Assembly (NCBI RefSeq): GCF_004944975.1
Contig: NZ_SPQG01000002.1
Span: 194,271 to 258,270, forward strand
DNA: 64,000 nucleotides
Direction of reading: 5' to 3'
Source: Halorhabdus amylolytica
Lineage (GTDB): Archaea; Halobacteriota; Halobacteria; Halobacteriales; Haloarculaceae
Part shown: positions 1 through 64,000 of the stretch, piece by piece
Position numbering within the stretch: position 1 is the first letter of the stretch
Layout of the letters: each line of letters opens with the position of its first letter
Translations under genes and position numbers: made by a program
Notes under the pieces: generated by a model
The model's input: the letters and a program-made list of their open reading frames with translations, nothing else
The model's database searches: none
Told to the model about the DNA's origin: nothing

Positions 1-427
1 AGCCGAGACTGGCGTCGACACGGAAGCGGTGTCAGCGGAAGTGGATACGAACGAGGTTGACGGCGCGAACGCGACTGACACTGACGACGGGAAACCGTAC
101 CTGACGGAGTTGCCCGACGGGTTCCTGGCCGATCTGATCGTCGTCGAATGGCTCGAGTTCCTCGTCTCGGAGGTCGGCGTCAGGGCCACCGCGGAGGCGA
201 TCCATTACTACGAGCGCATCGACTGGATCGACGCCGAGGTCGCCGAGCAACTTCAGGCGTACCTCCGGGGTTTCGAGGACGACGGGGGCGCGGCGACGTT
301 GACCATCGATCACCACACCAAGAGTCTCCGATACGTGAGTCAACTCGACGGCGGCGGCGCTCAGTCGGTCGCACTGGATCAGATCCCGGCCACTGCCGGA
401 GGTGGGTCAGATGGGATTCAGCGTTAG
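1..427 (+). CDS. arlCE: Archaellum protein ArlCE (FlaCE), C-terminal part
   Basis: The reading frame is open to the left edge of the window, so the 5' end is missing. A GTG at 29 lies inside a low-complexity acidic linker and need not be the true start. After the linker comes the FlaD/E-type domain, recognisable from KPYLTELPDGF and the following VVEWLEFLV helix. Known haloarchaeal archaella have a FlaCE fusion directly before FlaF; its product joins the cytoplasmic ArlCDE assembly around the motor and links chemotaxis to the archaellum. The position immediately before arlF supports ArlCE. ArlD is the alternative, because the shared domain is the only part visible. Confidence 0.85.
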   Translation, partial: AETGVDTEAVSAEVDTNEVDGANATDTDDGKPYLTELPDGFLADLIVVEWLEFLVSEVGVRATAEAIHYYERIDWIDAEVAEQLQAYLRGFEDDGGAATLTIDHHTKSLRYVSQLDGGGAQSVALDQIPATAGGGSDGIQR

Positions 428-851
428 CGCCTCGGTGGCGATCCTGTTCGCCGCACTGTTGATCGGCTTCGGGATGTTCCACAGTGCCGCTTTCGATACC
501 GTCGAGCGGGTGACTGACGCGAGAAGCGACGCACGGGATGACCTCCTGGCCCAGCAGAACACGGCGATAAATCTGACGGCAGCGACGTATGACATCGCTA
601 ACGACACGCTGCACGTCTACGTCGACAACACCGGAGCGACGACGCTGACGGTTAGTGACACCGACTTGCTCGTCGACAACCGCTACCAGACAACCTTCAA
701 CGACCGCGAGGTTTCGGGCGACTCCACAACTGATCTGTGGCAGCCCGGAGAGACGTTGCACTACAACGCCACGTTCAGCTCACAACCGGGTCGTGTGAAA
801 GTCATCACCGACCCTGGCGTCTCCGGAACGGAGGTGGTCGTGAGTGGCTAG
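411..851 (+). CDS. arlF: Archaellum stator protein ArlF (FlaF)
   Basis: This is a 146-residue protein with one N-terminal membrane helix (about residues 5-25, rich in A, L, I and F) followed by a beta-rich extracytoplasmic domain. ArlF anchors the archaellum motor to the S-layer as a stator with ArlG. The ATG at 411 has a GGAGGTG ribosome-binding site at 398-404 and is preferred over the in-frame GTG at 402, which lies within that site. The gene overlaps the end of arlCE by 17 bases and arlG by 8 bases, so the operon is translationally coupled. Confidence 0.9.
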   Translation: MGFSVSASVAILFAALLIGFGMFHSAAFDTVERVTDARSDARDDLLAQQNTAINLTAATYDIANDTLHVYVDNTGATTLTVSDTDLLVDNRYQTTFNDREVSGDSTTDLWQPGETLHYNATFSSQPGRVKVITDPGVSGTEVVVSG

Positions 852-1299
852 CGTTTCGGCCTCCCACTTGATCATCTTCATCGCGAGTGTCATCATCGCC
901 GCCAGCGTCGCCGGTGTACTGACGAACACGGTCAACGAACTCAGTCAGGCCGTCGACGACCTCGGGCTGAGTGTCAGCGAGGACGTCCGGACCGACGTCG
1001 ACATCATCAGCGATAGCGGCGCGGGCATCTACGATACGGACGGGAACGGAAACATCACACTGTACGTCAAAAATACCGGTTCACAACGGCTGCCAGCCCA
1101 TAGCGACGCCATGGATATTTTCGTCAACGGACAGTTCAAAACCGGGCCCGACGTGACTGTCACGGTCGTCGACGGCGACATCTGGACGCCCGGGAACGTG
1201 GTCCGGGTCGAGATCGACCACGCGCTGGGGCCTGACGAAGACGTCCGTGTGCAACTCACTGTCAACGGTGATCAGGAGGTGTTCAGGTTCCGCACATGA
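844..1299 (+). CDS. arlG: Archaellum stator protein ArlG (FlaG)
   Basis: The 151-residue product has an N-terminal hydrophobic helix (about residues 8-27, [16 protein letters not shown]) and a beta-sandwich domain with an [13 protein letters not shown] segment, typical of ArlG. ArlF and ArlG form a stator complex in the pseudoperiplasm. Translation begins at a GTG inside the last codons of arlF and ends in an ATGA overlap with arlH. No other family fits the position and domain pattern. Confidence 0.9.
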
Positions 1300-2057
1300 G
1301 TATCGCAACGACCGATCTGTACTCGCTGGGGCTGGACGAGCGCGACCGACTGAACAAGGAACTGGGCGGGGGCATCCCGCCCGGGAGCATCGTCCTCGTC
1401 GAGGGCGACTACGGCGCCGGGAAGTCCGCGATGAGCCAGCGCTTTAGCTACGGGCTCTGTGAGACCGGCCAGACGGTCACGATGCTCTCGACGGAGTTGA
1501 CTGTCGGGAGTTTCCTCGATCAGATGCACAGCCTGGATTACGGCATGGTCGAACACATCCTCGACGAGAACCTCCTGTTCTTGCACGCCGACATCGGCGA
1601 CTCCAACACCTTCCAGGGCGACGACGAAGAGAGCGACCGGATGGACCTACTCAAGCGGTTGATGGACGCCGAGGTGATGTGGGAGACGGACGTCATCATC
1701 ATCGATACCTTCGACGCCATTCTCCGGAACGACCCCAAGTTCGAGGCCCTGGTCCGCCAGAACGAAGAACGCCAGGCTGCCCTGGAGATCATCTCGTTCT
1801 TCCGGGACGTCATCGCCGAGGGGAAAGTCATCATGCTCACGGTCGACCCATCGACGCTGGACGAGGATGCGATCGGCCCCTTCCGGGCGATCGCTGACGT
1901 CTTCCTGGAACTGGAGATGGTCGAGGTCGGCAACGACGTGCGTCGACAGATCTCCGTGAAACGCTTCGCCGGTATGGGCGAACAGGTCGGCGATACCATC
2001 GGCTACTCCGTCCGCTCGGGAACGGGCATCGTCATCGAATCGCGCAGCGTCGCATAA
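1296..2057 (+). CDS. arlH: Archaellum ATPase regulator ArlH (FlaH)
   Basis: The 253-residue protein is KaiC/RecA-like. A Walker A motif, GDYGAGKS, occupies residues 37-44 and a Walker B strand, [10 protein letters not shown], lies near residues 131-140. ArlH binds ATP, sits below the hexameric ArlI ATPase and is thought to gate assembly and rotation of the motor. The start codon overlaps the arlG stop by 4 bases (ATGA). Twelve bases separate it from arlI. Length and motifs match the family. Confidence 0.93.
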
Positions 2058-2069
2058 GGAAGGATACAC

Positions 2070-3743
2070 ATGACAGATCACGGCAGACCCAAACCGTCGG
2101 ACGAACTCCGCCAGCACGCCGCAAGACGGCCACACCTCCGTGATCACCTCCAGAAGTTCAAGCAGATCACCGGCGAGTTTCCGATGTTCGTCGAGGAGGC
2201 CGACGGCGAGTACGAGTCCGACCGGCCGAACATCATCTACCCGGTCGGCGGCCCCATCTACACGCACATCTACGGCGACATCGGCCAGGACATCAAGTAC
2301 TACGCGATCGAGCCCGAACTGGCCGACGACGAACGGAGTGTCTTCGAGCAGGTCCGCAACCGTCTCCTAGAGAAGAGCGTCATGAAGCCGGCACCGGCCG
2401 AGGAGGCCGAGTACGACGACCGGATCGAGGAACTCCTCCAGGAGACGACGGCGGTCAAGAGCCACGACGAGGGTGGCGGCGTCCTCAGCCGGTTCAGCGA
2501 CATCACGAACCTCGGTAAAGTCGAGGTCACCGAGGAAACCTACGAGAACATCCGCTACCGACTCAATCGCGACATCGTCGGGCTCGGACCGCTGGAACCC
2601 GTGATGCGAGACCCGGCCAACGAGGACATCCATGTCATCGGCCCTAACGAGTGTTACGTCGATCATTCCGTCTACAGCCTCATCAAGACGACTGTCGACT
2701 TCGGCGAACCCGAGGAGTACGAACAGTGGCTGCGCAACATGGGCGAGCGGATCGGCGACCCCGTCTCGGACAACGACCCGATCATCGACTCGACGCTGCC
2801 CGACGGCTCGCGTATCAACATCATCTACTCCGACGACGTCTCGCTCAAGGGCCCTTCCCTGACTATCCGCCAGGGCGACGAGGTGCCCCTGTCGATCTTC
2901 CAGATCACCAAGTGGGGCACCCTCTCCCCGGAACTGTCGGCGTACCTCTGGCTCGCCCTGGAGAACGAACAGACGGTATTCGTCGTCGGGGAGACCGCCT
3001 CGGGGAAGACGACGACGCTGAACTCCATCATGTCGTTCATCCCACGGGACAGCAAGATCTATACCGCAGAGGACACTTCCGAGGTCCTCCCCCCACACGA
3101 TACCTGGCAGCAACTTCTCACACGGGAGGGCGACGACGAAGGGACGGACGTCGACATGTTCGACCTCGTCGCCGCAGCCCTCCGATCACGGCCCGACTAC
3201 ATCATCGTGGGTGAGGTCCGTGGCGAGGAGGGGCGGATGGCCTTCCAGGCTGCCCAGACGGGTCACCCGGTCATGTTGACGTTCCACGCGAGCGACATCG
3301 TCTCGATGATCCAGCGGTTCACCGGCGACCCGATCAATGTCCCCGAGACGTTCATGGACAACGCCGACATCGCGCTGTTCCAGAACCGGGTCAAGCAGGG
3401 CGACGACGTCCTCCGTCGGGTCACTTCAGTCCAGGAGATCGAGGGTTACTCCAAGGAGATGGACGGGGTCGTCACCCGCCAGAGTTTCTACTGGGACCCC
3501 GTCGAGGACGAGATCGTCTTCCAGGGCATGAACAACTCCTACGTCCTCGAAGAACAGATCGCCACTCTGCTGGGCTACGAGGACACACGTGACATCTACG
3601 ACGACCTGCAGTTCAGGGCGAACCTCATCGAGCGGGCGATCCAGGAGAACGTCCTGGGCTATCACGAGGTCAACGAGTTGATCGAGAACTTCCAACGGGA
3701 CGGCGTCGAAGGGCTGCCCTTCGACATCCACCGCCAAGACTGA
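2070..3743 (+). CDS. arlI: Archaellum assembly and rotation ATPase ArlI (FlaI)
   Basis: The 557-residue product is a type II/IV secretion-superfamily ATPase. Its N-terminal half is the PilT/GspE-like accessory region. Walker [10 protein letters not shown], is at residues 307-315 and a Walker B-type segment, [10 protein letters not shown], is at 376-385. It hydrolyses ATP both to assemble archaellins through ArlJ and to rotate the filament. The stop codon overlaps the arlJ ATG by one base. Haloarchaeal FlaI proteins carry an N-terminal extension like the one seen here. Confidence 0.95.
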
Positions 3744-5488
3744 TGGCCTCCGAAGAAGCCAGCACGCTCGACCTGACGATATCTGGGACGGTAGCGTCGC
3801 TACTCGATTCCTATCGGCGGATGGGGATCCCGATCCAGCGGTACGTGCTTTCCATCCTGCTGCCGGCATTTGTCTTTTTCGTCGTCACGATCGGGATCGC
3901 GGTGGTCGCACCGCTCCCGATCTCGATCGCGCTTCCCTTCCCGCTGCTCGGGTTGTTGTTGTTCGGGGCCGCTGTCTTCTACCCGAAGGTACAACTCTCC
4001 CAGCGTCGCCAGGCGTTGAACAACCGCTTTCACCTCATGGTCACGCACATGACCGTGCTGTCGACCACGAAGATCGACCGGATGGAGGTCTTCCGGGCGC
4101 TCGCTGCGGAGGACGAGTACGGGGAACTCGCGACCGAGATGGGCCGGGTGGTCGAACTGGTCGACACCTGGAACCTGAGTCTCGACGAGGCCTGTGCCCG
4201 GCGAGCCAAGGAGGTGCCCAGCGATGCCGTCTCGGACTTCTTCGATCGCCTGGCCTACACCATGGGCGCCGGCCAAAGCCTCGAGGACTACCTGCTCTCC
4301 GAGCAGGACATGATCATTGACAACTACAAGACGGTCTACGAGGGGGCGCTGGGCAACCTCGAAGTGATGAAGGACCTGTATCTGTCGATGATCCTCTCGA
4401 TGACGTTCGCTCTGGTGTTCGCCGTCGTGTTGCCGATCCTCACCGGCACGAACCCGATGATGACCGTCAGCGCCGTCATCGTCCTGTTCATCTTCATCCA
4501 GTCCGGGTTCTTCGTCGCGATTCGGTCACTGGCACCTTACGATCCCGTCTGGTACCACCCCGAGGACATCAACTCGCCGATGGATCGTCGGATCAACCTG
4601 AGCTTCGCCGTTGGAGTCGTCTTGACGCTCGTGCTGGCAGCCATCAGTTTCGGCGGGTACGCCGGAATCAGCCCGATCACGCTCAATATGCTCCTCCCGT
4701 TTTTCGATCCCGTTCCGCTTGCGATGTACGCAGTTGTCCCCATTACGCCGCTGCTCATCCCCGGAGTCGTGATCCGCCAGGAGGAAAATCAGATCAAAGC
4801 GCGCGACGAGGAGTTCCCGAGTTTCATCCGGGCGCTTGGATCGACGGAGGGCGCCAAACAGTCGACGACCGGAGCTGTCCTCGAATCGCTCCGCAAGAAA
4901 GACTTTGGACCCCTTTCGGAGAACGTCGACAACCTCTATAAACGGCTAAACATGCGGATCGAACCCGCCAAAGCCTGGCGGCACTTCACCGCTGAATCCC
5001 GGTCGTATCTCATCCAGACGTTCAGTGAGATGTATCTCGTGGGTCGCGAGATGGGTGGCAGTCCCAAGCAACTCGGCGAACTCATCAGCGAGAACATGAA
5101 CGAGGTCCTCCAGCTACGCCAGCAGCGCGACCAGGAGACGACGACACTCATCGGCGTCCTCTACGGCATCACCGCCGCCTCGACGTTCGCCTTCTTCATC
5201 GGTCTGCAGGTCGTCAACATCCTCTCGACGATGAGTCTCGACCTGAACGCCGGCAGTCGCATGGACGTCGGCTCGCTCATCAACACCGCCGTCTACGACA
5301 TCCCGACCATCGAGTTCCTGCTCATCATCGTCATCGTCTTCAACGCGCTGCTGTCGTCGCTGATGATCCGGACCACCGACGGCGGCCACAAGCTCAACAG
5401 CTACCTGCACTTCGTCGTCCTCTCGTGGCTCGGTGCTATCATCGCCATCTTCACGAAGGCCGTCGTCTCGTCCGTCATTAATATCTGA
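3743..5488 (+). CDS. arlJ: Archaellum platform membrane protein ArlJ (FlaJ)
   Basis: This 581-residue polytopic protein of the TadC/GspF class is the membrane platform on which ArlI works. Hydrophobic segments cluster near residues 30-75, 205-260, 285-345, 470-505 and 520-580. Two cytoplasmic helical regions lie between them, with short acidic and basic helices such as the one around residues 365-450. It is the last gene of the arl operon. A 74-base gap without coding potential follows, and the next gene is unrelated. Confidence 0.93.
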   Translation: MASEEASTLDLTISGTVASLLDSYRRMGIPIQRYVLSILLPAFVFFVVTIGIAVVAPLPISIALPFPLLGLLLFGAAVFYPKVQLSQRRQALNNRFHLMVTHMTVLSTTKIDRMEVFRALAAEDEYGELATEMGRVVELVDTWNLSLDEACARRAKEVPSDAVSDFFDRLAYTMGAGQSLEDYLLSEQDMIIDNYKTVYEGALGNLEVMKDLYLSMILSMTFALVFAVVLPILTGTNPMMTVSAVIVLFIFIQSGFFVAIRSLAPYDPVWYHPEDINSPMDRRINLSFAVGVVLTLVLAAISFGGYAGISPITLNMLLPFFDPVPLAMYAVVPITPLLIPGVVIRQEENQIKARDEEFPSFIRALGSTEGAKQSTTGAVLESLRKKDFGPLSENVDNLYKRLNMRIEPAKAWRHFTAESRSYLIQTFSEMYLVGREMGGSPKQLGELISENMNEVLQLRQQRDQETTTLIGVLYGITAASTFAFFIGLQVVNILSTMSLDLNAGSRMDVGSLINTAVYDIPTIEFLLIIVIVFNALLSSLMIRTTDGGHKLNSYLHFVVLSWLGAIIAIFTKAVVSSVINI

Positions 5489-5562
5489 TCCACTCGGCGG
5501 GGCCACGTACCTTCGAGACCGCGGACCGCCGTCCTTTTGCGCGTCGCTCCGCTCGCTCCGGT

Positions 5563-6009
5563 ATGACCGATCGCGAGGCGTTCCTGGCCGGGAACCGACC
5601 TGACGACGTCGCCTTTTTCCTGCACGACGACGCCGTCTCGAACCCCGAGGCGTTAGACGAGTACGCCGAATCAGTAGCGAACGGCCTCGTCCTCGTCCTT
5701 CCGGGCGAGAAGGGTGCCAGCGCCTTCCAGTCAACGACCGGTATCGACCCGATGGCGCTCGCACAGGCAGCGATGGACACGCCCGGAGAGATCGACCGGG
5801 ACCTCGTCAGCGGAACCTGCCCGATGGTCGACGAGCGGCCCGAGAACGAGCACCACGTCCGGTTCGTCTTTGCCTTCGCCGAAGCACAGAACGAGGAGGT
5901 GGGTGGTATCTACGCCGAGGGCGACATCATCCACGCCTACGCCGTCTGTGCCTGTGGCGAGCGCTACAGCGAGAAGTGGGTCGCCGACGCACCAGAAAAG
6001 TCAGAATAG
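5563..6009 (+). CDS. Conserved haloarchaeal protein (DUF5807-like)
   Basis: The acidic 148-residue soluble protein has no signal peptide or membrane helix. It begins MTDREAFLAGNRPDDVAFFLHDD and ends with a CACGERYSEKW segment whose two cysteines might bind metal. I recognise the sequence style as a haloarchaea-specific family, probably DUF5807, of unknown function; the family assignment is from memory. It is monocistronic by appearance, lying between arlJ and a regulator gene. Confidence 0.75.
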   Translation: MTDREAFLAGNRPDDVAFFLHDDAVSNPEALDEYAESVANGLVLVLPGEKGASAFQSTTGIDPMALAQAAMDTPGEIDRDLVSGTCPMVDERPENEHHVRFVFAFAEAQNEEVGGIYAEGDIIHAYAVCACGERYSEKWVADAPEKSE

Positions 6010-6064
6010 ATACAATAACCGATTTCAGCGAACGCTTTTGGACGGTGACGCCGATGAAACGCCC

Positions 6065-6967
6065 ATGAGCGGGATCACCGGGCCGGAACGCGAGGACGGG
6101 ACAGTCGAGCCGGCGGAGGCGTTCTCCGTGGTCGCCAACGAGACGCGCCTCGACATCCTCGAAGCCCTCTGGCGGGCCGAGGAGCGTCCGATCCGGTTCT
6201 CGGACCTCTTCGACGCTGTCGAACTCACGGACAGCGCACAGTTCAACTACCATCTCCAGGAACTCACTGACCGATTCGTCGTCAAAACCGACGAGGGGTA
6301 TGACCTCGCACACACCGGTGGGCAAGTCATCCGCGCGTTGCGAGCGGGGACGTACACGCGCTCGCCCGAGATCGACCCGTTCGGCGTCGAGGGTGCTTGC
6401 ACCCGGTGTGGCGGGCCGCTGGTCGCCGAGTACGCGGACGAACAGCTCTCGATCGACTGCTCGGACTGCGGGAAAGCCCACGGGAAGTACGACTTTCCGC
6501 CAGGCGGACTGGAAGACCGCACGGCGGCAGAGGTCGCGATGGCTTTCGACGAACGGGTCCGACATCTTCACTGCCTTGCCGCCGACGGAGTCTGTCCCGC
6601 CTGTTCCGGCCGGATGCACACGGAGATTACCCGCGAAGGCGAGTGCTGTCTGGACGTCGCGATCCGGGCCGAACACGTCTGTGAACGCTGTCGCCACGAA
6701 CTGTGCTCGCCCGTCGGACTCGTCCTCCTGGACGAGGCACCCGTCGCAGCCTTCTACGACGACCACGGGATTTCCCTCTCTGAACGACCCTACTGGACGC
6801 TGCCGTGGTGTGTCGACGACGAGTACACGGACGTCGTCTCGACGGATCCCTGGCGCGTCGAAGTGTCGATACCGCTGGCCGACGAACGCATGCAGGTCAC
6901 GCTCGACGGTGACCTGGCGATTGTCGAAACTAACCGGGTCGCTTGCACCGGCAGCACAGCTCGCTGA
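6065..6967 (+). CDS. ArsR-type winged-helix protein with zinc-ribbon domain
   Basis: The 300-residue protein starts with a winged-helix DNA-binding domain (residues about 17-90, including FSVVANETRLDILEAL and the QFNYHLQELTDRFVV recognition region). Cysteine pairs follow: CTRCGG, CSDCG, CPACSG and CERCRHELC. They indicate one or two zinc ribbons before a C-terminal beta domain. Haloarchaea encode many such ArsR/DUF7351-like regulators; the ligand is unknown. The ATG at 6065 gives the usual N-terminus for this family. A long upstream in-frame extension overlaps the preceding gene and is not credible. Confidence 0.85.
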   Translation: MSGITGPEREDGTVEPAEAFSVVANETRLDILEALWRAEERPIRFSDLFDAVELTDSAQFNYHLQELTDRFVVKTDEGYDLAHTGGQVIRALRAGTYTRSPEIDPFGVEGACTRCGGPLVAEYADEQLSIDCSDCGKAHGKYDFPPGGLEDRTAAEVAMAFDERVRHLHCLAADGVCPACSGRMHTEITREGECCLDVAIRAEHVCERCRHELCSPVGLVLLDEAPVAAFYDDHGISLSERPYWTLPWCVDDEYTDVVSTDPWRVEVSIPLADERMQVTLDGDLAIVETNRVACTGSTAR

Positions 6968-7060
6968 AACGCGTTTGAGTGGCCACGTCGATTGCCACTC
7001 CGGGCTTAATTTTCATCCAGGTTATACTTATTGGCGTCGGGGGCCGTCTTTCCGGATACG

Positions 7061-7222
7061 ATGCGACAGTCCCGATCGACCTCCGACCCGGTTGCACAGC
7101 CGCCCGCGGCGAGCCTCACGCCGGTTCTGACTGTCGCGGCGTCGCTGACGGCCGTCCTCGTCGCCTTTCTGCTCGTGGCGTCGTACCCCCCGCTCCTGGG
7201 CGTCGTGGTCCCGCTGATTTGA
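7061..7222 (+). CDS. Small single-helix membrane protein
   Basis: The 53-residue product has a polar N-terminus (about 24 residues, with arginines and prolines) and one strong hydrophobic helix, TPVLTVAASLTAVLVAFLLVASYPP. Such mini membrane proteins are common in haloarchaea. A TATA-like TTATACTTAT lies about 30 bases upstream of the ATG, which supports leaderless expression. No function is recognisable. Confidence 0.5.
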   Translation: MRQSRSTSDPVAQPPAASLTPVLTVAASLTAVLVAFLLVASYPPLLGVVVPLI

Positions 7223-7348
7223 GCCGTCCTCTACTGACGTGGCCGGACGCACCACTCGGCCAGTGAAACCGCTCGCTTCGCTCACGGCTTCGCCGCTCGC
7301 GTTTCCGAGACGCTCCCTTCGGTCGCGTCTCGCTTCGCTCACGGTATG
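7223..7348. other. Intergenic palindromic segment (convergent genes)
   Basis: This non-coding gap lies between two convergent genes. It holds the inverted repeat GAGACGC...GCGTCTC at about 7300-7324 and two copies of CTCGCTTCGCTCACGG. The structure could serve as a bidirectional terminator. Similar palindromic GCTCGCTTCGCTC motifs are frequent in GC-rich haloarchaeal intergenic DNA, so function is uncertain. Confidence 0.4.
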
Positions 7349-8425
7349 CTACGACTCGGTTGGTTCCTCGGATAGCCGCCGGAACGCGTCGACGATCGCC
7401 TGTTTCGCCACTGCCCCCCGCGTCGTCCAGTGGTGGGCGTAATCCAGCATGTCGTCGTAGACGTCCGGCTTACAACCGGCCGCTTTCGGGTGGCCGCCGC
7501 CGTTGACCTGGGCGGCCACTTCGTGGGCGCGCTCGAAGGTCTCGGTCCCGCGGATCGACGCCGATCCGGCGGGTTTGACGATCACCGCGGCGTCGGCACC
7601 CTGCTCGCGGAGCGCTTCGGCCACTTCGTTCTGCGAGCAGCGACCGTAGGTGACGCCGACCGTCCAGGGACCGATCTCACGCAACTCGGCGCGTTCGACG
7701 GCCTTCTCGATCAGCGCCTCCTTCTCGATGCGCCGCTCGGCGAGTAACTCCTCGGCGTCCGGGGGGAGGTCGGCGCCATGTTCACGGACGATCTCGATGT
7801 ACTCCTCGGGTTCGAGCCAGTGGGCGAGGTCCGCCAGGTCGTCGCTGCGCGGATCCTCGCGGATCCAGAGGTCGTGATCCCGCGTCGCGGCCGCCAGATC
7901 GGCGAAGCGCGCCTCAAAGTCGGCATCGAGTTCCCGAAGCGCCACGTCAGCGGTGCACTCCTCTTCGGACTCGCCGACCGTCAGGTCGACCCCGGCGTCC
8001 CGTACCAGCGTCGTGAGGTCTGGGTCCCACTGGTGATGGTCGAACCAGCGGATGTCCCCTTCGCTCGCGGTCAGATCCGCGAGCGGTTCCAGATCGGCCG
8101 CGTCGTCCGGGCAGAGATCACAGACGTAGACGTCGGCCCCGCTCTCAGCGTACTCGGCGACCCAGGCGAGAGCACGGTCGAGGTCGTGTGGACTGGCTGG
8201 CAGCAGCGCCGCCGCGCCGAACGCTTCACGGACCAGTGCGACACAGGCGAGTCCGTCTGCATCGGGGTCCGCGACCACAACCCCTTCGGCCTCCTCAAGG
8301 CGCTCGGCCGCCTCCTGTTCGCGTTTGGCTTCCTCGACCGTGTCGGGGTAGAAAAAGCCCTCACCGGGCAGGATAGACTTGCGCTCGATCGACAGACGCT
8401 CGTCGTCGATGAGCCACTCGTCCAT
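7349..8425 (-). CDS. DHH-family phosphoesterase
   Basis: The 358-residue protein carries the DHH superfamily signatures in order: VVADPDADG (metal site), WFDHHQWDP (the DHH motif) and, near the C-terminus, NGGGHPKAAGC (DHHA1). The superfamily includes RecJ exonucleases, nanoRNases and cyclic-dinucleotide phosphodiesterases. This short haloarchaeal version lacks obvious extra domains, so the substrate (short DNA or RNA, or a dinucleotide) cannot be assigned. Its start is 2 bases from the stop of the upstream uspA-like gene on the same strand, so the two are probably cotranscribed. Confidence 0.85.
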   Translation of the reverse strand: MDEWLIDDERLSIERKSILPGEGFFYPDTVEEAKREQEAAERLEEAEGVVVADPDADGLACVALVREAFGAAALLPASPHDLDRALAWVAEYAESGADVYVCDLCPDDAADLEPLADLTASEGDIRWFDHHQWDPDLTTLVRDAGVDLTVGESEEECTADVALRELDADFEARFADLAAATRDHDLWIREDPRSDDLADLAHWLEPEEYIEIVREHGADLPPDAEELLAERRIEKEALIEKAVERAELREIGPWTVGVTYGRCSQNEVAEALREQGADAAVIVKPAGSASIRGTETFERAHEVAAQVNGGGHPKAAGCKPDVYDDMLDYAHHWTTRGAVAKQAIVDAFRRLSEEPTES

Positions 8426-8427
8426 GC

Positions 8428-8889
8428 TCAGACCCCTCGCTTGCGAGCGGTCACGTCGCGTTCGCCACCCTCGAGTTGCCGGACGGTCAACACTGGAACA
8501 GGCGACTTCCGAACGACGGCCTCGGCGACGCTGCCAAGCAAGAGTGCATGCTCGCCGTGGCGCCCCCGCGTCCCGGTCACCACGACATCGGCGTCTACCT
8601 CGGCGGCGTACTCACAGATCTCTATCGCCGGTTTTCCCTCGCGGACCGCCCCTCTCACGTCGCGTTCGCTCCGCTCGTCGATCATCCCCACTGCCTCCTC
8701 GCCGTGTCGTTCGAGGGAGTGTCGGAGGTCCTCGCGCACCTCCGCGGGCGTGGAGTCGACCTCCCCCTCGTCGACGACGTACAGCGCGTGGACCGCCGCG
8801 TCGAACCGACGGACGAGATCCAGCCCGACGGTCACCGCCCGTTCGGTACTCGCCGATCCGTCGGTCGCCAGCACTACCGTGTCGTACAT
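8428..8889 (-). CDS. Universal stress protein (UspA family)
   Basis: The 153-residue protein begins MYDTVVLATDGS, the characteristic UspA first strand. The C-terminal nucleotide-binding pattern is GTRGRHGEHALLLGSVAE...PVPVLTV, matching the ATP-binding G-2x-G-9x-G(S/T) motif. Its ATG at 8889 lies 22-28 bases downstream (in the transcription direction) of a TTTATAC box, fitting a leaderless transcript. It is followed after 2 bases by the DHH gene. It is one of four UspA proteins in the window. Confidence 0.9.
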   Translation of the reverse strand: MYDTVVLATDGSASTERAVTVGLDLVRRFDAAVHALYVVDEGEVDSTPAEVREDLRHSLERHGEEAVGMIDERSERDVRGAVREGKPAIEICEYAAEVDADVVVTGTRGRHGEHALLLGSVAEAVVRKSPVPVLTVRQLEGGERDVTARKRGV

Positions 8890-8910
8890 GGGAACCGATA
8901 GTTCGCCGCC

Positions 8911-8917
8911 GTATAAA
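8911..8917 (-). promoter_or_regulatory. TATA box of uspA-DHH operon
   Basis: Reading the minus strand, TTTATAC lies 22-28 bases before the ATG at 8889. That is the spacing expected for a leaderless haloarchaeal transcript. The assignment rests on sequence and spacing only. Confidence 0.5.
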
Positions 8918-8998
8918 GGTGCAGCGACCCCAGGGGTCAGACACTCGACCGAAACCCGCTCGGTGGGTTTTTGACGGTGCCTCCCCCAGAGTGTCACG

Positions 8999-9451
8999 AT
9001 GGATGTCGAGATCGATACAGTGTTCGTCCCTGTTGACGGGACTGAGAAGTCCGAGCGGGCGATCGAACACGCTCTGGCGATCGCCGATCGGTACGGCGCG
9101 GACGTACACGTCTTACACGTCATCGAGGAACACGTGGCACGCGGTCTCGAAGCCGGCGACATCGCGGCCGATAGCGTCGCCGAGGAACACCGCGCGTTCA
9201 TGGGGGCGATCCGCGAACACGTCCGGGACGCCGGCTACGACGTTTCCCTCTCCCAGTCGGCTGCACTCGGTTACTCGGCGAGTTCGTTGAGTCGCCATCC
9301 GGTCAGCGTCGTTTTGGACGCGGCCGACGAGGTCACAGCCGACTTCATCGTCGTCCCGCGGGAGTCGGCCATTGACGACCCCGGTGCGATGCTCGGACGG
9401 GTCGCCGAGTACGTCCTCTCGTACGCCAGCCAGCCAGTCCTGTCGGTGTAG
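8999..9451 (+). CDS. Universal stress protein (UspA family), divergent member
   Basis: The 150-residue protein has the N-terminal strand VFVPVDGTEKSERAIEHAL and the C-terminal VAEYVLSYASQPVLSV of UspA proteins. The glycine-rich ATP loop is altered: DDPGAMLGRVAEYVL replaces the usual G-x2-G-x9-GS pattern, so ATP binding may differ. It is transcribed divergently from the neighbouring uspA gene and is probably monocistronic. Confidence 0.85.
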   Translation: MDVEIDTVFVPVDGTEKSERAIEHALAIADRYGADVHVLHVIEEHVARGLEAGDIAADSVAEEHRAFMGAIREHVRDAGYDVSLSQSAALGYSASSLSRHPVSVVLDAADEVTADFIVVPRESAIDDPGAMLGRVAEYVLSYASQPVLSV

Positions 9452-9468
9452 TCCGACTCTACGGTGGG

Positions 9469-10005
9469 TCACTCCCGATCGGCGATCCGGATCGCCATCT
9501 CGAGTTCGAAACTTTCCGTGTTGCGGATCTCGAAGCCAACCTTCTGGTAGAGTCCGATCGCCGGTTCGTTCCAGCGTTCGACGGTCAGCCAGACCCGATC
9601 GATCCCCCGATCCTTTCCGTGACCCAGCAGGGTTCCCAGCAACTCCGTGCCGATGCCCGCCGACTGGTGGCTCCCGAGGACGAAGATCGCCAGTTCGTAG
9701 GCGTCCTCGTCGTCGGGGACCAACATCGAGTGGCCGACCGCGTCCTCACCGTGCCATGCGATCACGTTCAGACAGTCGTCCTCGAAGACCCGGTCGAGCC
9801 AGCGCCTGATCGAGCGTTCGCCGACCGGCGGGATCCCCTGGGCGCGGTCCTGCGGATCGAAGTCCTCGTACATGGCGACGAGGTCCTCACGGTCGTCGTT
9901 GGCGATCCGGACGACGATATCTCGACCCTCGTCGTCGACGAAATCGTGTGGCGGGGTCGGGAACGGTCCCGAGACCTCCGCCGGGTAAGAACGGTCCTCG
10001 CTCAT
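9469..10005 (-). CDS. GNAT-family N-acetyltransferase
   Basis: The 178-residue protein has the GNAT core. Motif A is seen in ELAIFVLGSHQSAGIGTELLGTLL, with the acetyl-CoA pyrophosphate loop QSAGIG, followed by a beta-bulge and the GLYQKVGFEI motif B region. Substrate is not predictable. Its start overlaps the stop of the upstream uspA gene by 4 bases, so the two form a translationally coupled pair. Confidence 0.85.
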   Translation of the reverse strand: MSEDRSYPAEVSGPFPTPPHDFVDDEGRDIVVRIANDDREDLVAMYEDFDPQDRAQGIPPVGERSIRRWLDRVFEDDCLNVIAWHGEDAVGHSMLVPDDEDAYELAIFVLGSHQSAGIGTELLGTLLGHGKDRGIDRVWLTVERWNEPAIGLYQKVGFEIRNTESFELEMAIRIADRE

Positions 10006-10370
10006 CTGATGAGAGTCACCGGCGTTTCGGCGTTGAGTACGACGAACTCGGCGATCGAGCCGAGTTGGATCTTTCCAAGCGGGCTCCGGGTACCACCGCC
10101 GATGACGAGGCGGTCGAACCCTTCCTCGTCGGCCAACTGGACCAGTTCGCCGCCGGGATGACTCGTGATCCGGCGGACCGTCGCCTCGACGTTAGCATCC
10201 TCGAGAACCGCTCGCACGTCCGATTCGACGTCAGTCAACGTCGCCTCGACCTCCTCGGAACTGAAGATGGCGACCGTTAGATCGTCGCCGGTCTCCTGGA
10301 CGCGCTCTATGGTCTCCTTGAGCGCCCGTCGGGAGTGATCGCTCCCGCCGACTCCCAGCAGAACCTTCAT
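10002..10370 (-). CDS. Universal stress protein (UspA family), short
   Basis: The compact 122-residue protein begins MKVLLGVGGSDHSRRAL and ends with LVIGGGTRSPLGKIQLGSIAEFVVL...PVTLI, retaining the ATP-loop G-x2-G-x9-GS arrangement. The ATG at 10370 follows a TTTTTTATCC box on the minus strand by about 21-30 bases. It is the first gene of a pair with the GNAT gene. Confidence 0.88.
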   Translation of the reverse strand: MKVLLGVGGSDHSRRALKETIERVQETGDDLTVAIFSSEEVEATLTDVESDVRAVLEDANVEATVRRITSHPGGELVQLADEEGFDRLVIGGGTRSPLGKIQLGSIAEFVVLNAETPVTLIR

Positions 10371-10390
10371 ACGCACCCCATTGGTGTAGC

Positions 10391-10400
10391 GGATAAAAAA
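10391..10400 (-). promoter_or_regulatory. TATA box of uspA-GNAT pair
   Basis: On the minus strand, TTTTTTATCC lies 21-30 bases before the ATG at 10370, consistent with a leaderless transcript. It is back to back with the triplicated promoter-like repeat serving the plus-strand gene. Confidence 0.45.
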
Positions 10401-10423
10401 TCTCCGTTCCGTGACCCGCCGAG

Positions 10424-10540
10424 GGCGTCGATACGCTTTTTCGATCCTGGACCGGACTGGATGGCGTCGATACGCTTTTTCGACCCCGGACCGGACTGGA
10501 TGGCGTCGATACGCTTTTTCGACCCCGGACCGGACTGGCT
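10424..10540 (+). repeat. Three tandem 39-bp units carrying a promoter-like box
   Basis: Units at 10424-10462, 10463-10501 and 10502-10540 share GGCGTCGATACGCTTTTTCG followed by a CC-rich half and GGACCGGACTGG. Copies 2 and 3 differ only at the end; copy 1 has two substitutions. The last unit ends 3 bases before the start codon at 10544. This places its CTTTTTC box about 30 bases upstream of the ATG, the usual leaderless TATA position. The duplication therefore appears to have copied a core promoter three times. Confidence 0.9.
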
Positions 10541-10543
10541 CGC

Positions 10544-11272
10544 ATGGTCGACGATCCTTCGGACGATACACGGCCGACCGCCGAGGCCCCCCAGTCGGTC
10601 GGTGAACCGGACGATGACGCCACTGAGGGCTCCGAGACGGCCGACGCCGATGTCGATGACTCACAGGCCGAAAGCGCGGCCACGGATGGTGAGGTTACAG
10701 GCGAACCCGGTGGAATGGATGACCCGTCGGACGCTGATCCGCCCGCGGACGTCCGTTCGTACGATCGCTTTCAGAAGATCGACGGCGGCACCTACGAGCG
10801 CGCCAACGACTTCCTGCGAGAACGCACCTACATCACGGCCAGGGAATGGGCGATCGCCCGGCTGTGTGCCGACTTCCGGACCGAGACCGGCGTCGAGATG
10901 ACCAAGATCGGCGAGAACCTGCCCGATCTCGTCCCGTTCATGACCGACACTTACTCCCCGCAGGCCGTCAATCAGGCGCGGGCCTCTTTCGAGGAGAAAG
11001 TCCGGATGGCCGGAGCGACCTTCCTCTACGGAGCGATGAGCGACTTCTTCACCGCCGACGAACTCGACGAGATGATGTACGAGGCCACCGAGGTCGCGAA
11101 GTTCCTCCTGGAGGTCGAAGGCGTCGAGCTTTCTGTCGACGAGGAACTCGAAGCCGAGGACCGCATCTCCGAAGTCATGCGCGACGTCCGGGAGCACAGC
11201 GTTGCACTCCGCCACGACGAGGTTGAATGCCCCGAATGCGGCCACGCCTTCCACGTCGACGGCCCGGAGTGA
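10544..11272 (+). CDS. Conserved haloarchaeal protein (DUF5806-like) with C-terminal zinc-binding motif
   Basis: The 242-residue protein has an acidic disordered N-terminus (about residues 1-68, rich in D, E, A and T). A conserved helical core follows, containing YDRFQKIDGGTYERAN and a METMTKIG-like region (EMTKIGENLPDLVPFM), and then a C-terminal CPECGHAFH half zinc ribbon. I recognise the core as the haloarchaeal DUF5806 family of unknown function, from memory. The gene lies between two sets of triplicated short repeats, one over its promoter and one starting at its stop codon. Confidence 0.8.
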   Translation: MVDDPSDDTRPTAEAPQSVGEPDDDATEGSETADADVDDSQAESAATDGEVTGEPGGMDDPSDADPPADVRSYDRFQKIDGGTYERANDFLRERTYITAREWAIARLCADFRTETGVEMTKIGENLPDLVPFMTDTYSPQAVNQARASFEEKVRMAGATFLYGAMSDFFTADELDEMMYEATEVAKFLLEVEGVELSVDEELEAEDRISEVMRDVREHSVALRHDEVECPECGHAFHVDGPE

Positions 11273-11274
11273 GT

Positions 11275-11373
11275 GACGGCACGGGTGATTGACGGCAAGG
11301 AATGGTCGACGGCACGGGTGATTGACGGCAAAGAATGGTCGACGGCACGGGTGATTGACGGCAAGGAATGGTC
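11275..11373 (+). repeat. Three tandem 33-bp units downstream of the DUF5806-like gene
   Basis: Units at 11275-11307, 11308-11340 and 11341-11373 read GACGGCACGGGTGATTGACG and then GCAA(G/A)GAATGGTC, with a single difference among copies. A partial fourth start follows at 11374. The preceding gene end (GTCGACGGCCCGGAGTGA) resembles the GTCGACGGCACGGGTGA part of the unit, so the array may have grown from the gene's 3' tail. It fills the gap to the convergent pyrC stop. There are no unique spacers, so it is not a CRISPR array. Confidence 0.92.
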
Positions 11374-11381
11374 GACGGCGG

Positions 11382-12878
11382 TCAGTCGTCGGCCCCGTCC
11401 TCTGGGAGTGCTTCCCGTCCACGATCCGCGGGTGAACCGTCCGACGTTTCACCAGCGGCCTTCCCGGCTGATTCCTCACCCCTTTCGATCGATTCGTCGC
11501 CGCTTTCGATCGATTCGTCGCCAGTCTCGGTCTTTTCCGGCTCCGCGTCCCCTTCGTTCTCGTCCGTCTCGTTCCCGTCATCTCCGGCGTCCGCTGCGGG
11601 ACGTGAGGCTCGAACGTTCCGGCCCTGGTGGTCGTGGAACGTCACGCCGTCATCCGTTCGCTCGTAGACGACAGTCCCCCTGACCATCGTGAGTTCGGGG
11701 AACAGGCCGCGCCAGCCTTCGAACGGCGTCCACTCGCAGTTCGTATGCAGCTCTTCGCCGTGGATCTCCCGTGTCGTGTCCGGATCGACCAGGACGAGAT
11801 CGGCGTCGTACCCCTCCGCGATCCGTCCTTTCCTCGGCAGGTCGAACAGTGCGGCCGGATTGGCGGCTGTCAGGTCCCGGACGCGTTCGTACGTGAGGTG
11901 GCCTCGTCGCGCTTCTTCGAGTAGCAGCGGGAGTGCGGTCTCGACGCCCGGGACGCCGCTGGGGGCGTCCCAGATGCTCGTGTCCTTCTCTTCGCGCGTG
12001 TGTGGCGCGTGGTCCGTGGCGACGATATCGACCTGTCCTTCTCTGACTCGATCGTAGACGCGCTCGCGGCGCTTCTCCCGACGTAGCGGCGGGTTCATCC
12101 GGCCGAACGTACCGAGTTCGTTGCTGTTGGAACGCGAGAGAAAGAGGTGATGTGGCGTGACCTCGCAACTGATTCCTGCCTCGCCAGCGGCGTCGATCGC
12201 CTCGGGCGTGCTCGCGTGGGCAATGTGCAGATCGACGTCGTACTCCGCCCCAAGCTCACAGACCTGCTCGACGGCCGCGATCTCGGCGCGAGCTGCCCGG
12301 TAAGCCGACCATGCGTCGGCGTCAGTCCGTTCGCGTGCACCCAGATTGAACCGACTGGCGTTCTCGGCGTGAACGGTGACGGTCACGCCGTGGCGTTCGG
12401 CCGCCTCGAGGGCCTCCCGGAAGCACCGCTCGTCGATCCCCATATCACCCGTCGAGTCCGCCAGGAAGACCTCGCCGAGTGCGAAGATCGGCCGCTCGAA
12501 CAACGAGTCCGGATCCCACCCGGGAACGACCCCGCCGTTGAGCCCGAAGTCGACCACCGAGTCCGCTGTGAACGTCGCTTTCTCGTCGAATGCGTCGCCG
12601 TCGACGGTCGGAGGGTCGGTGTTGGGCTGGTCGACGACGGTCGTGACGCCGCCCGCCGCGGCGCTTTTCGAACCCGTCGTCCAGGTCTCTTTCTGTGGGT
12701 CGCCCGGCTCCCGGAAGTGGACGTGCGTGTCGATCATGCCGGGGAGCAGGCGCTTGCCCGTCGCGTCGATCTCCCGCCCGTCCCCCGAGAGACCCTCGCC
12801 GACGCCCGTAATTCGCTCGCCGTCGATACGGACGTCCCGGTGGCGACCGTCGGGAAGTGTGGCGTTCCGGATGAGCAT
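11382..12878 (-). CDS. pyrC: Dihydroorotase with acidic C-terminal tail
   Basis: The 498-residue protein is an amidohydrolase of the type that cyclises carbamoyl-aspartate in pyrimidine synthesis. Metal-site signatures are GMIDTHVHFREPG near residue 48, VHAENASRF, IAHASTPEAI and DIVATDHAPH. The enzyme core ends near residue 430. The last 70 residues form an acidic, repetitive tail (GDESIESGDESIERGEES) without counterpart in typical dihydroorotases. The tail's coding DNA abuts the 33-bp repeat array. The function of the core is secure; the tail is probably disordered. Confidence 0.9.
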   Translation of the reverse strand: MLIRNATLPDGRHRDVRIDGERITGVGEGLSGDGREIDATGKRLLPGMIDTHVHFREPGDPQKETWTTGSKSAAAGGVTTVVDQPNTDPPTVDGDAFDEKATFTADSVVDFGLNGGVVPGWDPDSLFERPIFALGEVFLADSTGDMGIDERCFREALEAAERHGVTVTVHAENASRFNLGARERTDADAWSAYRAARAEIAAVEQVCELGAEYDVDLHIAHASTPEAIDAAGEAGISCEVTPHHLFLSRSNSNELGTFGRMNPPLRREKRRERVYDRVREGQVDIVATDHAPHTREEKDTSIWDAPSGVPGVETALPLLLEEARRGHLTYERVRDLTAANPAALFDLPRKGRIAEGYDADLVLVDPDTTREIHGEELHTNCEWTPFEGWRGLFPELTMVRGTVVYERTDDGVTFHDHQGRNVRASRPAADAGDDGNETDENEGDAEPEKTETGDESIESGDESIERGEESAGKAAGETSDGSPADRGREALPEDGADD

Positions 12879-13007
12879 GGACCCGGATCGACGCCCCGTG
12901 ACCCTAAGTGTCCCGGAGTGTATCGCTCGCCAGGAAACGCGCCCTGCCCGGAGGTTGTCGATTGCTTTCGCCGGAGAGCCTTAGCCGGTGGCGACCGTAC
13001 CGCCTCC

Positions 13008-14075
13008 ATGGAGTGGAACGAGTCTCCCCGAATCTCGACGGCCTACGCCTACCGCGGCGTCGAGGCATCCCTCCTCGAGAACCGTCACCTTCGGGTCATG
13101 GTTCTCCAGGGGAAGGGCGGCGACATCGTCGAGTTCAGGGACAAACGCACTGACGTGGATGTCCTCTGGCACGCCGACCACGAGTGGTCGTCGCCGCCGG
13201 GCCCGATCCCGCCGACGGAGACGACCTGGAACGAGCACTACCCCGGCGGCTGGCAACTGAACCTCCCCGTCGCCGGTGGCCCCCTCTCCTTCCCGGGCGG
13301 CCGGTACGACCACCACGGCGAGAGCGCGCTGTTGCCGTGGGACGCGACGATCACCCGCGAGGACGCGACGGCCGTCTCGCTGGAACTCTCGACGACGCTG
13401 CGGCGCTACCCCTTCACCGTGACGCGGGAACTGACCCTGCCGGCCGACGCCGCCAGCCTCGAGATCGCAGAGACGATCACCAACGAGGGGGCTGTCGAAC
13501 TCGAGTATGCCTGGCAGCAACACGTCGCCCTGGGTCGCCCGCTGATCGGTCCGACGGCGCGACTGGACGTCCCGGCCGACCGCGGTTACGTCGAGGACTA
13601 CGACGACCACGCGAACAACCGCCTGGTCGGCGGCGAAGAGTTCGAGTGGCCCGACGCCCCTGGGGCCGACGGCGGGACAGTCGATCTCACTGCTTTCCCG
13701 CCGATCGACGCCGAGATCCACGACCTGGCGTACCTTCACGAACTCCGCGACGGTTGGTACGCTGTCACTAACCCGGACCTGGACCTGGGATTCGCCCTCC
13801 GGTGGCCCGTCGAGTGCTTCGAGTCGCTGTGGTATTGGCAACCGTTCGGCGGGATGGCCGAGTCGCCGTTCTGGGGCCGCAACTACACCGCCGGCCTTGA
13901 ACCGACGACGGCGCATCCGGCCCATTCCTATCCCGAAGCACAGCGCGAGAACGGGTCGATCCGGACGCTCGAACCGGGCCAGACAGTGTCGGCATCGTTC
14001 GTCGCGAAAACGTTCGAGGGCACAGAGCGTATTACCGGCGTCAGTCCTGACGGGTCGATCGAGCGTAACTCATAG
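13008..14075 (+). CDS. Aldose 1-epimerase-like (galactose mutarotase superfamily) protein
   Basis: The 355-residue protein resembles mutarotase-superfamily beta-sandwich enzymes. Pointers are the N-terminal SLLENRHLRVMVLQGKGGDIVEF and the mid-region NEHYPGGWQ and EYAWQQHVALGRPLI, including the His of the expected active-site region. These enzymes interconvert sugar anomers; the sugar here is unknown. The ATG at 13008 was chosen because the upstream in-frame extension overlaps pyrC on the other strand. The gene is divergent from pyrC and its end overlaps a convergent GNAT gene by 6 bases. Confidence 0.75.
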   Translation: MEWNESPRISTAYAYRGVEASLLENRHLRVMVLQGKGGDIVEFRDKRTDVDVLWHADHEWSSPPGPIPPTETTWNEHYPGGWQLNLPVAGGPLSFPGGRYDHHGESALLPWDATITREDATAVSLELSTTLRRYPFTVTRELTLPADAASLEIAETITNEGAVELEYAWQQHVALGRPLIGPTARLDVPADRGYVEDYDDHANNRLVGGEEFEWPDAPGADGGTVDLTAFPPIDAEIHDLAYLHELRDGWYAVTNPDLDLGFALRWPVECFESLWYWQPFGGMAESPFWGRNYTAGLEPTTAHPAHSYPEAQRENGSIRTLEPGQTVSASFVAKTFEGTERITGVSPDGSIERNS

Positions 14076-14543
14076 TCGCTTGCCGAATTCGATCAGGTGG
14101 TAGCCGTTCACCCGTTCAGTTCCGAGCCGTTCGTAGCCGCGCTCGGGATAGAAGGTAGTCGCACTCGCCTGTCGGCTGGCGGTCGTCAGCACGATCCGAT
14201 CACAATCACGCTCCCTGGCCGCACGTTCGAGTCCCTCGACGATCGCCGTCCCGAACCCTTCCCGCTGGTGGTCGGGATCGACGGCGATCCGCAGAAGTTC
14301 GGCCGTCGCGCCGTCGACGAGGAGGCCACCACAGGCGACGATCTGACCGTCCGACTCGGCGATCAGGAACTCGCCGTCTGACCGGAGATACGTCTCCTCG
14401 ATCCACCGGAGATCCTGGTTGCCAGGGACGTCGTCGGGATCCGTCCCTGCCTCCTGGAGTGCCCGCCGGTAGAGGTTCTCGACGGCTGGCTCGTCGCCAG
14501 GTCGATACCGGCGCACGGCTTCCTCCGAACGAGATCGGGCCAT
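14070..14543 (-). CDS. GNAT-family N-acetyltransferase
   Basis: The 157-residue protein shows the GNAT motif A as LLRIAVDPDHQREGFGTAIVEGLE, with the acetyl-CoA loop QREGFGT, and the C-terminal ATTFYPERGYERLG motif B. The substrate cannot be deduced. It is directly adjacent (0 bases) to the isochorismatase-fold gene upstream on the same strand, so the two are likely cotranscribed. Confidence 0.85.
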   Translation of the reverse strand: MARSRSEEAVRRYRPGDEPAVENLYRRALQEAGTDPDDVPGNQDLRWIEETYLRSDGEFLIAESDGQIVACGGLLVDGATAELLRIAVDPDHQREGFGTAIVEGLERAARERDCDRIVLTTASRQASATTFYPERGYERLGTERVNGYHLIEFGKRL

Positions 14544-15116
14544 TCAGGCAAACTCGATCGAGCCGCGATCAGTCACCTCGCCGAACAGCCAGTCGGCGTG
14601 ATCGAGAGCGTATTCCCGGTGATCGCCCTCGATGAAGCCGACGGCGTCCTCGATCAGGACGGGACGGTAATCCCTGAGACCGGCGCTGGCGGCCGTATGG
14701 AGGACGCAGACGTTCGCCAGCGTCCCGCAGATCAAGAGGTCGTCGATCCCGTGGGCGTCGAGCCACCCCTCCAGTTGCGTCTCGTGGAAAGCGTCGTAAG
14801 TGTGTTTCTCGACGACGAGATCGGCCGGCCGTTCCCGGAGTTCCTCGACCAGTTCGGCGTCCCAGCTTCCTTCGAGGACGTGTTCCCCCCAGCGTTCGAA
14901 CTCGTCGTAGTAGTGGGTGTCCTCGAACTGTTCAGGTGGATGGACGTCGCGGGTGTAGACGACCGACGCGCCGGCTGCCCGGGCGTGATCGATCAGCTCG
15001 ACGCAAGGTTCGATCGCGTCCTCGCTCGGCGCTGCGTAGAGGCTCCCGTCGGGGTGACAGAAGCTGTTCTGCATGTCCACGACGACCACCGCGGTCGCGT
15101 CTGGATCGAACGACAT
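14544..15116 (-). CDS. pncA: Isochorismatase-fold hydrolase, probable nicotinamidase
   Basis: The 190-residue cysteine hydrolase has the catalytic triad of the family: D14 in VVVDMQNSF, K104 in VVEKHTYDAF, and C137 in the GTLANVCVLHTA loop with the preceding cis-peptide motif. Nicotinamidase converts nicotinamide to nicotinate, which the nearby nicotinate phosphoribosyltransferase (17021-18175) would use for NAD salvage. Other isochorismatase-like activities remain possible. The ATG at 15116 is preferred to a longer in-frame start because the core strand begins soon after it. Confidence 0.75.
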   Translation of the reverse strand: MSFDPDATAVVVVDMQNSFCHPDGSLYAAPSEDAIEPCVELIDHARAAGASVVYTRDVHPPEQFEDTHYYDEFERWGEHVLEGSWDAELVEELRERPADLVVEKHTYDAFHETQLEGWLDAHGIDDLLICGTLANVCVLHTAASAGLRDYRPVLIEDAVGFIEGDHREYALDHADWLFGEVTDRGSIEFA

Positions 15117-15265
15117 TGCTATCGGGGTGTAGGTTCGCCACGGCAAAAGTGGTCGGGGAGTTTCGACGGATCGGCCGCGTCGGCCGTGAGTAACGTGTGG
15201 CTCCGTTGTCCGGCGTCAACTGTCCCGACCGGGGCATTTGTAAGTAACTCGCCCCGAATGGCAGT

Positions 15266-16966
15266 ATGGTCGCCCGAACGCACCTCCTGGCTGTGATCGT
15301 CGCGGTGGCGCTGGTCGGCGTCCCGGTCGCCGCGGCGGTCGAGCCCCCCCAGCCCGCATCGACGGGTCTGGACGGCTCGGACGCCGAGCATCTCCAGGCG
15401 ACGAACACGACCGAACGGCTCTCGACGTTCGCTGATCAGCATCTACCGGATCGGTCGTCGACGTTCGCTGATCAGCATTCGCCCGACCCCGAGGCCGATA
15501 TCCTCGGGTGGGAAGCCGGCTACTGGTACAACGAGTCGATCAGCGTCACGCCCGGGGACGGGTTGAACGACTCCGAACTCGACGCGGTGGTCGCCCGAGG
15601 GATGGCTCGTGTCGAGCAGATCCGCCGCATCGAGTTCGAGGAACGGCCGCCCGTCGAGATCATCAGCCGGTCGGCCTACGAGGAACGCGTCCGCAACGAC
15701 ACGTCGAACCTGACCGAGGCACAGCGCCTCCATCAGAACGTCAAGTACGAGGCGCTGTTGATGGTCAACGAGTCCACCGACACGACTCAGGTCCAGGCCG
15801 ACAACCAGGCCGGCGGCGTCGGTGGCTTTTACGACCCTTCGACCGGCGAGATCAAGATCGTCTCGGAGAACACTTCGACGCCGAAGATGAACGAGATCAC
15901 GCTCTCTCAGGAACTGTTCCACGCCCTCCAGGACCAGCGCTTCGACATCGCCTCGTTCAACCAGTCTACACAGGAACTCCACAACGCCAGGGACGGCATC
16001 ATCGAGGGCGACGGCAACTACGTCGATCACCTCTATCAGCAGCACTGTGAGAACGAGTGGGAGGGGACCTGCCTGATGCCCGAAGACTCACAGGGTGCAT
16101 CGTCCGACTTCCAGCCCCACTTCGGGCTCTATCAGATCCTCCTCCAGCCCTATAGTGACGGCCCGCCGTTCGTCGAGGCGATCCGCGAGGAGGGTGGCTG
16201 GGAAGCCGTGAATGCGGTCTACGAGAACCCGCCCGCATCGACCGAGCAGACGATCCATCCTGAGAAGTACGACGAGGACGCGCCGACGAACGTTTCCGTC
16301 CCGGATCGGAGCGATGATCGCTGGCGGGTACTCGACGTCAATGGGAGTATCAACTACGCCTCCTTCGGCGAGGCGGGGCTGTACGTGACGCTGTGGTACC
16401 CCTCCATCGATATCGGGATTCCGCCTGACAAGGCGATCATTCCCTACGCGAACCACGTGAATGCTGTTCCGGGTGGCGCTCAACAGTTCGATCCGTACAA
16501 CTACAATCACAGCTACACGGCCGGCTGGGACGGCGACAAACTGGTGCCGTACGTCACCGACGAGTCGAGCGAGACGAACGAGACGGGATACGTCTACAAA
16601 ACAGTCTGGGACTCGCCCGAGGACGCCGCTGAATTCAGCGAGGGCTACGAGCGACTGCTCACGTTCCGCGGCGCGGAGGCCGTCGAGGGCCGACTCGGGA
16701 CCTGGCGGATCCCGGACGGCAAGGAATTCGGCGACGCCTTCTACCTGGACCGGACCGGCGAGACGCTGGTGATCGTCAACGCGCCGAACGTCGAGGAACT
16801 CCCGGCGGTTCGAGAGGGGTCCGCCCCCGAAGGTGAACGGACACCGGTCCCGGACGATGACGACGGAACGGGCATCGTGACGACGACAGACGGCCCCGGA
16901 TTTACCGTTCTGGCCGCGTTTGCGGCACTTCTCGCTTTCGCCGTGACGTCTCTCCGGAGACGGTGA
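15266..16966 (+). CDS. PGF-CTERM-anchored surface protein (Hvo_1808-like), protease-like
   Basis: The 566-residue precursor has a Sec-type signal peptide (about residues 1-26) and an N-terminal spacer with a 12-residue duplication. The large extracellular domain ends in a T/D-rich stretch followed by PGF, a hydrophobic helix and RRR. This is the PGF-CTERM signal processed by archaeosortase A for lipid anchoring at the S-layer. The core resembles the Hvo_1808 family, as I recall it. The motif SQELFHALQDQ at residues 214-224 looks like a zinc-protease HExxH helix whose first His is Gln215, so catalysis is doubtful. Confidence 0.8.
   Translation: MVARTHLLAVIVAVALVGVPVAAAVEPPQPASTGLDGSDAEHLQATNTTERLSTFADQHLPDRSSTFADQHSPDPEADILGWEAGYWYNESISVTPGDGLNDSELDAVVARGMARVEQIRRIEFEERPPVEIISRSAYEERVRNDTSNLTEAQRLHQNVKYEALLMVNESTDTTQVQADNQAGGVGGFYDPSTGEIKIVSENTSTPKMNEITLSQELFHALQDQRFDIASFNQSTQELHNARDGIIEGDGNYVDHLYQQHCENEWEGTCLMPEDSQGASSDFQPHFGLYQILLQPYSDGPPFVEAIREEGGWEAVNAVYENPPASTEQTIHPEKYDEDAPTNVSVPDRSDDRWRVLDVNGSINYASFGEAGLYVTLWYPSIDIGIPPDKAIIPYANHVNAVPGGAQQFDPYNYNHSYTAGWDGDKLVPYVTDESSETNETGYVYKTVWDSPEDAAEFSEGYERLLTFRGAEAVEGRLGTWRIPDGKEFGDAFYLDRTGETLVIVNAPNVEELPAVREGSAPEGERTPVPDDDDGTGIVTTTDGPGFTVLAAFAALLAFAVTSLRRR
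15422..15493 (+). repeat. In-frame 36-bp duplication in the surface-protein gene
   Basis: TCGACGTTCGCTGATCAGCA recurs with a 36-base period at 15422 and 15458, encoding STFADQH twice in the spacer after the signal peptide. The period equals 12 codons, so the reading frame is kept. Confidence 0.85.
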
Positions 16967-17020
16967 CACGGCGGGGGCGACCGGACAGGTTTTTTAGACG
17001 CGGCGAGAAGCGACCGTAGC

Positions 17021-18175
17021 ATGACCGAGGAGACGCCGTTCGACATCGTTACCCCGTCGGCCATCGCGTCCGGGCGAGCGACCGACGCCTACTTCGACCG
17101 GACGATCGAGGCGCTCGAACACGCCGGCAAGAACCCGCGGGTCGTCGCGGAGGTCTCGGCCGACCAGTTTCCGACCGGCGAATTCGCCGTCCTGGCCGGA
17201 CTGAAAGACGCAGCCCACCTGCTGGAGGGCTACCCCGTCGATGTCGACGCCCTTCCCGAAGGACAACTGTTCGATCACGGACCCGTGATGCGGATCGAGG
17301 GTCCCTATCGTGAGTTCGCACGGTTCGAGACTGCACTGCTTGGCTTTCTCTCCCACCCGACCGGAATCGCCACCAACGCGCTCCGCGCACGCCGGGCCGC
17401 CCCCGATTCGACGGTGTTGAGCTTCGGCTCGCGACACGTCCATCCGTCGTTGGGAGCGATGGTCGAACGCAGCGCCCTGCTCGGCGGCCTGGACGGCATC
17501 TCGAACGTCGCCGCGGGGGAGGTGATCGGTCGCGAAGCCGGCGGGACGATGCCTCACGCGCTGGTCATCTGCTTCGGTCGGGGTAATCAGGAGGACGCCT
17601 GGCGGGCCTTCGACGAGGCTGTCGGTCCGGACGTCCCGCGGGTGGCGCTCTGTGACACCTACAGCGACGAGGTTGAGGAGGCGATCCGGGCCGTCGAGGC
17701 CGTCGACGGTCTCGACAGCATCCGCCTGGATACTACGAGTTCACGCCGCGGGGACTTCCGGCGGATCGTCCAGGAAGTCCGCTGGGAACTCGACGCCCGG
17801 GGGTACGACGACGTGGGGATCTTCCTCAGCGGCGGGCTCGACCCCGAGACGCTTCGGGAGTTGCGGGATGTCGCCGACGGCTTTGGCGTCGGCGGGTACG
17901 TTTCCAACGCCGACCCGAAGGACTTCGCCTTAGACATCGTCACGATTGAGGGCGATCCGGTCGCCAAGCGCGGCAAGCTCTCCGGAAAGAAAGCTGTCTA
18001 TCGGACTGCGGCGGGCCGTCACGAGGTCGGTCTCGCCGACCGCCCGGGACCGACCGACGCCGAGTCGCTGTTCGAACCGCTTCTCCGCGACGGCGAGATC
18101 GTCCGGGAATTTGACCTGGAGGGGGCAGCGCGCCGGACACGCGAGGATGCCGACGCCGTCGGCTTCGAGCAGTGA
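17021..18175 (+). CDS. Nicotinate phosphoribosyltransferase
   Basis: The 384-residue protein matches the archaeal nicotinate phosphoribosyltransferase family. Supporting segments are the N-terminal TDAYFDRTIEAL, SFGSRHVHPSLGAMVERSALLGG and a type-II PRTase barrel with ICFGRGNQEDAWRAFDE and IFLSGGLDPETL. The enzyme joins nicotinate and PRPP to nicotinate mononucleotide in NAD salvage. A TTTTTTAG box about 30 bases upstream of the ATG suggests leaderless transcription. Its 3' end starts a series of degenerate repeats. Confidence 0.9.
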   Translation: MTEETPFDIVTPSAIASGRATDAYFDRTIEALEHAGKNPRVVAEVSADQFPTGEFAVLAGLKDAAHLLEGYPVDVDALPEGQLFDHGPVMRIEGPYREFARFETALLGFLSHPTGIATNALRARRAAPDSTVLSFGSRHVHPSLGAMVERSALLGGLDGISNVAAGEVIGREAGGTMPHALVICFGRGNQEDAWRAFDEAVGPDVPRVALCDTYSDEVEEAIRAVEAVDGLDSIRLDTTSSRRGDFRRIVQEVRWELDARGYDDVGIFLSGGLDPETLRELRDVADGFGVGGYVSNADPKDFALDIVTIEGDPVAKRGKLSGKKAVYRTAAGRHEVGLADRPGPTDAESLFEPLLRDGEIVREFDLEGAARRTREDADAVGFEQ

Positions 18176-18290
18176 CGGAACGCGTCGGATTCAACGGGTG
18201 ACGGAGCCCGTTGCCGACGCGATCGACTTCGGAGAGTGATGGCACCCGTTGCCGACCGGATTCGAACAGTGACCGAACGCGTCGCCGCCA
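18164..18290 (+). repeat. Four degenerate copies of the phosphoribosyltransferase gene tail
   Basis: The gene ends TTCGAGCAGTGACGGAACGC. Related segments start with TTC at 18190, 18228 and 18261: TTCAACGGGTGACGGAGCCC, TTCGGAGAGTGATGGCACCC and TTCGAACAGTGACCGAACGC. Spacing is uneven (26, 38 and 33 bases), so these are old, diverged tandem copies. They fill the gap before the convergent histidine kinase. Confidence 0.7.
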
Positions 18291-18317
18291 CGATCGAGGA
18301 AGGACGACGAGCGGCCG

Positions 18318-20012
18318 CTACGCGCCATTTTCCCGACCGGGGATCGTCAGGGAGACCGTAGTGCCGTTTTCACCGGTCTCGAAGTCGACTGCGCCGTCCA
18401 GGGAGTGGACGATCCAGGAGACCAGCCAGAGTCCGACGCCACTGCCGTGTGACAGCTGGGTCTCCTCGCCGTTCGTGATCGGTTCGAGTTCGTGATCGGG
18501 GATCCCGGGGCCGTCGTCATCGACCGTGATCTGGGCCGTCCCGTCCGCGACGCCGGCCGCGACAGTCACCGTCGGCGCGTCGCCGTCGTGGACGATCGCG
18601 TTCGTCAACAGTTCTTCGAGAGCGATACGGAGACGTTCCTGGCCCTCGAAAGAGAGTGACGCCTCGGGGAGGTCGACCGCTACGTCTGACTTCGGATACG
18701 ACGTTCGAACCGTCTCCACGACGTCCTTCAACAGGGTATCGAGAGACTCACAGGCGTAGCGTTCGCGTTCGAACGTCCGGAGAACGCGGTAGAGTTTCTC
18801 CTGTTTGTCCATCATCGTCGCGGCGTTTTCCTCGATGACGTCCAACCGCTCGCGGACCTCCTCGTCGCGTGCGCTGGCCGCGGCGTACTCCGCGTTCCCC
18901 AGGATCGTCGTGACGGTGTTCGAGAGGTTGTGTCGGAGCAGTCGATTGAGGACGTTTACCTGCTGGCGGTTGTGCTGTCTGGCAGTCACATCCCGCAGGG
19001 CGAGCAGCGTCCCCGAAGCTGTGCCGTTCCGCTGAGAGAGCGCCGTGGCCTGGACGTCGTAGTACCGGTCGACGTTGTCGACCTCGTCGGTGATGGTCTC
19101 CTCGGTACGGTCGCTGTCGAGCCACTCACGCAGTTCCGGACTGACGGCCGAGAGGTCCGCCCCGATCACCGCCGTTCGCTCGACGCCGAAGATGTCGATC
19201 GCTGCGGGGTTCATCTCGACCACGCGACGTGCGTCGTCGACTACGACGATCGGATCCTCGAGTGTTTCGAGCAGTTCCGTCCGGGCGAGTCGTCTGGCTG
19301 CCGGAACGATGTCGAGAAGCCGGTGTCGATAGAGCGTCGTCAACAGGAGCACACAGGTCAGCACGATCCCGACGATCGTCGGATCGTACGGCGTTCGGAT
19401 CACGTCGGCGAGGTATAGCGCGTTCGCTCCCCACGGCGCGAGGACCGCTAGCAAGAGTGTCCCCGCCTGGGTTCGATAGAGATCGTCCGCCGTGACGAGA
19501 AGTTCGACGAGGAGATACGACCCGACCGCGAGCAACGAGTAGGAGTACGCCGCGTGGACCCAGAACAGGGGGCCGTACAGCGAGTCCGGAACCCCTTCCG
19601 TGGTGTCTGTGACGACGGCGAGGTTCTCCCAGAAAAGCGAGTGGATACCGGCTGGCTCGTTCGTGAGCGCCGCCAGGACAGTGATCGTTGGAACCACCGC
19701 GAGCAGACCGAGACGCGGATCCGTCAGCCAGTCGCGCCGCCCCGTGTATTCGAGGACGAACACCACCCAGGCGATGGGAACGATCGCAATGGCGACGTAG
19801 GAACCCTTCGTCAGGAGGACACTGGTGAGCGGGTCTGTCGTGAGGAGTTCGAGGCCAGCAGTCAGCGACCACCAGTCGGCGGCGACGGCGATCGCGGCGA
19901 GTGCCTTCGCTCCGGGTGCGTCACGCTTTCTCAGGACGACAGCTGCCACGACTGTCGCGACCAGCGTCGCGGCGAAAAGCGGCAGCGCGGCGGGCGTGAA
20001 CTGCCAGCCCAT
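18318..20012 (-). CDS. 7TM-PAS sensor histidine kinase
   Basis: The 564-residue protein has an N-terminal region of about seven membrane helices (residues 5-228, the haloarchaeal histidine-kinase 7TM type). A PAS domain follows (about 245-345, with IVVVDDARRVVEMNPAAIDIFG), then a phosphoacceptor helix with H361 in LLRHNLSNTVTTI. The HATPase domain has NAIVHD, DDGPGIP and GSGVGLWL. It probably senses a membrane or intracellular signal. No response regulator is nearby, so the partner is unknown. The ATG at 20012 places the first helix at the N-terminus and has a GTATAC box 25-30 bases upstream. Confidence 0.9.
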   Translation of the reverse strand: MGWQFTPAALPLFAATLVATVVAAVVLRKRDAPGAKALAAIAVAADWWSLTAGLELLTTDPLTSVLLTKGSYVAIAIVPIAWVVFVLEYTGRRDWLTDPRLGLLAVVPTITVLAALTNEPAGIHSLFWENLAVVTDTTEGVPDSLYGPLFWVHAAYSYSLLAVGSYLLVELLVTADDLYRTQAGTLLLAVLAPWGANALYLADVIRTPYDPTIVGIVLTCVLLLTTLYRHRLLDIVPAARRLARTELLETLEDPIVVVDDARRVVEMNPAAIDIFGVERTAVIGADLSAVSPELREWLDSDRTEETITDEVDNVDRYYDVQATALSQRNGTASGTLLALRDVTARQHNRQQVNVLNRLLRHNLSNTVTTILGNAEYAAASARDEEVRERLDVIEENAATMMDKQEKLYRVLRTFERERYACESLDTLLKDVVETVRTSYPKSDVAVDLPEASLSFEGQERLRIALEELLTNAIVHDGDAPTVTVAAGVADGTAQITVDDDGPGIPDHELEPITNGEETQLSHGSGVGLWLVSWIVHSLDGAVDFETGENGTTVSLTIPGRENGA

Positions 20013-20365
20013 GTCTATGCGCGTATACAACTCGTCGTATACGTAAGACCGCACTGGCCCCGTTCTCAGGAGCAATAACTGCCCCGCAGGAATCCATCGA
20101 CCTGAAACAGCACCTAAACACAATCCATAAGTCATCTCGCGATGGGAGTAGACACATAATGTTGACACCCCGAACGCGTGCTGGGCCCGGACAGCTACGT
20201 AGCGGGGTGGTTACCGATCGCGCACGGCGTGTCCATCCGCGGCTCCCGAACCCGAAACCCAAACGTTCCTGATTGGCTCGTGGCGAGCCTGGCGACCTCG
20301 TCCCGGGTCGGTTTTTTGGTACGGCGCGTCGATTAACCGATCACCGAACAATCCGGATCAAACCC
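20013..20365. promoter_or_regulatory. Divergent intergenic region, histidine kinase / dapA
   Basis: The 353-base gap holds the promoters of the minus-strand kinase and the plus-strand dap operon. Two GTATAC hexamers, at 20023-20028 and 20037-20042, lie 14 bases apart just before the kinase start; the outer one sits at the TATA position. A GGTTTTTTGGTAC segment about 45 bases before dapA may be its promoter. I see no gene or RNA in the gap. Confidence 0.5.
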
Positions 20366-21289
20366 ATGCCACCACAACCACTGTTCGAGGGCGTCTATCC
20401 CGCGATGACGACGCCCTTCGCTGCGGACGGGAGCATCGATTTCGATCAACTGCGAGCCAACGCCCGGCGACTCGAAGCCGCTGGCGTCGACGGGGTCGTT
20501 CCTGTCGGCTCGACCGGCGAGAGCGCCACTCTCAGCCACGACGAACACGTCGAGGTGATCGAGGCCGTCGCTGGGGTCCTCGAAGACGTGCCCGTGATCG
20601 CCGGGACCGGGAGCAACAACACTCGCGAAGCCCTCTCGCTCTCCCGACGGGCACGGGACGCCGGTGCGGACGCCCTCCTGTTGATCTCGCCGTACTACAA
20701 CAAGCCCGAACAGCACGGCCTCCGCAAGCACTACCTGACGGTCGCCGACGAGATCGACCTGCCACAGATCGTCTACAATGTCCCCTCTCGGACAGGGCGC
20801 AACATCGAACCGGACACGGCCGTCGAACTCGCCGACCACGAGAACATCCGGGCGTTCAAGGCCGCCTCGGGCGACCTCGGCCAGGTCACGGAGATCGTCG
20901 AACGCACTCGCGAGAAGGACTTCACCGTCCTCTCGGGCGACGACGCGCTGACGCTACCGATGCTGTCGATCGGCGCGAGAGGGGCGATCAGCGTCGTGGC
21001 CAACGTCGAGCCGGTTCGGACCTGCGCGATGGTCGGGGCGGCACTCGCGGGGGACTTCGAACGCGCTCGCGAGTTACATCACGAACTCGGTCCGCTCGCC
21101 CGGGCGCTGTTCGTCGAGACGAACCCGATCCCGGTCAAGGAGGCGATGTCGATCCGAGACCTGGGATCACCCGAACTCCGGTCGCCACTGACACGGCTCT
21201 CGGAGGAACACCGCCAGCATCTCCGGGACGTACTCGGAAACCTCGACCCGATCGACATCGAGACGCCCGTCGAGACGACGGACCGATAG
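20366..21289 (+). CDS. dapA: 4-hydroxy-tetrahydrodipicolinate synthase
   Basis: The 307-residue TIM-barrel lyase condenses pyruvate with aspartate semialdehyde, the first committed step of lysine synthesis. Visible signatures are GVVPVGSTGESATLSHDEH, the YYNKPEQHGL and IVYNVPSRTG (catalytic Tyr) segments, and FKAASGDL with the Schiff-base lysine. The start at 20366 (MPPQPLFEG) matches the family; a longer in-frame extension begins in the intergenic region. It is the first of three closely spaced genes, dapA-dapB-dapD. Confidence 0.93.
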   Translation: MPPQPLFEGVYPAMTTPFAADGSIDFDQLRANARRLEAAGVDGVVPVGSTGESATLSHDEHVEVIEAVAGVLEDVPVIAGTGSNNTREALSLSRRARDAGADALLLISPYYNKPEQHGLRKHYLTVADEIDLPQIVYNVPSRTGRNIEPDTAVELADHENIRAFKAASGDLGQVTEIVERTREKDFTVLSGDDALTLPMLSIGARGAISVVANVEPVRTCAMVGAALAGDFERARELHHELGPLARALFVETNPIPVKEAMSIRDLGSPELRSPLTRLSEEHRQHLRDVLGNLDPIDIETPVETTDR

Positions 21290-21320
21290 TCATTCCGGGG
21301 CCGAGCACGGAGCGACCACC

Positions 21321-22085
21321 ATGATACGCATCGGCGTCACGGGTGCGGCCGGACGCATGGGCCGGACAGTCATCGAGACGGCGAGTGATCGCGAGGACGT
21401 GACGGTCGTCTTCGCCGTCGACGCAACGGACGACGAGACGGTCGCTGGCAAACCGATCCACGAGCCTGACGACATCGCCGCGCTATTGGCGACCCACGAG
21501 CCCGATGCGATCGTCGACTTCTCCGTCCCCGAGGCGACCGTCGGGCTCGCCGACGCCTGCGCGGAGGCGGGCGTGCCGCTCGTGACCGGGACGACGGGCT
21601 TCGAGGACGACCAGGTGGCGGCGTTGGAAGACGCCAGCGGGGACGTGGCCGTCCTGAAGGCCGCCAACTTCGCCCGCGGGATCCAGGCACTGTTGGCGAC
21701 CGTCCGGGCGGCCACCGAGGCGCTGCCGGGCTACGACATCGAACTCACCGAGACACACCACAACGCGAAACAGGACGCGCCGAGCGGCACGGCGAAGACA
21801 CTGCTCGAAGCACTCGCCGACGCCCGCGAGGAGGACTTCGCGGAGGTTTACGGCCGAGAGGGGATCGACCCCCGCGAGGCAGGCGAGGTCGGCGTTCACG
21901 TCCGGCGAGCCGGGGATGTCCGTGGCGAACACGAACTCATGTTCGCCGGCAACGACGAGGTACTGACGCTGTCCCATCGCGCGGAGGACCGCGGAGTCTT
22001 CGCCGCGGGCGCACTCGACGCCGCTATCTGGATCGCTGGCCGGGAACCGGGATTCTATACCTTCGGGGACGTAATCGAGGGTTAA
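21321..22085 (+). CDS. dapB: 4-hydroxy-tetrahydrodipicolinate reductase
   Basis: The 254-residue enzyme has the nucleotide-binding loop VTGAAGRMGRTVIE at its N-terminus, VTGTTGFEDDQ in the middle, and the substrate motif ELTETHHNAKQDAPSGTAKTL with the catalytic His-His and Lys. It reduces the DapA product using NAD(P)H. It lies 31 bases after dapA and 1 base before dapD, in one operon. Confidence 0.95.
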   Translation: MIRIGVTGAAGRMGRTVIETASDREDVTVVFAVDATDDETVAGKPIHEPDDIAALLATHEPDAIVDFSVPEATVGLADACAEAGVPLVTGTTGFEDDQVAALEDASGDVAVLKAANFARGIQALLATVRAATEALPGYDIELTETHHNAKQDAPSGTAKTLLEALADAREEDFAEVYGREGIDPREAGEVGVHVRRAGDVRGEHELMFAGNDEVLTLSHRAEDRGVFAAGALDAAIWIAGREPGFYTFGDVIEG

Positions 22086-22086
22086 C

Positions 22087-22914
22087 ATGCGTCTGAAGGC
22101 CGACATCGAAGACCTCTGGAATCGATCGGACGACCTGACCCCGGCGGATCTCACTGACGACCAGCAGGCCACGCTGGATCGCTTCCTCGAAGCGCTGGAG
22201 GCCGGCGAGGTGCGGGCCGCCGAGAAGCACGACGGCACCTGGGAAGCCAACGAGTGGGTCAAACAGGGCATCCTGCTGAATTTCACCCTCCGGGAGACGC
22301 AGGCCCGCGAGTACGGCGACGTCACGTATCACGATGTCCTCCCGCTCAGGGAGACGGCCGATCTCGGTGACCGTGGAACGCGTAACACCCCCGACGGGAC
22401 GGTCATCCGCCGGGGCGCGTACGTCGGCAGCGACGCGATCCTGATGAGCCCCGCGTTCGTGAACATCGGCGCGCACGTCGGCGACGGCACGCTCGTCGAT
22501 TCGAACGATGTCGTCGGCTCGTGCGCTCAGATCGGCGACGACGTGAAACTCGGCGCGAACACCGTCATCGGTGGCGTGCTCGAACCCGTCGAGGACGCGC
22601 CGGTGGTCGTCGAGGATGGCGTGGCACTCGGGGCCGGCAGTCGCGTCACCTCTGGGTTCGTCGTCGGTGAGAACTCGGTAGTTGGCGAGGACACCTTGCT
22701 CTCGCCCCGGATCCCCGTGTACGATCTGGTCGAGGAAGAGATTCGCTATGGCGAACTCCCACCCGGGCGGCGGGCTTTCCAGCGCTTCGTCGAGAGTTCG
22801 ATCGGCGAGCACGACCTCTTCGACGGTGGGGCGTACAAGCCGGCGGTCGTTGCGACCCACGTCGAGGAAGAGACGCTGGAAGGGGCAGAGCGCGAGGACG
22901 CGTTGCGGGAGTAG
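22087..22914 (+). CDS. dapD: Tetrahydrodipicolinate N-succinyltransferase
   Basis: The 275-residue protein has a helical N-terminal domain and a left-handed beta-helix of hexapeptide repeats (about residues 105-215, for example AYVGSDAILMSPAFVNIGAHVGDGT). It transfers succinate from succinyl-CoA in the succinylase branch of lysine synthesis, which fits the dapE desuccinylase found downstream. Its last 15 codons (ETLEGAEREDALRE plus stop) are duplicated 174 bases downstream. Confidence 0.93.
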   Translation: MRLKADIEDLWNRSDDLTPADLTDDQQATLDRFLEALEAGEVRAAEKHDGTWEANEWVKQGILLNFTLRETQAREYGDVTYHDVLPLRETADLGDRGTRNTPDGTVIRRGAYVGSDAILMSPAFVNIGAHVGDGTLVDSNDVVGSCAQIGDDVKLGANTVIGGVLEPVEDAPVVVEDGVALGAGSRVTSGFVVGENSVVGEDTLLSPRIPVYDLVEEEIRYGELPPGRRAFQRFVESSIGEHDLFDGGAYKPAVVATHVEEETLEGAEREDALRE

Positions 22915-23090
22915 AGGTGTCCGCGTGTCTTCGGCACGGGGTTCAGGCGAACGACCGAAGGGAGTGAGCGCCTTTTTGGTCCAGATTTTTCGAGGAGAGG
23001 TTGCGAGTGAAACGAGCAACCCGACGACGAAAAAGGTGGGAGCGAGACGCTGGAAGGGGCAGAGCGCGAGGACGCGCTCCGGGAGTGAGG
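22870..23090 (+). repeat. Duplicated dapD 3' end
   Basis: GAGACGCTGGAAGGGGCAGA and the following GCGCGAGGACGCG occur at 22870, inside the end of dapD, and again at 23044, in non-coding DNA. The second copy also ends in CGGGAGTGAGG against CGGGAGTAGAGG in the gene. The 174-base offset is a multiple of three. The DNA between holds a GCCTTTTTGG and a GATTTTT stretch that could be a terminator. Confidence 0.88.
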
Positions 23091-23275
23091 AGGAATTATC
23101 TCGGTGCGATTCGCGGTGGCGTTTGTCACCCCACGCGGGGCGAGGGCCACTCGTAGGCACGATCGCCCACCCGGATGTTCTCCGAGAATCTCCCCTCGTC
23201 AGTCGCGGCCACCAGCTGGTGTGATGGGGATTATCGACAGTGGAAGCTGATAAACGAGGCAGTAGCAGAGATCGC
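22915..23275. other. Intergenic region between dapD and the GH31 gene
   Basis: The 361 bases between these convergent genes hold the second copy of the dapD tail and T-rich runs at about 22970-22990 that may terminate dap transcription. A CCCCACGCGGGGCG palindrome lies at about 23130. No reading frame here has convincing coding character. Confidence 0.5.
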
Positions 23276-26110
23276 CTACTGCTGACTGTGTTCGTTGAAA
23301 ATGAGCTTTACGTTGTACACTTCGCCGGCGGGAATGTGAACCAGTACGGCGCTCTCATCTTGGCTGTAGGCGAACGAGTTCAACGTGTCTTCGACCGTGT
23401 CGGCGGCGACTTCGTCGTACTTTGTCGGCCCTGCTTGGACCTTCTTCGGCGCTCTCGACCGGTCGAGTCCCAACAGGTACGACGACAGCTGCGAGTCGTC
23501 GTAGTTCCGGACTTCTACCCGAGAGTCGAAGGTGACGACGCCTTTCTCTGTCTCCGTGATGGTGAAGTTCGTCACGTTGTACTCGCCGTCCTCGAAACTG
23601 TTGGTCGCACCGTCGTCCTCGTAGAACGAGTACGACGTCTCTTCGTCGAGATAGGTGTTTAGTTGAAGCGTCGTAAGCGGCTTTTCTCCCGTGTACTGTT
23701 GCACTTCGCGCATCGGGATGACCGAGTCCTTGCGAACGTAGATCGGCAGGTGGTCGATCGGCGCGTCGACGGTCATCCACTGGCCGCCGTCGTACACCTC
23801 ATTGTTCCAGAAGTCGACCCAGGTCTCACCATCCGGGAGGTAAACGTCGCGCTCGGTCGCGCCCGCTTCGAGGACTGGTGCGAGTAGCATGTCGTCACCG
23901 AAGAGGAACTGATCTGTGATGTCCCGGACCTCTTCGTCGTTTTGGAACTGGTAGACGAGCGGTTGGAAGATGGGCTTTCCACTCTCAGAGGAGTCTTGGA
24001 ACTCGTTGTAAAGGTACGGAAGCAGCTTGTATCGTAGCTCGGTGTACTTCTTCGTGATATCCACCGCTTCCTCGCCGAACGTCCAGGGGTGTTGATTGCG
24101 CGGGAGGTCCGGGTCTTGCTTCTGGTGGGTGTCCGTGTGGTTCCGAAAGAAGGGGATGAACGCACCCACCTCTATCCAGCGTTTGAATAGTTCGGGAGAA
24201 GGCCGCCCGACGAATCCGCCGACATCGTGCCCGCAAAACGCTAGCCCGGAAAGTCCCATGTTCATCATCATCGGTATCTGCATCTGAAGGTGGGCCCAAT
24301 CACTCACACAGTCGCCGGTCCAGATAGCCGCGTACCGTTGACCACCGGCGTAGAGGTTCCGGTTCAACAGAAACGGACGGTCGTCGGGCTTGAAGAGGTC
24401 AAACGACTCGCGTGCCGCTCGCGCGTAGTCGAACCCGTACATGTTGTGGTACTCCTCGTGTAACATCGTGTCGTCGCCCGTTCCGTGGACGTTATCCACT
24501 GGCATCGTCCAGTCGTAACTACTGTTGCTCTGGAACACCGCCGGTTCACCCATATCGTTTTTCACCCCGTCGAAGCCCGCGTCGAACAACACGTCGTGTT
24601 GTTCGGCCCACCAGTTTCGAACCTCCGAACGGGAGAAGTCGGGCCACACTGCGACGTCGGGCCAGACTTCCGCTTTGAACGTCTCGCCGTTGGCGTCCTT
24701 GGTCCAGTAGTCGTTGGCAGCCCCTTCGAGATAGGGGTCGTACGGTTCGAGTTCTCCGTCTCCATCGACGTCAACCTCTTCGTCTACTGCAACGCCCGGA
24801 TCGTTGACGGCGACCGTCTTGAGCTCCGGTAGCTCGTCGCTGAGCGACTGCAGCGCATCCCGGTGGGAGTCCTGAATACTGAAGACACGGTAGGTTTCCA
24901 TGTAGCCGATGTCGAAGTGCATTGCGTCCAGTGGGATGCTCTCCTCGCGGTACCGATGTGGCACTTCGACGAGTTCGTCAGGGCTGTACTCCCACTTGCT
25001 CTGGTGGAAACCCATCGCCCACTTGGGTGGCAGGTTGATCGTCCCAGTCAGACTCGTGTAGCTGTCGAGTACGTCGCCGATCTCCGGCCCGTAGGCGAAG
25101 TAATACGTTAATTGGCCACCGTCGCCGACGAAGTAGTAGTAGTCCTCGCCGGCGTTGGTGTCGTAGGTCTCTTCGACGCCGTCGGCGTTCGCCACTTTGG
25201 GCGTGTGGAACACCGTGTGGTAGGGGTTGTCGAAGAAGATGCCGTAGGCACCAGCGTCCTTCAGGCCGACGAAGAACGGAATCGAGGCGTAGACATAGTC
25301 GTTCGTGTAGAAGTACCCGTACTGGTCCGTGTTCCAGTTTTCGAGTTTCTTCCCGCGCTGGTTGAGAGTGAGTTCGGGTTGTTCGCCGAACCCGTAGAAG
25401 GCTTCGTCTTCGTCGGCCTTCTTGTACACGTAGGGAAGCGGCTCGTTCGGGGTCGGATCGGTCATTTCGACGTCGTTCTGTGTGGGTGAGTCGTACCCCG
25501 ACGACCCCGTCTCCAAGTCGGTCTCGTTTTTGTAACTCGCGTACGATGACGGCGTCGTTGGCGTCGAGTCGGCCGCTGTCCCGTCGCGCTCGGGGGATGG
25601 TACGTATCCCGACGACCCCTTGTCCAGGTAGTCTTCGTTGACAACGGTCCCGTCCTTATCGAGGAACCGGACGCCGAAGAGTTCAGTATTGATCTCGACG
25701 GTGATGGTGTCGGTTTCAATGGCGATTGTTTCGGGACTCGTCTCGACGCTGAAGTCCGGGATGTCCCAGTCGCCGCGTCCCTTTTTGATTCCACGGGATT
25801 CGTATTCTTCCTCTTCGAGGTCCACGATGGAAACACGAGCGAGGGTGTCACTGAACAGACGAATGTACCCTTCGTGGCTCCCGAGGTCCAGTTTCACTCC
25901 GTCATCGAGAACTTCGTGACCCTCGACGGACAACTGCATGAGATTGTCCTCGTCGACCTGCGGTTCGTAGTGAATCTTCGAACCGAAGTGATGGGCCGAT
26001 GCGGGGGCTGATGTGAGAGCGCTGCCCGCTAGAAGGGCAGCCGTTGATTTCAACACTGTACGGCGTTCGACCGGGGGGAATCCGGAGTCGTTTGGATTGT
26101 CGTCAAACAT
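23276..26110 (-). CDS. Tat-exported GH31 glycoside hydrolase (alpha-glucosidase type)
   Basis: The 944-residue precursor starts with a Tat signal (residues 16-39, ERRTVLKS then a hydrophobic stretch to APASA). A GH31 N-terminal beta domain and the (beta/alpha)8 barrel follow. The nucleophile is D519 in KNDMGEP and the acid/base is D600 in GDCVSDW; beta domains follow. Residues 161-230 hold a diverged 37-residue tandem repeat (GSSGY...TP..P..Y..YK), and DVDGDGELE near 447 resembles a calcium loop. Substrate could be alpha-glucans, isoprimeverose or sulfoquinovosides; motifs alone do not decide. The gene interrupts the lysine gene cluster on the opposite strand. Confidence 0.9.
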   Translation of the reverse strand: MFDDNPNDSGFPPVERRTVLKSTAALLAGSALTSAPASAHHFGSKIHYEPQVDEDNLMQLSVEGHEVLDDGVKLDLGSHEGYIRLFSDTLARVSIVDLEEEEYESRGIKKGRGDWDIPDFSVETSPETIAIETDTITVEINTELFGVRFLDKDGTVVNEDYLDKGSSGYVPSPERDGTAADSTPTTPSSYASYKNETDLETGSSGYDSPTQNDVEMTDPTPNEPLPYVYKKADEDEAFYGFGEQPELTLNQRGKKLENWNTDQYGYFYTNDYVYASIPFFVGLKDAGAYGIFFDNPYHTVFHTPKVANADGVEETYDTNAGEDYYYFVGDGGQLTYYFAYGPEIGDVLDSYTSLTGTINLPPKWAMGFHQSKWEYSPDELVEVPHRYREESIPLDAMHFDIGYMETYRVFSIQDSHRDALQSLSDELPELKTVAVNDPGVAVDEEVDVDGDGELEPYDPYLEGAANDYWTKDANGETFKAEVWPDVAVWPDFSRSEVRNWWAEQHDVLFDAGFDGVKNDMGEPAVFQSNSSYDWTMPVDNVHGTGDDTMLHEEYHNMYGFDYARAARESFDLFKPDDRPFLLNRNLYAGGQRYAAIWTGDCVSDWAHLQMQIPMMMNMGLSGLAFCGHDVGGFVGRPSPELFKRWIEVGAFIPFFRNHTDTHQKQDPDLPRNQHPWTFGEEAVDITKKYTELRYKLLPYLYNEFQDSSESGKPIFQPLVYQFQNDEEVRDITDQFLFGDDMLLAPVLEAGATERDVYLPDGETWVDFWNNEVYDGGQWMTVDAPIDHLPIYVRKDSVIPMREVQQYTGEKPLTTLQLNTYLDEETSYSFYEDDGATNSFEDGEYNVTNFTITETEKGVVTFDSRVEVRNYDDSQLSSYLLGLDRSRAPKKVQAGPTKYDEVAADTVEDTLNSFAYSQDESAVLVHIPAGEVYNVKLIFNEHSQQ

Positions 26111-26501
26111 TGAGTGTGTCGGTGAGTGGGGGTATGCGTTCGGAAGACTGTTCGATGAGCTGAGGTCCGGGGTGGTCCATCGCACAGACCCCGTGATTCG
26201 ATCCAGTAATATTCACATCCATTATTTATTTTGGATGCTAATACTACTATAATTACATTATGTGCGTGAATTATTGGTCTTAACACATCCTAGTTGAGGC
26301 TATTTTCCGAGCAATAATAAACTTCTAGCCGACATAACGGTGATAAAATATAGTGTATAGTGGATTTGAATAAACAAATGTTGATGATTGTGATGATGAA
26401 ACAAAAGAACACCCAATGGAGATCTGTGCTGAACTTACAGAGAGTATTCCTGAAAACCCCGAAGCGCAATCCTTGTTATCGACCTTCCCCTGTTTTCGCT
26501 A
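26111..26501. other. AT-rich intergenic region between the GH31 gene and lysA
   Basis: This 391-base divergent gap is far richer in A and T (about 26200-26480) than the rest of the window. It contains ATTTATTTTGG, AATAATAAAC and ATAAAATATAG stretches that could supply TATA boxes for both genes. A short GTG-initiated frame at 26360 runs into lysA and is not credible. The composition suggests recently acquired DNA. Confidence 0.6.
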
Positions 26502-27761
26502 ATGAGTCACTCGCCACTGGTCCGGCGCCTCGCCGACTGGGACCACGATCGGCTGCTCGATCTGGCCGCCGAATACGGGACGCCACTGTACGTTCTCGAT
26601 CCTGAACGTGTCGCCGAGAACTACCGCCGGTTCGATGCGGCTTTTCCAGACGCCGAGGTGATGTACGCCGCGAAGGCCCACACCGGCCGAGCCGCCCTTT
26701 CGACGTTGCTGGACACCGGCGCGACCATCGAGTGTGCCGCTCGCGGGGAGCTACAGCGGGCGATCGAGGCGGGCGCTAACCCGAACACACTCCAGTATAC
26801 GGCCGTCAATCCGCCCGACGCCGATCTCGATTACGCGGTCGAACTCGCTGAGGACAATCCGGGGCTCACGATCACCGGTGGTGCCGAGGACACGTTCGAC
26901 CGTCTCCAAGCGCGCGGCTACGACGGCCGCGTCGCGATCCGGATCAACCCTGGGATCGGGACGGGTCATCACGAGAAGGTTGCGACCGGCAAGGACGCGA
27001 AGTTCGGGATTCCCTACGAGCGCGTTCCCGCACTCGCTGACGACCTCCGGGAGCGTTTCGATCTCGTCGGTCTTCATGCCCACGTAGGAAGCGGTGTCCT
27101 CTCCGACGAGGTTGAGGATCACGCTCGCGCACTCGGCAAAGTCGCCGACCTGGCCCGTGAGGTCGGCGACGCCGACCTGGAGTTCGTCGATCTCGGCGGC
27201 GGGTTCGGTGTCCCCTATCGCGAGGACGAATCACCACTTGACCTCCAGGCCGTGGCCGAGACGGTCCGTGATGCGGTCGGCGACCTCGATACGACGATGA
27301 AATTCGAACCCGGGCGGTACGTCGTCGCCGACGCCGAGTTGATCCTTACGACGGTCAACACGATCAAAGAGGCCCCCGAAACGACCGTGGTCGGCGTCGA
27401 TGCCTCGCTGTCGACGTTGATCCGGCCGGCGATGTTCGACGCCTACCATCCGATCCGGAACGTCTCTTCGGCCGACAGCGAGGACGCGCCGGTCTCGATC
27501 GGCGGTCCGTGCTGTACGAGCGCGGATGTCTTCGCTACTGACCGACCGATCGCCCGACCGGAGCGTAAGGACGTCCTCGCGATCGGCAACGCCGGGGCCT
27601 ACGGGTACGAACTCGCCAATCACTTCCACTCCCAGCCCCGGCCCGCCGAGATCGCGATCGATGGCGACGGCGCCCGGGTCGTCCGTCGCCGGGAGACCAT
27701 GGCCGACGTCACACGCGTCGAGGACGAGGCCCCCGGCGCGCCCGATCCGGAGCGCGAGTGA
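26502..27761 (+). CDS. lysA: Diaminopimelate decarboxylase
   Basis: The 419-residue fold-III PLP enzyme converts meso-diaminopimelate to lysine. Evidence is the PLP lysine in VMYAAKAHTG, the glycine-rich DLGGGFGVPY phosphate-binding loop, FEPGRYVVADAELIL, and the C-terminal IGGPCCTSADVFA with the catalytic Cys, followed by GAYGYELANHF. Its stop overlaps the dapE start by one base. It is separated from dapABD by the GH31 gene. Confidence 0.95.
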   Translation: MSHSPLVRRLADWDHDRLLDLAAEYGTPLYVLDPERVAENYRRFDAAFPDAEVMYAAKAHTGRAALSTLLDTGATIECAARGELQRAIEAGANPNTLQYTAVNPPDADLDYAVELAEDNPGLTITGGAEDTFDRLQARGYDGRVAIRINPGIGTGHHEKVATGKDAKFGIPYERVPALADDLRERFDLVGLHAHVGSGVLSDEVEDHARALGKVADLAREVGDADLEFVDLGGGFGVPYREDESPLDLQAVAETVRDAVGDLDTTMKFEPGRYVVADAELILTTVNTIKEAPETTVVGVDASLSTLIRPAMFDAYHPIRNVSSADSEDAPVSIGGPCCTSADVFATDRPIARPERKDVLAIGNAGAYGYELANHFHSQPRPAEIAIDGDGARVVRRRETMADVTRVEDEAPGAPDPERE

Positions 27762-28852
27762 TGGCCTTCGACGTTCTCGAGTTCCACGAGCGCGCGGTCC
27801 GGACACCGTCCCACGAGTCGGTCGACGCGATGCGAACGCTGCTCGTCGAGACCCTCGAAGATGCGGGCGTGGACGTTCACGTAGATAGTGGCGGAAACGT
27901 CGTCGCGCAACGAGGCAGCAACGACACCGACGACAGCCCCCACCTCCTGCTCAATACCCACCTCGACACCGTTCCGCCTCACGTCCCGTACGAACGCGAC
28001 GGCGAGGTCGTCCGTGGACGAGGTGCCTGTGACGCGAAGGGGCCACTGGCGGCGATGGTAGCTGCCTTTCTGGAAGCCGACCTCGGGGACGGGCGAGTGA
28101 CTCTTGCCGTCACGCCCGACGAGGAGACGACCCAGACCGGCGCGGCACACCTCGTCGAGACGTCAGTCACTGACTTCGACGCGGCGATCGTCGGCGAACC
28201 GACGGGGCTGGACATTTGCTACGCCGCCCGCGGTCAGTTCGAAGGGACGATTACCCTCACCGGTGAGAGTGCCCACGCGAGCGATCCGGCCGACGGGATC
28301 AACGCGCTCCGGGCCGTCGGCCCGACCATCGAAGCGATGGATCGCTACGACGACGAGCACGGCCCCGGCGAGCACGACACGCTCGGCGCGCCGACGCTGA
28401 CGCTGACGATGATCGAGGGCGGCGAGGCCTCGAACCAGATCCCGGCCGAAGTGACGATCACCTTCGATCGTCGGAGCGTCCCACCCGAGCGAAGCGAGGA
28501 GTTTCCCGCTTCCTTGAAGGCTCACCTGCGGGACTCGCTCCCCGGGGATATCGACATCTCCGTCGAACTGATCCGGCCCGACACGCCGTTCCCCGAGGCG
28601 TTCGAGACGGACCCAGAGGCTCAAATCGTCGAGGTTCTGCGGGACGCGAGCGGCGGGGCCGTGCGCCCCTTCGGTGCGGCGACGGAGGCCGCCCAGTTCG
28701 CCGACATCGCGCCGACGGTCGTCTTCGGTCCCGGCGTGTTGAGCGACGACGAGGGACCGGTCGCCCACTCGCCGCGGGAGTACGTCGATCAGCGGGATGT
28801 CGAACGAGCGGCGAACGTCCTGACCGAGGCCGTCGACGTAGTGGTCCGCTGA
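27761..28852 (+). CDS. dapE: Succinyl-diaminopimelate desuccinylase (M20 family)
   Basis: The 363-residue M20 metallopeptidase-family protein has LLLNTHLDTVPPH (first zinc ligand and catalytic Asp), GRGACDAKGPLAAM (bridging Asp) and TPDEETTQTGA (catalytic Glu pair). A dimerisation domain with GESAHASDPADGINAL and a C-terminal His in AHSPREYVD follow. The one-base overlap with lysA supports a lysine role. Many haloarchaea carry dapF between lysA and dapE, as I recall; here no dapF is present. ArgE/LysK-type activity is a less likely alternative. Confidence 0.85.
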   Translation: MAFDVLEFHERAVRTPSHESVDAMRTLLVETLEDAGVDVHVDSGGNVVAQRGSNDTDDSPHLLLNTHLDTVPPHVPYERDGEVVRGRGACDAKGPLAAMVAAFLEADLGDGRVTLAVTPDEETTQTGAAHLVETSVTDFDAAIVGEPTGLDICYAARGQFEGTITLTGESAHASDPADGINALRAVGPTIEAMDRYDDEHGPGEHDTLGAPTLTLTMIEGGEASNQIPAEVTITFDRRSVPPERSEEFPASLKAHLRDSLPGDIDISVELIRPDTPFPEAFETDPEAQIVEVLRDASGGAVRPFGAATEAAQFADIAPTVVFGPGVLSDDEGPVAHSPREYVDQRDVERAANVLTEAVDVVVR

Positions 28853-28904
28853 CTGCAGGGGAGTCCACAGACGTCGAGGTGCACCTCCTCTCACTCCGTA
28901 TCGA

Positions 28905-29066
28905 TCAGCCGTCGCTGTCGAGGGTGGTGTTACCGTCGGCCCGAAACGCGTCCGCGCGATCCTCGATGAATGTGTGCATGTCACGTGGAGGCCGACCGAG
29001 AATCCACTGACTGTCCCGCGTGACGCGATCGGCGAGACCGGCGGTCGAGCCGTCGGCCTTTTTCAC
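28905..29066 (-). CDS. Possible small haloarchaeal protein (53 aa)
   Basis: A GTG-initiated frame encodes a 53-residue acidic peptide containing LADRVTRDSQWILGRPP and MHTFIEDRADAF. Amino-acid composition and third-position GC look like real haloarchaeal coding sequence, whereas other frames here give arginine-rich shadows. It lies just downstream of proS on the same strand, beyond a hairpin. The start is uncertain, and an internal ATG at the MHTF position is possible. I do not know its function. Confidence 0.45.
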   Translation of the reverse strand: MKKADGSTAGLADRVTRDSQWILGRPPRDMHTFIEDRADAFRADGNTTLDSDG

Positions 29067-29085
29067 CCATGTTTTTGCCGCGAGC

Positions 29086-29106
29086 GGTTCGCGCTTTGCG
29101 CGAACC
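29086..29106 (-). terminator. Hairpin downstream of proS
   Basis: A perfect 9-base stem, GGTTCGCGC / GCGCGAACC, with a 3-base loop lies 20 bases after the proS stop. It may end proS transcription or separate proS from the small downstream frame. No T-run follows immediately on the minus strand. Confidence 0.4.
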
Positions 29107-29125
29107 CGAGCGGGAAAAAGATGGT

Positions 29126-30580
29126 TTAGTATGTCTTGGCGAAGTATGCCGTCTCCTCGGCCTCCTCGCCACAGATCGCACAGTCGTCGTGGATCGGTTC
29201 CTCGTCGCGGTCCTTCGGAACCATCACGATCTCGGCGGCGATGGCGTCCTTGATCGGTTCCTCGCAGTCCTCGTCGCCACACCAGCCACACTTGACGTAG
29301 CCGCCGTGCTGGCCGATCGTACCGAGGATCTCTTCACGGGATTCCGCCTCGCGGATCTCTCCTTCCAGGGTTTCCTCGGCGCTCGCGTAGAGCTTCGCGA
29401 AGATGGTATCGAGATGCTCGGAGACGATTTCGGCGACGCCTTCGCGCTCGACCGTAATTTCCTCGCCGTCGGGACGGTGGACGAGCGTGAGTTCGTCGTC
29501 TTCGACCTCGTAGGATCCGATCTCGATCCGGAGCGGGACACCGTTGAGTTCGTGTTCGTTGTACTTGAAGCCGGGATTGCGGTGGTCGCGGTCGTCCAGT
29601 TCGACCCGAACGCCCGCATCTCGGAGGGCCGCCTCGACTGTCTCGGCGTATTCGAGGACGTCGTCCTTGCTGTCCTCGTCCCAGATCGGGACGATGGCGA
29701 CCTGGGTCTCGGCAAGCGTCGGTGGCAGGACCAGTCCCTGGTCGTCGCTGTGAGTCATGAACAGCGCACCGAGCGCCCGCCAGGACAGCCCCCAGGAGGT
29801 CGTGTGGGCAGTCTTCTCTTCTTCGTCCTCGTCGACGTACGTCACGTCGTAGGCCTCCGCGAAGGAAGTCCCCAGGTAGTGGGAGGTCCCGCCCTGGACT
29901 GACTTGCCATCGGGCATCAGCGCCTCGACGCTCGTCGTCGTGTGTGCGCCGGGGAACTTGTCGTGTTCGGGTTTCCGGCCGGTCAACACCGGCATCGCCA
30001 GGACGTCCTCGTAGAGGCGCTCGTACTGCTCGAGACGGGTCTCCATCTCCTCGATCGCGTCCCCGGCGTCGTGGTGGGCGGTGTGACCTTCCTGCCAGAG
30101 GAACTCCTTCGTGCGGAAGAACGGCTTGGTCTCGGTGGCTTCCCACCGGACGACGCTACACCACTGATTGACGCGGATCGGGAGGTCCCGATGGGATCGG
30201 GTCCACTGGGCAAGGAAGGGCGTGATGATGCTCTCACTTGTCGGTCGGACCGCCAGACGCTCCTCCAGTTCGTCGTAGCCTCCTTGCGTGACCCACGCCA
30301 CCTCGGGGTCAAACCCCTCGACGATGTCCTTCTCCTTTTCGAGATAGCTTTCGGGGATGAAAAGCGGGAAATAGGCGTTCTGGACGCCGGTCTCCTTGAA
30401 CCAGCCGTCGAGGTAGTTCTGGAGTCGTTCCCAGATGGCGTACCCGCGGGGGCGGGTGACGATGAACCCGCCCATCGGGGCGTAGTCGGCCAGGCCGGCT
30501 TTCTGGACCAGTTCGGCGTACCACTCGCCGGTCGCGTGTTCCTTGCTCTCGGTGATGCCGAGCTCTTGCTCGCCGCTCAT
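29126..30580 (-). CDS. proS: Prolyl-tRNA synthetase (archaeal/eukaryotic type)
   Basis: The 484-residue class II synthetase shows motif 2 as VNQWCSVVRWEATETKPFFRTKEFLWQEGHTAH and motif 3 as SWGLSWRALGALFMTHSDDQGLVLPP. An anticodon-binding domain follows with VAIVPIW and DDRDHRNPGFKYNEHELNGVPLRIEIG. The C-terminal zinc domain has CGWCGDEDCEE and CAICGEEAEETAYFAKTY, typical of the archaeal/eukaryotic form. The ATG at 30580 (MSGEQELGITE) matches archaeal starts; a longer upstream extension is arginine-rich and improbable. Confidence 0.95.
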   Translation of the reverse strand: MSGEQELGITESKEHATGEWYAELVQKAGLADYAPMGGFIVTRPRGYAIWERLQNYLDGWFKETGVQNAYFPLFIPESYLEKEKDIVEGFDPEVAWVTQGGYDELEERLAVRPTSESIITPFLAQWTRSHRDLPIRVNQWCSVVRWEATETKPFFRTKEFLWQEGHTAHHDAGDAIEEMETRLEQYERLYEDVLAMPVLTGRKPEHDKFPGAHTTTSVEALMPDGKSVQGGTSHYLGTSFAEAYDVTYVDEDEEEKTAHTTSWGLSWRALGALFMTHSDDQGLVLPPTLAETQVAIVPIWDEDSKDDVLEYAETVEAALRDAGVRVELDDRDHRNPGFKYNEHELNGVPLRIEIGSYEVEDDELTLVHRPDGEEITVEREGVAEIVSEHLDTIFAKLYASAEETLEGEIREAESREEILGTIGQHGGYVKCGWCGDEDCEEPIKDAIAAEIVMVPKDRDEEPIHDDCAICGEEAEETAYFAKTY

Positions 30581-30794
30581 ACTCGTGTGTCCACGAGGGA
30601 CGGCATAAACCCGCCGTGTTCCGCTCGCTTTCCGCGAAGCCACCGTCTATCCGCTTCGGGTGTCGGTTCGGTCCTGCCCCTCGAATCCTGCGGGATGGCG
30701 AAGCCCCGCCTCGCTGCTTTCCTCCTCGAGAGAGGCCAGGCTTCAAGTCACCTGAAACCAATCAGAGCATTGGGGGAACTGATGGTGAACACTC

Positions 30795-31187
30795 GTGACT
30801 GACGCTGCCCGCGGTCCCGACGGGAAATGGCGGATCAACCGGACGCTTCTGGGCGCTTCGGCGGTCGCACTCGGCGTGGCGATCGTCGCCGTGTTCCCTC
30901 TCAGAGTCGTCCCCAGTCCCTGGTTTGCGGACTCACTGTTGCACTTCTCCGGTGGCTTGGCACTGACGCTCGGCCTGGCCGCTATCGTCCCGCGGCGGGA
31001 CGATCTCCTAGCGCTACTCGTCGTCCTCTTGGGTGTCCTCTGGGAGCCCGTCGAAGCGGTCCACTACGGTCGCGACACGCTCCCGGCGATGGCCGACTGG
31101 ATGACGAACAACGATACGCTGAAAGACATGAGTTTAGTCGCAGTCGGGGCGCTGGTAGCGTTGGTCGCGATCGGGCGTTACGAGTGA
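30795..31187 (+). CDS. Small polytopic membrane protein
   Basis: The 130-residue protein has three to four hydrophobic segments (about residues 18-38, 45-65, 69-84 and 112-127). A conserved-looking loop, WEPVEAVHYGRDTLPAMADWMTNNDTLKDMS, lies between the last two. It starts with GTG. No family is recognised with confidence; the loop with W, E, H and D residues resembles small VanZ-like or DUF2238-like membrane proteins. It is probably monocistronic. Confidence 0.7.
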   Translation: MTDAARGPDGKWRINRTLLGASAVALGVAIVAVFPLRVVPSPWFADSLLHFSGGLALTLGLAAIVPRRDDLLALLVVLLGVLWEPVEAVHYGRDTLPAMADWMTNNDTLKDMSLVAVGALVALVAIGRYE

Positions 31188-31339
31188 GTTTGCGGGGTGT
31201 CCCGGACGCGATCCTAGCCTTCGTCGATAGATATCCGGGGACCCCTCTCCTCAGTGAGGTACCACAGATCGACGTGCTCTGTTGTTCGATCCGCCTGTCG
31301 AGCGAGTGCGGCGGTGACCCGGCAGCCGACGCTCGCGTT

Positions 31340-32158
31340 TCAATCGGCCGTCAGCGTCGCCGCCCCGTCCTCCGTCGTCCGGAGCGTCCCGGCGAAGGTC
31401 CCGCGGTAGCCGAAGATGTGCTCGTAGCCGTATGCCGAGAAGAGGATAGGGTCAAAGCCCTCCTCGGCGGCCAGTCCTTCCCCGTCAACCGCGGCGTAGG
31501 TCTCGCCGGCGTCGACGTGGACGAAGTTCTCGGCGAAGACCTCGTATTCCTCGGCCGGTGGCTTCTCGACGGGCTCGCCCTGCTCGTAGACCTCCAGGTC
31601 GTGGGCGATGGTCTCACCGGCGATGGCACCCGTGGCCGTCAAGAACTCCCGGGCCAGCCGGTAGGCGTTCTCGGCGGCTTCCACCGAACCCTGATAGCCC
31701 GCCTCGACTTCGAGGATGTCCGCCTCCGCGGCGAACAGTCGTCCCTCGGCGTTGACGCCGGTCTCGACCAGCGCCCGGACGGAGAGGTGTGGGACGATCT
31801 CTCTGGCGAGATCGTTCAGTCCGGACGTGATCGCGAAAGGTTTGGCCGCTGAGCGCGTCGAGTGGATCGACAGTACCGTACATCCCCGGACGGCCTCGGC
31901 GAGTTCGACCGCGAGGTCTCGCTCGTGAGCGTCCTCGGACGTCGCCTCGTCGAACGCCCGGTTGAGATCCGTATCGACGTAGCGGACCCCCTCGGCCAGG
32001 GCTTTCTCGTTCGCGACGATGAGTCGGACCGGTCGCTGTACCGTCGACTCGTCGCCCAGTAGCCGATCGACTGCCCGAACGCCACAGGGTTCGTCGCCGT
32101 GGATCGCCGCCACGATCGCCAGTTCCGGGTGCCCCTCCCCGAGTTGCTCGACGCGCAT
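31340..32158 (-). CDS. Succinylglutamate desuccinylase/aspartoacylase-family metalloenzyme
   Basis: The 272-residue protein belongs to the zinc carboxypeptidase-like AspA/AstE family. AAIHGDEPCG supplies the first His and Glu zinc ligands, VDTDLNRAFDE the conserved Asn-Arg, and VLSIHSTRS the third ligand His. Family members hydrolyse N-acyl amino acids; the substrate here is unknown. It is followed after 75 bases by a divergent small conserved gene. Confidence 0.85.
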   Translation of the reverse strand: MRVEQLGEGHPELAIVAAIHGDEPCGVRAVDRLLGDESTVQRPVRLIVANEKALAEGVRYVDTDLNRAFDEATSEDAHERDLAVELAEAVRGCTVLSIHSTRSAAKPFAITSGLNDLAREIVPHLSVRALVETGVNAEGRLFAAEADILEVEAGYQGSVEAAENAYRLAREFLTATGAIAGETIAHDLEVYEQGEPVEKPPAEEYEVFAENFVHVDAGETYAAVDGEGLAAEEGFDPILFSAYGYEHIFGYRGTFAGTLRTTEDGAATLTAD

Positions 32159-32233
32159 GGGGACCGATAAGTCGTCGAGTCACAAGAGCTACCGGAATGT
32201 CTGTCGGGTGGAGTCCGGATATCGGGACCGCGT

Positions 32234-32728
32234 TCACTCCCGGTCCGGATCGATCCCGAACGGACTCTCACCTTCGGTCCACTCCCAGCCGGGCAGGCGC
32301 GTCTGGAACCCGGCCGCAAGCGCCGCGTCGAGGTCGTCGAGTCCCGCGGCGTCGTCGGGATCGCCGTGCCTCTGTACGTCCGTGTAGTGGAACGTGGCTT
32401 CGGCAAGCGTCGACAGCGGCTGGCCGCCTGCGACCGTCGCAGCAAGCTGTCGGCCGAGCTGTTCGTCGACGACGAATCCCGGGTAGTCCCCTTCGACGTC
32501 TAGGTCACGGAGGATGGCGGCCAGCGCGGCGACGTTGACGGCGCGATCTCCGTCTGCAAAGACTGTCCTGACCGCGTCGTGGTACTGTTCGTCGCTGATC
32601 CGTTCGACGTCGGTCTCGAAAGCGTCGCCCAGATCAGTACGGACACGGTTGATCAGTGGGACGACGACCTCGCCGCGGTCTTCGATCCAGGTCCGTTCGG
32701 TGGCGACGACGGCTGGCGTCACGCGCAT
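32234..32728 (-). CDS. Conserved haloarchaeal protein of unknown function
   Basis: The acidic 164-residue soluble protein begins MRVTPAVVATERTWIEDRGEVVVPLINRV and continues through helical segments such as DEQYHDAVRTVFADGDRAVN. No membrane helix or metal motif is seen. Its composition and frame are convincing, but I do not recognise the family. The 294-base gap upstream, before the divergent aCPSF1 gene, shows only an AT-rich TTTTTATTAG patch at 32806. Confidence 0.75.
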   Translation of the reverse strand: MRVTPAVVATERTWIEDRGEVVVPLINRVRTDLGDAFETDVERISDEQYHDAVRTVFADGDRAVNVAALAAILRDLDVEGDYPGFVVDEQLGRQLAATVAGGQPLSTLAEATFHYTDVQRHGDPDDAAGLDDLDAALAAGFQTRLPGWEWTEGESPFGIDPDRE

Positions 32729-33022
32729 GGCACCACTCACGACGGGTTCGATCCTGTAGTTTCCGGAGATTCTCCTGTGAGTCGGTGCTGGATGTTTCCG
32801 AAGGTTTTTATTAGCAGAGGGGAATACCACCACGTGGAGCTCGGTTTTCCGGACTCTCAGCATTAGTCGAACCGGTCCGGAGTACCACACGAGCGGAAAG
32901 CGTTATCGTATCATGACATTACTATTCAGTCGGGGTCCCACCCATCGACAGCACGGGACTGCGCGGGGACGTTCGAATCTGTGCCGCGGTGAGGGTCGGG
33001 GCGCCCGTTGGTTCTTGCAGCT

Positions 33023-34939
33023 ATGAGCAAGGTAGATCAGCAACTCGAGGACACGAAGGCGACGATCGAGAGCGAAGTACCGAACGACATCTCCATCACG
33101 GAGGTCACCTACGAGGGGCCGGAGCTGGTCGTTTACACCCGCGATCCCAAGACGTTCGCGGACAACGGCGACCTCGTCCGGCGACTGGCCTCGAAACTCC
33201 GCAAACGGATCACCGTTCGGCCGGATCCAGAGGTCCTCTCTCGACCGTCTGAGGCCAGAGAGCAGATTCGTGCGGTGATCCCCGAGGAGGCCAGCGTCAC
33301 CGACCTGGATTTCCACGAGGACACCGGCGAGGTGGTCATCGAGGCCGAGAAACCGGGGATGGTGATCGGCCGGCACGGTTCGACGCTCCGGGAGATAACC
33401 AAGGAGGTCGGCTGGACGCCCGAAGTCGTCCGAACGCCACCGATCGAGTCCTCGACAGTCAGTAACGTCCGTAGTTTCCTCACGCAAGAACGGGAAGACC
33501 GTCGGGATATTCTCGAACGCATCGGTCGGCAGATCCACCGTGAGGAGATGTCCGACGACGAGTGGGTCCGTATCACCACACTCGGGTGCTGTCGGGAGGT
33601 CGGCCGTGCTGCGTTCATCCTCTCGACGCCCGAGACCCGTGTCCTCATCGACTGTGGCGACAAGCCCGGTGCGGAGGGCGAGGTCCCGTACCTCCAGGTG
33701 CCCGAGGCGCTCGGGTCGGGCGCGAGTTCGCTCGACGCCGTCGTCCTGACCCACGCTCACCTCGATCATTCCGCGCTCATTCCTCTCCTGTTCAAATACG
33801 GGTATGACGGCCCGATCTACACGACCGAGCCGACCCGCGATCTGATGGGCCTGCTCACGCTCGACTACCTCGACGTCGCTGCCAAGGAGGGACGGAGTCC
33901 GCCCTACGACTCAGAGATGGTTCGAGAGGCGATCAAACACACCATCCCGATCGAATACGGCGACGTGACGGACATCTCGCCGGACATCAAGCTGACGATG
34001 CACAACGCCGGGCATATCCTCGGTTCGGCGGTCTCGCACTTCCACGTCGGCGACGGTCTGTACAACGTCGCCTTCTCCGGGGACATCCACTACGAGGACA
34101 CGCGGTTGTTCAACGGTGCCGTCAACGACTTCCCGCGTGTCGAGACGCTCGTCCTCGAGTCGACCTACGGCGGCCGCAACGACTATCAGACCGACCAGGC
34201 GGACTCCGAACAGAAACTCAAGAAGGTCATCACCGAAACCCACGAGCAGGGCGGCAAGGTCTTGATCCCGGCGTTCGCCGTGGGGCGGTCCCAGGAGCTG
34301 ATGTTGGTCCTCGAAGAGGCGATGCGAAGCGGCGACATCCCGGAAATGCCGGTTCACCTGGACGGGATGATCTGGGAAGCGACTGCCATTCACACCACGT
34401 ATCCGGAGTATCTCCGTGACGATCTCCGGGATCGGATCTTCCACGACGACGAGAACCCGTTCCTCGCCGACCAGTTCAACCACATCGACGGCGGCGAGGA
34501 CGAGCGACAGGACGTCGCCGACGGCGATCCCGCGATTATCCTCTCGACGTCGGGGATGGTCACTGGCGGGCCGATCATGTCCTGGCTCGAGCACGTCGGT
34601 CCCGACCCGGACTCGACGCTCGTCTTCGTCGGGTATCAGGCCCAGGGGACGCTGGGTCGGCGGATCCAGAACGGCTGGGACGAGATTCCGCTGGGCAACG
34701 GGAGCCGAGGGAACACCCTGCAGCTGGAAATGGACGTCGAGACCGTCGATGGGTTCTCGGGCCACGCCGACCGCCAGGGCCTGGAAAACTTCGTGAAGAC
34801 GATGAACCCACGCCCGGAAAAGATCCTCTGTGTCCACGGCGACGAGTCCTCCGTCCAGGACCTCTCCTCGGCACTGTATCACGACTACAATCTCCGGACG
34901 TTCGCGCCCAAGAACCTAGAGACCTTCCGGTTCGTCTGA
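33023..34939 (+). CDS. aCPSF1/FttA beta-CASP ribonuclease (transcription termination factor)
   Basis: The 638-residue protein has two N-terminal KH domains, the second with a GxxG loop in VIGRHGS near residue 113. A metallo-beta-lactamase domain follows with HAHLDHS at residues 244-250, and a beta-CASP domain containing FAVGRSQELMLVLEEA and the late STSGMVTGGP and HADRQGLENFV histidine motifs. Archaeal aCPSF1 (FttA) cleaves nascent RNA 3' ends and terminates transcription. Length and architecture match. The ATG at 33023 gives MSKVDQQLEDTK, the familiar haloarchaeal start. Confidence 0.95.
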   Translation: MSKVDQQLEDTKATIESEVPNDISITEVTYEGPELVVYTRDPKTFADNGDLVRRLASKLRKRITVRPDPEVLSRPSEAREQIRAVIPEEASVTDLDFHEDTGEVVIEAEKPGMVIGRHGSTLREITKEVGWTPEVVRTPPIESSTVSNVRSFLTQEREDRRDILERIGRQIHREEMSDDEWVRITTLGCCREVGRAAFILSTPETRVLIDCGDKPGAEGEVPYLQVPEALGSGASSLDAVVLTHAHLDHSALIPLLFKYGYDGPIYTTEPTRDLMGLLTLDYLDVAAKEGRSPPYDSEMVREAIKHTIPIEYGDVTDISPDIKLTMHNAGHILGSAVSHFHVGDGLYNVAFSGDIHYEDTRLFNGAVNDFPRVETLVLESTYGGRNDYQTDQADSEQKLKKVITETHEQGGKVLIPAFAVGRSQELMLVLEEAMRSGDIPEMPVHLDGMIWEATAIHTTYPEYLRDDLRDRIFHDDENPFLADQFNHIDGGEDERQDVADGDPAIILSTSGMVTGGPIMSWLEHVGPDPDSTLVFVGYQAQGTLGRRIQNGWDEIPLGNGSRGNTLQLEMDVETVDGFSGHADRQGLENFVKTMNPRPEKILCVHGDESSVQDLSSALYHDYNLRTFAPKNLETFRFV

Positions 34940-34955
34940 CTGCTGGGCTGTTTAC

Positions 34956-35414
34956 ATGACCGACGTCTCGAGCCCTGATCGATCGAAAGCCTTCGACCGG
35001 TTTCGCCGGGGTTCCCGGACGTGGCTCGCTGTCGCCACGCTGATCGCCGTTGTCGCAACCGCCGGCAGTCTCTATTTGAGTCTCGGTCTCGGACTGGTTC
35101 CCTGCCGACTCTGCTGGTATCAGCGCATCTTGATGTACCCGCTCGTGATCGTCCTCGGGATAGCGAGTTTCGAGAACCGACGTGGTGTCTTCCGGACCGC
35201 ACTCCCGCTATCGACTCTCGGTGGCGGGATCGCGGCCTATCACTCCATGTTGCAGGTTTCGGCCGCGACGGGAGGCGCGTGTACACTCGGGGGAGGTGGG
35301 TGCGGGACTATCCAGTTGCGAGTCCTCGGCCTGTCGATACCGAACCTGTCGCTACTCGCGTTCGCACTGATAACAACCGCGATGCTCGTCCTCGCTGTTC
35401 GATCGTCCGATTGA
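34956..35414 (+). CDS. DsbB-like disulfide bond formation protein
   Basis: The 152-residue protein has four membrane helices. The first pair surrounds the CRLCWYQR redox motif (C50, C53), and the second extracellular loop carries C109 and C116 in ACTLGGGGCGTIQ. Both pairs are features of DsbB, which passes electrons from secreted thiols to quinones. It starts 16 bases after aCPSF1. The DsbA partner is not in the window. Confidence 0.9.
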   Translation: MTDVSSPDRSKAFDRFRRGSRTWLAVATLIAVVATAGSLYLSLGLGLVPCRLCWYQRILMYPLVIVLGIASFENRRGVFRTALPLSTLGGGIAAYHSMLQVSAATGGACTLGGGGCGTIQLRVLGLSIPNLSLLAFALITTAMLVLAVRSSD

Positions 35415-35433
35415 GAGAAACAAGACGGGGTGT

Positions 35434-35571
35434 GTGGTCGAAGTCTCCAACGTCGACATCGGATCGCGTGGTGACATCAACGAGAACCCATAAGGCTGGT
35501 ATCTCCGGGAGAAAGCCTGGGACGTCTTCGAGGGGATCCGCACGGTCGCCGAGACGAACGATCAGAACTGT
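35434..35571 (+). pseudogene. Decayed coding remnant
   Basis: A plus-strand frame reads VVEVSNVDIGSRGDINENP, then an in-frame TAA (35491-35493), then GWYLREKAWDVFEGIRTV and AETNDQN. Its codons keep the strong third-position GC of real haloarchaeal genes and the peptide is well balanced. No start codon in a sensible place and no complete domain are present. I read it as a fragment of a dead gene, family unknown, in an accessory spot between dsbB and a TnpB element. Confidence 0.4.
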
Positions 35572-35732
35572 TCAGCTTCCGTTCGGTCCATGTACGCTGA
35601 GACGACCGGCCGACGGTGCCAGTAGTTCGTCGAGACGGCGCCGGCCAGGGTGACGTAGAACGCGGTCAGGCTGTCGGCCCCGGTCCGGAGGAACCGAAAG
35701 CCAGGTTCGGGTCCCGAGAACTGCGTGATCAT
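35562..35732 (-). pseudogene. Possible 3' fragment of a gene split by the TnpB element
   Basis: A 56-codon frame, ATG at 35732, encodes MITQFSGPEPGFRFLRTGAD followed by SLTAFYVTLAGAVSTNYWHRR and a charged tail. Third-position GC and composition look genuine. The frame stays open upstream to the left hairpin of the TnpB element. The truncated DUF6602-like gene on the far side (37112-37648) reads in the same direction and lacks its end, so this may be that gene's severed C-terminus. It could instead be an independent small protein. Confidence 0.5.
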
Positions 35733-35750
35733 AGCGGAACAGCGCGGAAA

Positions 35751-35770
35751 CCCACCCGTTCACGGGTGGG
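35751..35770 (+). repeat. Left-end hairpin of the TnpB element
   Basis: A perfect inverted repeat, CCCACCCG / CGGGTGGG, with a TTCA loop lies about 90 bases upstream of tnpB. It is probably the structure recognised at the left end during single-strand transposition. Confidence 0.75.
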
Positions 35771-35859
35771 AGCAAGCGCGTACGCTTTGTGCAACAATCC
35801 ACCGACTACGACAGGCCGACTCCCCAATATATTTGAACCACCAAGTATACATATGATGT

Positions 35860-37111
<1,252 letters not shown>

Positions 37112-37648
37112 TTAGCTTACCACGTATTCGTCGAGGACACAGATCAGATCCACACACCCCTCCAGGCTGGTCCGGTTGGCGTAGTACCGCAGGACACTGT
37201 CTCTGAAGGTCTCCGGGTCAGGTCCTTCGAAGGCAAAAACTGTCGAGAAGAGCTGTTCCTGTCGTTCGACTTCGTCACCGACAGGTATCCGATCCACGTT
37301 GAGGCGTTTGATGGAATCGACCTTACTGAGGGCGTGATCGACTTCCCCGAAAAGGTCTGGTTTCACGTCCACGTGGGCGTGGACGCCCGCACTGAGGTAC
37401 CGAGACCGACCGCTGTCCGAAAGTACCGGCAAGTGTGGATCGTACAGCACTGCACCCACACGATTGCTGGACTCGCCGTTCGCGTCGACGATCTCACCGC
37501 CGACGGTGACGTACTCCTCCGGATAGGTCTCTGTGAGGAACCGCTCTACGAAGGCGTTACGGGCGTCGGGCTCGCGGTCGAACCCGCCGTCAGCGGCCCC
37601 GGCGAGCTTCTCCGACAGATGCCGAAAGTACTCGTCGAACGGTGCCAT
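37112..37648 (-). pseudogene. DUF6602-like gene truncated by the TnpB element
   Basis: The frame encodes 178 residues starting MAPFDEYFRHLSEKLAG, with EEYVTVGGEIVDANGESSNRVGAVLYDP resembling the nuclease-like core of DUF6602 proteins (G-E-I-D...S...YD). Its final codons and TAA stop lie in the right end of the TnpB element, so the natural C-terminus is lost. An intact TTTTTATC promoter box lies 22-29 bases before the ATG at 37648. The missing end may survive at 35562-35732. The family assignment is from memory of the motif and is tentative. Confidence 0.6.
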
Positions 37649-37706
37649 AAAGGATGCTACGATCAATCGTGATAAAAAGGTGGGGCTCGGTCACGGATCT
37701 GCGGGA

Positions 37707-38555
37707 TCAATCGCCGATCGTGTCGGCCGAATCGTGGGCCTCGCTGTCCCCGATGTCGACGCCGACTCTATCACACAGGTCGGATAGTGGACACGCTTCG
37801 GGGCCGTCCAGGCAAGTTGGCTTCCGTGCCGTGCAGTACTCGCGGCCGAACTGGATGCTCGCCGTGTGACCGAAGCCACACTTCCCTTCGGGAACGTCCC
37901 GTTCGAGCACCTCCCTGACCGTCTCGTGATCGGCGTCCGGCGGGGCGATGCCCAGTCGGCGATAGATTCGATGGACGTGCGTGTCGACAGGGAAGACACC
38001 GGGACGTCCGCCGGCGAACAGCAACACGCAGTCGGCCGTCTTGGGGCCGACACCGTTCATCGAAAGGAGTGTCTCCCGGACTGTTCCGGCATCTTCCTCG
38101 CGGACGAACGCGTCGAACGCGGCTTCCCCGCCGTATTCGGCGAGGATCAGTTCTGCGATCTCGATGATGCGAGCGGACTTCTGGTTGTGCAGTCCTCCCT
38201 CGGCGATCGTCTCCGCGAGTTCCTCCCGGTCGGCGTCAGCCAGCATCTCGACGAGATCTGCCCCCCTCTCACCGCCGTCCGCGTCGGTTTCCGAATCTGA
38301 TCCGTACCGTTCCATCAGCGCATCGTGGGCCGGCTGGCTCGCCGCGTCGCTGGTGTTCTGACTGAGGATCGTCCGTACGAGCGTCTCGAAGGCGTCGCGG
38401 CCCCCGTAGGTCTTTTCCCAATACAACTCTCCCAGCCGATCGACGACTGCGCCGGCTCGGGTGTCCGCGTTCGCATCGGTTTCGAAGGCCGTCACTGACC
38501 CACCGCCGTCGATCCCGCCGCTGATGTTCCGGCTCGGTTCCGCGTCCTCGTCCAT
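37707..38555 (-). CDS. nth: Endonuclease III-type DNA glycosylase
   Basis: The 282-residue protein has an acidic N-terminal extension (about 30 residues) and the helix-hairpin-helix motif SMNGVGPKTADCVLL with the catalytic Lys. The catalytic Asp is in FPVDTHVHRI, and a C-terminal iron-sulfur cluster motif has four cysteines (YCTARKPTC then ACPLSDLC). The middle spacing is C-x6-C rather than the bacterial C-x2-C. It removes oxidised pyrimidines in base excision repair. The ATG at 38555 is preferred; upstream sequence is arginine-rich. Confidence 0.9.
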   Translation of the reverse strand: MDEDAEPSRNISGGIDGGGSVTAFETDANADTRAGAVVDRLGELYWEKTYGGRDAFETLVRTILSQNTSDAASQPAHDALMERYGSDSETDADGGERGADLVEMLADADREELAETIAEGGLHNQKSARIIEIAELILAEYGGEAAFDAFVREEDAGTVRETLLSMNGVGPKTADCVLLFAGGRPGVFPVDTHVHRIYRRLGIAPPDADHETVREVLERDVPEGKCGFGHTASIQFGREYCTARKPTCLDGPEACPLSDLCDRVGVDIGDSEAHDSADTIGD

Positions 38556-38721
38556 GGCCGCTGTTCCGGCGGCCACGGAGAAAAACGACCGGACACGCCC
38601 GTCGTTCTGACCGGCCCACAAGACGTGTCCGTGAGCGTTCACCGTTCGGCTGGGTCCGGAACCTGGGGCGTCAGTTGTCGTATCGTGTCCTTTATCGAAC
38701 ACACACACACACCGATTGGGG

Positions 38722-39135
38722 TCACTCGACAGACAGCGTCATTGTGACCGACGCGCCGTCCGCGAGTGTCTCGATCAGATTCCGATCTACGTCAGCGGCC
38801 GCCGCGTCCGCATCGACCATCACGGTCCGGTCGTCGACGTAGTCGCTGGTCCGGACGACGAGGCTGCGGTCGTTCTCGAAGGAGAGGTCGGGATGACCGC
38901 GTCCGGTGATCTCGAACCGGTGGCTGTCGGTTGCGATCGTGGCCGTGATCGTCGCGTCGTGGTCCCGGCAGGCCTCAACGAACGCGGGATCGAACTCGTT
39001 TGGGGTTCGATCGGCCTCGACGGCGAGGATACAGTCCCCGGCCGGCGTGAGGTAGTCGTCGCTGGTGAACTCGAGAGTGCTGTCGTGGGTCGCGGTCACG
39101 TTCTCGTGACCCCGGGCGCGGATCCGTTCGTCCAT
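38722..39135 (-). CDS. DUF371 family protein
   Basis: The 137-residue protein starts with IRARGHENVTATHDSTLEFTSDDYLTPAGDCILAVEAD, the signature of the archaeal DUF371 family. The function is unknown. No membrane or metal motif is seen. It is followed by nth on the same strand after 166 bases and preceded by the DUF373 gene after 42 bases, so DUF373-DUF371 may be an operon. Confidence 0.9.
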   Translation of the reverse strand: MDERIRARGHENVTATHDSTLEFTSDDYLTPAGDCILAVEADRTPNEFDPAFVEACRDHDATITATIATDSHRFEITGRGHPDLSFENDRSLVVRTSDYVDDRTVMVDADAAAADVDRNLIETLADGASVTMTLSVE

Positions 39136-39177
39136 GATCGTGGCTCCGGATGACGATACTTGAGACGTCCGTTTCGA

Positions 39178-40314
39178 TCAGGCTTCCCTGGCCAGATCCT
39201 CCTGGACGTCGGTTCCACTGACGTATGCGGCAAAGCGGACGCCGATCAGACTGACGAGGATCCCGGCCAGCAGGAACAGCGCGAGTCTGGCACTCGGTGA
39301 GACCGTGAAGCCCTCGATGACGATCGGTCCGAAGTCGACCGTCGAGATCCGCACCGAGGAGAAGACGGCAGCCCGTTCGAGGAAGTACCCCGTCACGCCG
39401 CGAACCACGAGTCCGACTGCGACGACCCCGAACGGCAGGTTGAGATAGGCACTTCGGACGCCCTCCCGGCGGAGCAGTTCGTCGAGCAGCCGGCCGGTGC
39501 TCGCGGCCAGCGCGGCCGCCGTCAGCCACGGAACGCTGTCGAACCCGAAACGCATCGCCAGGATGACCTCGGCATCGGAAGCGGTCGCCGAGACTCCCAG
39601 CGCCCCGACGAACAGACCGATCAACGTCAATCCCGCCGCGACGACGTACGTCACCAGCGACACTTGCCCGGAGTACAACGCCTCGTTGATCTGTCGGGGG
39701 AGATCGGCGACGTACTCGTCTATCCCGAGCCCTTTATAAAGCAACGCCAGTCCGACGGCTGCCGCGATCGCGCCGACGGTCATCGTCACGCTGTTGAGGA
39801 CCAGAAGCAGGATCGGCAACGCCAGCAGCGCCGCCCCGACGGGGACCAGGACGGTCTCACGGAGCTCCTCGTCGGCCATGAACTGCTTGAGGAGATAGTA
39901 CGTCGACTCGATATCCCGGGACTGGCGGACGATCACCCGATCGACGGCGTCGACAGGGATCCGGCTCTCGACGATCGGTACCAGGCGTTCGTCCTCCGGG
40001 CTATCGGTGACGACGATCGCGGAGTCCGGATCGTACGTCTCGAGCAGTTCGTCGGTCTGGCGGGCCACCGACCGGTCGACGCCGACGGTCTCACCACCCC
40101 CCGAGAGGACTGCGACTGTCACCTCCTCACCGTCGTCTTCGAGATCACGCGTGATTCGAAGCCCTTCGAGGAGACAGTTCACGCGGCTGTCCTCGGGGTC
40201 GTCGATACCGAACTCCGTGACTAACGATTCGACCGCTTCGAACCCAACTACCGGCGGGTCAGCCGCTCCCGCAAGATCACTCCCCCGGTCTACACACACC
40301 ACCAGCGTGCTCAC
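39178..40314 (-). CDS. DUF373 family membrane protein
   Basis: The 378-residue protein has a soluble N-terminal Rossmann-like domain (LVVCVDRGSDLAG, AVLSGGGETVGVDRSVARQ, VIVRQSRDIESTYYLLKQFM) and five to six membrane helices from about residue 130 to 370. This architecture is characteristic of the archaeal DUF373 family, whose role is unknown. A cluster of aspartates at the N-terminus may bind nucleotide or metal, which is an inference. Confidence 0.9.
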   Translation of the reverse strand: MSTLVVCVDRGSDLAGAADPPVVGFEAVESLVTEFGIDDPEDSRVNCLLEGLRITRDLEDDGEEVTVAVLSGGGETVGVDRSVARQTDELLETYDPDSAIVVTDSPEDERLVPIVESRIPVDAVDRVIVRQSRDIESTYYLLKQFMADEELRETVLVPVGAALLALPILLLVLNSVTMTVGAIAAAVGLALLYKGLGIDEYVADLPRQINEALYSGQVSLVTYVVAAGLTLIGLFVGALGVSATASDAEVILAMRFGFDSVPWLTAAALAASTGRLLDELLRREGVRSAYLNLPFGVVAVGLVVRGVTGYFLERAAVFSSVRISTVDFGPIVIEGFTVSPSARLALFLLAGILVSLIGVRFAAYVSGTDVQEDLAREA

Positions 40315-40383
40315 ATCCGGGAGGTAGCCGGGGATAGATAAAAATCCTCGTCACCCGTCCCACGCGACGATCGGTCGTCCCGC

Positions 40384-41274
40384 CTACAGCAGACCGGTCT
40401 TTTGCAGCTTCATCAGGTCCTCGGTATCCAAGGTCTCGCCGTCCTTGAACTGCTGGTAGATCTCTTCGGCTTCCTCGCGGGCGGCCTCCTTCTCCTCCTC
40501 GCGACGCGAGCGCTCCTCTTCTTCCTCTTTCTTGTCGAGTTCGCGCAGGCGCTTCTGGACGCGGACGAAGTCCTCGTGGTGCTGATCTGCGGCCTCCTGG
40601 GCCTCGACGAACTTCTCGTGCATCTCGTCGGCCTCGTCACGGATCTCGTCGGCCTCACGATAGGCCTCGATCATCTGGTTGTGATGCTCCTGAGCCTCGT
40701 CAGCCAACTCGGTCACCTTCTGGTGGTGCTGGCTGGCCTCCGAGCGGATCTCCTGGGCCTCGGCCTTGAGCTCGTCGACGTCGTCGGTCTGCTCTAACTT
40801 CTCCTTGCGCTCGGCGAGCTGTTCACGCTTGTTCTCGATCTTCTCGATGAGTTCCTGCTCCTCCTCGGAGTCGAGGACTTCCGTCTGCTGTTTGAACTCG
40901 AGATCCTCGATCTCCTCTTCGAGCTGGTCGACGCTCTTGCCCTCGTTGAGCTCCAGTTCCTCTTTCTTCTGTTCGACTTCCTCGAAGAGTTCGTTCGCCT
41001 CGGCGTTGAGCTCGTTGCGACTTTCCTTGTGCTCCTGTACCTTCTCGTTGAGCTCGTCGCGCTTCTCGCGGTGTTCCTGGGCCTCGTCGACCTTCTCGCG
41101 AGTCTTGGCGTTGAGGTCGTCACGTTTCGAGGCGCGTTCGGAAGCCATCTGGTTGAGATCGTTGCGTCGATCTCTGAGCTGGCCGGCGAGCTTGATGAGC
41201 TCGCCCTTGGATTTGTTCTCGAGGTCTTCTTCGCTAACTGATACGTTCTTGGATTGGTCTATCGAATCTGTCAT
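40384..41274 (-). CDS. Archaeal coiled-coil protein (COG1340-like)
   Basis: The 296-residue protein is almost entirely heptad-like, charged helix rich in E, K, Q and R (for example RDRRNDLNQMASERASKRDDLN). It has a long central coiled coil and a C-terminal QLKDGE/LMKLQKTG-like segment (QQFKDGETLDTEDLMKLQKTGLL). It matches the conserved archaeal coiled-coil family COG1340, formerly misannotated as phosphoserine phosphatase. The function is unknown; a structural or ribosome-linked role has been guessed. It is monocistronic. Confidence 0.85.
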   Translation of the reverse strand: MTDSIDQSKNVSVSEEDLENKSKGELIKLAGQLRDRRNDLNQMASERASKRDDLNAKTREKVDEAQEHREKRDELNEKVQEHKESRNELNAEANELFEEVEQKKEELELNEGKSVDQLEEEIEDLEFKQQTEVLDSEEEQELIEKIENKREQLAERKEKLEQTDDVDELKAEAQEIRSEASQHHQKVTELADEAQEHHNQMIEAYREADEIRDEADEMHEKFVEAQEAADQHHEDFVRVQKRLRELDKKEEEEERSRREEEKEAAREEAEEIYQQFKDGETLDTEDLMKLQKTGLL

Positions 41275-41521
41275 GGTTGACTCTCTGTGCCGTTCCCGCT
41301 CCGGCGTTCGACAGTACGGTCGCTACCGACCTGCTGGCGCCTGATAAGTAGCTTCCCTGTCATGCTGGGCGTCGCGCGATACTGCCGAACGCTCGAAGCG
41401 TTCAGGTATTTGCTACTACACTGTCCCGTCGTTTAAAGATTCCGGTCACTCTGGTCCATGGGTCGCCATATCACGGGATCGGCGTTCAATTCGTGGGAAT
41501 GTGAGATCCTACCACGGAGGT

Positions 41522-43381
41522 TTATAACGGATAGGTGTTCGTGACCGACCGGTCCGGCAGCGACAGCGATAGTTCGATCGTCTCCGCTTCCGGGGGGATC
41601 ACGACTGTCGTTACCGGTTTCGTCTTGTTTCCTTCGAGGGATATTTCTTGCTCTCCGGACGTGCCGTCCGTCTTCCAGGCCAGCGTGGCGTCGACATCCG
41701 TGGGTCCGTCGTTGACGACGACAACGTCCGACTCGACGCCCGGCCGGGGTTCGCTGAGCAACGCCTGGATCGGCTCGAAGGCATCCGCGAGGGCTTGCTG
41801 TGCCTGTTTGGGATCGCCCGCGTCGGTGTAGACGCCCATCCCCGCGCCTGCGGGGTCTCGCAGTGCGGACGCGACGAGAAGGTCCGTCCCGTGCAGGCGC
41901 AGTCGTTCGGTGATCGTTTCCAGGACGTCTTGCTGGTATGCCTGGGACGCTTCACGGTCCCTCTCGACACGTCGGTCGTGGATCGCCCGGTCGAAGCCCG
42001 CAACGTCGGTCGCGTCCGGGTCGCTACCCAGCGAGGCGGCGCCGTATTCGCCGACGACGTTTCCGAGTTGCGGGTACCGATCGAGCAACCAGTCGACGTC
42101 GGCCGCTTCGCCGTAACGCCAGCCAGGGTAAAGCGCCGTCGCGTCGTGATCGATGCCCGGTGATCCGATCACCGGCAACGCCAGGAAGTCTTCCGGGATC
42201 GCGCTCGCGACGTCGTCGGCTGCACCCCGGTCGTAGTCCCCACGCCACATCCGCCAGCGCAATCGCAGCCGATCCAGGGTCCCGGAACCGAGACCTCCTT
42301 CCCCGAGCGTGAACGGATCGTCGTGGACGCCGATCGCCGCGAGGCTCGGATGGTGGTCGTAGGTCTCGACCAGCCGGGTCAGCAGGTTCCGACCGCGTTC
42401 GATGTCGAACGGTCCGGGACCGGTGAGCGGGAGGTCGCTCCAGACGAGCACGCCGGCGTCGTCGGCCGCCTCGAACACGTCGGGCCTGGGAACGTGAGCG
42501 TGAGGGCGCACGAGGTTCGCGTTGACCTCGATCGCGCGCTCGACGTCCGCGGGTTCGGAGACGAGCAGATTGACCCCGCGACCGGTCGTCTGACGGCCGT
42601 TGACGACGAGTCCGTCCCCCTCGTCGTACTCGATCGAACGTAGCCCTGTCGTCACTGTTCGTTCGTCCTCGCCGAGCTTCGCCCGCACCACGTAGCGGTC
42701 CTGTTCGCCCATGTCGTGGGGCCACCACAGCGCCGGATCCCTGATCTCGATCGTGTGCTCGACGGTGGTCTTCTCACCCGCCTGTGCCTCGACCGGCGCC
42801 CTATTCATCATGCCCCGGCCGCGTCGGTCCCCCTCCGGTTTCACCGAGAACGTCACCCGATCGTCAAGGTCGATCCCGGACAGAACCGTCGTCCGCACCT
42901 CGAAGCGTGCTCCCTCCTCGTCGATTCGCGGCCTGGCCGAGAGGTCGACGACGTGGTGGTCGCCGTACGTCTCGACGTCCGCCCCCCACCAGATACCGGG
43001 GACTGCCTCGTCGTCGGGGACGAGGTCGCTCTCGTAGATTCCGCCGAACCGGTCCTCGGGGCGACGACACTCGACGAGCAGTTCGTTCTCGGCGGTCAGC
43101 GCTTCCCCGAGAGGAACCCGAAGCGGTTCGAAGTACGCGTCGTGTTCGGCTAGGAGCGATCCGTTCAACCAGAGCCGCGCATGCGCGTAAACCCCTTCGA
43201 GGACGAGCATCGCGTTCTCGTCCACGTCGGATCGGGGGTCGTCGAACGTAGTCCGGTAGACGACGGCATCGGCGTCGGCGAACCCCGACGGCTTTCCCGG
43301 GACCGTCACCGGCTCCCATGTCTCCGGCTCTGGGACGCCCTCGCCCGGTTCGACTTCCCCGGCACGCCACTCGTGAAACAT
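41522..43381 (-). CDS. GH2-like glycoside hydrolase with altered acid/base site
   Basis: The 619-residue protein has the GH2 layout: sugar-binding jelly roll (residues 20-150, with ARLWLNGSLLAEHDAYFEP), immunoglobulin-like domain (about 155-250), TIM barrel (about 255-500) and a C-terminal beta domain. The nucleophile position is kept as E445 in VVGEYGA. The usual acid/base motif N-E-P after HPS is D354-D355-P356 (HPSLAAIGVHDDP). No signal peptide is seen, so it should be cytoplasmic. Substrate is unknown and activity is uncertain. Confidence 0.8.
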   Translation of the reverse strand: MFHEWRAGEVEPGEGVPEPETWEPVTVPGKPSGFADADAVVYRTTFDDPRSDVDENAMLVLEGVYAHARLWLNGSLLAEHDAYFEPLRVPLGEALTAENELLVECRRPEDRFGGIYESDLVPDDEAVPGIWWGADVETYGDHHVVDLSARPRIDEEGARFEVRTTVLSGIDLDDRVTFSVKPEGDRRGRGMMNRAPVEAQAGEKTTVEHTIEIRDPALWWPHDMGEQDRYVVRAKLGEDERTVTTGLRSIEYDEGDGLVVNGRQTTGRGVNLLVSEPADVERAIEVNANLVRPHAHVPRPDVFEAADDAGVLVWSDLPLTGPGPFDIERGRNLLTRLVETYDHHPSLAAIGVHDDPFTLGEGGLGSGTLDRLRLRWRMWRGDYDRGAADDVASAIPEDFLALPVIGSPGIDHDATALYPGWRYGEAADVDWLLDRYPQLGNVVGEYGAASLGSDPDATDVAGFDRAIHDRRVERDREASQAYQQDVLETITERLRLHGTDLLVASALRDPAGAGMGVYTDAGDPKQAQQALADAFEPIQALLSEPRPGVESDVVVVNDGPTDVDATLAWKTDGTSGEQEISLEGNKTKPVTTVVIPPEAETIELSLSLPDRSVTNTYPL

Positions 43382-43525
43382 GGTTCACATCGCGGACGCC
43401 GCCGGCATATCCTTTACGTACCCGGCCGGCGGACGGTTCCGGGATCCACCGGTTGCCGCCCGGCACTTTCACTTCCACTCCGGGGCCGGCGCGCATTCAA
43501 GGTGGTTCCGATCCTACTGAGATAT

Positions 43526-43678
43526 ATGATCGAATCGCTTACGCCGACCTGCGACTCCGACGACTGTGACCGCCCCCTTTCGGCTGAACAGCGCAGGATC
43601 GTCTACGAGTCCCCCGGCGGAACGCGCCACGTTTACGAGTGTGACTGCGGCGCAGTGACGGTCACTGTCCACCGGTGA
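43526..43678 (+). CDS. Small zinc-finger protein (50 aa)
   Basis: The 50-residue protein carries four cysteines in CDSDDCDRPLS and YECDCG, a likely zinc-binding knuckle pair, and ends TVTVHR. Haloarchaea encode many such tiny zinc proteins, often involved in regulation. The ATG at 43526 is preferred because the upstream in-frame extension overlaps the GH2 gene on the opposite strand and is low-quality sequence. Confidence 0.65.
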   Translation: MIESLTPTCDSDDCDRPLSAEQRRIVYESPGGTRHVYECDCGAVTVTVHR

Positions 43679-43801
43679 GCTTTGGCGCGGTCACGGTCAC
43701 ACTCGACGACAGAGGTCCCTCGACCAGGATGACAGAGGTCCCTCACCCTCAAAGCCCTCTCAACCGGCAGGCCTAAATCCGACGGTTCGACTAGCCGGGA
43801 C

Positions 43802-44530
43802 ATGAACGACCACGGGGCGGGTGCGTGGCTGGCGCTGTTCTCCGGCGGCAAAGACTCTTCGTGGGCACTATATCGCGCCTTGCAGCGTGACCTCTCGGTT
43901 GAACGACTTGTCACGGTCCACCCGCGAGGGGACTCTTACATGTATCACGTCCCGGCGACGGACCTGGCCCGACTCGCAGCCGAGAGTATCGGGATCGAGC
44001 TCGTCGAAGTCGAACCCGACGACTTCGGGGCGGAAACCGTGATCGACGCGGGTAGACAGGGTGATGTGGAACTCGAACCTCTCGAGACGGCCGTCCGCGA
44101 TCTCGACGCCGACCTGCCGGGCGGTGTGGCCGGGATCGTCGCGGGTGCCGTCGAAAGCGAGTACCAGACCTCCCGAATCGAGGGGCTCGCCGACCGCCTC
44201 GACGCCGAGCTGTTCGCCCCGCTGTGGCAACGTGACCCCGAGACCCTCGCACGGGAAATGTTGGCGGCGGGCTTCGAGATCCGGATCATCCAGGTTGCCG
44301 CCGCCGGCCTGGACGAGGCGTGGCTCGGCCGACGGCTCGACGAGGATGCCCTGGCGGAACTCCTCTCGCTCAACGAGGAGTATGGCGTTCACGTCCTCGG
44401 TGAGGGTGGGGAGTTCGAGACCCTCGTCACTGACGGCCCACACATGGATCGACCGATCGAACTGACGTACGACTCCGAATGGGATGGGACGCGGGGCTCG
44501 ATCCGGATCGAAGATGCCTGGCTGGGATAG
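43802..44530 (+). CDS. dph6: Diphthine-ammonia ligase
   Basis: The 242-residue ATP pyrophosphatase has the PP-loop SGGKDS at residues 14-19, then VPATDLARLAAESIGI, IVAGAVESEYQTSRIEGLADRL and the late GEGGEFETLVTDGP motif of the ATP_bind_4 family. It amidates diphthine on elongation factor 2, the last step of diphthamide synthesis. The length fits archaeal Dph6. The gene stands alone between a small zinc protein and a convergent nucleotidyltransferase. Confidence 0.9.
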   Translation: MNDHGAGAWLALFSGGKDSSWALYRALQRDLSVERLVTVHPRGDSYMYHVPATDLARLAAESIGIELVEVEPDDFGAETVIDAGRQGDVELEPLETAVRDLDADLPGGVAGIVAGAVESEYQTSRIEGLADRLDAELFAPLWQRDPETLAREMLAAGFEIRIIQVAAAGLDEAWLGRRLDEDALAELLSLNEEYGVHVLGEGGEFETLVTDGPHMDRPIELTYDSEWDGTRGSIRIEDAWLG

Positions 44531-44560
44531 GTCGAGTCGACCCAACCCGGTCGTTCGTGA

Positions 44561-45529
44561 TCACGAACCGTTCGTGATCTGGGTATGCGCACCGATGAGC
44601 GCGCTAGCGAGGTCGAGGTTCTCGACGTGAGTGTCCCGGTCGATGATCGTATCGTGTATCTCACAGTCCCGAACCGTCGCGTCCGAGAAGATGATCGACC
44701 CTTCGACGGTCGAATCGACGACCGTCGCGTCCGGGAGGACGTGTACGTTCTCCCCGATCTCGGAGTTCTCGACGGTTGCGCTGTCGGCGACGACGCTGTC
44801 GCCGTCCAGTGCCCACCGGACCGAATCGAGGTAGCTCTCGGGTGTCCCGATGTCGAACCAGGCGCCGTCGAAGGTATAGGCGTCCACCGAACCGCGCTCG
44901 ACCAGCCACTGGATGAACCAGCCGGGTTCGTCGGGGTTGTTGCCGCCGTCGAGGTACTCCTCGAAGCGTGCCTCCTCTGCCGGGAAAGCGTAGCAGGCGA
45001 TCGACACGAGCGTGCTGTCTGGATCGTCGGGCTTCTCCTGGAAGTCGACGACGCGATCACCCTCGACGGTGATCAGGCCGTAGGACTTCGCCCGCTCGCG
45101 CGATCCGACATCGTAGGCCGCGAGCGTCGGCTCCCGGCACTGCTGGAAGGTGTCGAGGAAGTCACTCAGATCGAAACTAATGAGATTGTCCCCTGCGACG
45201 ACCAGCAGGTCCTCCTCCTCCAGCCCTTCGCGGTCGACCAGCTGTGCCAGTGCCCCGACGACGCCGAACTTCTCGTCTTCCTCGACGGTTTCCTCGACCG
45301 AGAGCGTCGGCTTTTCAAAGTCAGTCTCGGCAATGTGGTCGAGGAAATCGTCTGCGAACCGTTCGTTCGTGGAGACGTAGACGTCCTCGATCCGGTCGTC
45401 GGCTTCGAGTTCCCCGAGAATCCGGTCGATGACGGTCCGCTCTCCGATCGGGAGAAGCATCTTCGGTCGGTTACGCGTGACTGGCCAGAGGCGCGTCGCG
45501 TATCCTCCGGCGAGTACGACGGCTTGCAT
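44561..45529 (-). CDS. Sugar-nucleotide pyrophosphorylase with beta-helix tail
   Basis: The 322-residue protein starts MQAVVLAGGYATRLWPVTRNRPKMLLP, the nucleotidyltransferase signature. It has LLVVAGDNL (metal Asp) and a C-terminal left-handed beta-helix of about five hexapeptide turns (about 250-315). It makes an NDP-sugar from a sugar 1-phosphate, probably dTDP- or UDP-glucose. No partner sugar genes are beside it, so the product is open. Confidence 0.88.
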   Translation of the reverse strand: MQAVVLAGGYATRLWPVTRNRPKMLLPIGERTVIDRILGELEADDRIEDVYVSTNERFADDFLDHIAETDFEKPTLSVEETVEEDEKFGVVGALAQLVDREGLEEEDLLVVAGDNLISFDLSDFLDTFQQCREPTLAAYDVGSRERAKSYGLITVEGDRVVDFQEKPDDPDSTLVSIACYAFPAEEARFEEYLDGGNNPDEPGWFIQWLVERGSVDAYTFDGAWFDIGTPESYLDSVRWALDGDSVVADSATVENSEIGENVHVLPDATVVDSTVEGSIIFSDATVRDCEIHDTIIDRDTHVENLDLASALIGAHTQITNGS

Positions 45530-45703
45530 ACCACCGGAGTCGTTGGCCCCGGTCTAAGTCCTTTTTCATTCGGTCGACCGACGTGTCCAACGCTCGCCGA
45601 CGATGCGGACACATTTGCCGTGTCTAGTGCTGTTAACGACGTTTTCAGTCGATGGGAATGGCCCGATCCGTTATGGCCCGTCCGGCCCTATTTCGAATCA
45701 ACA

Positions 45704-46342
45704 ATGCCGGGAATGCGTGCAGAAGTCGAGGTTCTTTCCCCGGACACCTGTCCGGTCGCGGAACTCTCCGAACGGGCCGAGGGACCGCTCACCTCCGTCT
45801 CGCGGGCGGGGCAGGACGCGGGGTCGATCACCGAGGAGTTCACTGCCAGCGGCGAGACGGACTTCTCGGACAATCGCCTCTCGCAGCTGTTCGAATACCG
45901 TTCGACTAACGTCTATCGGTTCCGGCACGAACCGCTGGATTGTGTCTGTGAGTTCGTCGAGGAAAACAGCCACCCGATCTCGGAGATCCGGGCCCAGGAC
46001 GGCTCGTTGGTGCTCTCGTTACACCTCACGGCGATTCAGGACCTCCGTGATCTCGTGACGGATCTCCGTGAGCGATACGGATCTGTCCGGATCCGATACC
46101 TGTTGCAGGTCGACAGCGACGAGGAGGGTAGCACGGATGTCGTCCCGATCAACCGCAACCGGCTGACCGATCGCCAGCAGGAGGTCCTTGAGACGGCCTA
46201 CCAGATGGGGTACTTCTCGTACCCACGGGAAGCCAACGCGACCGACGTCGCCGCCGAACTGGGTATCGACTCCTCGACGTTCACTGAACACCTCGCGGCT
46301 GCCCAGTCGAAGCTGATGGACGAATTGCTGACCGAACTGTGA
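45704..46342 (+). CDS. Bat-type HTH transcriptional regulator
   Basis: The 212-residue protein ends with the HTH_10 domain: LTDRQQEVLETAYQMGYFSYPREANATDVAAELGIDSSTFTEHLAAAQ. The N-terminal 150 residues are the beta-rich domain shared with bacterio-opsin activator-like proteins, without PAS or GAF. Target genes are unknown. The start could be 45704 (MPGMRAEVEV) or 45713. A very long upstream in-frame extension overlaps the nucleotidyltransferase gene and is a shadow. Confidence 0.88.
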   Translation: MPGMRAEVEVLSPDTCPVAELSERAEGPLTSVSRAGQDAGSITEEFTASGETDFSDNRLSQLFEYRSTNVYRFRHEPLDCVCEFVEENSHPISEIRAQDGSLVLSLHLTAIQDLRDLVTDLRERYGSVRIRYLLQVDSDEEGSTDVVPINRNRLTDRQQEVLETAYQMGYFSYPREANATDVAAELGIDSSTFTEHLAAAQSKLMDELLTEL

Positions 46343-46380
46343 TCTAAGTCCTCTTTTCGACGCCGTCGGTGATCTGTCCT

Positions 46381-46394
46381 CACCCGTTCGGGTG
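46381..46394 (+). terminator. Short hairpin after the bat-type gene
   Basis: The CACCC-GTTC-GGGTG inverted repeat lies 39 bases after the regulator stop and 32 bases before the cysK TATA box. It may end the upstream transcript. The stem is only 5 bases, and no T-run follows directly. Confidence 0.35.
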
Positions 46395-46425
46395 GGTTCT
46401 CGCACACTGGGAGTTTCGGACGACC

Positions 46426-46432
46426 TTAAATA
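46426..46432 (+). promoter_or_regulatory. TATA box of cysK
   Basis: TTAAATA lies 27-33 bases before the ATG at 46459, the standard spacing for a leaderless haloarchaeal transcript. Confidence 0.6.
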
Positions 46433-46458
46433 GCGACGACAGAGACCGTCCTAATGTC

Positions 46459-47373
46459 ATGGAAGTCGCAGACGCTGTCACCGAATTGATCGGGAACACG
46501 CCGTTGCTCCGACTCGACGACGGGTCTGGAACGGCGGTGCTCGCCAAAGTCGAATCGTTCAATCCCTACTCGGTGAAGGATCGCATCGCGAGGTCGATGA
46601 TCGAAGCTGCCGAGGAACACGGCGAGATCACCGACGACACGGTTGTCATCGAGCCGACGAGCGGCAACACGGGGATCGGGCTGGCAAGCGTCTGTGCCGC
46701 AAAGGGCTACGATCTCGTGCTTGCCATGCCCGAGTCCATGAGTGAGGAGCGCCGCCAGTTACTTGCCGGACTCGGGGCGGAACTCGAGTTGACCGACGCT
46801 GATGGCGGTATGAGCGGCGCGATCGATCGAGCCCACGAACTCGCCGCGGAGTACGACGACGCGTTCGTTCCCCAGCAGTTCGACAACCCCGCGAACCCGG
46901 CCGCCCACCGGGAGACGACTGGGCCTGAGTTGTGGGACGCCACTGACGGGGAACTCGACGCGTTCGTGGCCGGGATCGGCACCGGCGGGACGATCACGGG
47001 CGTCGGGGAGTTTCTCCGCGAGGAGGTCGAGGCCGACGTCGACGTCGTCGGGATCGAACCGGCCGAGTCGGCTGTCCTCTCCGGCGAAGAACCCGGCAGT
47101 CACGGTATCCAAGGTATCGGCGCCGGGTTCGTGCCCGAGATCCTACGGACTGAACTGCTCGACGAGGTCGTCACCGTCGAGCGCGAGGAGTCGATCGCAG
47201 AGGCTCGCCGGATCGCCCGCGAGGAGGGTCTCGCCGTCGGGATCTCCTCGGGTGCCGCGTCACTCGCCGCGAAACGGGTCGCCGAGGGGTATCCAGACGA
47301 CGCCGTCGTCGCCACCGTCCTCCCTGACACTGGCGAACGCTACCTCTCGACGGACCTTTTCGAGGAGATCTGA
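46459..47373 (+). CDS. cysK: Cysteine synthase (O-acetylserine sulfhydrylase type)
   Basis: The 304-residue fold-II PLP enzyme has ELIGNTPLLRL, the PLP lysine in NPYSVKDRIA, the substrate loop EPTSGNTGIGLA, and the phosphate cup GIGTGGTITGVG. GIQGIGAGFVPEIL and the C-terminal LPDTGERYLST follow. It forms cysteine from O-acetylserine and sulfide. CysM-like or cystathionine-synthase-like activities are less likely given the motif set. The ATG at 46459 matches the family start. Confidence 0.92.
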   Translation: MEVADAVTELIGNTPLLRLDDGSGTAVLAKVESFNPYSVKDRIARSMIEAAEEHGEITDDTVVIEPTSGNTGIGLASVCAAKGYDLVLAMPESMSEERRQLLAGLGAELELTDADGGMSGAIDRAHELAAEYDDAFVPQQFDNPANPAAHRETTGPELWDATDGELDAFVAGIGTGGTITGVGEFLREEVEADVDVVGIEPAESAVLSGEEPGSHGIQGIGAGFVPEILRTELLDEVVTVEREESIAEARRIAREEGLAVGISSGAASLAAKRVAEGYPDDAVVATVLPDTGERYLSTDLFEEI

Positions 47374-47508
47374 TCAGTTCGAACGCCCGAGAGCGCGATA
47401 TTTCCGTTCTCTCCGACAGCTCCGGCCCGAAATCGCGTTTGTGAACGTTCCTACCTGTCCGCATCAATCTATAAGTATCGTCCGTCTGTATAAGTAAACG
47501 GAAATACT

Positions 47509-49014
47509 ATGGCATCAGAGAGTTCTCAGCAAGGATATCTCAACCAGTGGTATCGCGAGCGTATCGGCCGACCGGCGACTGACGACGAGGTGATCGGGTA
47601 CTGGGTATTTGTCCTCGGATTGTTGCTTGGAATCCTGGGCATCCTGCTGGTAATGACCAGCAGGGCTGGAACCCAGATGCGGGGCTGGGGCATTATCATA
47701 AGTGCTCTCGGACTCGCGTTGCTCGTCGCAGGCCCGATAGTCAGACTTCCGTTGAGTGATCTGGCATCGTCTCTATTGCTCGTCGGATTTCTCCTGTGTA
47801 TCGTCGGAACCGGCTGGTTTCTGACGATTTACCCGGGTGACTGGCGACCGCAGGCGAGCCCTGTCATCGCCGTCTACTCGGTCGGATTACTCGTGATGGG
47901 CTTTGCGGGCGTGTTCGTCCCGTTGCTTACGACCCGTGACGAGGAACTCGCCGAGTCGGAAGCTGAATCCGACCGGCTACGCGAGGAACTCACCGAGACG
48001 GAAGCCGAGTCCGAACGGTTGGGCGAGGAACTGGCGGATACGCAGGCCGACGAAATGGACCTGGCCGCCAGACTGCGACTGCTTCGGAAGAGCCAATCGC
48101 GGTTCGAACTCTACGAGGATGTGGGCGGGGAGTGGCGCTGGCGTCTCCGCCATCGCAACGGGAACATCATCGCCGAGGGCGGCGAGGGCTACACCCGCAA
48201 ACACAACGCCCAGAAGGGCATCGCCGGGGTCCGCCGGGACGCACTCGGGGCGACGGTCCTGCTCATCGAGAACGAAGCGGACTTGCCGGCCGAGGAGGAG
48301 ACGTTCGAACCAGTCACCGAAATCGACAGTCAGGCGACGTTCGAACGCTACGAGGACAATGCGGGCGAGTACCGCTGGCGGCTGCGTCACGACAACGACA
48401 ACATTCTCTGTGACTCCGCCGAGGGGTACGCCTCCCGGGGTAACCTCACCCGGGCGCTCGAACGGATCCGCGAGTACGTCGGCCCGGCCCAGTACCTCCG
48501 GATCGATCCGACTGCCTTCGAGATCTACGAGGACAATGCGGGCGAGTACCGCTGGCGACTGGTCCACCGTAACGGGAACATCCTCGCCGACGGCGGCCAG
48601 GGGTACTCACGGTACAACGATGCCAGCCGTGCCGTCGATCGGCTCAGAGAGAACCTCGCTGACTACGAGTTCGAGATCTACGAGGACGCGGCCGAAGAGT
48701 ACCGCTGGCGGCTGCTCGCGAGTAACGATCGGATCGTCGCCGACAGCGGCGAGGGCTACACCGACCGCGACGAGGCCGAGACGGCCGTCGAGCGCGTCGA
48801 GAACTACGCGCCCGACGCTGACGCTCTCGAAGTGAGTCCTGCCGCCTTCGAGATCTACGAGGACGCGGGTGAGAAGTGGCGCTGGCGGCTCCGTCACCGC
48901 AACGGAAACATCCTCGCGGACGGCAGTCAGGGATACAACGACCGGAGCGCCGCCCGCGACGGCGTCGAGAGCGTCAAGCGCAACGCCCCCAACGCCGAGA
49001 CCGAAGACGTCTGA
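47509..49014 (+). CDS. Membrane protein with five DUF1508 (HVO_2922-type) repeats
   Basis: The 501-residue protein has four membrane helices (about residues 28-50, 58-78, 85-107, 117-141) and an acidic coiled-coil linker with an internal repeat (ESEAESDRLREEL / ETEAESERLGEEL). Five copies of the DUF1508/YegP-like domain follow. Each starts F-E-(L/R/I)-Y-E-D, continues with WRWRL or YRWRL and ends (N/D)xxI...GY, beginning near residues 199, 280, 340, 386 and 446. The isolated domain forms small dimers of unknown role. Two TATAAGTA boxes precede the ATG. The number of copies on a membrane anchor is unusual. Confidence 0.88.
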   Translation: MASESSQQGYLNQWYRERIGRPATDDEVIGYWVFVLGLLLGILGILLVMTSRAGTQMRGWGIIISALGLALLVAGPIVRLPLSDLASSLLLVGFLLCIVGTGWFLTIYPGDWRPQASPVIAVYSVGLLVMGFAGVFVPLLTTRDEELAESEAESDRLREELTETEAESERLGEELADTQADEMDLAARLRLLRKSQSRFELYEDVGGEWRWRLRHRNGNIIAEGGEGYTRKHNAQKGIAGVRRDALGATVLLIENEADLPAEEETFEPVTEIDSQATFERYEDNAGEYRWRLRHDNDNILCDSAEGYASRGNLTRALERIREYVGPAQYLRIDPTAFEIYEDNAGEYRWRLVHRNGNILADGGQGYSRYNDASRAVDRLRENLADYEFEIYEDAAEEYRWRLLASNDRIVADSGEGYTDRDEAETAVERVENYAPDADALEVSPAAFEIYEDAGEKWRWRLRHRNGNILADGSQGYNDRSAARDGVESVKRNAPNAETEDV

Positions 49015-49052
49015 GCGAGTGGTCCCAGGTCGCCCTTTTTGCGCCCATCGTC

Positions 49053-49505
49053 CTACCAGGGCGCAGCCAGTGCGCCGGCGTCGAACAACAACAGGATGGC
49101 AACGATCGACGCCGCGAGCAGGAACGGCCGAGCGTTCGCTGCTGGGGTGCGGACCTTCTGCTCCGCAGTACCGTCCGAGAGCCGGGCGGCGGCGACCTCC
49201 GAGAGCGCCGCGAGTGTGAACCACAGCACGACCATCCCGAGTACGAGATGGCCCCGCGTGGAGTCGAGGAGACTATCCACAGTGTAAAGCGTCGCCGCCT
49301 GGTGGGCACCAGTCAGTAGCGTCACGAGTGCGCCCGCGCGGGCGATCCACGTGAATCCCGCGGTGAGTCTGCTGAGTGGTTCGCTGTCGAGTGTCCCATC
49401 CCTGGCGATCGGCAGGACGGCGAGCGTGAGAAACAGGACGCTCCCGGTCCACAGTGCTGCGAACAGGAGGTGCAGTCCGGCGACGAGTACGTCGGCGAGT
49501 GTCAT
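49053..49505 (-). CDS. CopD-like four-helix membrane protein
   Basis: The 150-residue protein has four hydrophobic helices. The first begins DVLVAGLHLLFAALWTGSVLFLTL and helix 2 has GFTWIARAGALVTLLTGAHQA. The His and Trp pattern in helix 1 and the His in helix 2 resemble CopD/putative copper-export membrane proteins. The function is unproven. The ATG at 49505 puts helix 1 at the N-terminus; an upstream in-frame ATG adds nine residues and is possible. Confidence 0.75.
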   Translation of the reverse strand: MTLADVLVAGLHLLFAALWTGSVLFLTLAVLPIARDGTLDSEPLSRLTAGFTWIARAGALVTLLTGAHQAATLYTVDSLLDSTRGHLVLGMVVLWFTLAALSEVAAARLSDGTAEQKVRTPAANARPFLLAASIVAILLLFDAGALAAPW

Positions 49506-49576
49506 ATCTGCCGGGTCGGACTCCCGACCCATCAAAACACTGGAATCGGTGGCCACGCCGGGTCGGGTCGACGCGA

Positions 49577-50215
49577 TCAGAACACCGGATCGGCTTCCGT
49601 ATCAGCGTCGTCGATGTCCCCGAGGTCGAGTCGATCGAGCAGGTTGACGAACGACCCTGGATCGGGAATCAGGAACAGTCGGACCTTGAAGGCCTCCTCG
49701 CGGTCAGTCACGTCGACGATGCTGTCAAGCACGATCGACAGCGAGTCCGCCCGAACGTGTGAGAGGGCGTCTTCGGCGATCTCCTCGCCGTCGGCCTGTC
49801 GGAGCGTCGGCGTGCCCATGTCGATGGTCGTCTCCAGCGTGTTAGCGATGCCATCGACGAACCCCGAGGTGAGGATGTTACAGACTTCCTGGAGTGCGCT
49901 CTCCTGAAGCTGGTTGAACTCGCCGTCGACCTCCGTCCCGGTCAGCAACTCGGCCATCTCACGGGCCGTCTCCTCGTAGAAGGTCAACAGGAAGACGCCG
50001 TAGGGTGGCTCGTTGAGACGGATACTGGCGCTGTAGATCGGGTCCGTCCCGATCTCCCTGGCGATGTCGGGCGGCTCGACGAACGCCAAGCTCTTGATGT
50101 CGACCGTCGCGTCCACCCCGGCGAGCGTGCCGAGCGACGACGCCGCGTTCTCCGCACCGGCTTTGATGAGCTGATTGATGACCCGCAGTTTCCGGATGTC
50201 GATGAGCAACGGCAT
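49577..50215 (-). CDS. cheC: Chemotaxis phosphatase CheC
   Basis: The 212-residue CheC-family protein has both phosphatase-type helices: INQLIKAGAENAASSLG near the N-terminus and LQESALQEVCNILTSGFVDGIA in the middle, each with the E..N pair. CheC dephosphorylates CheY-P and interacts with CheD. The ATG at 50215 (MPLLIDIRKL) is favoured. No other che genes adjoin it, although a transducer gene lies 1.7 kb away. Confidence 0.88.
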   Translation of the reverse strand: MPLLIDIRKLRVINQLIKAGAENAASSLGTLAGVDATVDIKSLAFVEPPDIAREIGTDPIYSASIRLNEPPYGVFLLTFYEETAREMAELLTGTEVDGEFNQLQESALQEVCNILTSGFVDGIANTLETTIDMGTPTLRQADGEEIAEDALSHVRADSLSIVLDSIVDVTDREEAFKVRLFLIPDPGSFVNLLDRLDLGDIDDADTEADPVF

Positions 50216-50314
50216 CTGCCTGCTGTACCCAACAGGGAACTGGTCCTTAGTGATTGTGCCTGCCATCGGCATCGTCGGCCGACGGCGGAAAGTGGACACA
50301 GTCGTTTCCGTCCG

Positions 50315-50512
50315 TCACTCGATAATCTCGGCGATCCGGCGAGGCTCGCCGGACAGTGCGGGTTCGGGATCGATCAGCTGGAGCACCTCGTGGTCCGTCA
50401 CGTCGGGATAGGACTTCTCCACCGCGTCCTCGATGAGGGCTTTCTCCAGGCGGAAGTCGACGCCCTCGTAGACGACGTCGACCCCGTGTTCGTCGAAGGA
50501 AAGGGCGGTCAT
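50315..50512 (-). CDS. DUF5800-like small haloarchaeal protein
   Basis: The 65-residue protein, MTALSFDEHGVDVVYEGVDF onward, continues with FRLEKALIEDAVEKSYPDVTDHEVLQLI and ends SGEPRRIAEIIE. I recognise the pattern as the haloarchaeal DUF5800 family (from memory), of unknown function. It lies just upstream of cheC on the same strand (99 bases), so cotranscription is possible. Confidence 0.75.
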   Translation of the reverse strand: MTALSFDEHGVDVVYEGVDFRLEKALIEDAVEKSYPDVTDHEVLQLIDPEPALSGEPRRIAEIIE

Positions 50513-50634
50513 GCCCGAACGTTGCGTGCTCGCCCTCATAAGCGTCGCGGACGCTGCCGGTGACGGCCGCGTCCGTCAGACCTCCGTCAGACGCGCCCTG
50601 GGGGTTTAATATGGCGGATTCCCCTGATTAACGT

Positions 50635-51831
50635 GTGCTGGGGTCGACGCCGCTTGCGGAGCTGGTCATCCCCGACAGGACGACTGTCGAGGAGCACGAC
50701 CTCGTGGCCGACGGGGACGTGATCGTCGGTGGCCAGAGCACTGTCGAGTTCGGCGTCAGGGGGAACAATGTCATCGCGGGCGAGCGGGTACGCTTTGGCG
50801 GGCACATCGAGGCCGCCAGTGACTGTCGGCTGGACATGTGGTGTGACGTCGCCGAGGACGTGCTCGTCGGCGAGGACGCCTACCTCGGCGAGCGGGTCCA
50901 CGTCGGCGGCGAGTTGAAGGTCGCGGGCGACTTGGATATCGGTGACGACGTCGACATCGACGATGGCTTCGAGGCAAACGGCTGGATCGTCATTCGGAAC
51001 CCGATGCCGACGATCGTTTTCCTGTTCGTCTATCTGGGTCACCTCCTGCGGCTTGGCGAGGAGGAGGCTGCCGCGGACGTGCTTGCGGCGGTTGCGGACG
51101 ACGACCGCGAGTACGAACCTGTCGTCGTCCCGCGGGGAGCTCATGTCAGCGACGACGCTTGGCGGGTCTCCGCGCCGGCACGCATCGGCGACGACTGCCG
51201 ACTCCACGGGAACCTCCGCGCCGAGTCGCTCATTGTCGGCCGGGACACTGTCGTTTTCGGGAGTCTCCGCGCACGGGAGGACGTGATCGTCGGGCGCGCC
51301 ACCGAGATCAAAGGCGACGTGACCACCCGCGAGGGCACCGTCTCGATCGGCCCCGGCGTCCACGTCTGGGGGGACATCGCCGCCGAGGACGTCGCCCTCC
51401 ACGAGAACGCGACCGTCGAGGGGACCATCCGCGCCCGCGGCGAGATGGAGTTACACACCGAGGACGTCCTCGAGGAAGCTGACGAGACGGCCGCTGCCAT
51501 GGCGAACGCGGCGGAACGACTCGACGGTGTGGACGACGAACCTGCGGCGGGCGACGGTGATCGAGACGCTGACGCCCCGGCCAGCGGTGACGACGTGACC
51601 AACGACGGTCAGATTGGCGACAGCCGAGCTGACGACGGACAGACCGATGAGGGCCGGGCTGATGATGTGTCCATCGACGGACAGGCTGACGACGGTCGGA
51701 CTGACAACGGACAGGCTGACGACGTGACCGACGACGATCAGACCGAGACCGGCCAGGCTGATAGGAATCGGACCGACGATGCGGAGACGATGGCCGACCG
51801 GACGATGTCGGAGTCCAACGCTCTGGAGTGA
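50635..51831 (+). CDS. Bactofilin-like polymer-forming protein with acidic repetitive tail
   Basis: The 398-residue protein starts with GTG and has two blocks of short beta-solenoid repeats (about residues 1-115 and 165-270), with turns such as ADGDVIVGGQSTVEFGV and GDVTTREGTVSIGPGVHVWGDI, as in bactofilins. Between them lies a hydrophobic helix, NPMPTIVFLFVYLGHLLRL, possibly a membrane anchor. The last 90 residues are a D/G/Q/A/T-rich low-complexity tail with repeated DDGQ/DNGQADD units. It may form membrane-linked scaffolds, by inference from the fold. Confidence 0.78.
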   Translation: MLGSTPLAELVIPDRTTVEEHDLVADGDVIVGGQSTVEFGVRGNNVIAGERVRFGGHIEAASDCRLDMWCDVAEDVLVGEDAYLGERVHVGGELKVAGDLDIGDDVDIDDGFEANGWIVIRNPMPTIVFLFVYLGHLLRLGEEEAAADVLAAVADDDREYEPVVVPRGAHVSDDAWRVSAPARIGDDCRLHGNLRAESLIVGRDTVVFGSLRAREDVIVGRATEIKGDVTTREGTVSIGPGVHVWGDIAAEDVALHENATVEGTIRARGEMELHTEDVLEEADETAAAMANAAERLDGVDDEPAAGDGDRDADAPASGDDVTNDGQIGDSRADDGQTDEGRADDVSIDGQADDGRTDNGQADDVTDDDQTETGQADRNRTDDAETMADRTMSESNALE

Positions 51832-51891
51832 GCTAAGGAGCAGGTCCCCGTCGGATCGTACTGCTAGACGTCCCCGTCGAGAAGAGACGCG

Positions 51892-53358
51892 TCACTCGGT
51901 CTCGTAGCGGTCGAACAGTGCCGAGAGCTGCTGGGCGCGCATGCTGAGCATCTTCGCGTTGACGTACATCTCGCCGAGGGCGAGAGTTTGTTCCTCGGCG
52001 ATGGCCGCGACGCTTTCGGCTTCCTCCATGTTCTCACGGCTGATCTCGGCGGCGCTGTCAGCGATGCTGGCTACTTCCTCGCTGGAGGCCGCCTGGTCGT
52101 CCGTCGCGTTACTGATTTCCTTGACGCCGCTGGTCGTGTCCTGGACGAAGTCGAGGATCGACTCGAGGGCCTCCAGACCCTCATCCATCGTTTCCTGGCC
52201 CTCGCCGACTGTCTCGCGCATCTCCCCGATCTCCTCGACTGTCTGGGTCGTCTGATCCTGAATGTCCGTGATGAGTGACTCGATCTCGTCGGTGGCGTCC
52301 TTGGTCTCCTCGGCGAGTGACTTCACTTCGTCGGCGACAACCGTGAAGCCGTTGTTGTCCGCGCCCGAGGCGTGTGCGGCCTCGATCGAGGCGTTCAGCG
52401 CGAGAATATTGGTCTGCTCGGCGATGTCGTCGATGAGGTCGACGATCTGGCCCACTTCGCTCATCTGGTCGTCCAGCGTCTCGACAGTGTCGACGACCCC
52501 TTCGGTCTGATCGTCCACCTCGTTCATCGCGTCGCTGACTTCCCTGGCGGCTTCGATCCCCTCGACGGTCCGTTGCTCGGTCTGGTCGGCCTTCTCGGCG
52601 ACCTCGTCCGAGGAAGCGGCGATCTCCTCGATAGTGGCGGACATCTCGCCCATCTCCTCGGAGATTTGGGTCACCTGTTCGTGTTGATCGTGGAAGGCAT
52701 CTGCGAGTTGCTGGACGCTCTCGGCCATACTCTCGCTGGCCTCGCGGACGGCCTCGGTCGCTGTCGTCACCTGCTCGCTCGACCCCGAGACATCCTCGCT
52801 AAAGTCACTTGCCGTTTCGATGGTCTGCTGGAAGGCCGTCGCCATCTCGTTGAACTCCCTGGCGAGTTCGTTCATCGCCTCGGATGGCGTCTCGGCGTTC
52901 AACCGGACCGTCAGGTCGCCTTCGCCGACCGTGTCCATCCGTTGTGCGCCCTCGCGGATGTAGCCGTCGAGCTCCTCGAAGGATTCCCCGTTTGGCGCTG
53001 CGACGCCGCCGTCGGGTGCCGGTGCGACCCCCATCCCGATTTCGGGTGTTGGGGTCCTCTGGGTCGACTCTAACTCCGTGCGGACTTCTTCGAGCTCCGA
53101 CTCGAGTGATGTCCGTTCGTCTTCGAGAGATGTCACCCTCGATCGGAGATCCGCGCGCTCGGAACGGAGCGACTCGTTCCGTTCGCGTTCGCGGACGAGG
53201 GCGTACCCCAGCGTTCCGGCTGCGAACACGAACCCGCCACCGGCCAGAAACGGATACAGTGATCCGGGCGCCAGGAACAGGAGGATCGTCTGCCACACGA
53301 TATGCACTACTTGGACGGAGAGGGCGACGCGTGTCTCCCCCAAGGAGAACCTTGCCAT
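51892..53358 (-). CDS. Methyl-accepting transducer without a sensory ectodomain
   Basis: The 488-residue protein has two membrane helices close together (about residues 12-32 and 36-56) with only a few residues between them, so no extracellular ligand domain. Next come a coiled coil, a HAMP-like linker (about 125-180) and a signalling domain with the hairpin-tip segment DIAEQTNILALNASIEAAHA, followed by VVADEVKSLAEET. It should signal to CheA. It could sense the membrane state, the cytoplasm or a membrane partner such as a sensory rhodopsin; no partner gene is adjacent. Confidence 0.9.
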   Translation of the reverse strand: MARFSLGETRVALSVQVVHIVWQTILLFLAPGSLYPFLAGGGFVFAAGTLGYALVRERERNESLRSERADLRSRVTSLEDERTSLESELEEVRTELESTQRTPTPEIGMGVAPAPDGGVAAPNGESFEELDGYIREGAQRMDTVGEGDLTVRLNAETPSEAMNELAREFNEMATAFQQTIETASDFSEDVSGSSEQVTTATEAVREASESMAESVQQLADAFHDQHEQVTQISEEMGEMSATIEEIAASSDEVAEKADQTEQRTVEGIEAAREVSDAMNEVDDQTEGVVDTVETLDDQMSEVGQIVDLIDDIAEQTNILALNASIEAAHASGADNNGFTVVADEVKSLAEETKDATDEIESLITDIQDQTTQTVEEIGEMRETVGEGQETMDEGLEALESILDFVQDTTSGVKEISNATDDQAASSEEVASIADSAAEISRENMEEAESVAAIAEEQTLALGEMYVNAKMLSMRAQQLSALFDRYETE

Positions 53359-53380
53359 ACCCCTATCTTAAAAGATGAGG

Positions 53381-53387
53381 CATAAAT
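53381..53387 (-). promoter_or_regulatory. TATA box of the transducer gene
   Basis: On the minus strand, ATTTATG lies 23-29 bases before the ATG at 53358, consistent with a leaderless transcript separate from the por operon upstream. Confidence 0.55.
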
Positions 53388-53583
53388 ATCCTTCTCCCAT
53401 CGTTTCAGTTACTGATACTGGCGACCGTCCACTTGTGGCGCTGAACCGTCACTCCGAACGTCGAATATCAGCCTTCCGTCACGAATGGTCGTATAATCTG
53501 TCGTCGGTCTCGAGAGAATGCGGACGAGTGACGACGCTCGATAAACGCAAACGAGAGGAAAGACGCGACAGGTGGGGGTCAGC

Positions 53584-54543
53584 TCAGGCGTCCAGCCCGA
53601 GGTCTTCGGCGCGCTCGTCGATCCACGTCTGCAGTTCCTCGATGGCCTCCTCGCTGGGCTCTTCGCCGTCGAAGAGGTGCTTGAAGCGACCCTGCTTCTC
53701 GAGCCACTCGCGGACCGGCTTGCGGTCACTGATCTTGTTGACGCTGGTGATCTCGCCGTCCTCCATCTCGAAGACCGGGAACAGGCCAGTCTCGACGGCC
53801 AACTCGGCCAGTTCGACCGTCTTCGAGGACTCGTAACTCCAGCCGACCGGGCACGGCGAGTAGACGTGCAAGAACTTCGGCCCGTCAATCTCGAGGGCCT
53901 TCTCGACCTTCTGTTTGAAGTCGTGGGGGTTCGAAATCGACGCCGTCGCGACGTACTCGACGCCGTGGTCGGCCGCGATCGACGTCATGTCCTTCTTGTT
54001 GGTGTCGTTACCGATACTCTCATCGCCCGCCGGCGACGTGGTCGTCGACGCACCGAAGGGCGTCTGACTGGAGCGCTGGACGCCCGTGTTCATGTACGCC
54101 TCGTTGTCGTACATGATGTAGAGGACGTCGTGGCCGCGCTCCATCATGCCCGAGAGAGCGCGGATCCCGATGTCCGCGGTCGCACCGTCGCCACCGACGG
54201 CGATGATGTTGAGGTCATCCGAGTCCTGGACGTCCAGGTGGTCGGGGTCGCGGCGGTCGAAGGCCTTGTAGGCGGCCTCGATGCCCGAGGCGACGCTGGC
54301 GCCGTTCTCGAAGATGTTGTGGATGTAGCTGGTCCCCCAAGAGCTCTCGGGATAGGGCGTCGAGACGACCTCCATACAGCCAGTGGGCTGGCTGATGATG
54401 GTGTTCTCGCCGGCCGCCTCGGTGATGTACTTCATCGCCAGGGCGGGACCACACCCGGCACACGCGCGGTGACCGGGGTTCCACAGTTCCTCGTCGTGTT
54501 CGAGTTCGTCAGTGAAGTCCTGGTCTTGCAGATCGGAACTCAT
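53584..54543 (-). CDS. porB: Pyruvate:ferredoxin oxidoreductase, beta subunit
   Basis: The 319-residue thiamine-diphosphate-binding subunit has the cysteine-rich N-terminus GHRACAGCGPALAMKYI, the TPP/Mg loop VGGDGATADIGIRALSGMMERGHDVLYIMYDNEAYMNTG, and later CPVGWSYE. It oxidises a 2-oxoacid to an acyl-CoA with ferredoxin reduction, working with PorA, PorD and PorG encoded just upstream. Separate alpha, beta, gamma and delta genes mark the four-subunit POR/VOR class. Pyruvate is the best guess for substrate; 2-oxoisovalerate is the alternative. Confidence 0.88.
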   Translation of the reverse strand: MSSDLQDQDFTDELEHDEELWNPGHRACAGCGPALAMKYITEAAGENTIISQPTGCMEVVSTPYPESSWGTSYIHNIFENGASVASGIEAAYKAFDRRDPDHLDVQDSDDLNIIAVGGDGATADIGIRALSGMMERGHDVLYIMYDNEAYMNTGVQRSSQTPFGASTTTSPAGDESIGNDTNKKDMTSIAADHGVEYVATASISNPHDFKQKVEKALEIDGPKFLHVYSPCPVGWSYESSKTVELAELAVETGLFPVFEMEDGEITSVNKISDRKPVREWLEKQGRFKHLFDGEEPSEEAIEELQTWIDERAEDLGLDA

Positions 54544-54545
54544 TG

Positions 54546-55772
54546 TCAGTCACCTCCGTCCGCGAGCAGTTCCTCGCGGAGCTGTGGCCACGATTCCTGT
54601 TCGTCGAAGGCCATCGGGGCCGAGGCCTCCATCGTCTCCTCGATCATCGCGCCGATGTCCGAGGCAGTGATGTCCCGGCCCGCCATGCCGACGACGAAAC
54701 TCTTGATCGGGGGCTGGTTCTCGGCGTGGTACAGCGTGCCCTTGATCTCGCCCGCGAGCGCGCTCTCGTAGCCGGGAGACATCTCCTTGGTCAGGACGCC
54801 GACGGCCTCGGCGTCGCCAAGGGCTTCCCGGAGCTCCTCGGTCGGGAACGGCCGGTGGACGCGCGGTCGGATGAGACCGACGTCGACGCCCTCGGCGCGG
54901 TACTCGTCGATGACCTTCCGGATGGTCCCGCACATCGAGCCCAGCGCCACGAGGCGGTAGTCGGCGTCCCCGTGGTAGGTATCGAGCATGCCGTTGTACT
55001 CGGTGTAGTCCCGGCCGAAGATCTCCTTGAACTCCTCGACGGTCTTCGCCCAGACGTCCTTGGATTCCTCCATGGCCCGCTGGATCTCGTAGCGGGCTTC
55101 CGTCCAGTGTTCCGGCCGGGCGAAGGCACCCATCGTCTTCGGGTCGGAGGGGTCCAGCGTGTACTCGGGATCACGCGGCGGCAGGAACTCGCTGACCTCT
55201 TCCTCGGTGGGAATGTCGGCGGGTTCCTGAACGTGGGTCAGGATGAAGCCGTCGAAGTTCGAGAGGACGGGCAAGTTGACCTGCTCTGCGACCCGGAAGC
55301 CCATTAGCACGTGGTCGATGGCTTCCTGGACGTCTTCGGCGTGGAACTGCATCATCCCGCCGTCCCGCTCGGCGAAGGCGTCGGTGTGGTCGGCCCAGAT
55401 CGACAGCGGAGCCGACAACGACCGGTTGGCGACCGCCATCACGATCGGCAGGCGCATGCCCGCCGCCGTGAACAGCGGTTCGCTCATCAGCTTCAGACCC
55501 TGGCTGGACGTCGCCGAGAAGGCCCGAGCGCCGGCCGCCGAGGCACCGATACACGTCGAGGCGGCGTTGAACTCGCTGTCGACCTTGATGAACTCGCTGT
55601 CGAGTTCGCCGTCGGCGACCAGGTCCGAGAGCTTCTCGACGACCCCGGTCTGGGGCGTGATCGGGTACGCCGAGACGACGTCGGGGTTGGCGGCCATGAC
55701 GCCTCTCGCCACGGCCGAGGTCCCCTTCATTACCTTCTGTTCTTCCGAGGGGTTTTGTTCTGCTTTCGCCAT
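54546..55772 (-). CDS. porA: Pyruvate:ferredoxin oxidoreductase, alpha subunit
   Basis: The 408-residue subunit has SAYPITPQTGVVEKLSDLVADGEL and VDSEFNAASTCIGASAAGARAFSATSSQGL at the N-terminus, the pyrimidine-domain hallmarks of 2-oxoacid:ferredoxin oxidoreductases. The transketolase-C-like domain has VGLIRPRVHRPFPTEELREAL. It lies between porD (1 base) and porB (2 bases), so the operon is tightly packed. Confidence 0.9.
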   Translation of the reverse strand: MAKAEQNPSEEQKVMKGTSAVARGVMAANPDVVSAYPITPQTGVVEKLSDLVADGELDSEFIKVDSEFNAASTCIGASAAGARAFSATSSQGLKLMSEPLFTAAGMRLPIVMAVANRSLSAPLSIWADHTDAFAERDGGMMQFHAEDVQEAIDHVLMGFRVAEQVNLPVLSNFDGFILTHVQEPADIPTEEEVSEFLPPRDPEYTLDPSDPKTMGAFARPEHWTEARYEIQRAMEESKDVWAKTVEEFKEIFGRDYTEYNGMLDTYHGDADYRLVALGSMCGTIRKVIDEYRAEGVDVGLIRPRVHRPFPTEELREALGDAEAVGVLTKEMSPGYESALAGEIKGTLYHAENQPPIKSFVVGMAGRDITASDIGAMIEETMEASAPMAFDEQESWPQLREELLADGGD

Positions 55773-55773
55773 G

Positions 55774-56067
55774 TTACTTCTCCTCCCGGATCATGTCGAT
55801 CGCGTCGGTCGGACAGACTTCCTCGCAGATGCCACAGCCTTTGCAGTAGTCGAGGTCGAACCCGTAGTAGTCCTCGCCCTCGACCGGCTTGGCCGCCTGG
55901 TCGGGACAGTACGTATCACACTGCCCGCAGGCGATACAGGCGTCGACATTGATGACCGGCTTGAACTGCCGCCAGGAACCGGTCTTGTTCACGCGTGAGG
56001 TGTTCGGTTCGACGACGGCGCCGGTCGTGATCGTGAGGTTCTCGTATGGGTCCTCGGATTCGCTCAT
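55774..56067 (-). CDS. porD: Pyruvate:ferredoxin oxidoreductase, delta (ferredoxin) subunit
   Basis: The 97-residue protein has two [4Fe-4S] motifs, CIACGQCDTYCP and CKGCGICEEVCP, near residues 44 and 74. It is the electron-transfer subunit of a four-subunit enzyme. Its start overlaps the porG stop by 4 bases. Confidence 0.92.
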   Translation of the reverse strand: MSESEDPYENLTITTGAVVEPNTSRVNKTGSWRQFKPVINVDACIACGQCDTYCPDQAAKPVEGEDYYGFDLDYCKGCGICEEVCPTDAIDMIREEK

Positions 56068-56603
56068 GCTGATACCTCCGTGTACGCGTCGTTGGTTGCC
56101 GCGACGTTCTGCTCGCCGATTTCGCCCGAGAACTTCCGGGTGATGACGGCCTCCATACTGTCCTGGCCGAGCAAGCCGGTGGCGCCGGCGAACGCGCCCA
56201 GCAGCGCGGTGTTCATGATCGGCCGGCCGAGGTGCTCTAAGGCGATGTCGGTCGCGTCGACCGTGACCACCTCGGCATCGGTCTCCAGGTCGAGTTCTTC
56301 GGGATCGGCACCCGTGTTGACCAGGACGAGTCCATCCTCGCTGAGTCCCTCGGTCACGTCGACATACTCCAGCAGACTCGTGTCCTGGACGATGACGTAA
56401 TCCGGTTCGTCGACCTGACTCCGGTCAGTGATCTTCTCGTCGTCGAAGCGCGCGAACGCCTCGACGGGCGCCCCGCGGCGTTCGACGCCGAACGCCGGGA
56501 ATGCCTGTGCCCACGTGCCTTCCTCGTGGGCCGCCTGTGCGAGCAGCTGTGCCAGGGTAACCGACCCCTGACCACCGCGACCGTGAATCCGTATTTCATC
56601 CAT
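56064..56603 (-). CDS. porG: Pyruvate:ferredoxin oxidoreductase, gamma subunit
   Basis: The 179-residue subunit begins MDEIRIHGRGGQGSVTLAQLLAQAAHEEG, the glycine-rich gamma-subunit signature, and continues with FGVERRGAPVEAFAR and the late PIMNTALLGAFAGATG segment. The ATG at 56603 is preferred over an in-frame GTG 9 bases upstream, because an AGGTGATT ribosome-binding site sits correctly before it. It is the first gene of porGDAB. Typical haloarchaea instead have two-subunit enzymes with gamma fused to alpha. Confidence 0.9.
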   Translation of the reverse strand: MDEIRIHGRGGQGSVTLAQLLAQAAHEEGTWAQAFPAFGVERRGAPVEAFARFDDEKITDRSQVDEPDYVIVQDTSLLEYVDVTEGLSEDGLVLVNTGADPEELDLETDAEVVTVDATDIALEHLGRPIMNTALLGAFAGATGLLGQDSMEAVITRKFSGEIGEQNVAATNDAYTEVSA

Positions 56604-57139
56604 TGTAATCACCTAGAGTGCTGCGGTGGGCTCCTGGCTGACCCCCTGTGTCGCGTCTCCGGCGTCACTGGCCATCAGTGAGTCCACCTACTTTGTAGTA
56701 TGTAAGGAACAATAACCAAACCATACCCCCATAATTAGGGGTGTTTAAGGCCCCCAGGATCGGTTTTTCACGATTTTATCGGACTGTATGTAACGTGGAG
56801 GACCATATTTGGATGGTCGATAATTAACGTCTCGTGGACGAAACGCCGGACTGAAGGGCGATCGCCGTCAGGACGGTCGCGATCCGATCCGCGCGTTCGC
56901 TTTCACCCCCGGACCCTCGATATAGGGGGTCGACTGCTCGACAGTCGCGGCCGTCCATCCCAACCGGCCGGTTGTTTGGCTTTTCCCGACAATAGTCAGT
57001 AGCTAGAAACCAACCTAAAAGATCGTGGCCATATTTCGGTAGAACCGACAGACTCCAGGCTTATTGATTATAAATGATATAGGTATTTCGGCCTCCCAAT
57101 TCCGCTAGTGTTAAATCGGTGGACCCGTCATCCAGTGGT
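56604..57139. promoter_or_regulatory. Divergent regulatory region between por and ppc
   Basis: This 536-base gap has no gene. It holds a TACT-TTGT-AGTA palindrome (56689-56700) and an ACCCC-N8-GGGGT inverted repeat (56725-56742). Two CCATATTT elements lie at about 56792 and 57031. TTAAATC at 57111-57117 is 23-29 bases before the ppc start. The half-sites resemble operators, suggesting coordinated control of por and ppc; the regulator is unknown. Confidence 0.55.
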
Positions 57140-59836
57140 ATGACTTTACACGGCAGAGAGCTAACCCAGGACGTTCGCGAACTGGGAGAATTGCTGGGGA
57201 TCGTCATCGAGGAGCAGAGCTCCGAAGAGGCGTTCGAGGTCGTCGAAACGATTCGGAACAACGCCATCGCCTACCGCCGTGGGGACGGTGAGTCCCGCGA
57301 ACCGATCGACGACGAACTCGACCGGCTTTCGCCGGGTATGCAAGACGTCGTCGCTCGGGCCTTTACCACCTACTTCGAGCTGATCAACCTGGCCGAGGAG
57401 CGCGAACGAGTCCGCGAGGTCAGGGAAGGCCTCCAGAGCGGCGATCTTTCGGATACTGTCGAGGAGGCGGTCGAGACGCTTTCGGCCGAGAGCGTCGATC
57501 CGGACACCGTCGAGGAGATTCTCGATGACGTCATGATCGAGCCGACGTTTACGGCACACCCGACTGAAGCGCGACGCAAGACGATCAAAGCCAAGCTCTG
57601 GTCGGTCGGAAAGATTATCCAGGATCTCGATCAGATCCGCCTCACGGATCGGGAAGAACGTCGGTTGAAGCGCAAACTGCGGGCGGAAGTGACGAGCCTC
57701 TGGCAGACCCCTCAGGTCCGCGATCGCCGGCCCGACGTGACCGACGAGACGCTGAACATCCAGTGGTACCTCGAGAACAGCCTCTTCGACGTCATCAGCG
57801 AGGTCTACGACGAACTCGAGCACGCCCTCGAGGAGACCTACGACGGCGAGGTCGACGTCCCGAAGCTCTACGAGTTCCGGTCGTGGGCCGGCAGTGACCG
57901 TGACGGCAACCCCTACGTCACCCCCGAAGTCACCGAGGAAACTCTCGACCGCCAGCGCAGCGTCGTTCTCGAACTGTATCGAGATGATCTCAAGAGCCTC
58001 TCGGGCGTTTTGAGCCAGGATGTCGATAACGTAGAGCTCAACGACACGTTCGTCGAGAGCCTCGAGACGCACAAGGCAGACCTCCCGGGCGTCGCCGATG
58101 GGATCGAGGAGCGTTACCCGGACGAGCCCTACCGCCAGAAGCTGAAGTTGATGCGCGAGAGTGTCCTCCGCGTCGACGACGTCCGATCCGGAGCCTACGA
58201 CGACGACGACGAACTCCTTGCCGACCTGAAGATCATCGCCGAGAGCCTCGAAGAGAACGACGCGAACGACATCGTCGAGGCACACGTCCAGCCGCTGATC
58301 CGAAAAGTCGAGACGTTCGGCTTCTCGCTGGCGAACCTCGACCTGCGGGATCACCGTGGCAAACACACGAACACGCTGGTCGAGACGCTCGATCGGGAAG
58401 GCATCGACTACGATTCGATGGACGAAGACGAGCGCGTCGAGTTCCTGACTGAGGCGATCCTCCAGGACGACCCGGTAATCGACATCGACGATACAGACGG
58501 GCTTTCGGAGGACTCGGCGAAAGTCCTGACGCTGTTCTCTTCGGCCGCCGAGTGGCAACGGGAGTACGGCGTCGACGCCATCGATACTTACGCGATCAGC
58601 TGGTTCGAGGAGTCCTCCCACGCGCTGGAGGTCCTCTTTCTGGGCGATCAGGCCGGCATCGTCGACCTGCCGGGCTACTGCGGGTTCGACATCGTCCCAC
58701 TATTCGAGAGCGAGTACGCCCTCACACGCGTCCGTGAAATGCTTAGCACGCTCTTCGAGAACGAGGCCTACAGCCAGGCCTTAGAGGCCCGGAACAACAC
58801 CCAGGAGATCCTGCTCGGGTATTCGGATTCCTCGAAGGAGAATGGTTACCTTGCGGCCAACTGGGAACTGTACCGCAACCAGAAGCGAATGGCCGACATC
58901 TGTGACGACCACGACGTCACCCTCCGGCTGTTCCACGGCCGCGGCGGGTCGATCTCCCGGGGCGGGATGCCGATGCACGAAGCGATGCTCGCGCTGCCCA
59001 ACCAGACTGTCAACGGCCAGATCAAGTTCACCGAGCAGGGCGAGGCGATCGCCGAGAAGTACGGCAACCCCGACGTCGCCGAGCGCAACCTGGAGCAGAT
59101 GCTCAACGCGCAGATCCTAGCGCGGTACAACGCCATGGATAACCCCGTCGAGGACATCCCCGAGGAGTGGATCGACGCCTTCCAGACAGCAGCCGACCAC
59201 GCCAGCACTGAGTACCGCGACCTCCTCGAGACCGACGGGTTCGTCGAGTACTTCGAACAGGCGACCCCGATCACGGTCATCGAGAACCTCAACATGGGCT
59301 CACGGCCAGCCTCCCGGACGGAAAATCGGAGCCTCGAGGACCTCCGGTCGATCCCGTGGGTTTTCTCCTGGACGCAGGCCCGGTGTATCATTCCCGGATG
59401 GTACTCCGTCGCCACGGGCATCCAGGGTTACCTCGACGACGGCGGGGACCTGGAGACGCTCAAGCAGATGTACGAGGCATGGCCGTACTTCGGGACGATC
59501 CTCGATCACGCCGGGATGGCGCTGGCCAAATCCGACATGGAGATCGCAACCGAGTACGCCGATCTGGCCGACGAAGAACTCCGCGAACGGTTCTTCCCCC
59601 GGATCCGCACCGAATACGAGGAAGCCGTCGACCTCATCACGGAGATTTCCGGCCGGGAGACGCTACTCAAGCGGTCATGGATGGAGGAGAACCTCCAGCG
59701 CCGAAACCCGTACGTCGACCCGCTGAACCTGCTGCAGATTCGGTTGCTCGCTCAGTCCCACCTCACCGAGACCGAGCGCCGAACGCTGCGACTGACTGTC
59801 CACGGTATCGCCGCCGGCATGAAGAACACCGGGTGA
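57140..59836 (+). CDS. ppc: Phosphoenolpyruvate carboxylase
   Basis: The 898-residue protein is the bacterial-type PEPC. The first catalytic His is in PTFTAHPTEARR, the arginine-rich loop in WAGSDRDGNPYV, and the active-site segments LGYSDSSKENGYLAANWELY and LRLFHGRGGSISRGG (second His, hydrophobic and arginine pockets). The C-terminus ends in MKNTG, the conserved terminal tetrapeptide region. It makes oxaloacetate from PEP and bicarbonate, replenishing the TCA cycle. The ATG at 57140 is preceded by a TTAAATC box. Confidence 0.96.
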   Translation: MTLHGRELTQDVRELGELLGIVIEEQSSEEAFEVVETIRNNAIAYRRGDGESREPIDDELDRLSPGMQDVVARAFTTYFELINLAEERERVREVREGLQSGDLSDTVEEAVETLSAESVDPDTVEEILDDVMIEPTFTAHPTEARRKTIKAKLWSVGKIIQDLDQIRLTDREERRLKRKLRAEVTSLWQTPQVRDRRPDVTDETLNIQWYLENSLFDVISEVYDELEHALEETYDGEVDVPKLYEFRSWAGSDRDGNPYVTPEVTEETLDRQRSVVLELYRDDLKSLSGVLSQDVDNVELNDTFVESLETHKADLPGVADGIEERYPDEPYRQKLKLMRESVLRVDDVRSGAYDDDDELLADLKIIAESLEENDANDIVEAHVQPLIRKVETFGFSLANLDLRDHRGKHTNTLVETLDREGIDYDSMDEDERVEFLTEAILQDDPVIDIDDTDGLSEDSAKVLTLFSSAAEWQREYGVDAIDTYAISWFEESSHALEVLFLGDQAGIVDLPGYCGFDIVPLFESEYALTRVREMLSTLFENEAYSQALEARNNTQEILLGYSDSSKENGYLAANWELYRNQKRMADICDDHDVTLRLFHGRGGSISRGGMPMHEAMLALPNQTVNGQIKFTEQGEAIAEKYGNPDVAERNLEQMLNAQILARYNAMDNPVEDIPEEWIDAFQTAADHASTEYRDLLETDGFVEYFEQATPITVIENLNMGSRPASRTENRSLEDLRSIPWVFSWTQARCIIPGWYSVATGIQGYLDDGGDLETLKQMYEAWPYFGTILDHAGMALAKSDMEIATEYADLADEELRERFFPRIRTEYEEAVDLITEISGRETLLKRSWMEENLQRRNPYVDPLNLLQIRLLAQSHLTETERRTLRLTVHGIAAGMKNTG

Positions 59837-59966
59837 TAGAGACTCGCCCGTAGAACGGCGTTTCCGTTGTGAGTGATCGACTATTCGGTTGTCGATCGAA
59901 CGACCAATTCCGAACGTATGTCCCCTCGGAACACCTAGTTTCGTTACCCTGGAGTTCCAAGAGTCG

Positions 59967-60422
59967 ATGATGACACTCGAAACAGTACTTTTGGCAGTCG
60001 GGCCCACTGACCACGATCGCGTCGACGAACTCGCTGAAGCAGTCGTCGAAATCGCCGGGCCGTCCGGTGCTTCGGTTGTCCTCGCTCACGTGTTTACGCC
60101 CGACCAGTTCGATCAAGCGGCACAGAGACTCGGCTTCGGCGGCGGCTCCGAAGCGTCTCCGGAAGAGGTCGCCAACCGTCACGACACGATCCGGACGATC
60201 GGCGACATACTCGACGAGGCCGGCGTCGAGTACACGATCCGTGGGCGGGTCGGGGACCACGCCACCGAGATCATCGACCTCTCGAGGACGCTTGACGTCG
60301 ATCGGGTCGTCGTCGGCGGGCGCAAGCGGTCGCCGAGTGGCAAGGCCGTCTTTGGAAGCGTCGCTCAGGACATTATGCTCGAAGCCCCCTGCCCGGTGAC
60401 GTTTGTCAAGGCCCAGGACTGA
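59967..60422 (+). CDS. Universal stress protein (UspA family)
   Basis: The 151-residue protein has the first strand METVLLAVGPTDHD-like sequence (MTLETVLLAVGPTDHDRVDEL) and the ATP loop VVGGRKRSPSGKAVFGSVAQDIMLEAPCPVTFV near its end, with the G-x2-G-x9-GS arrangement altered to GRKRSPSG..GS. Two adjacent ATGs (59967 and 59970) could both serve as starts. It lies 130 bases after ppc. Confidence 0.88.
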   Translation: MMTLETVLLAVGPTDHDRVDELAEAVVEIAGPSGASVVLAHVFTPDQFDQAAQRLGFGGGSEASPEEVANRHDTIRTIGDILDEAGVEYTIRGRVGDHATEIIDLSRTLDVDRVVVGGRKRSPSGKAVFGSVAQDIMLEAPCPVTFVKAQD

Positions 60423-60480
60423 ACGTCTCGATCACGATCCGAAACCCGTCACGAGATGCGCCTGGCGGAGCCTCGGTCTG

Positions 60481-60563
60481 CGATGGATCCTGTTCGCTAA
60501 CGTCTTGTCGGTCCCAATTTCAGTCCCCGATGGATCCCCTTCGCTAACGTCTCTCGGCCTTGC
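60481..60563 (+). repeat. Two tandem 47-base units between usp and glpC
   Basis: CGATGGATCC(TG/CC)TTCGCTAACGTCT occurs at 60481 and 60528, a 47-base period with a partial second unit. The two genes converge here, so it may also act near termination sites. No coding function is evident. Confidence 0.8.
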
Positions 60564-61922
60564 TCAGGTGAGTGCCGTCTCGAGTACTTCGATCGGGTGC
60601 ATGATCTCGTAGCCGGTACCGTGTTCCATCTGCATCGCGCAGGTCGGACACTCGGTCATCCCGGTCTCGGCGTCTACCGCCTCCATGTGCTCGAACATCT
60701 CTTCGCCGATCGCCATCGAGGTCTCGTACTTTTCGGCCTTCCAGCCGTACGTGCCCGAGATACCCGAACAGGAGTCGCCAACGTCGGTCACGGCAACGCC
60801 GTCGACGTCAGCGAAGAGTTCGACGGCTTGTCGTCCCAACCCCTGATTGCGGGAGTGACACGGCGCGTGGTAGGCCACGTCGGGAGCGTCGACTGTCGCC
60901 CCTTCGAGTTCCGCCTCCAGATCCTCGTGGATCCGGAGGTACTCCAGGGCGTCGTAGGTGTGGGCGGCGAGTTCGTCGATGCCATCGAGGTCGAACAGGT
61001 CGGGATACTCCTGACGGAGTGCCAGCGAGCAGGACGAACAGGTGCAGATCACGTCGTAGCCGTCCTCGATCGCGTCGCCGAGATGCTCGACGTTGACCTT
61101 CGCATGTCGCCGGGCATCGTCGACCCGGCCGTTTGCGAACATCGGCGTCCCCGAGCACTTCTGTTTCGGGACGGTGATCTCGTAGCCCAACGACTCGTAG
61201 GCCCGGACCATCGACTTGGCGACCTGGGTCGTGTTGTAGTTCGAGTAACAGCCGTGGAAGTACGCGACGCGCTTCTCATCGCTGTGGACCGGCGCGTCGC
61301 CACGCTGTGCTCGCGCTTCCTGCGCTCGCTCTTTCGAGGTGGCTTCGCCACCTCGCTCTGCCCACCACTCTCTGAATGTCTGGGTGGCGAACTCCGGGAA
61401 CTCGCGTTCGCTGGGAATCTTCATGGTCTTCTCCATGAGCCACCGGACGATCCCGTTGTTCATGAAGAAGTTCGCTGTCCGGGGAAGTTTCGAGGCGAGC
61501 CAGGCCGATGTCCGGTAGTTGGCCAGGATGCGGTTGCGGATTTTCTTGATCGAGAGAGGTTGGTCCTCCAGAACGTATTTCGCCCGCGCTGTATTGTGCA
61601 TCTCGCTGAAGGGCACGCCGGAGGGACAACCGCTATCGCAGCGAAGACAGTTCGAACACTTCGTGACCGAGTCGTCGATCTCGACGTCGCCCTTCGAGGA
61701 GAGTCGCCACTGCTCGGGTCCCTGGAACTGCGGGCCGGGGAAATCGTCGTCGACCTCGGCGACCGGGCACTCAGCGTCGCAAGTCCCGACTTTCGTGCAG
61801 TTGTCGGCTCCGGACCGGAGGTCCATCTCGGTGGTCGTCCCGAAGATGTCGCGTGGCTCGTAACCGTCCTCCGTGTCACTCTGTTCGACCTCTCTACTGT
61901 CTCGTGATTCTGTATCACTCAT
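60564..61922 (-). CDS. glpC: Anaerobic-type glycerol-3-phosphate dehydrogenase, subunit C
   Basis: The 452-residue iron-sulfur protein has two N-terminal ferredoxin-like motifs (CTKVGTCDAECPV and CSNCLRCDSGCPSG). Two CCG domains follow, with FHGCYSNYN, CSSCSLALRQEYPD, APCHSRNQGLG and CPTCAMQMEHGTG. In haloarchaea GlpC passes electrons from GlpAB to the respiratory chain during glycerol use. A charged linker near residues 190-210 is encoded by a segment with a perfect 9-base hairpin. It follows glpB after 3 bases. Confidence 0.92.
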   Translation of the reverse strand: MSDTESRDSREVEQSDTEDGYEPRDIFGTTTEMDLRSGADNCTKVGTCDAECPVAEVDDDFPGPQFQGPEQWRLSSKGDVEIDDSVTKCSNCLRCDSGCPSGVPFSEMHNTARAKYVLEDQPLSIKKIRNRILANYRTSAWLASKLPRTANFFMNNGIVRWLMEKTMKIPSEREFPEFATQTFREWWAERGGEATSKERAQEARAQRGDAPVHSDEKRVAYFHGCYSNYNTTQVAKSMVRAYESLGYEITVPKQKCSGTPMFANGRVDDARRHAKVNVEHLGDAIEDGYDVICTCSSCSLALRQEYPDLFDLDGIDELAAHTYDALEYLRIHEDLEAELEGATVDAPDVAYHAPCHSRNQGLGRQAVELFADVDGVAVTDVGDSCSGISGTYGWKAEKYETSMAIGEEMFEHMEAVDAETGMTECPTCAMQMEHGTGYEIMHPIEVLETALT

Positions 61923-61925
61923 GGA

Positions 61926-63206
61926 TCAGACCTCCCTCGCCGCATGCCGACCGGCGGCGTAGCCAGTCGCGATCGAAACCCCACTCGCGGATTTCTCTGC
62001 GGGGTAGTCGTAGCCGCCGATCACGGCCCCCGCCGCCCGCAAATTCGCGAACTCGGGATCGTCCGCGTCGTCGATCGGCCGGAGCGTCTCGTCCACGACG
62101 ACGCCGAACGTTACGAAGGCGTGATCGCCGAACGCATCGTCGTTGAACCACTCGTAACGGTCCGATGGATGTGGCACGTGACAGTCGAAGATCGGCTCGG
62201 CGACACCATCGCGATCCGAGTCGATACCGCCGCCCGCTACGTCTCCCGTCGCGAGAACGTACTGCTCGGCCCCGTAGGGGATCGGACTTCCCGACCGGTC
62301 CATGTAGACCTCCGAGATCGTCCTGTCGTCGGCGTCGAAGTTCACGATCGGGCCGCCGCCGGCCTCGATCTCCACGCCGGCGTCGTCGAGGACGGCGTAG
62401 AGCCAGTCTTCGAGTCGGGTGCCCAGAACACTGGGCGGCCCCATCGGAACCTCGAAGACCGCTGCGTCGAGGCGCTCTCCCAGTTCGGCCCTGATTTCCG
62501 CCGGGTGGTCGACACCCAGCACGGCGGGGAGTCCGACCCGTTTTGCGTCCCCGGTGTGGGGATCGATTGCGTCAGCGAGGGCAGCCCGGACGTGGCGGTC
62601 GCGGCCGTCGACGGTGACAGTCGGGTTCTCATCGAGCAGATGAGCATACCGGGTCACTTTCGCGTCGTCGCGGACGGTGACCGGAAACTCGACGGTCGCG
62701 GCACTCGTTTCGGCCGGGATTCCTCCGTCCGCGAGGTGGTCGGCGGCTACGCCGGCGTCGAAGCCGGTGAGGCGCTCGAAGTCGACCAGCAGGACGTCCC
62801 GGTCGTCGCTGGCGAGGCCCGCCGCGACGCTCGCGGGATACCGCGCCGTCGGCTTGACTGTCCCGCCGTGGGTCGGCACCAGGGCGTTGGCGTCGGTGTG
62901 TTCGCCCCGATAGGTCTCGCCCAGTACCTCGTCGATCATTGCCAGTCCGTCCCGGACCGTTCGCTCGCCGACGATCGCGTACGGGTGGCTGTCCGGAAGA
63001 TCCCCGATCGTCGCGAACGGATCGACCACCGGCCCCTCGCCATCCGGCGTGTATCCGAGGACGTCGAGTAGCCCGCTAGCGTGATGTAACGTCGTCTCGG
63101 CCTCGGTGACGAGGCGTACTTCAGCCCCCTCACGCGCCGCGGATAGTGCGGCCGAGAGGCCGGCGATCCCGCCCCCGATCACGAGCACGTCCGAATCAAT
63201 CGCCAC
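61926..63206 (-). CDS. glpB: Anaerobic-type glycerol-3-phosphate dehydrogenase, subunit B
   Basis: The 426-residue flavoprotein has the N-terminal FAD-binding VLVIGGGIAGLSAALSAAREGAEV and the GlpB-type body (HHASGLLDVLGY, GVSIATGYAAGRHAA at the end). It starts with GTG at 63206, supported by a GGAGGTGATC ribosome-binding site a few bases upstream. It overlaps glpA by 11 bases and precedes glpC by 3 bases, giving the order glpA-glpB-glpC. Confidence 0.92.
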   Translation of the reverse strand: MAIDSDVLVIGGGIAGLSAALSAAREGAEVRLVTEAETTLHHASGLLDVLGYTPDGEGPVVDPFATIGDLPDSHPYAIVGERTVRDGLAMIDEVLGETYRGEHTDANALVPTHGGTVKPTARYPASVAAGLASDDRDVLLVDFERLTGFDAGVAADHLADGGIPAETSAATVEFPVTVRDDAKVTRYAHLLDENPTVTVDGRDRHVRAALADAIDPHTGDAKRVGLPAVLGVDHPAEIRAELGERLDAAVFEVPMGPPSVLGTRLEDWLYAVLDDAGVEIEAGGGPIVNFDADDRTISEVYMDRSGSPIPYGAEQYVLATGDVAGGGIDSDRDGVAEPIFDCHVPHPSDRYEWFNDDAFGDHAFVTFGVVVDETLRPIDDADDPEFANLRAAGAVIGGYDYPAEKSASGVSIATGYAAGRHAAREV

Positions 63207-64000
63207 GGCGATCACCTCCGCTACCGTCGGTAACGACGCCCGTCGCGCCGTCCGCCGACTCACCGTCCTCGGCCGCCCCAGGAGTACTCGCCGGGCCGGC
63301 GTCGAACGCACCGAAGTCGGGCGCGTCCTCGCTCGTCGCCGGATCGCGGTCGCGGTTCATCGTCAGCGCGTGCATGGCGTAGGTGATCATCGCCTGGGAG
63401 AGCTGTTTCCCCCAGAGCGCGTGACGCTGGCCCTTCCAGCGCTCCTGATAGAGTTCGTCGAGTGCCGCCCGTGCTTGTCCCTCGTCGAACTCCGGGTGGA
63501 GTTCGTTCGCCAGGCGATGACTGCAAAAGCCGCCCTGGCAGTTCCCCATCCCGGCCCGGGTGCGGATCCGGACGGCGTTGAGATCGGTCCCTGATTGTTC
63601 GATGGCGTCGGCTACCTCCGCGCGGGTCACGGCCTCACACCCGCAGACGACCGGGTTCGGCTCGTCGGTATCGAGCACGTCCGCAGTCCGGGATCCCAGG
63701 CGCTCGGCGCTACGTTTTGCGACCGGCGAGCGCAGCCCGAAGTCGTCCATCGCCTCGTCGAGGACGCTCTCGTCTTCGCTGCCCGGGAGCGGTTCCTCGG
63801 CCGTCCGAGACGTGCTGTCCAGTCCGAATTTCCCGGCGAGATGGTCGACGAGTTGCTCGGCCATCAGCCGGTAGGTCGTGAGTTTCCCGCCGACGATGGT
63901 CGTCATGCCGGGGAAAGCGTCTCGCTCGTCGTGATCGAGCAGGAAGAACTCCCGCGTGATGTCCGTCGGGTCGTCGGTCCCGGTCTCGGGTGGTTCGTAC
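63196..64000 (-). CDS. glpA: Anaerobic-type glycerol-3-phosphate dehydrogenase, subunit A (partial)
   Basis: The frame runs off the right edge, so the N-terminal FAD domain is missing. Visible parts are FPGMTTIVGGKLTTYRLMAEQL (the GlpA/GlpD signature), the BFD-like [2Fe-2S] domain with VVCGCEAVTRAEV...GMGNCQGGFCSHRL, and an acidic C-terminal tail of about 45 residues. The enzyme oxidises glycerol 3-phosphate to dihydroxyacetone phosphate. It is the first known gene of the glpABC operon here. Confidence 0.93.
   Translation of the reverse strand, partial: YEPPETGTDDPTDITREFFLLDHDERDAFPGMTTIVGGKLTTYRLMAEQLVDHLAGKFGLDSTSRTAEEPLPGSEDESVLDEAMDDFGLRSPVAKRSAERLGSRTADVLDTDEPNPVVCGCEAVTRAEVADAIEQSGTDLNAVRIRTRAGMGNCQGGFCSHRLANELHPEFDEGQARAALDELYQERWKGQRHALWGKQLSQAMITYAMHALTMNRDRDPATSEDAPDFGAFDAGPASTPGAAEDGESADGATGVVTDGSGGDRRGD

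Follow-up and report, generated by a model that had tools for sequence, protein, structure and literature searches.

Several core promoters in series before one transcription unit are known among the haloarchaea from the rRNA operons. According to PMC4983044, up to five promoters precede these operons in Halobacterium cutirubrum and, in Haloferax volcanii, three start sites lie 5' of each 16S gene; the H. volcanii rRNA starts are about 100-150 nt apart, have been mapped experimentally and serve rRNA (PMC4983044). The same study describes 72% of the protein-coding transcripts of H. volcanii as leaderless and counts 139 genes, among 1851 expressed ones, with a leaderless as well as a leadered start, the leadered starts being weaker on average (PMC4983044). 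A Shine-Dalgarno sequence is unnecessary in the leaders of this species (PMC3986360).

In this study, we describe an array of three 39-bp units before a predicted leaderless gene of the DUF5806 family in Halorhabdus amylolytica (GCF_004944975.1, contig NZ_SPQG01000002.1), within a stretch of 64,000 nt (194,271-258,270 of the forward strand), hereafter the window. As at the rRNA operons, several predicted core promoters are placed in series before one haloarchaeal transcription unit, but here they are 39 bp apart and near-identical, occur in one species, precede a leaderless protein gene and are known from sequence alone. If an upstream unit is used, the gene would resemble the dual-start genes of H. 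volcanii in giving a leaderless mRNA together with one or two leadered ones, although the promoter pairs of those genes are not indicated, in the text consulted, as tandem duplicates of each other (PMC4983044). A literature search on tandem duplication of archaeal core promoters found no such study among the titles listed. In Aspergillus fumigatus, the TR34 and TR46 alleles of cyp51A duplicate a regulator site and are known to raise expression. The array is, like them, a short tandem duplication directly upstream of a gene and has a single-copy ancestor; in contrast to them, it is the core promoter itself that has been duplicated, and the evidence consists of genome sequence.

Results

Structure of the array

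An earlier note on this DNA had described three near-identical 39-bp units ending 3 bases 5' of the DUF5806 start codon, and every detail of that description was right: the array ends at 10540 and the ATG stands at 10544, which leaves the 3-base interval. TRF reported 39 bp x 2.9 copies over 10424-10538 with 97% match and a score of 216, the top-scoring tandem repeat of the 434-kb contig, and a separate repeat search gave three copies at a spacing of 39 bases. Unit 2 is the same as unit 3 apart from the last bases, being identical over the core, and unit 1 departs from both by two T/C differences, both 3' of the box (Table 1). The last CTTTTTC is found 24-30 nt 5' of the ATG and the other two 39 and 78 bases further upstream, both as the note had claimed, the former near the TATA position of a leaderless gene. 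Across the 3.46-Mb genome, the sequence GAYACGCTTTTTC has three occurrences, all of them inside the array, which excludes a chance origin. A plasmid collection searched with the array region gave no match. A coding role for the array was ruled out, as the conserved N-terminus begins at 10544 and relatives use the equivalent ATG.

Table 1. Coordinates of the array units and of neighbouring features (window numbering; promoter and start assignments are predictions)
Feature	Coordinates	Strand	Box	CTTTTTC	Predicted start	Matrix p	Remarks
Unit 1, distal core promoter copy	10424..10462	+	CGATACGCTTTTTC, 10429-10442	10436-10442	10466/10467	~1e-3	
Unit 2, middle core promoter copy	10463..10501	+	10468-10481	10475-10481	10505/10506	~4e-4	
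Unit 3, proximal core promoter copy	10502..10540	+	10507-10520	10514-10520	10544/10545	~4e-4	conserved leaderless position
DUF5806 (PF19122) gene, predicted target of the array	10544..11272	+					E 9e-65
Universal stress protein gene (Usp, PF00582)	10002..10370	-					divergent, left of the array
Predicted usp core promoter	10386..10409	-	GATTTTTTATCC		10369		best matrix match of the region
Out-of-frame ORF, 133 codons	10500..10901	+					begins at an upstream ATG; runs over the true start codon; translation putative

The predicted usp promoter does not overlap the array and flanks it at the unit 1 end. The DUF5806 product has 242 aa here, and the family was found in all 96 good-quality genomes searched of the Haloarculaceae. 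The protein has an acidic, variable N-terminus and a predicted helical core that is highly conserved, and a CPxCG tail is present here and in most relatives. A literature search found no functional study of DUF5806, and an AlphaFold2 model built from 17 sequences was unusable (mean pLDDT 44).

The repeated unit as a core promoter

Comparison was made across 115 DUF5806 loci of the Haloarculaceae, this one included, 102 of which have an alignable box. In all 102, the GA of a CGAYA motif stands 35-37 nt before the ATG (36 nt in 76, 35 nt in 21 and 37 nt in 5), counts that do not represent independent events, since the family loci are mutually related. Unit 3 has the most frequent spacing, 36 nt, and its CTTTTTC at 24-30 nt agrees with a leaderless core promoter, whose BRE and TATA are centred about 25-35 nt 5' of the start codon. 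The exact sequence CGAYACSCTTTTTC is found at the conserved place in 80 of the 113 loci searched. Conservation drops low a few bases 5' of the box, and on its 3' side, short of the start codon, an A at about -10 stands out most clearly among the further positions. The 39-bp unit spans from 5 bases 5' of the CGA up to near the start codon and thus holds all the conserved promoter positions. Each of the three units retains these positions intact, units 1 and 2 carrying every element of unit 3, so that three complete predicted core promoters stand in series.

The same box is present in other genomes at the same 35-37 nt spacing before purB and a sodium-dependent transporter, both names being read from the translations. 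A promoter matrix was trained on the other genes of the 434-kb contig, the array locus being left out; it recovers all three units with moderate p values, the scores of units 2 and 3 being equal (Table 1). Gene finder and matrix were both of simple kinds. The conserved spacing, the purB and transporter sites and the left-out matrix together argue strongly that the box CGATACGCTTTTTC of each unit represents the BRE plus TATA of a leaderless promoter, the core promoter of the DUF5806 gene. The suggestion that the repeated unit copies a core promoter is thus borne out by about 100 related loci, the purB and transporter boxes and the matrix, and the leaderless position proposed for the last copy by the spacing conserved across the 102 loci and by a matrix start at the ATG.

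Some further properties of the box were observed. CGAYACSCTTTTTC occurs in 124 of 146 genomes, usually at one to three sites, and the reversed pattern is nearly absent; it is common to DUF5806 and, in several genera, to purB at equal spacing. The TATA element of DUF5806 is far better conserved than other TATA elements. A weak inverted repeat surrounds the box at 10506-10524 (GTCGA-N9-TCGAC here; GCGA..TCGC or CCGA..TCGG in relatives), and in 27 of 47 loci, where about 17 would be expected, the bases on either side of the box are complementary, which, the loci being related, is no more than a lead.

Origin of the array

G001, the closest species compared, aligns with this locus on both flanks around a single unit, and a clean 78-bp gap, the length of two units, accounts for the difference. 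At the other 114 family loci the core promoter is free of tandem arrays. When 392 genomes of the order were screened for pairs of ACGCTTTTTC boxes separated by 12-42 bases, a screen that is blind to other promoter sequences, this genome was the only match. Relatives were compared at one genome per species and the array is known from one genome. Since G001 has a single copy, the other 114 loci lack the array and it is unique among the 392 genomes, the triplication is a derived state. The array is specific to this lineage and consists of a complete predicted core promoter in tandem triplicate. The identity of units 2 and 3 over the core, with unit 1 off by two bases, suggests that it arose in two steps, the second more recent.

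Replication slippage is the most likely maker of the array. Further arrays lie at and near DUF5806, which makes slippage at a repeat-prone locus the simplest origin, and the presence of three arrays in 1.1 kb suggests that the locus is prone to it. The second, likewise young (33 bp x 3.2, 97%, 11275-11379), begins 2 bases past the DUF5806 stop codon in the interval separating two convergent genes, and G001 lacks it as well; the third (21 bp x 2.5, 11470-11522) lies within the 3' end of the adjoining dihydroorotase-like gene. Among relatives, the N-terminal linker of DUF5806 in G005 (L005) contains a 30-bp array, and G124 (L106) and G072 (L128) have 63-bp and 75-bp arrays, respectively, whose ends are about 60-70 nt 5' of the ATG, just short of the promoter. 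The promoter matrix was also applied to the other intergenic arrays of the 434-kb contig, and in none did each unit give a promoter match.

Discussion

The explanation that best joins these observations, and the one we consider fairly probable, is a slippage-made, lineage-specific triplication of a complete leaderless core promoter, comprising BRE, TATA and the A at -10, in which unit 3 provides the main start and units 1 and 2 minor ones. The ancestral position is that of unit 3, which would yield the normal leaderless mRNA of the DUF5806 gene. Units 1 and 2, to judge by their intact elements, should be able to recruit TBP, TFB and RNA polymerase, and their starts, about 39 and 78 nt further 5', would contribute a minor quantity of leadered mRNA. 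From the general size of initiation complexes, neighbouring 39-bp units are probably not occupied simultaneously. Given the prevalence of leaderless transcripts in H. volcanii and the weakness of its leadered starts, a dominant start at the ATG, with at most a minor upstream addition, is to be expected. The leader of 39 nt that would run from the unit 2 start is without an ATG; that of 78 nt from the unit 1 start would hold the out-of-frame ATG at 10500. Three stacked promoters are plausible for this gene. One may go further and propose that, through its upstream copies, a strictly leaderless gene comes to yield leadered mRNAs as well, one of them with an overlapping out-of-frame uORF, the number of units setting the leaderless:leadered ratio and thereby tuning the DUF5806 protein, an extension that we regard as doubtful.

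It is possible, if rather unlikely, that the array is a neutral product of slippage in which unit 3 alone fires and units 1 and 2 are inert relics that leave expression unaffected. Arrays in other noncoding parts of the contig and near DUF5806 elsewhere carry no promoters, the 33-bp array behind the same gene has no promoter match, and unit 1 is already diverging, all of which fits such relics; the intactness of every conserved promoter position in the three units and the equal matrix scores of units 2 and 3 speak against them. A different arrangement, one promoter with duplicated activator sites, had been offered in the earlier note. The boxes would then be operator or activator sites and the array would multiply the binding sites of a regulator, which is distinctly improbable: it is the BRE and TATA themselves that have been copied, the conservation falls just upstream of them, before different genes the box stands at a constant distance, that of a TATA element, no second TATA element lies between box and ATG, the exact site is nowhere else in this genome, which leaves no regulon, and 39 bp is not an integer number of helical turns. 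In other genomes, too, most inspected sites with a clear start are at the TATA position. What such sites would explain is the conservation of the box beyond that of the general TATA element and, possibly, the weak inverted repeat that frames it in the related loci.

The same note had seen in the copy number a possible expression switch, for which the comparison offers no support, since the compared relatives have at most one copy and the array is found in one species. Near-identical head-to-tail units, and units 2 and 3 above all, are able to slip; even so, a population in which the unit number varies by slippage and sets DUF5806 expression is very unlikely, as the array occurs at one of the 115 family loci, a two-copy relative was not found, and a 39-bp unit in three copies is atypical of a fast-switching repeat. 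That the real number of units differs from three through an assembly error is more improbable still: the genome is a draft of 26 contigs, with N runs elsewhere on this contig, but a run of 117 bp fits into an ordinary short read, and unit 1 can be told from unit 3 by sequence. No compared relative has more than one copy of the promoter, and the array looks like a recent copying accident and not a proven expression switch.

All together, the triplicated core promoter constitutes a natural experiment, in which a complete leaderless core promoter is present once in the sister species and three times here, in an equal gene context. The locus allows a direct test of whether archaeal core promoters spaced by 39 bp are additive, competing or silent, and of the tolerance of a leaderless gene for an added leader. 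The comparison has, besides, revealed an unusually conserved core promoter, CGAYACSCTTTTTC, whose distance from the DUF5806 start is nearly constant across the family (usually 36 nt).
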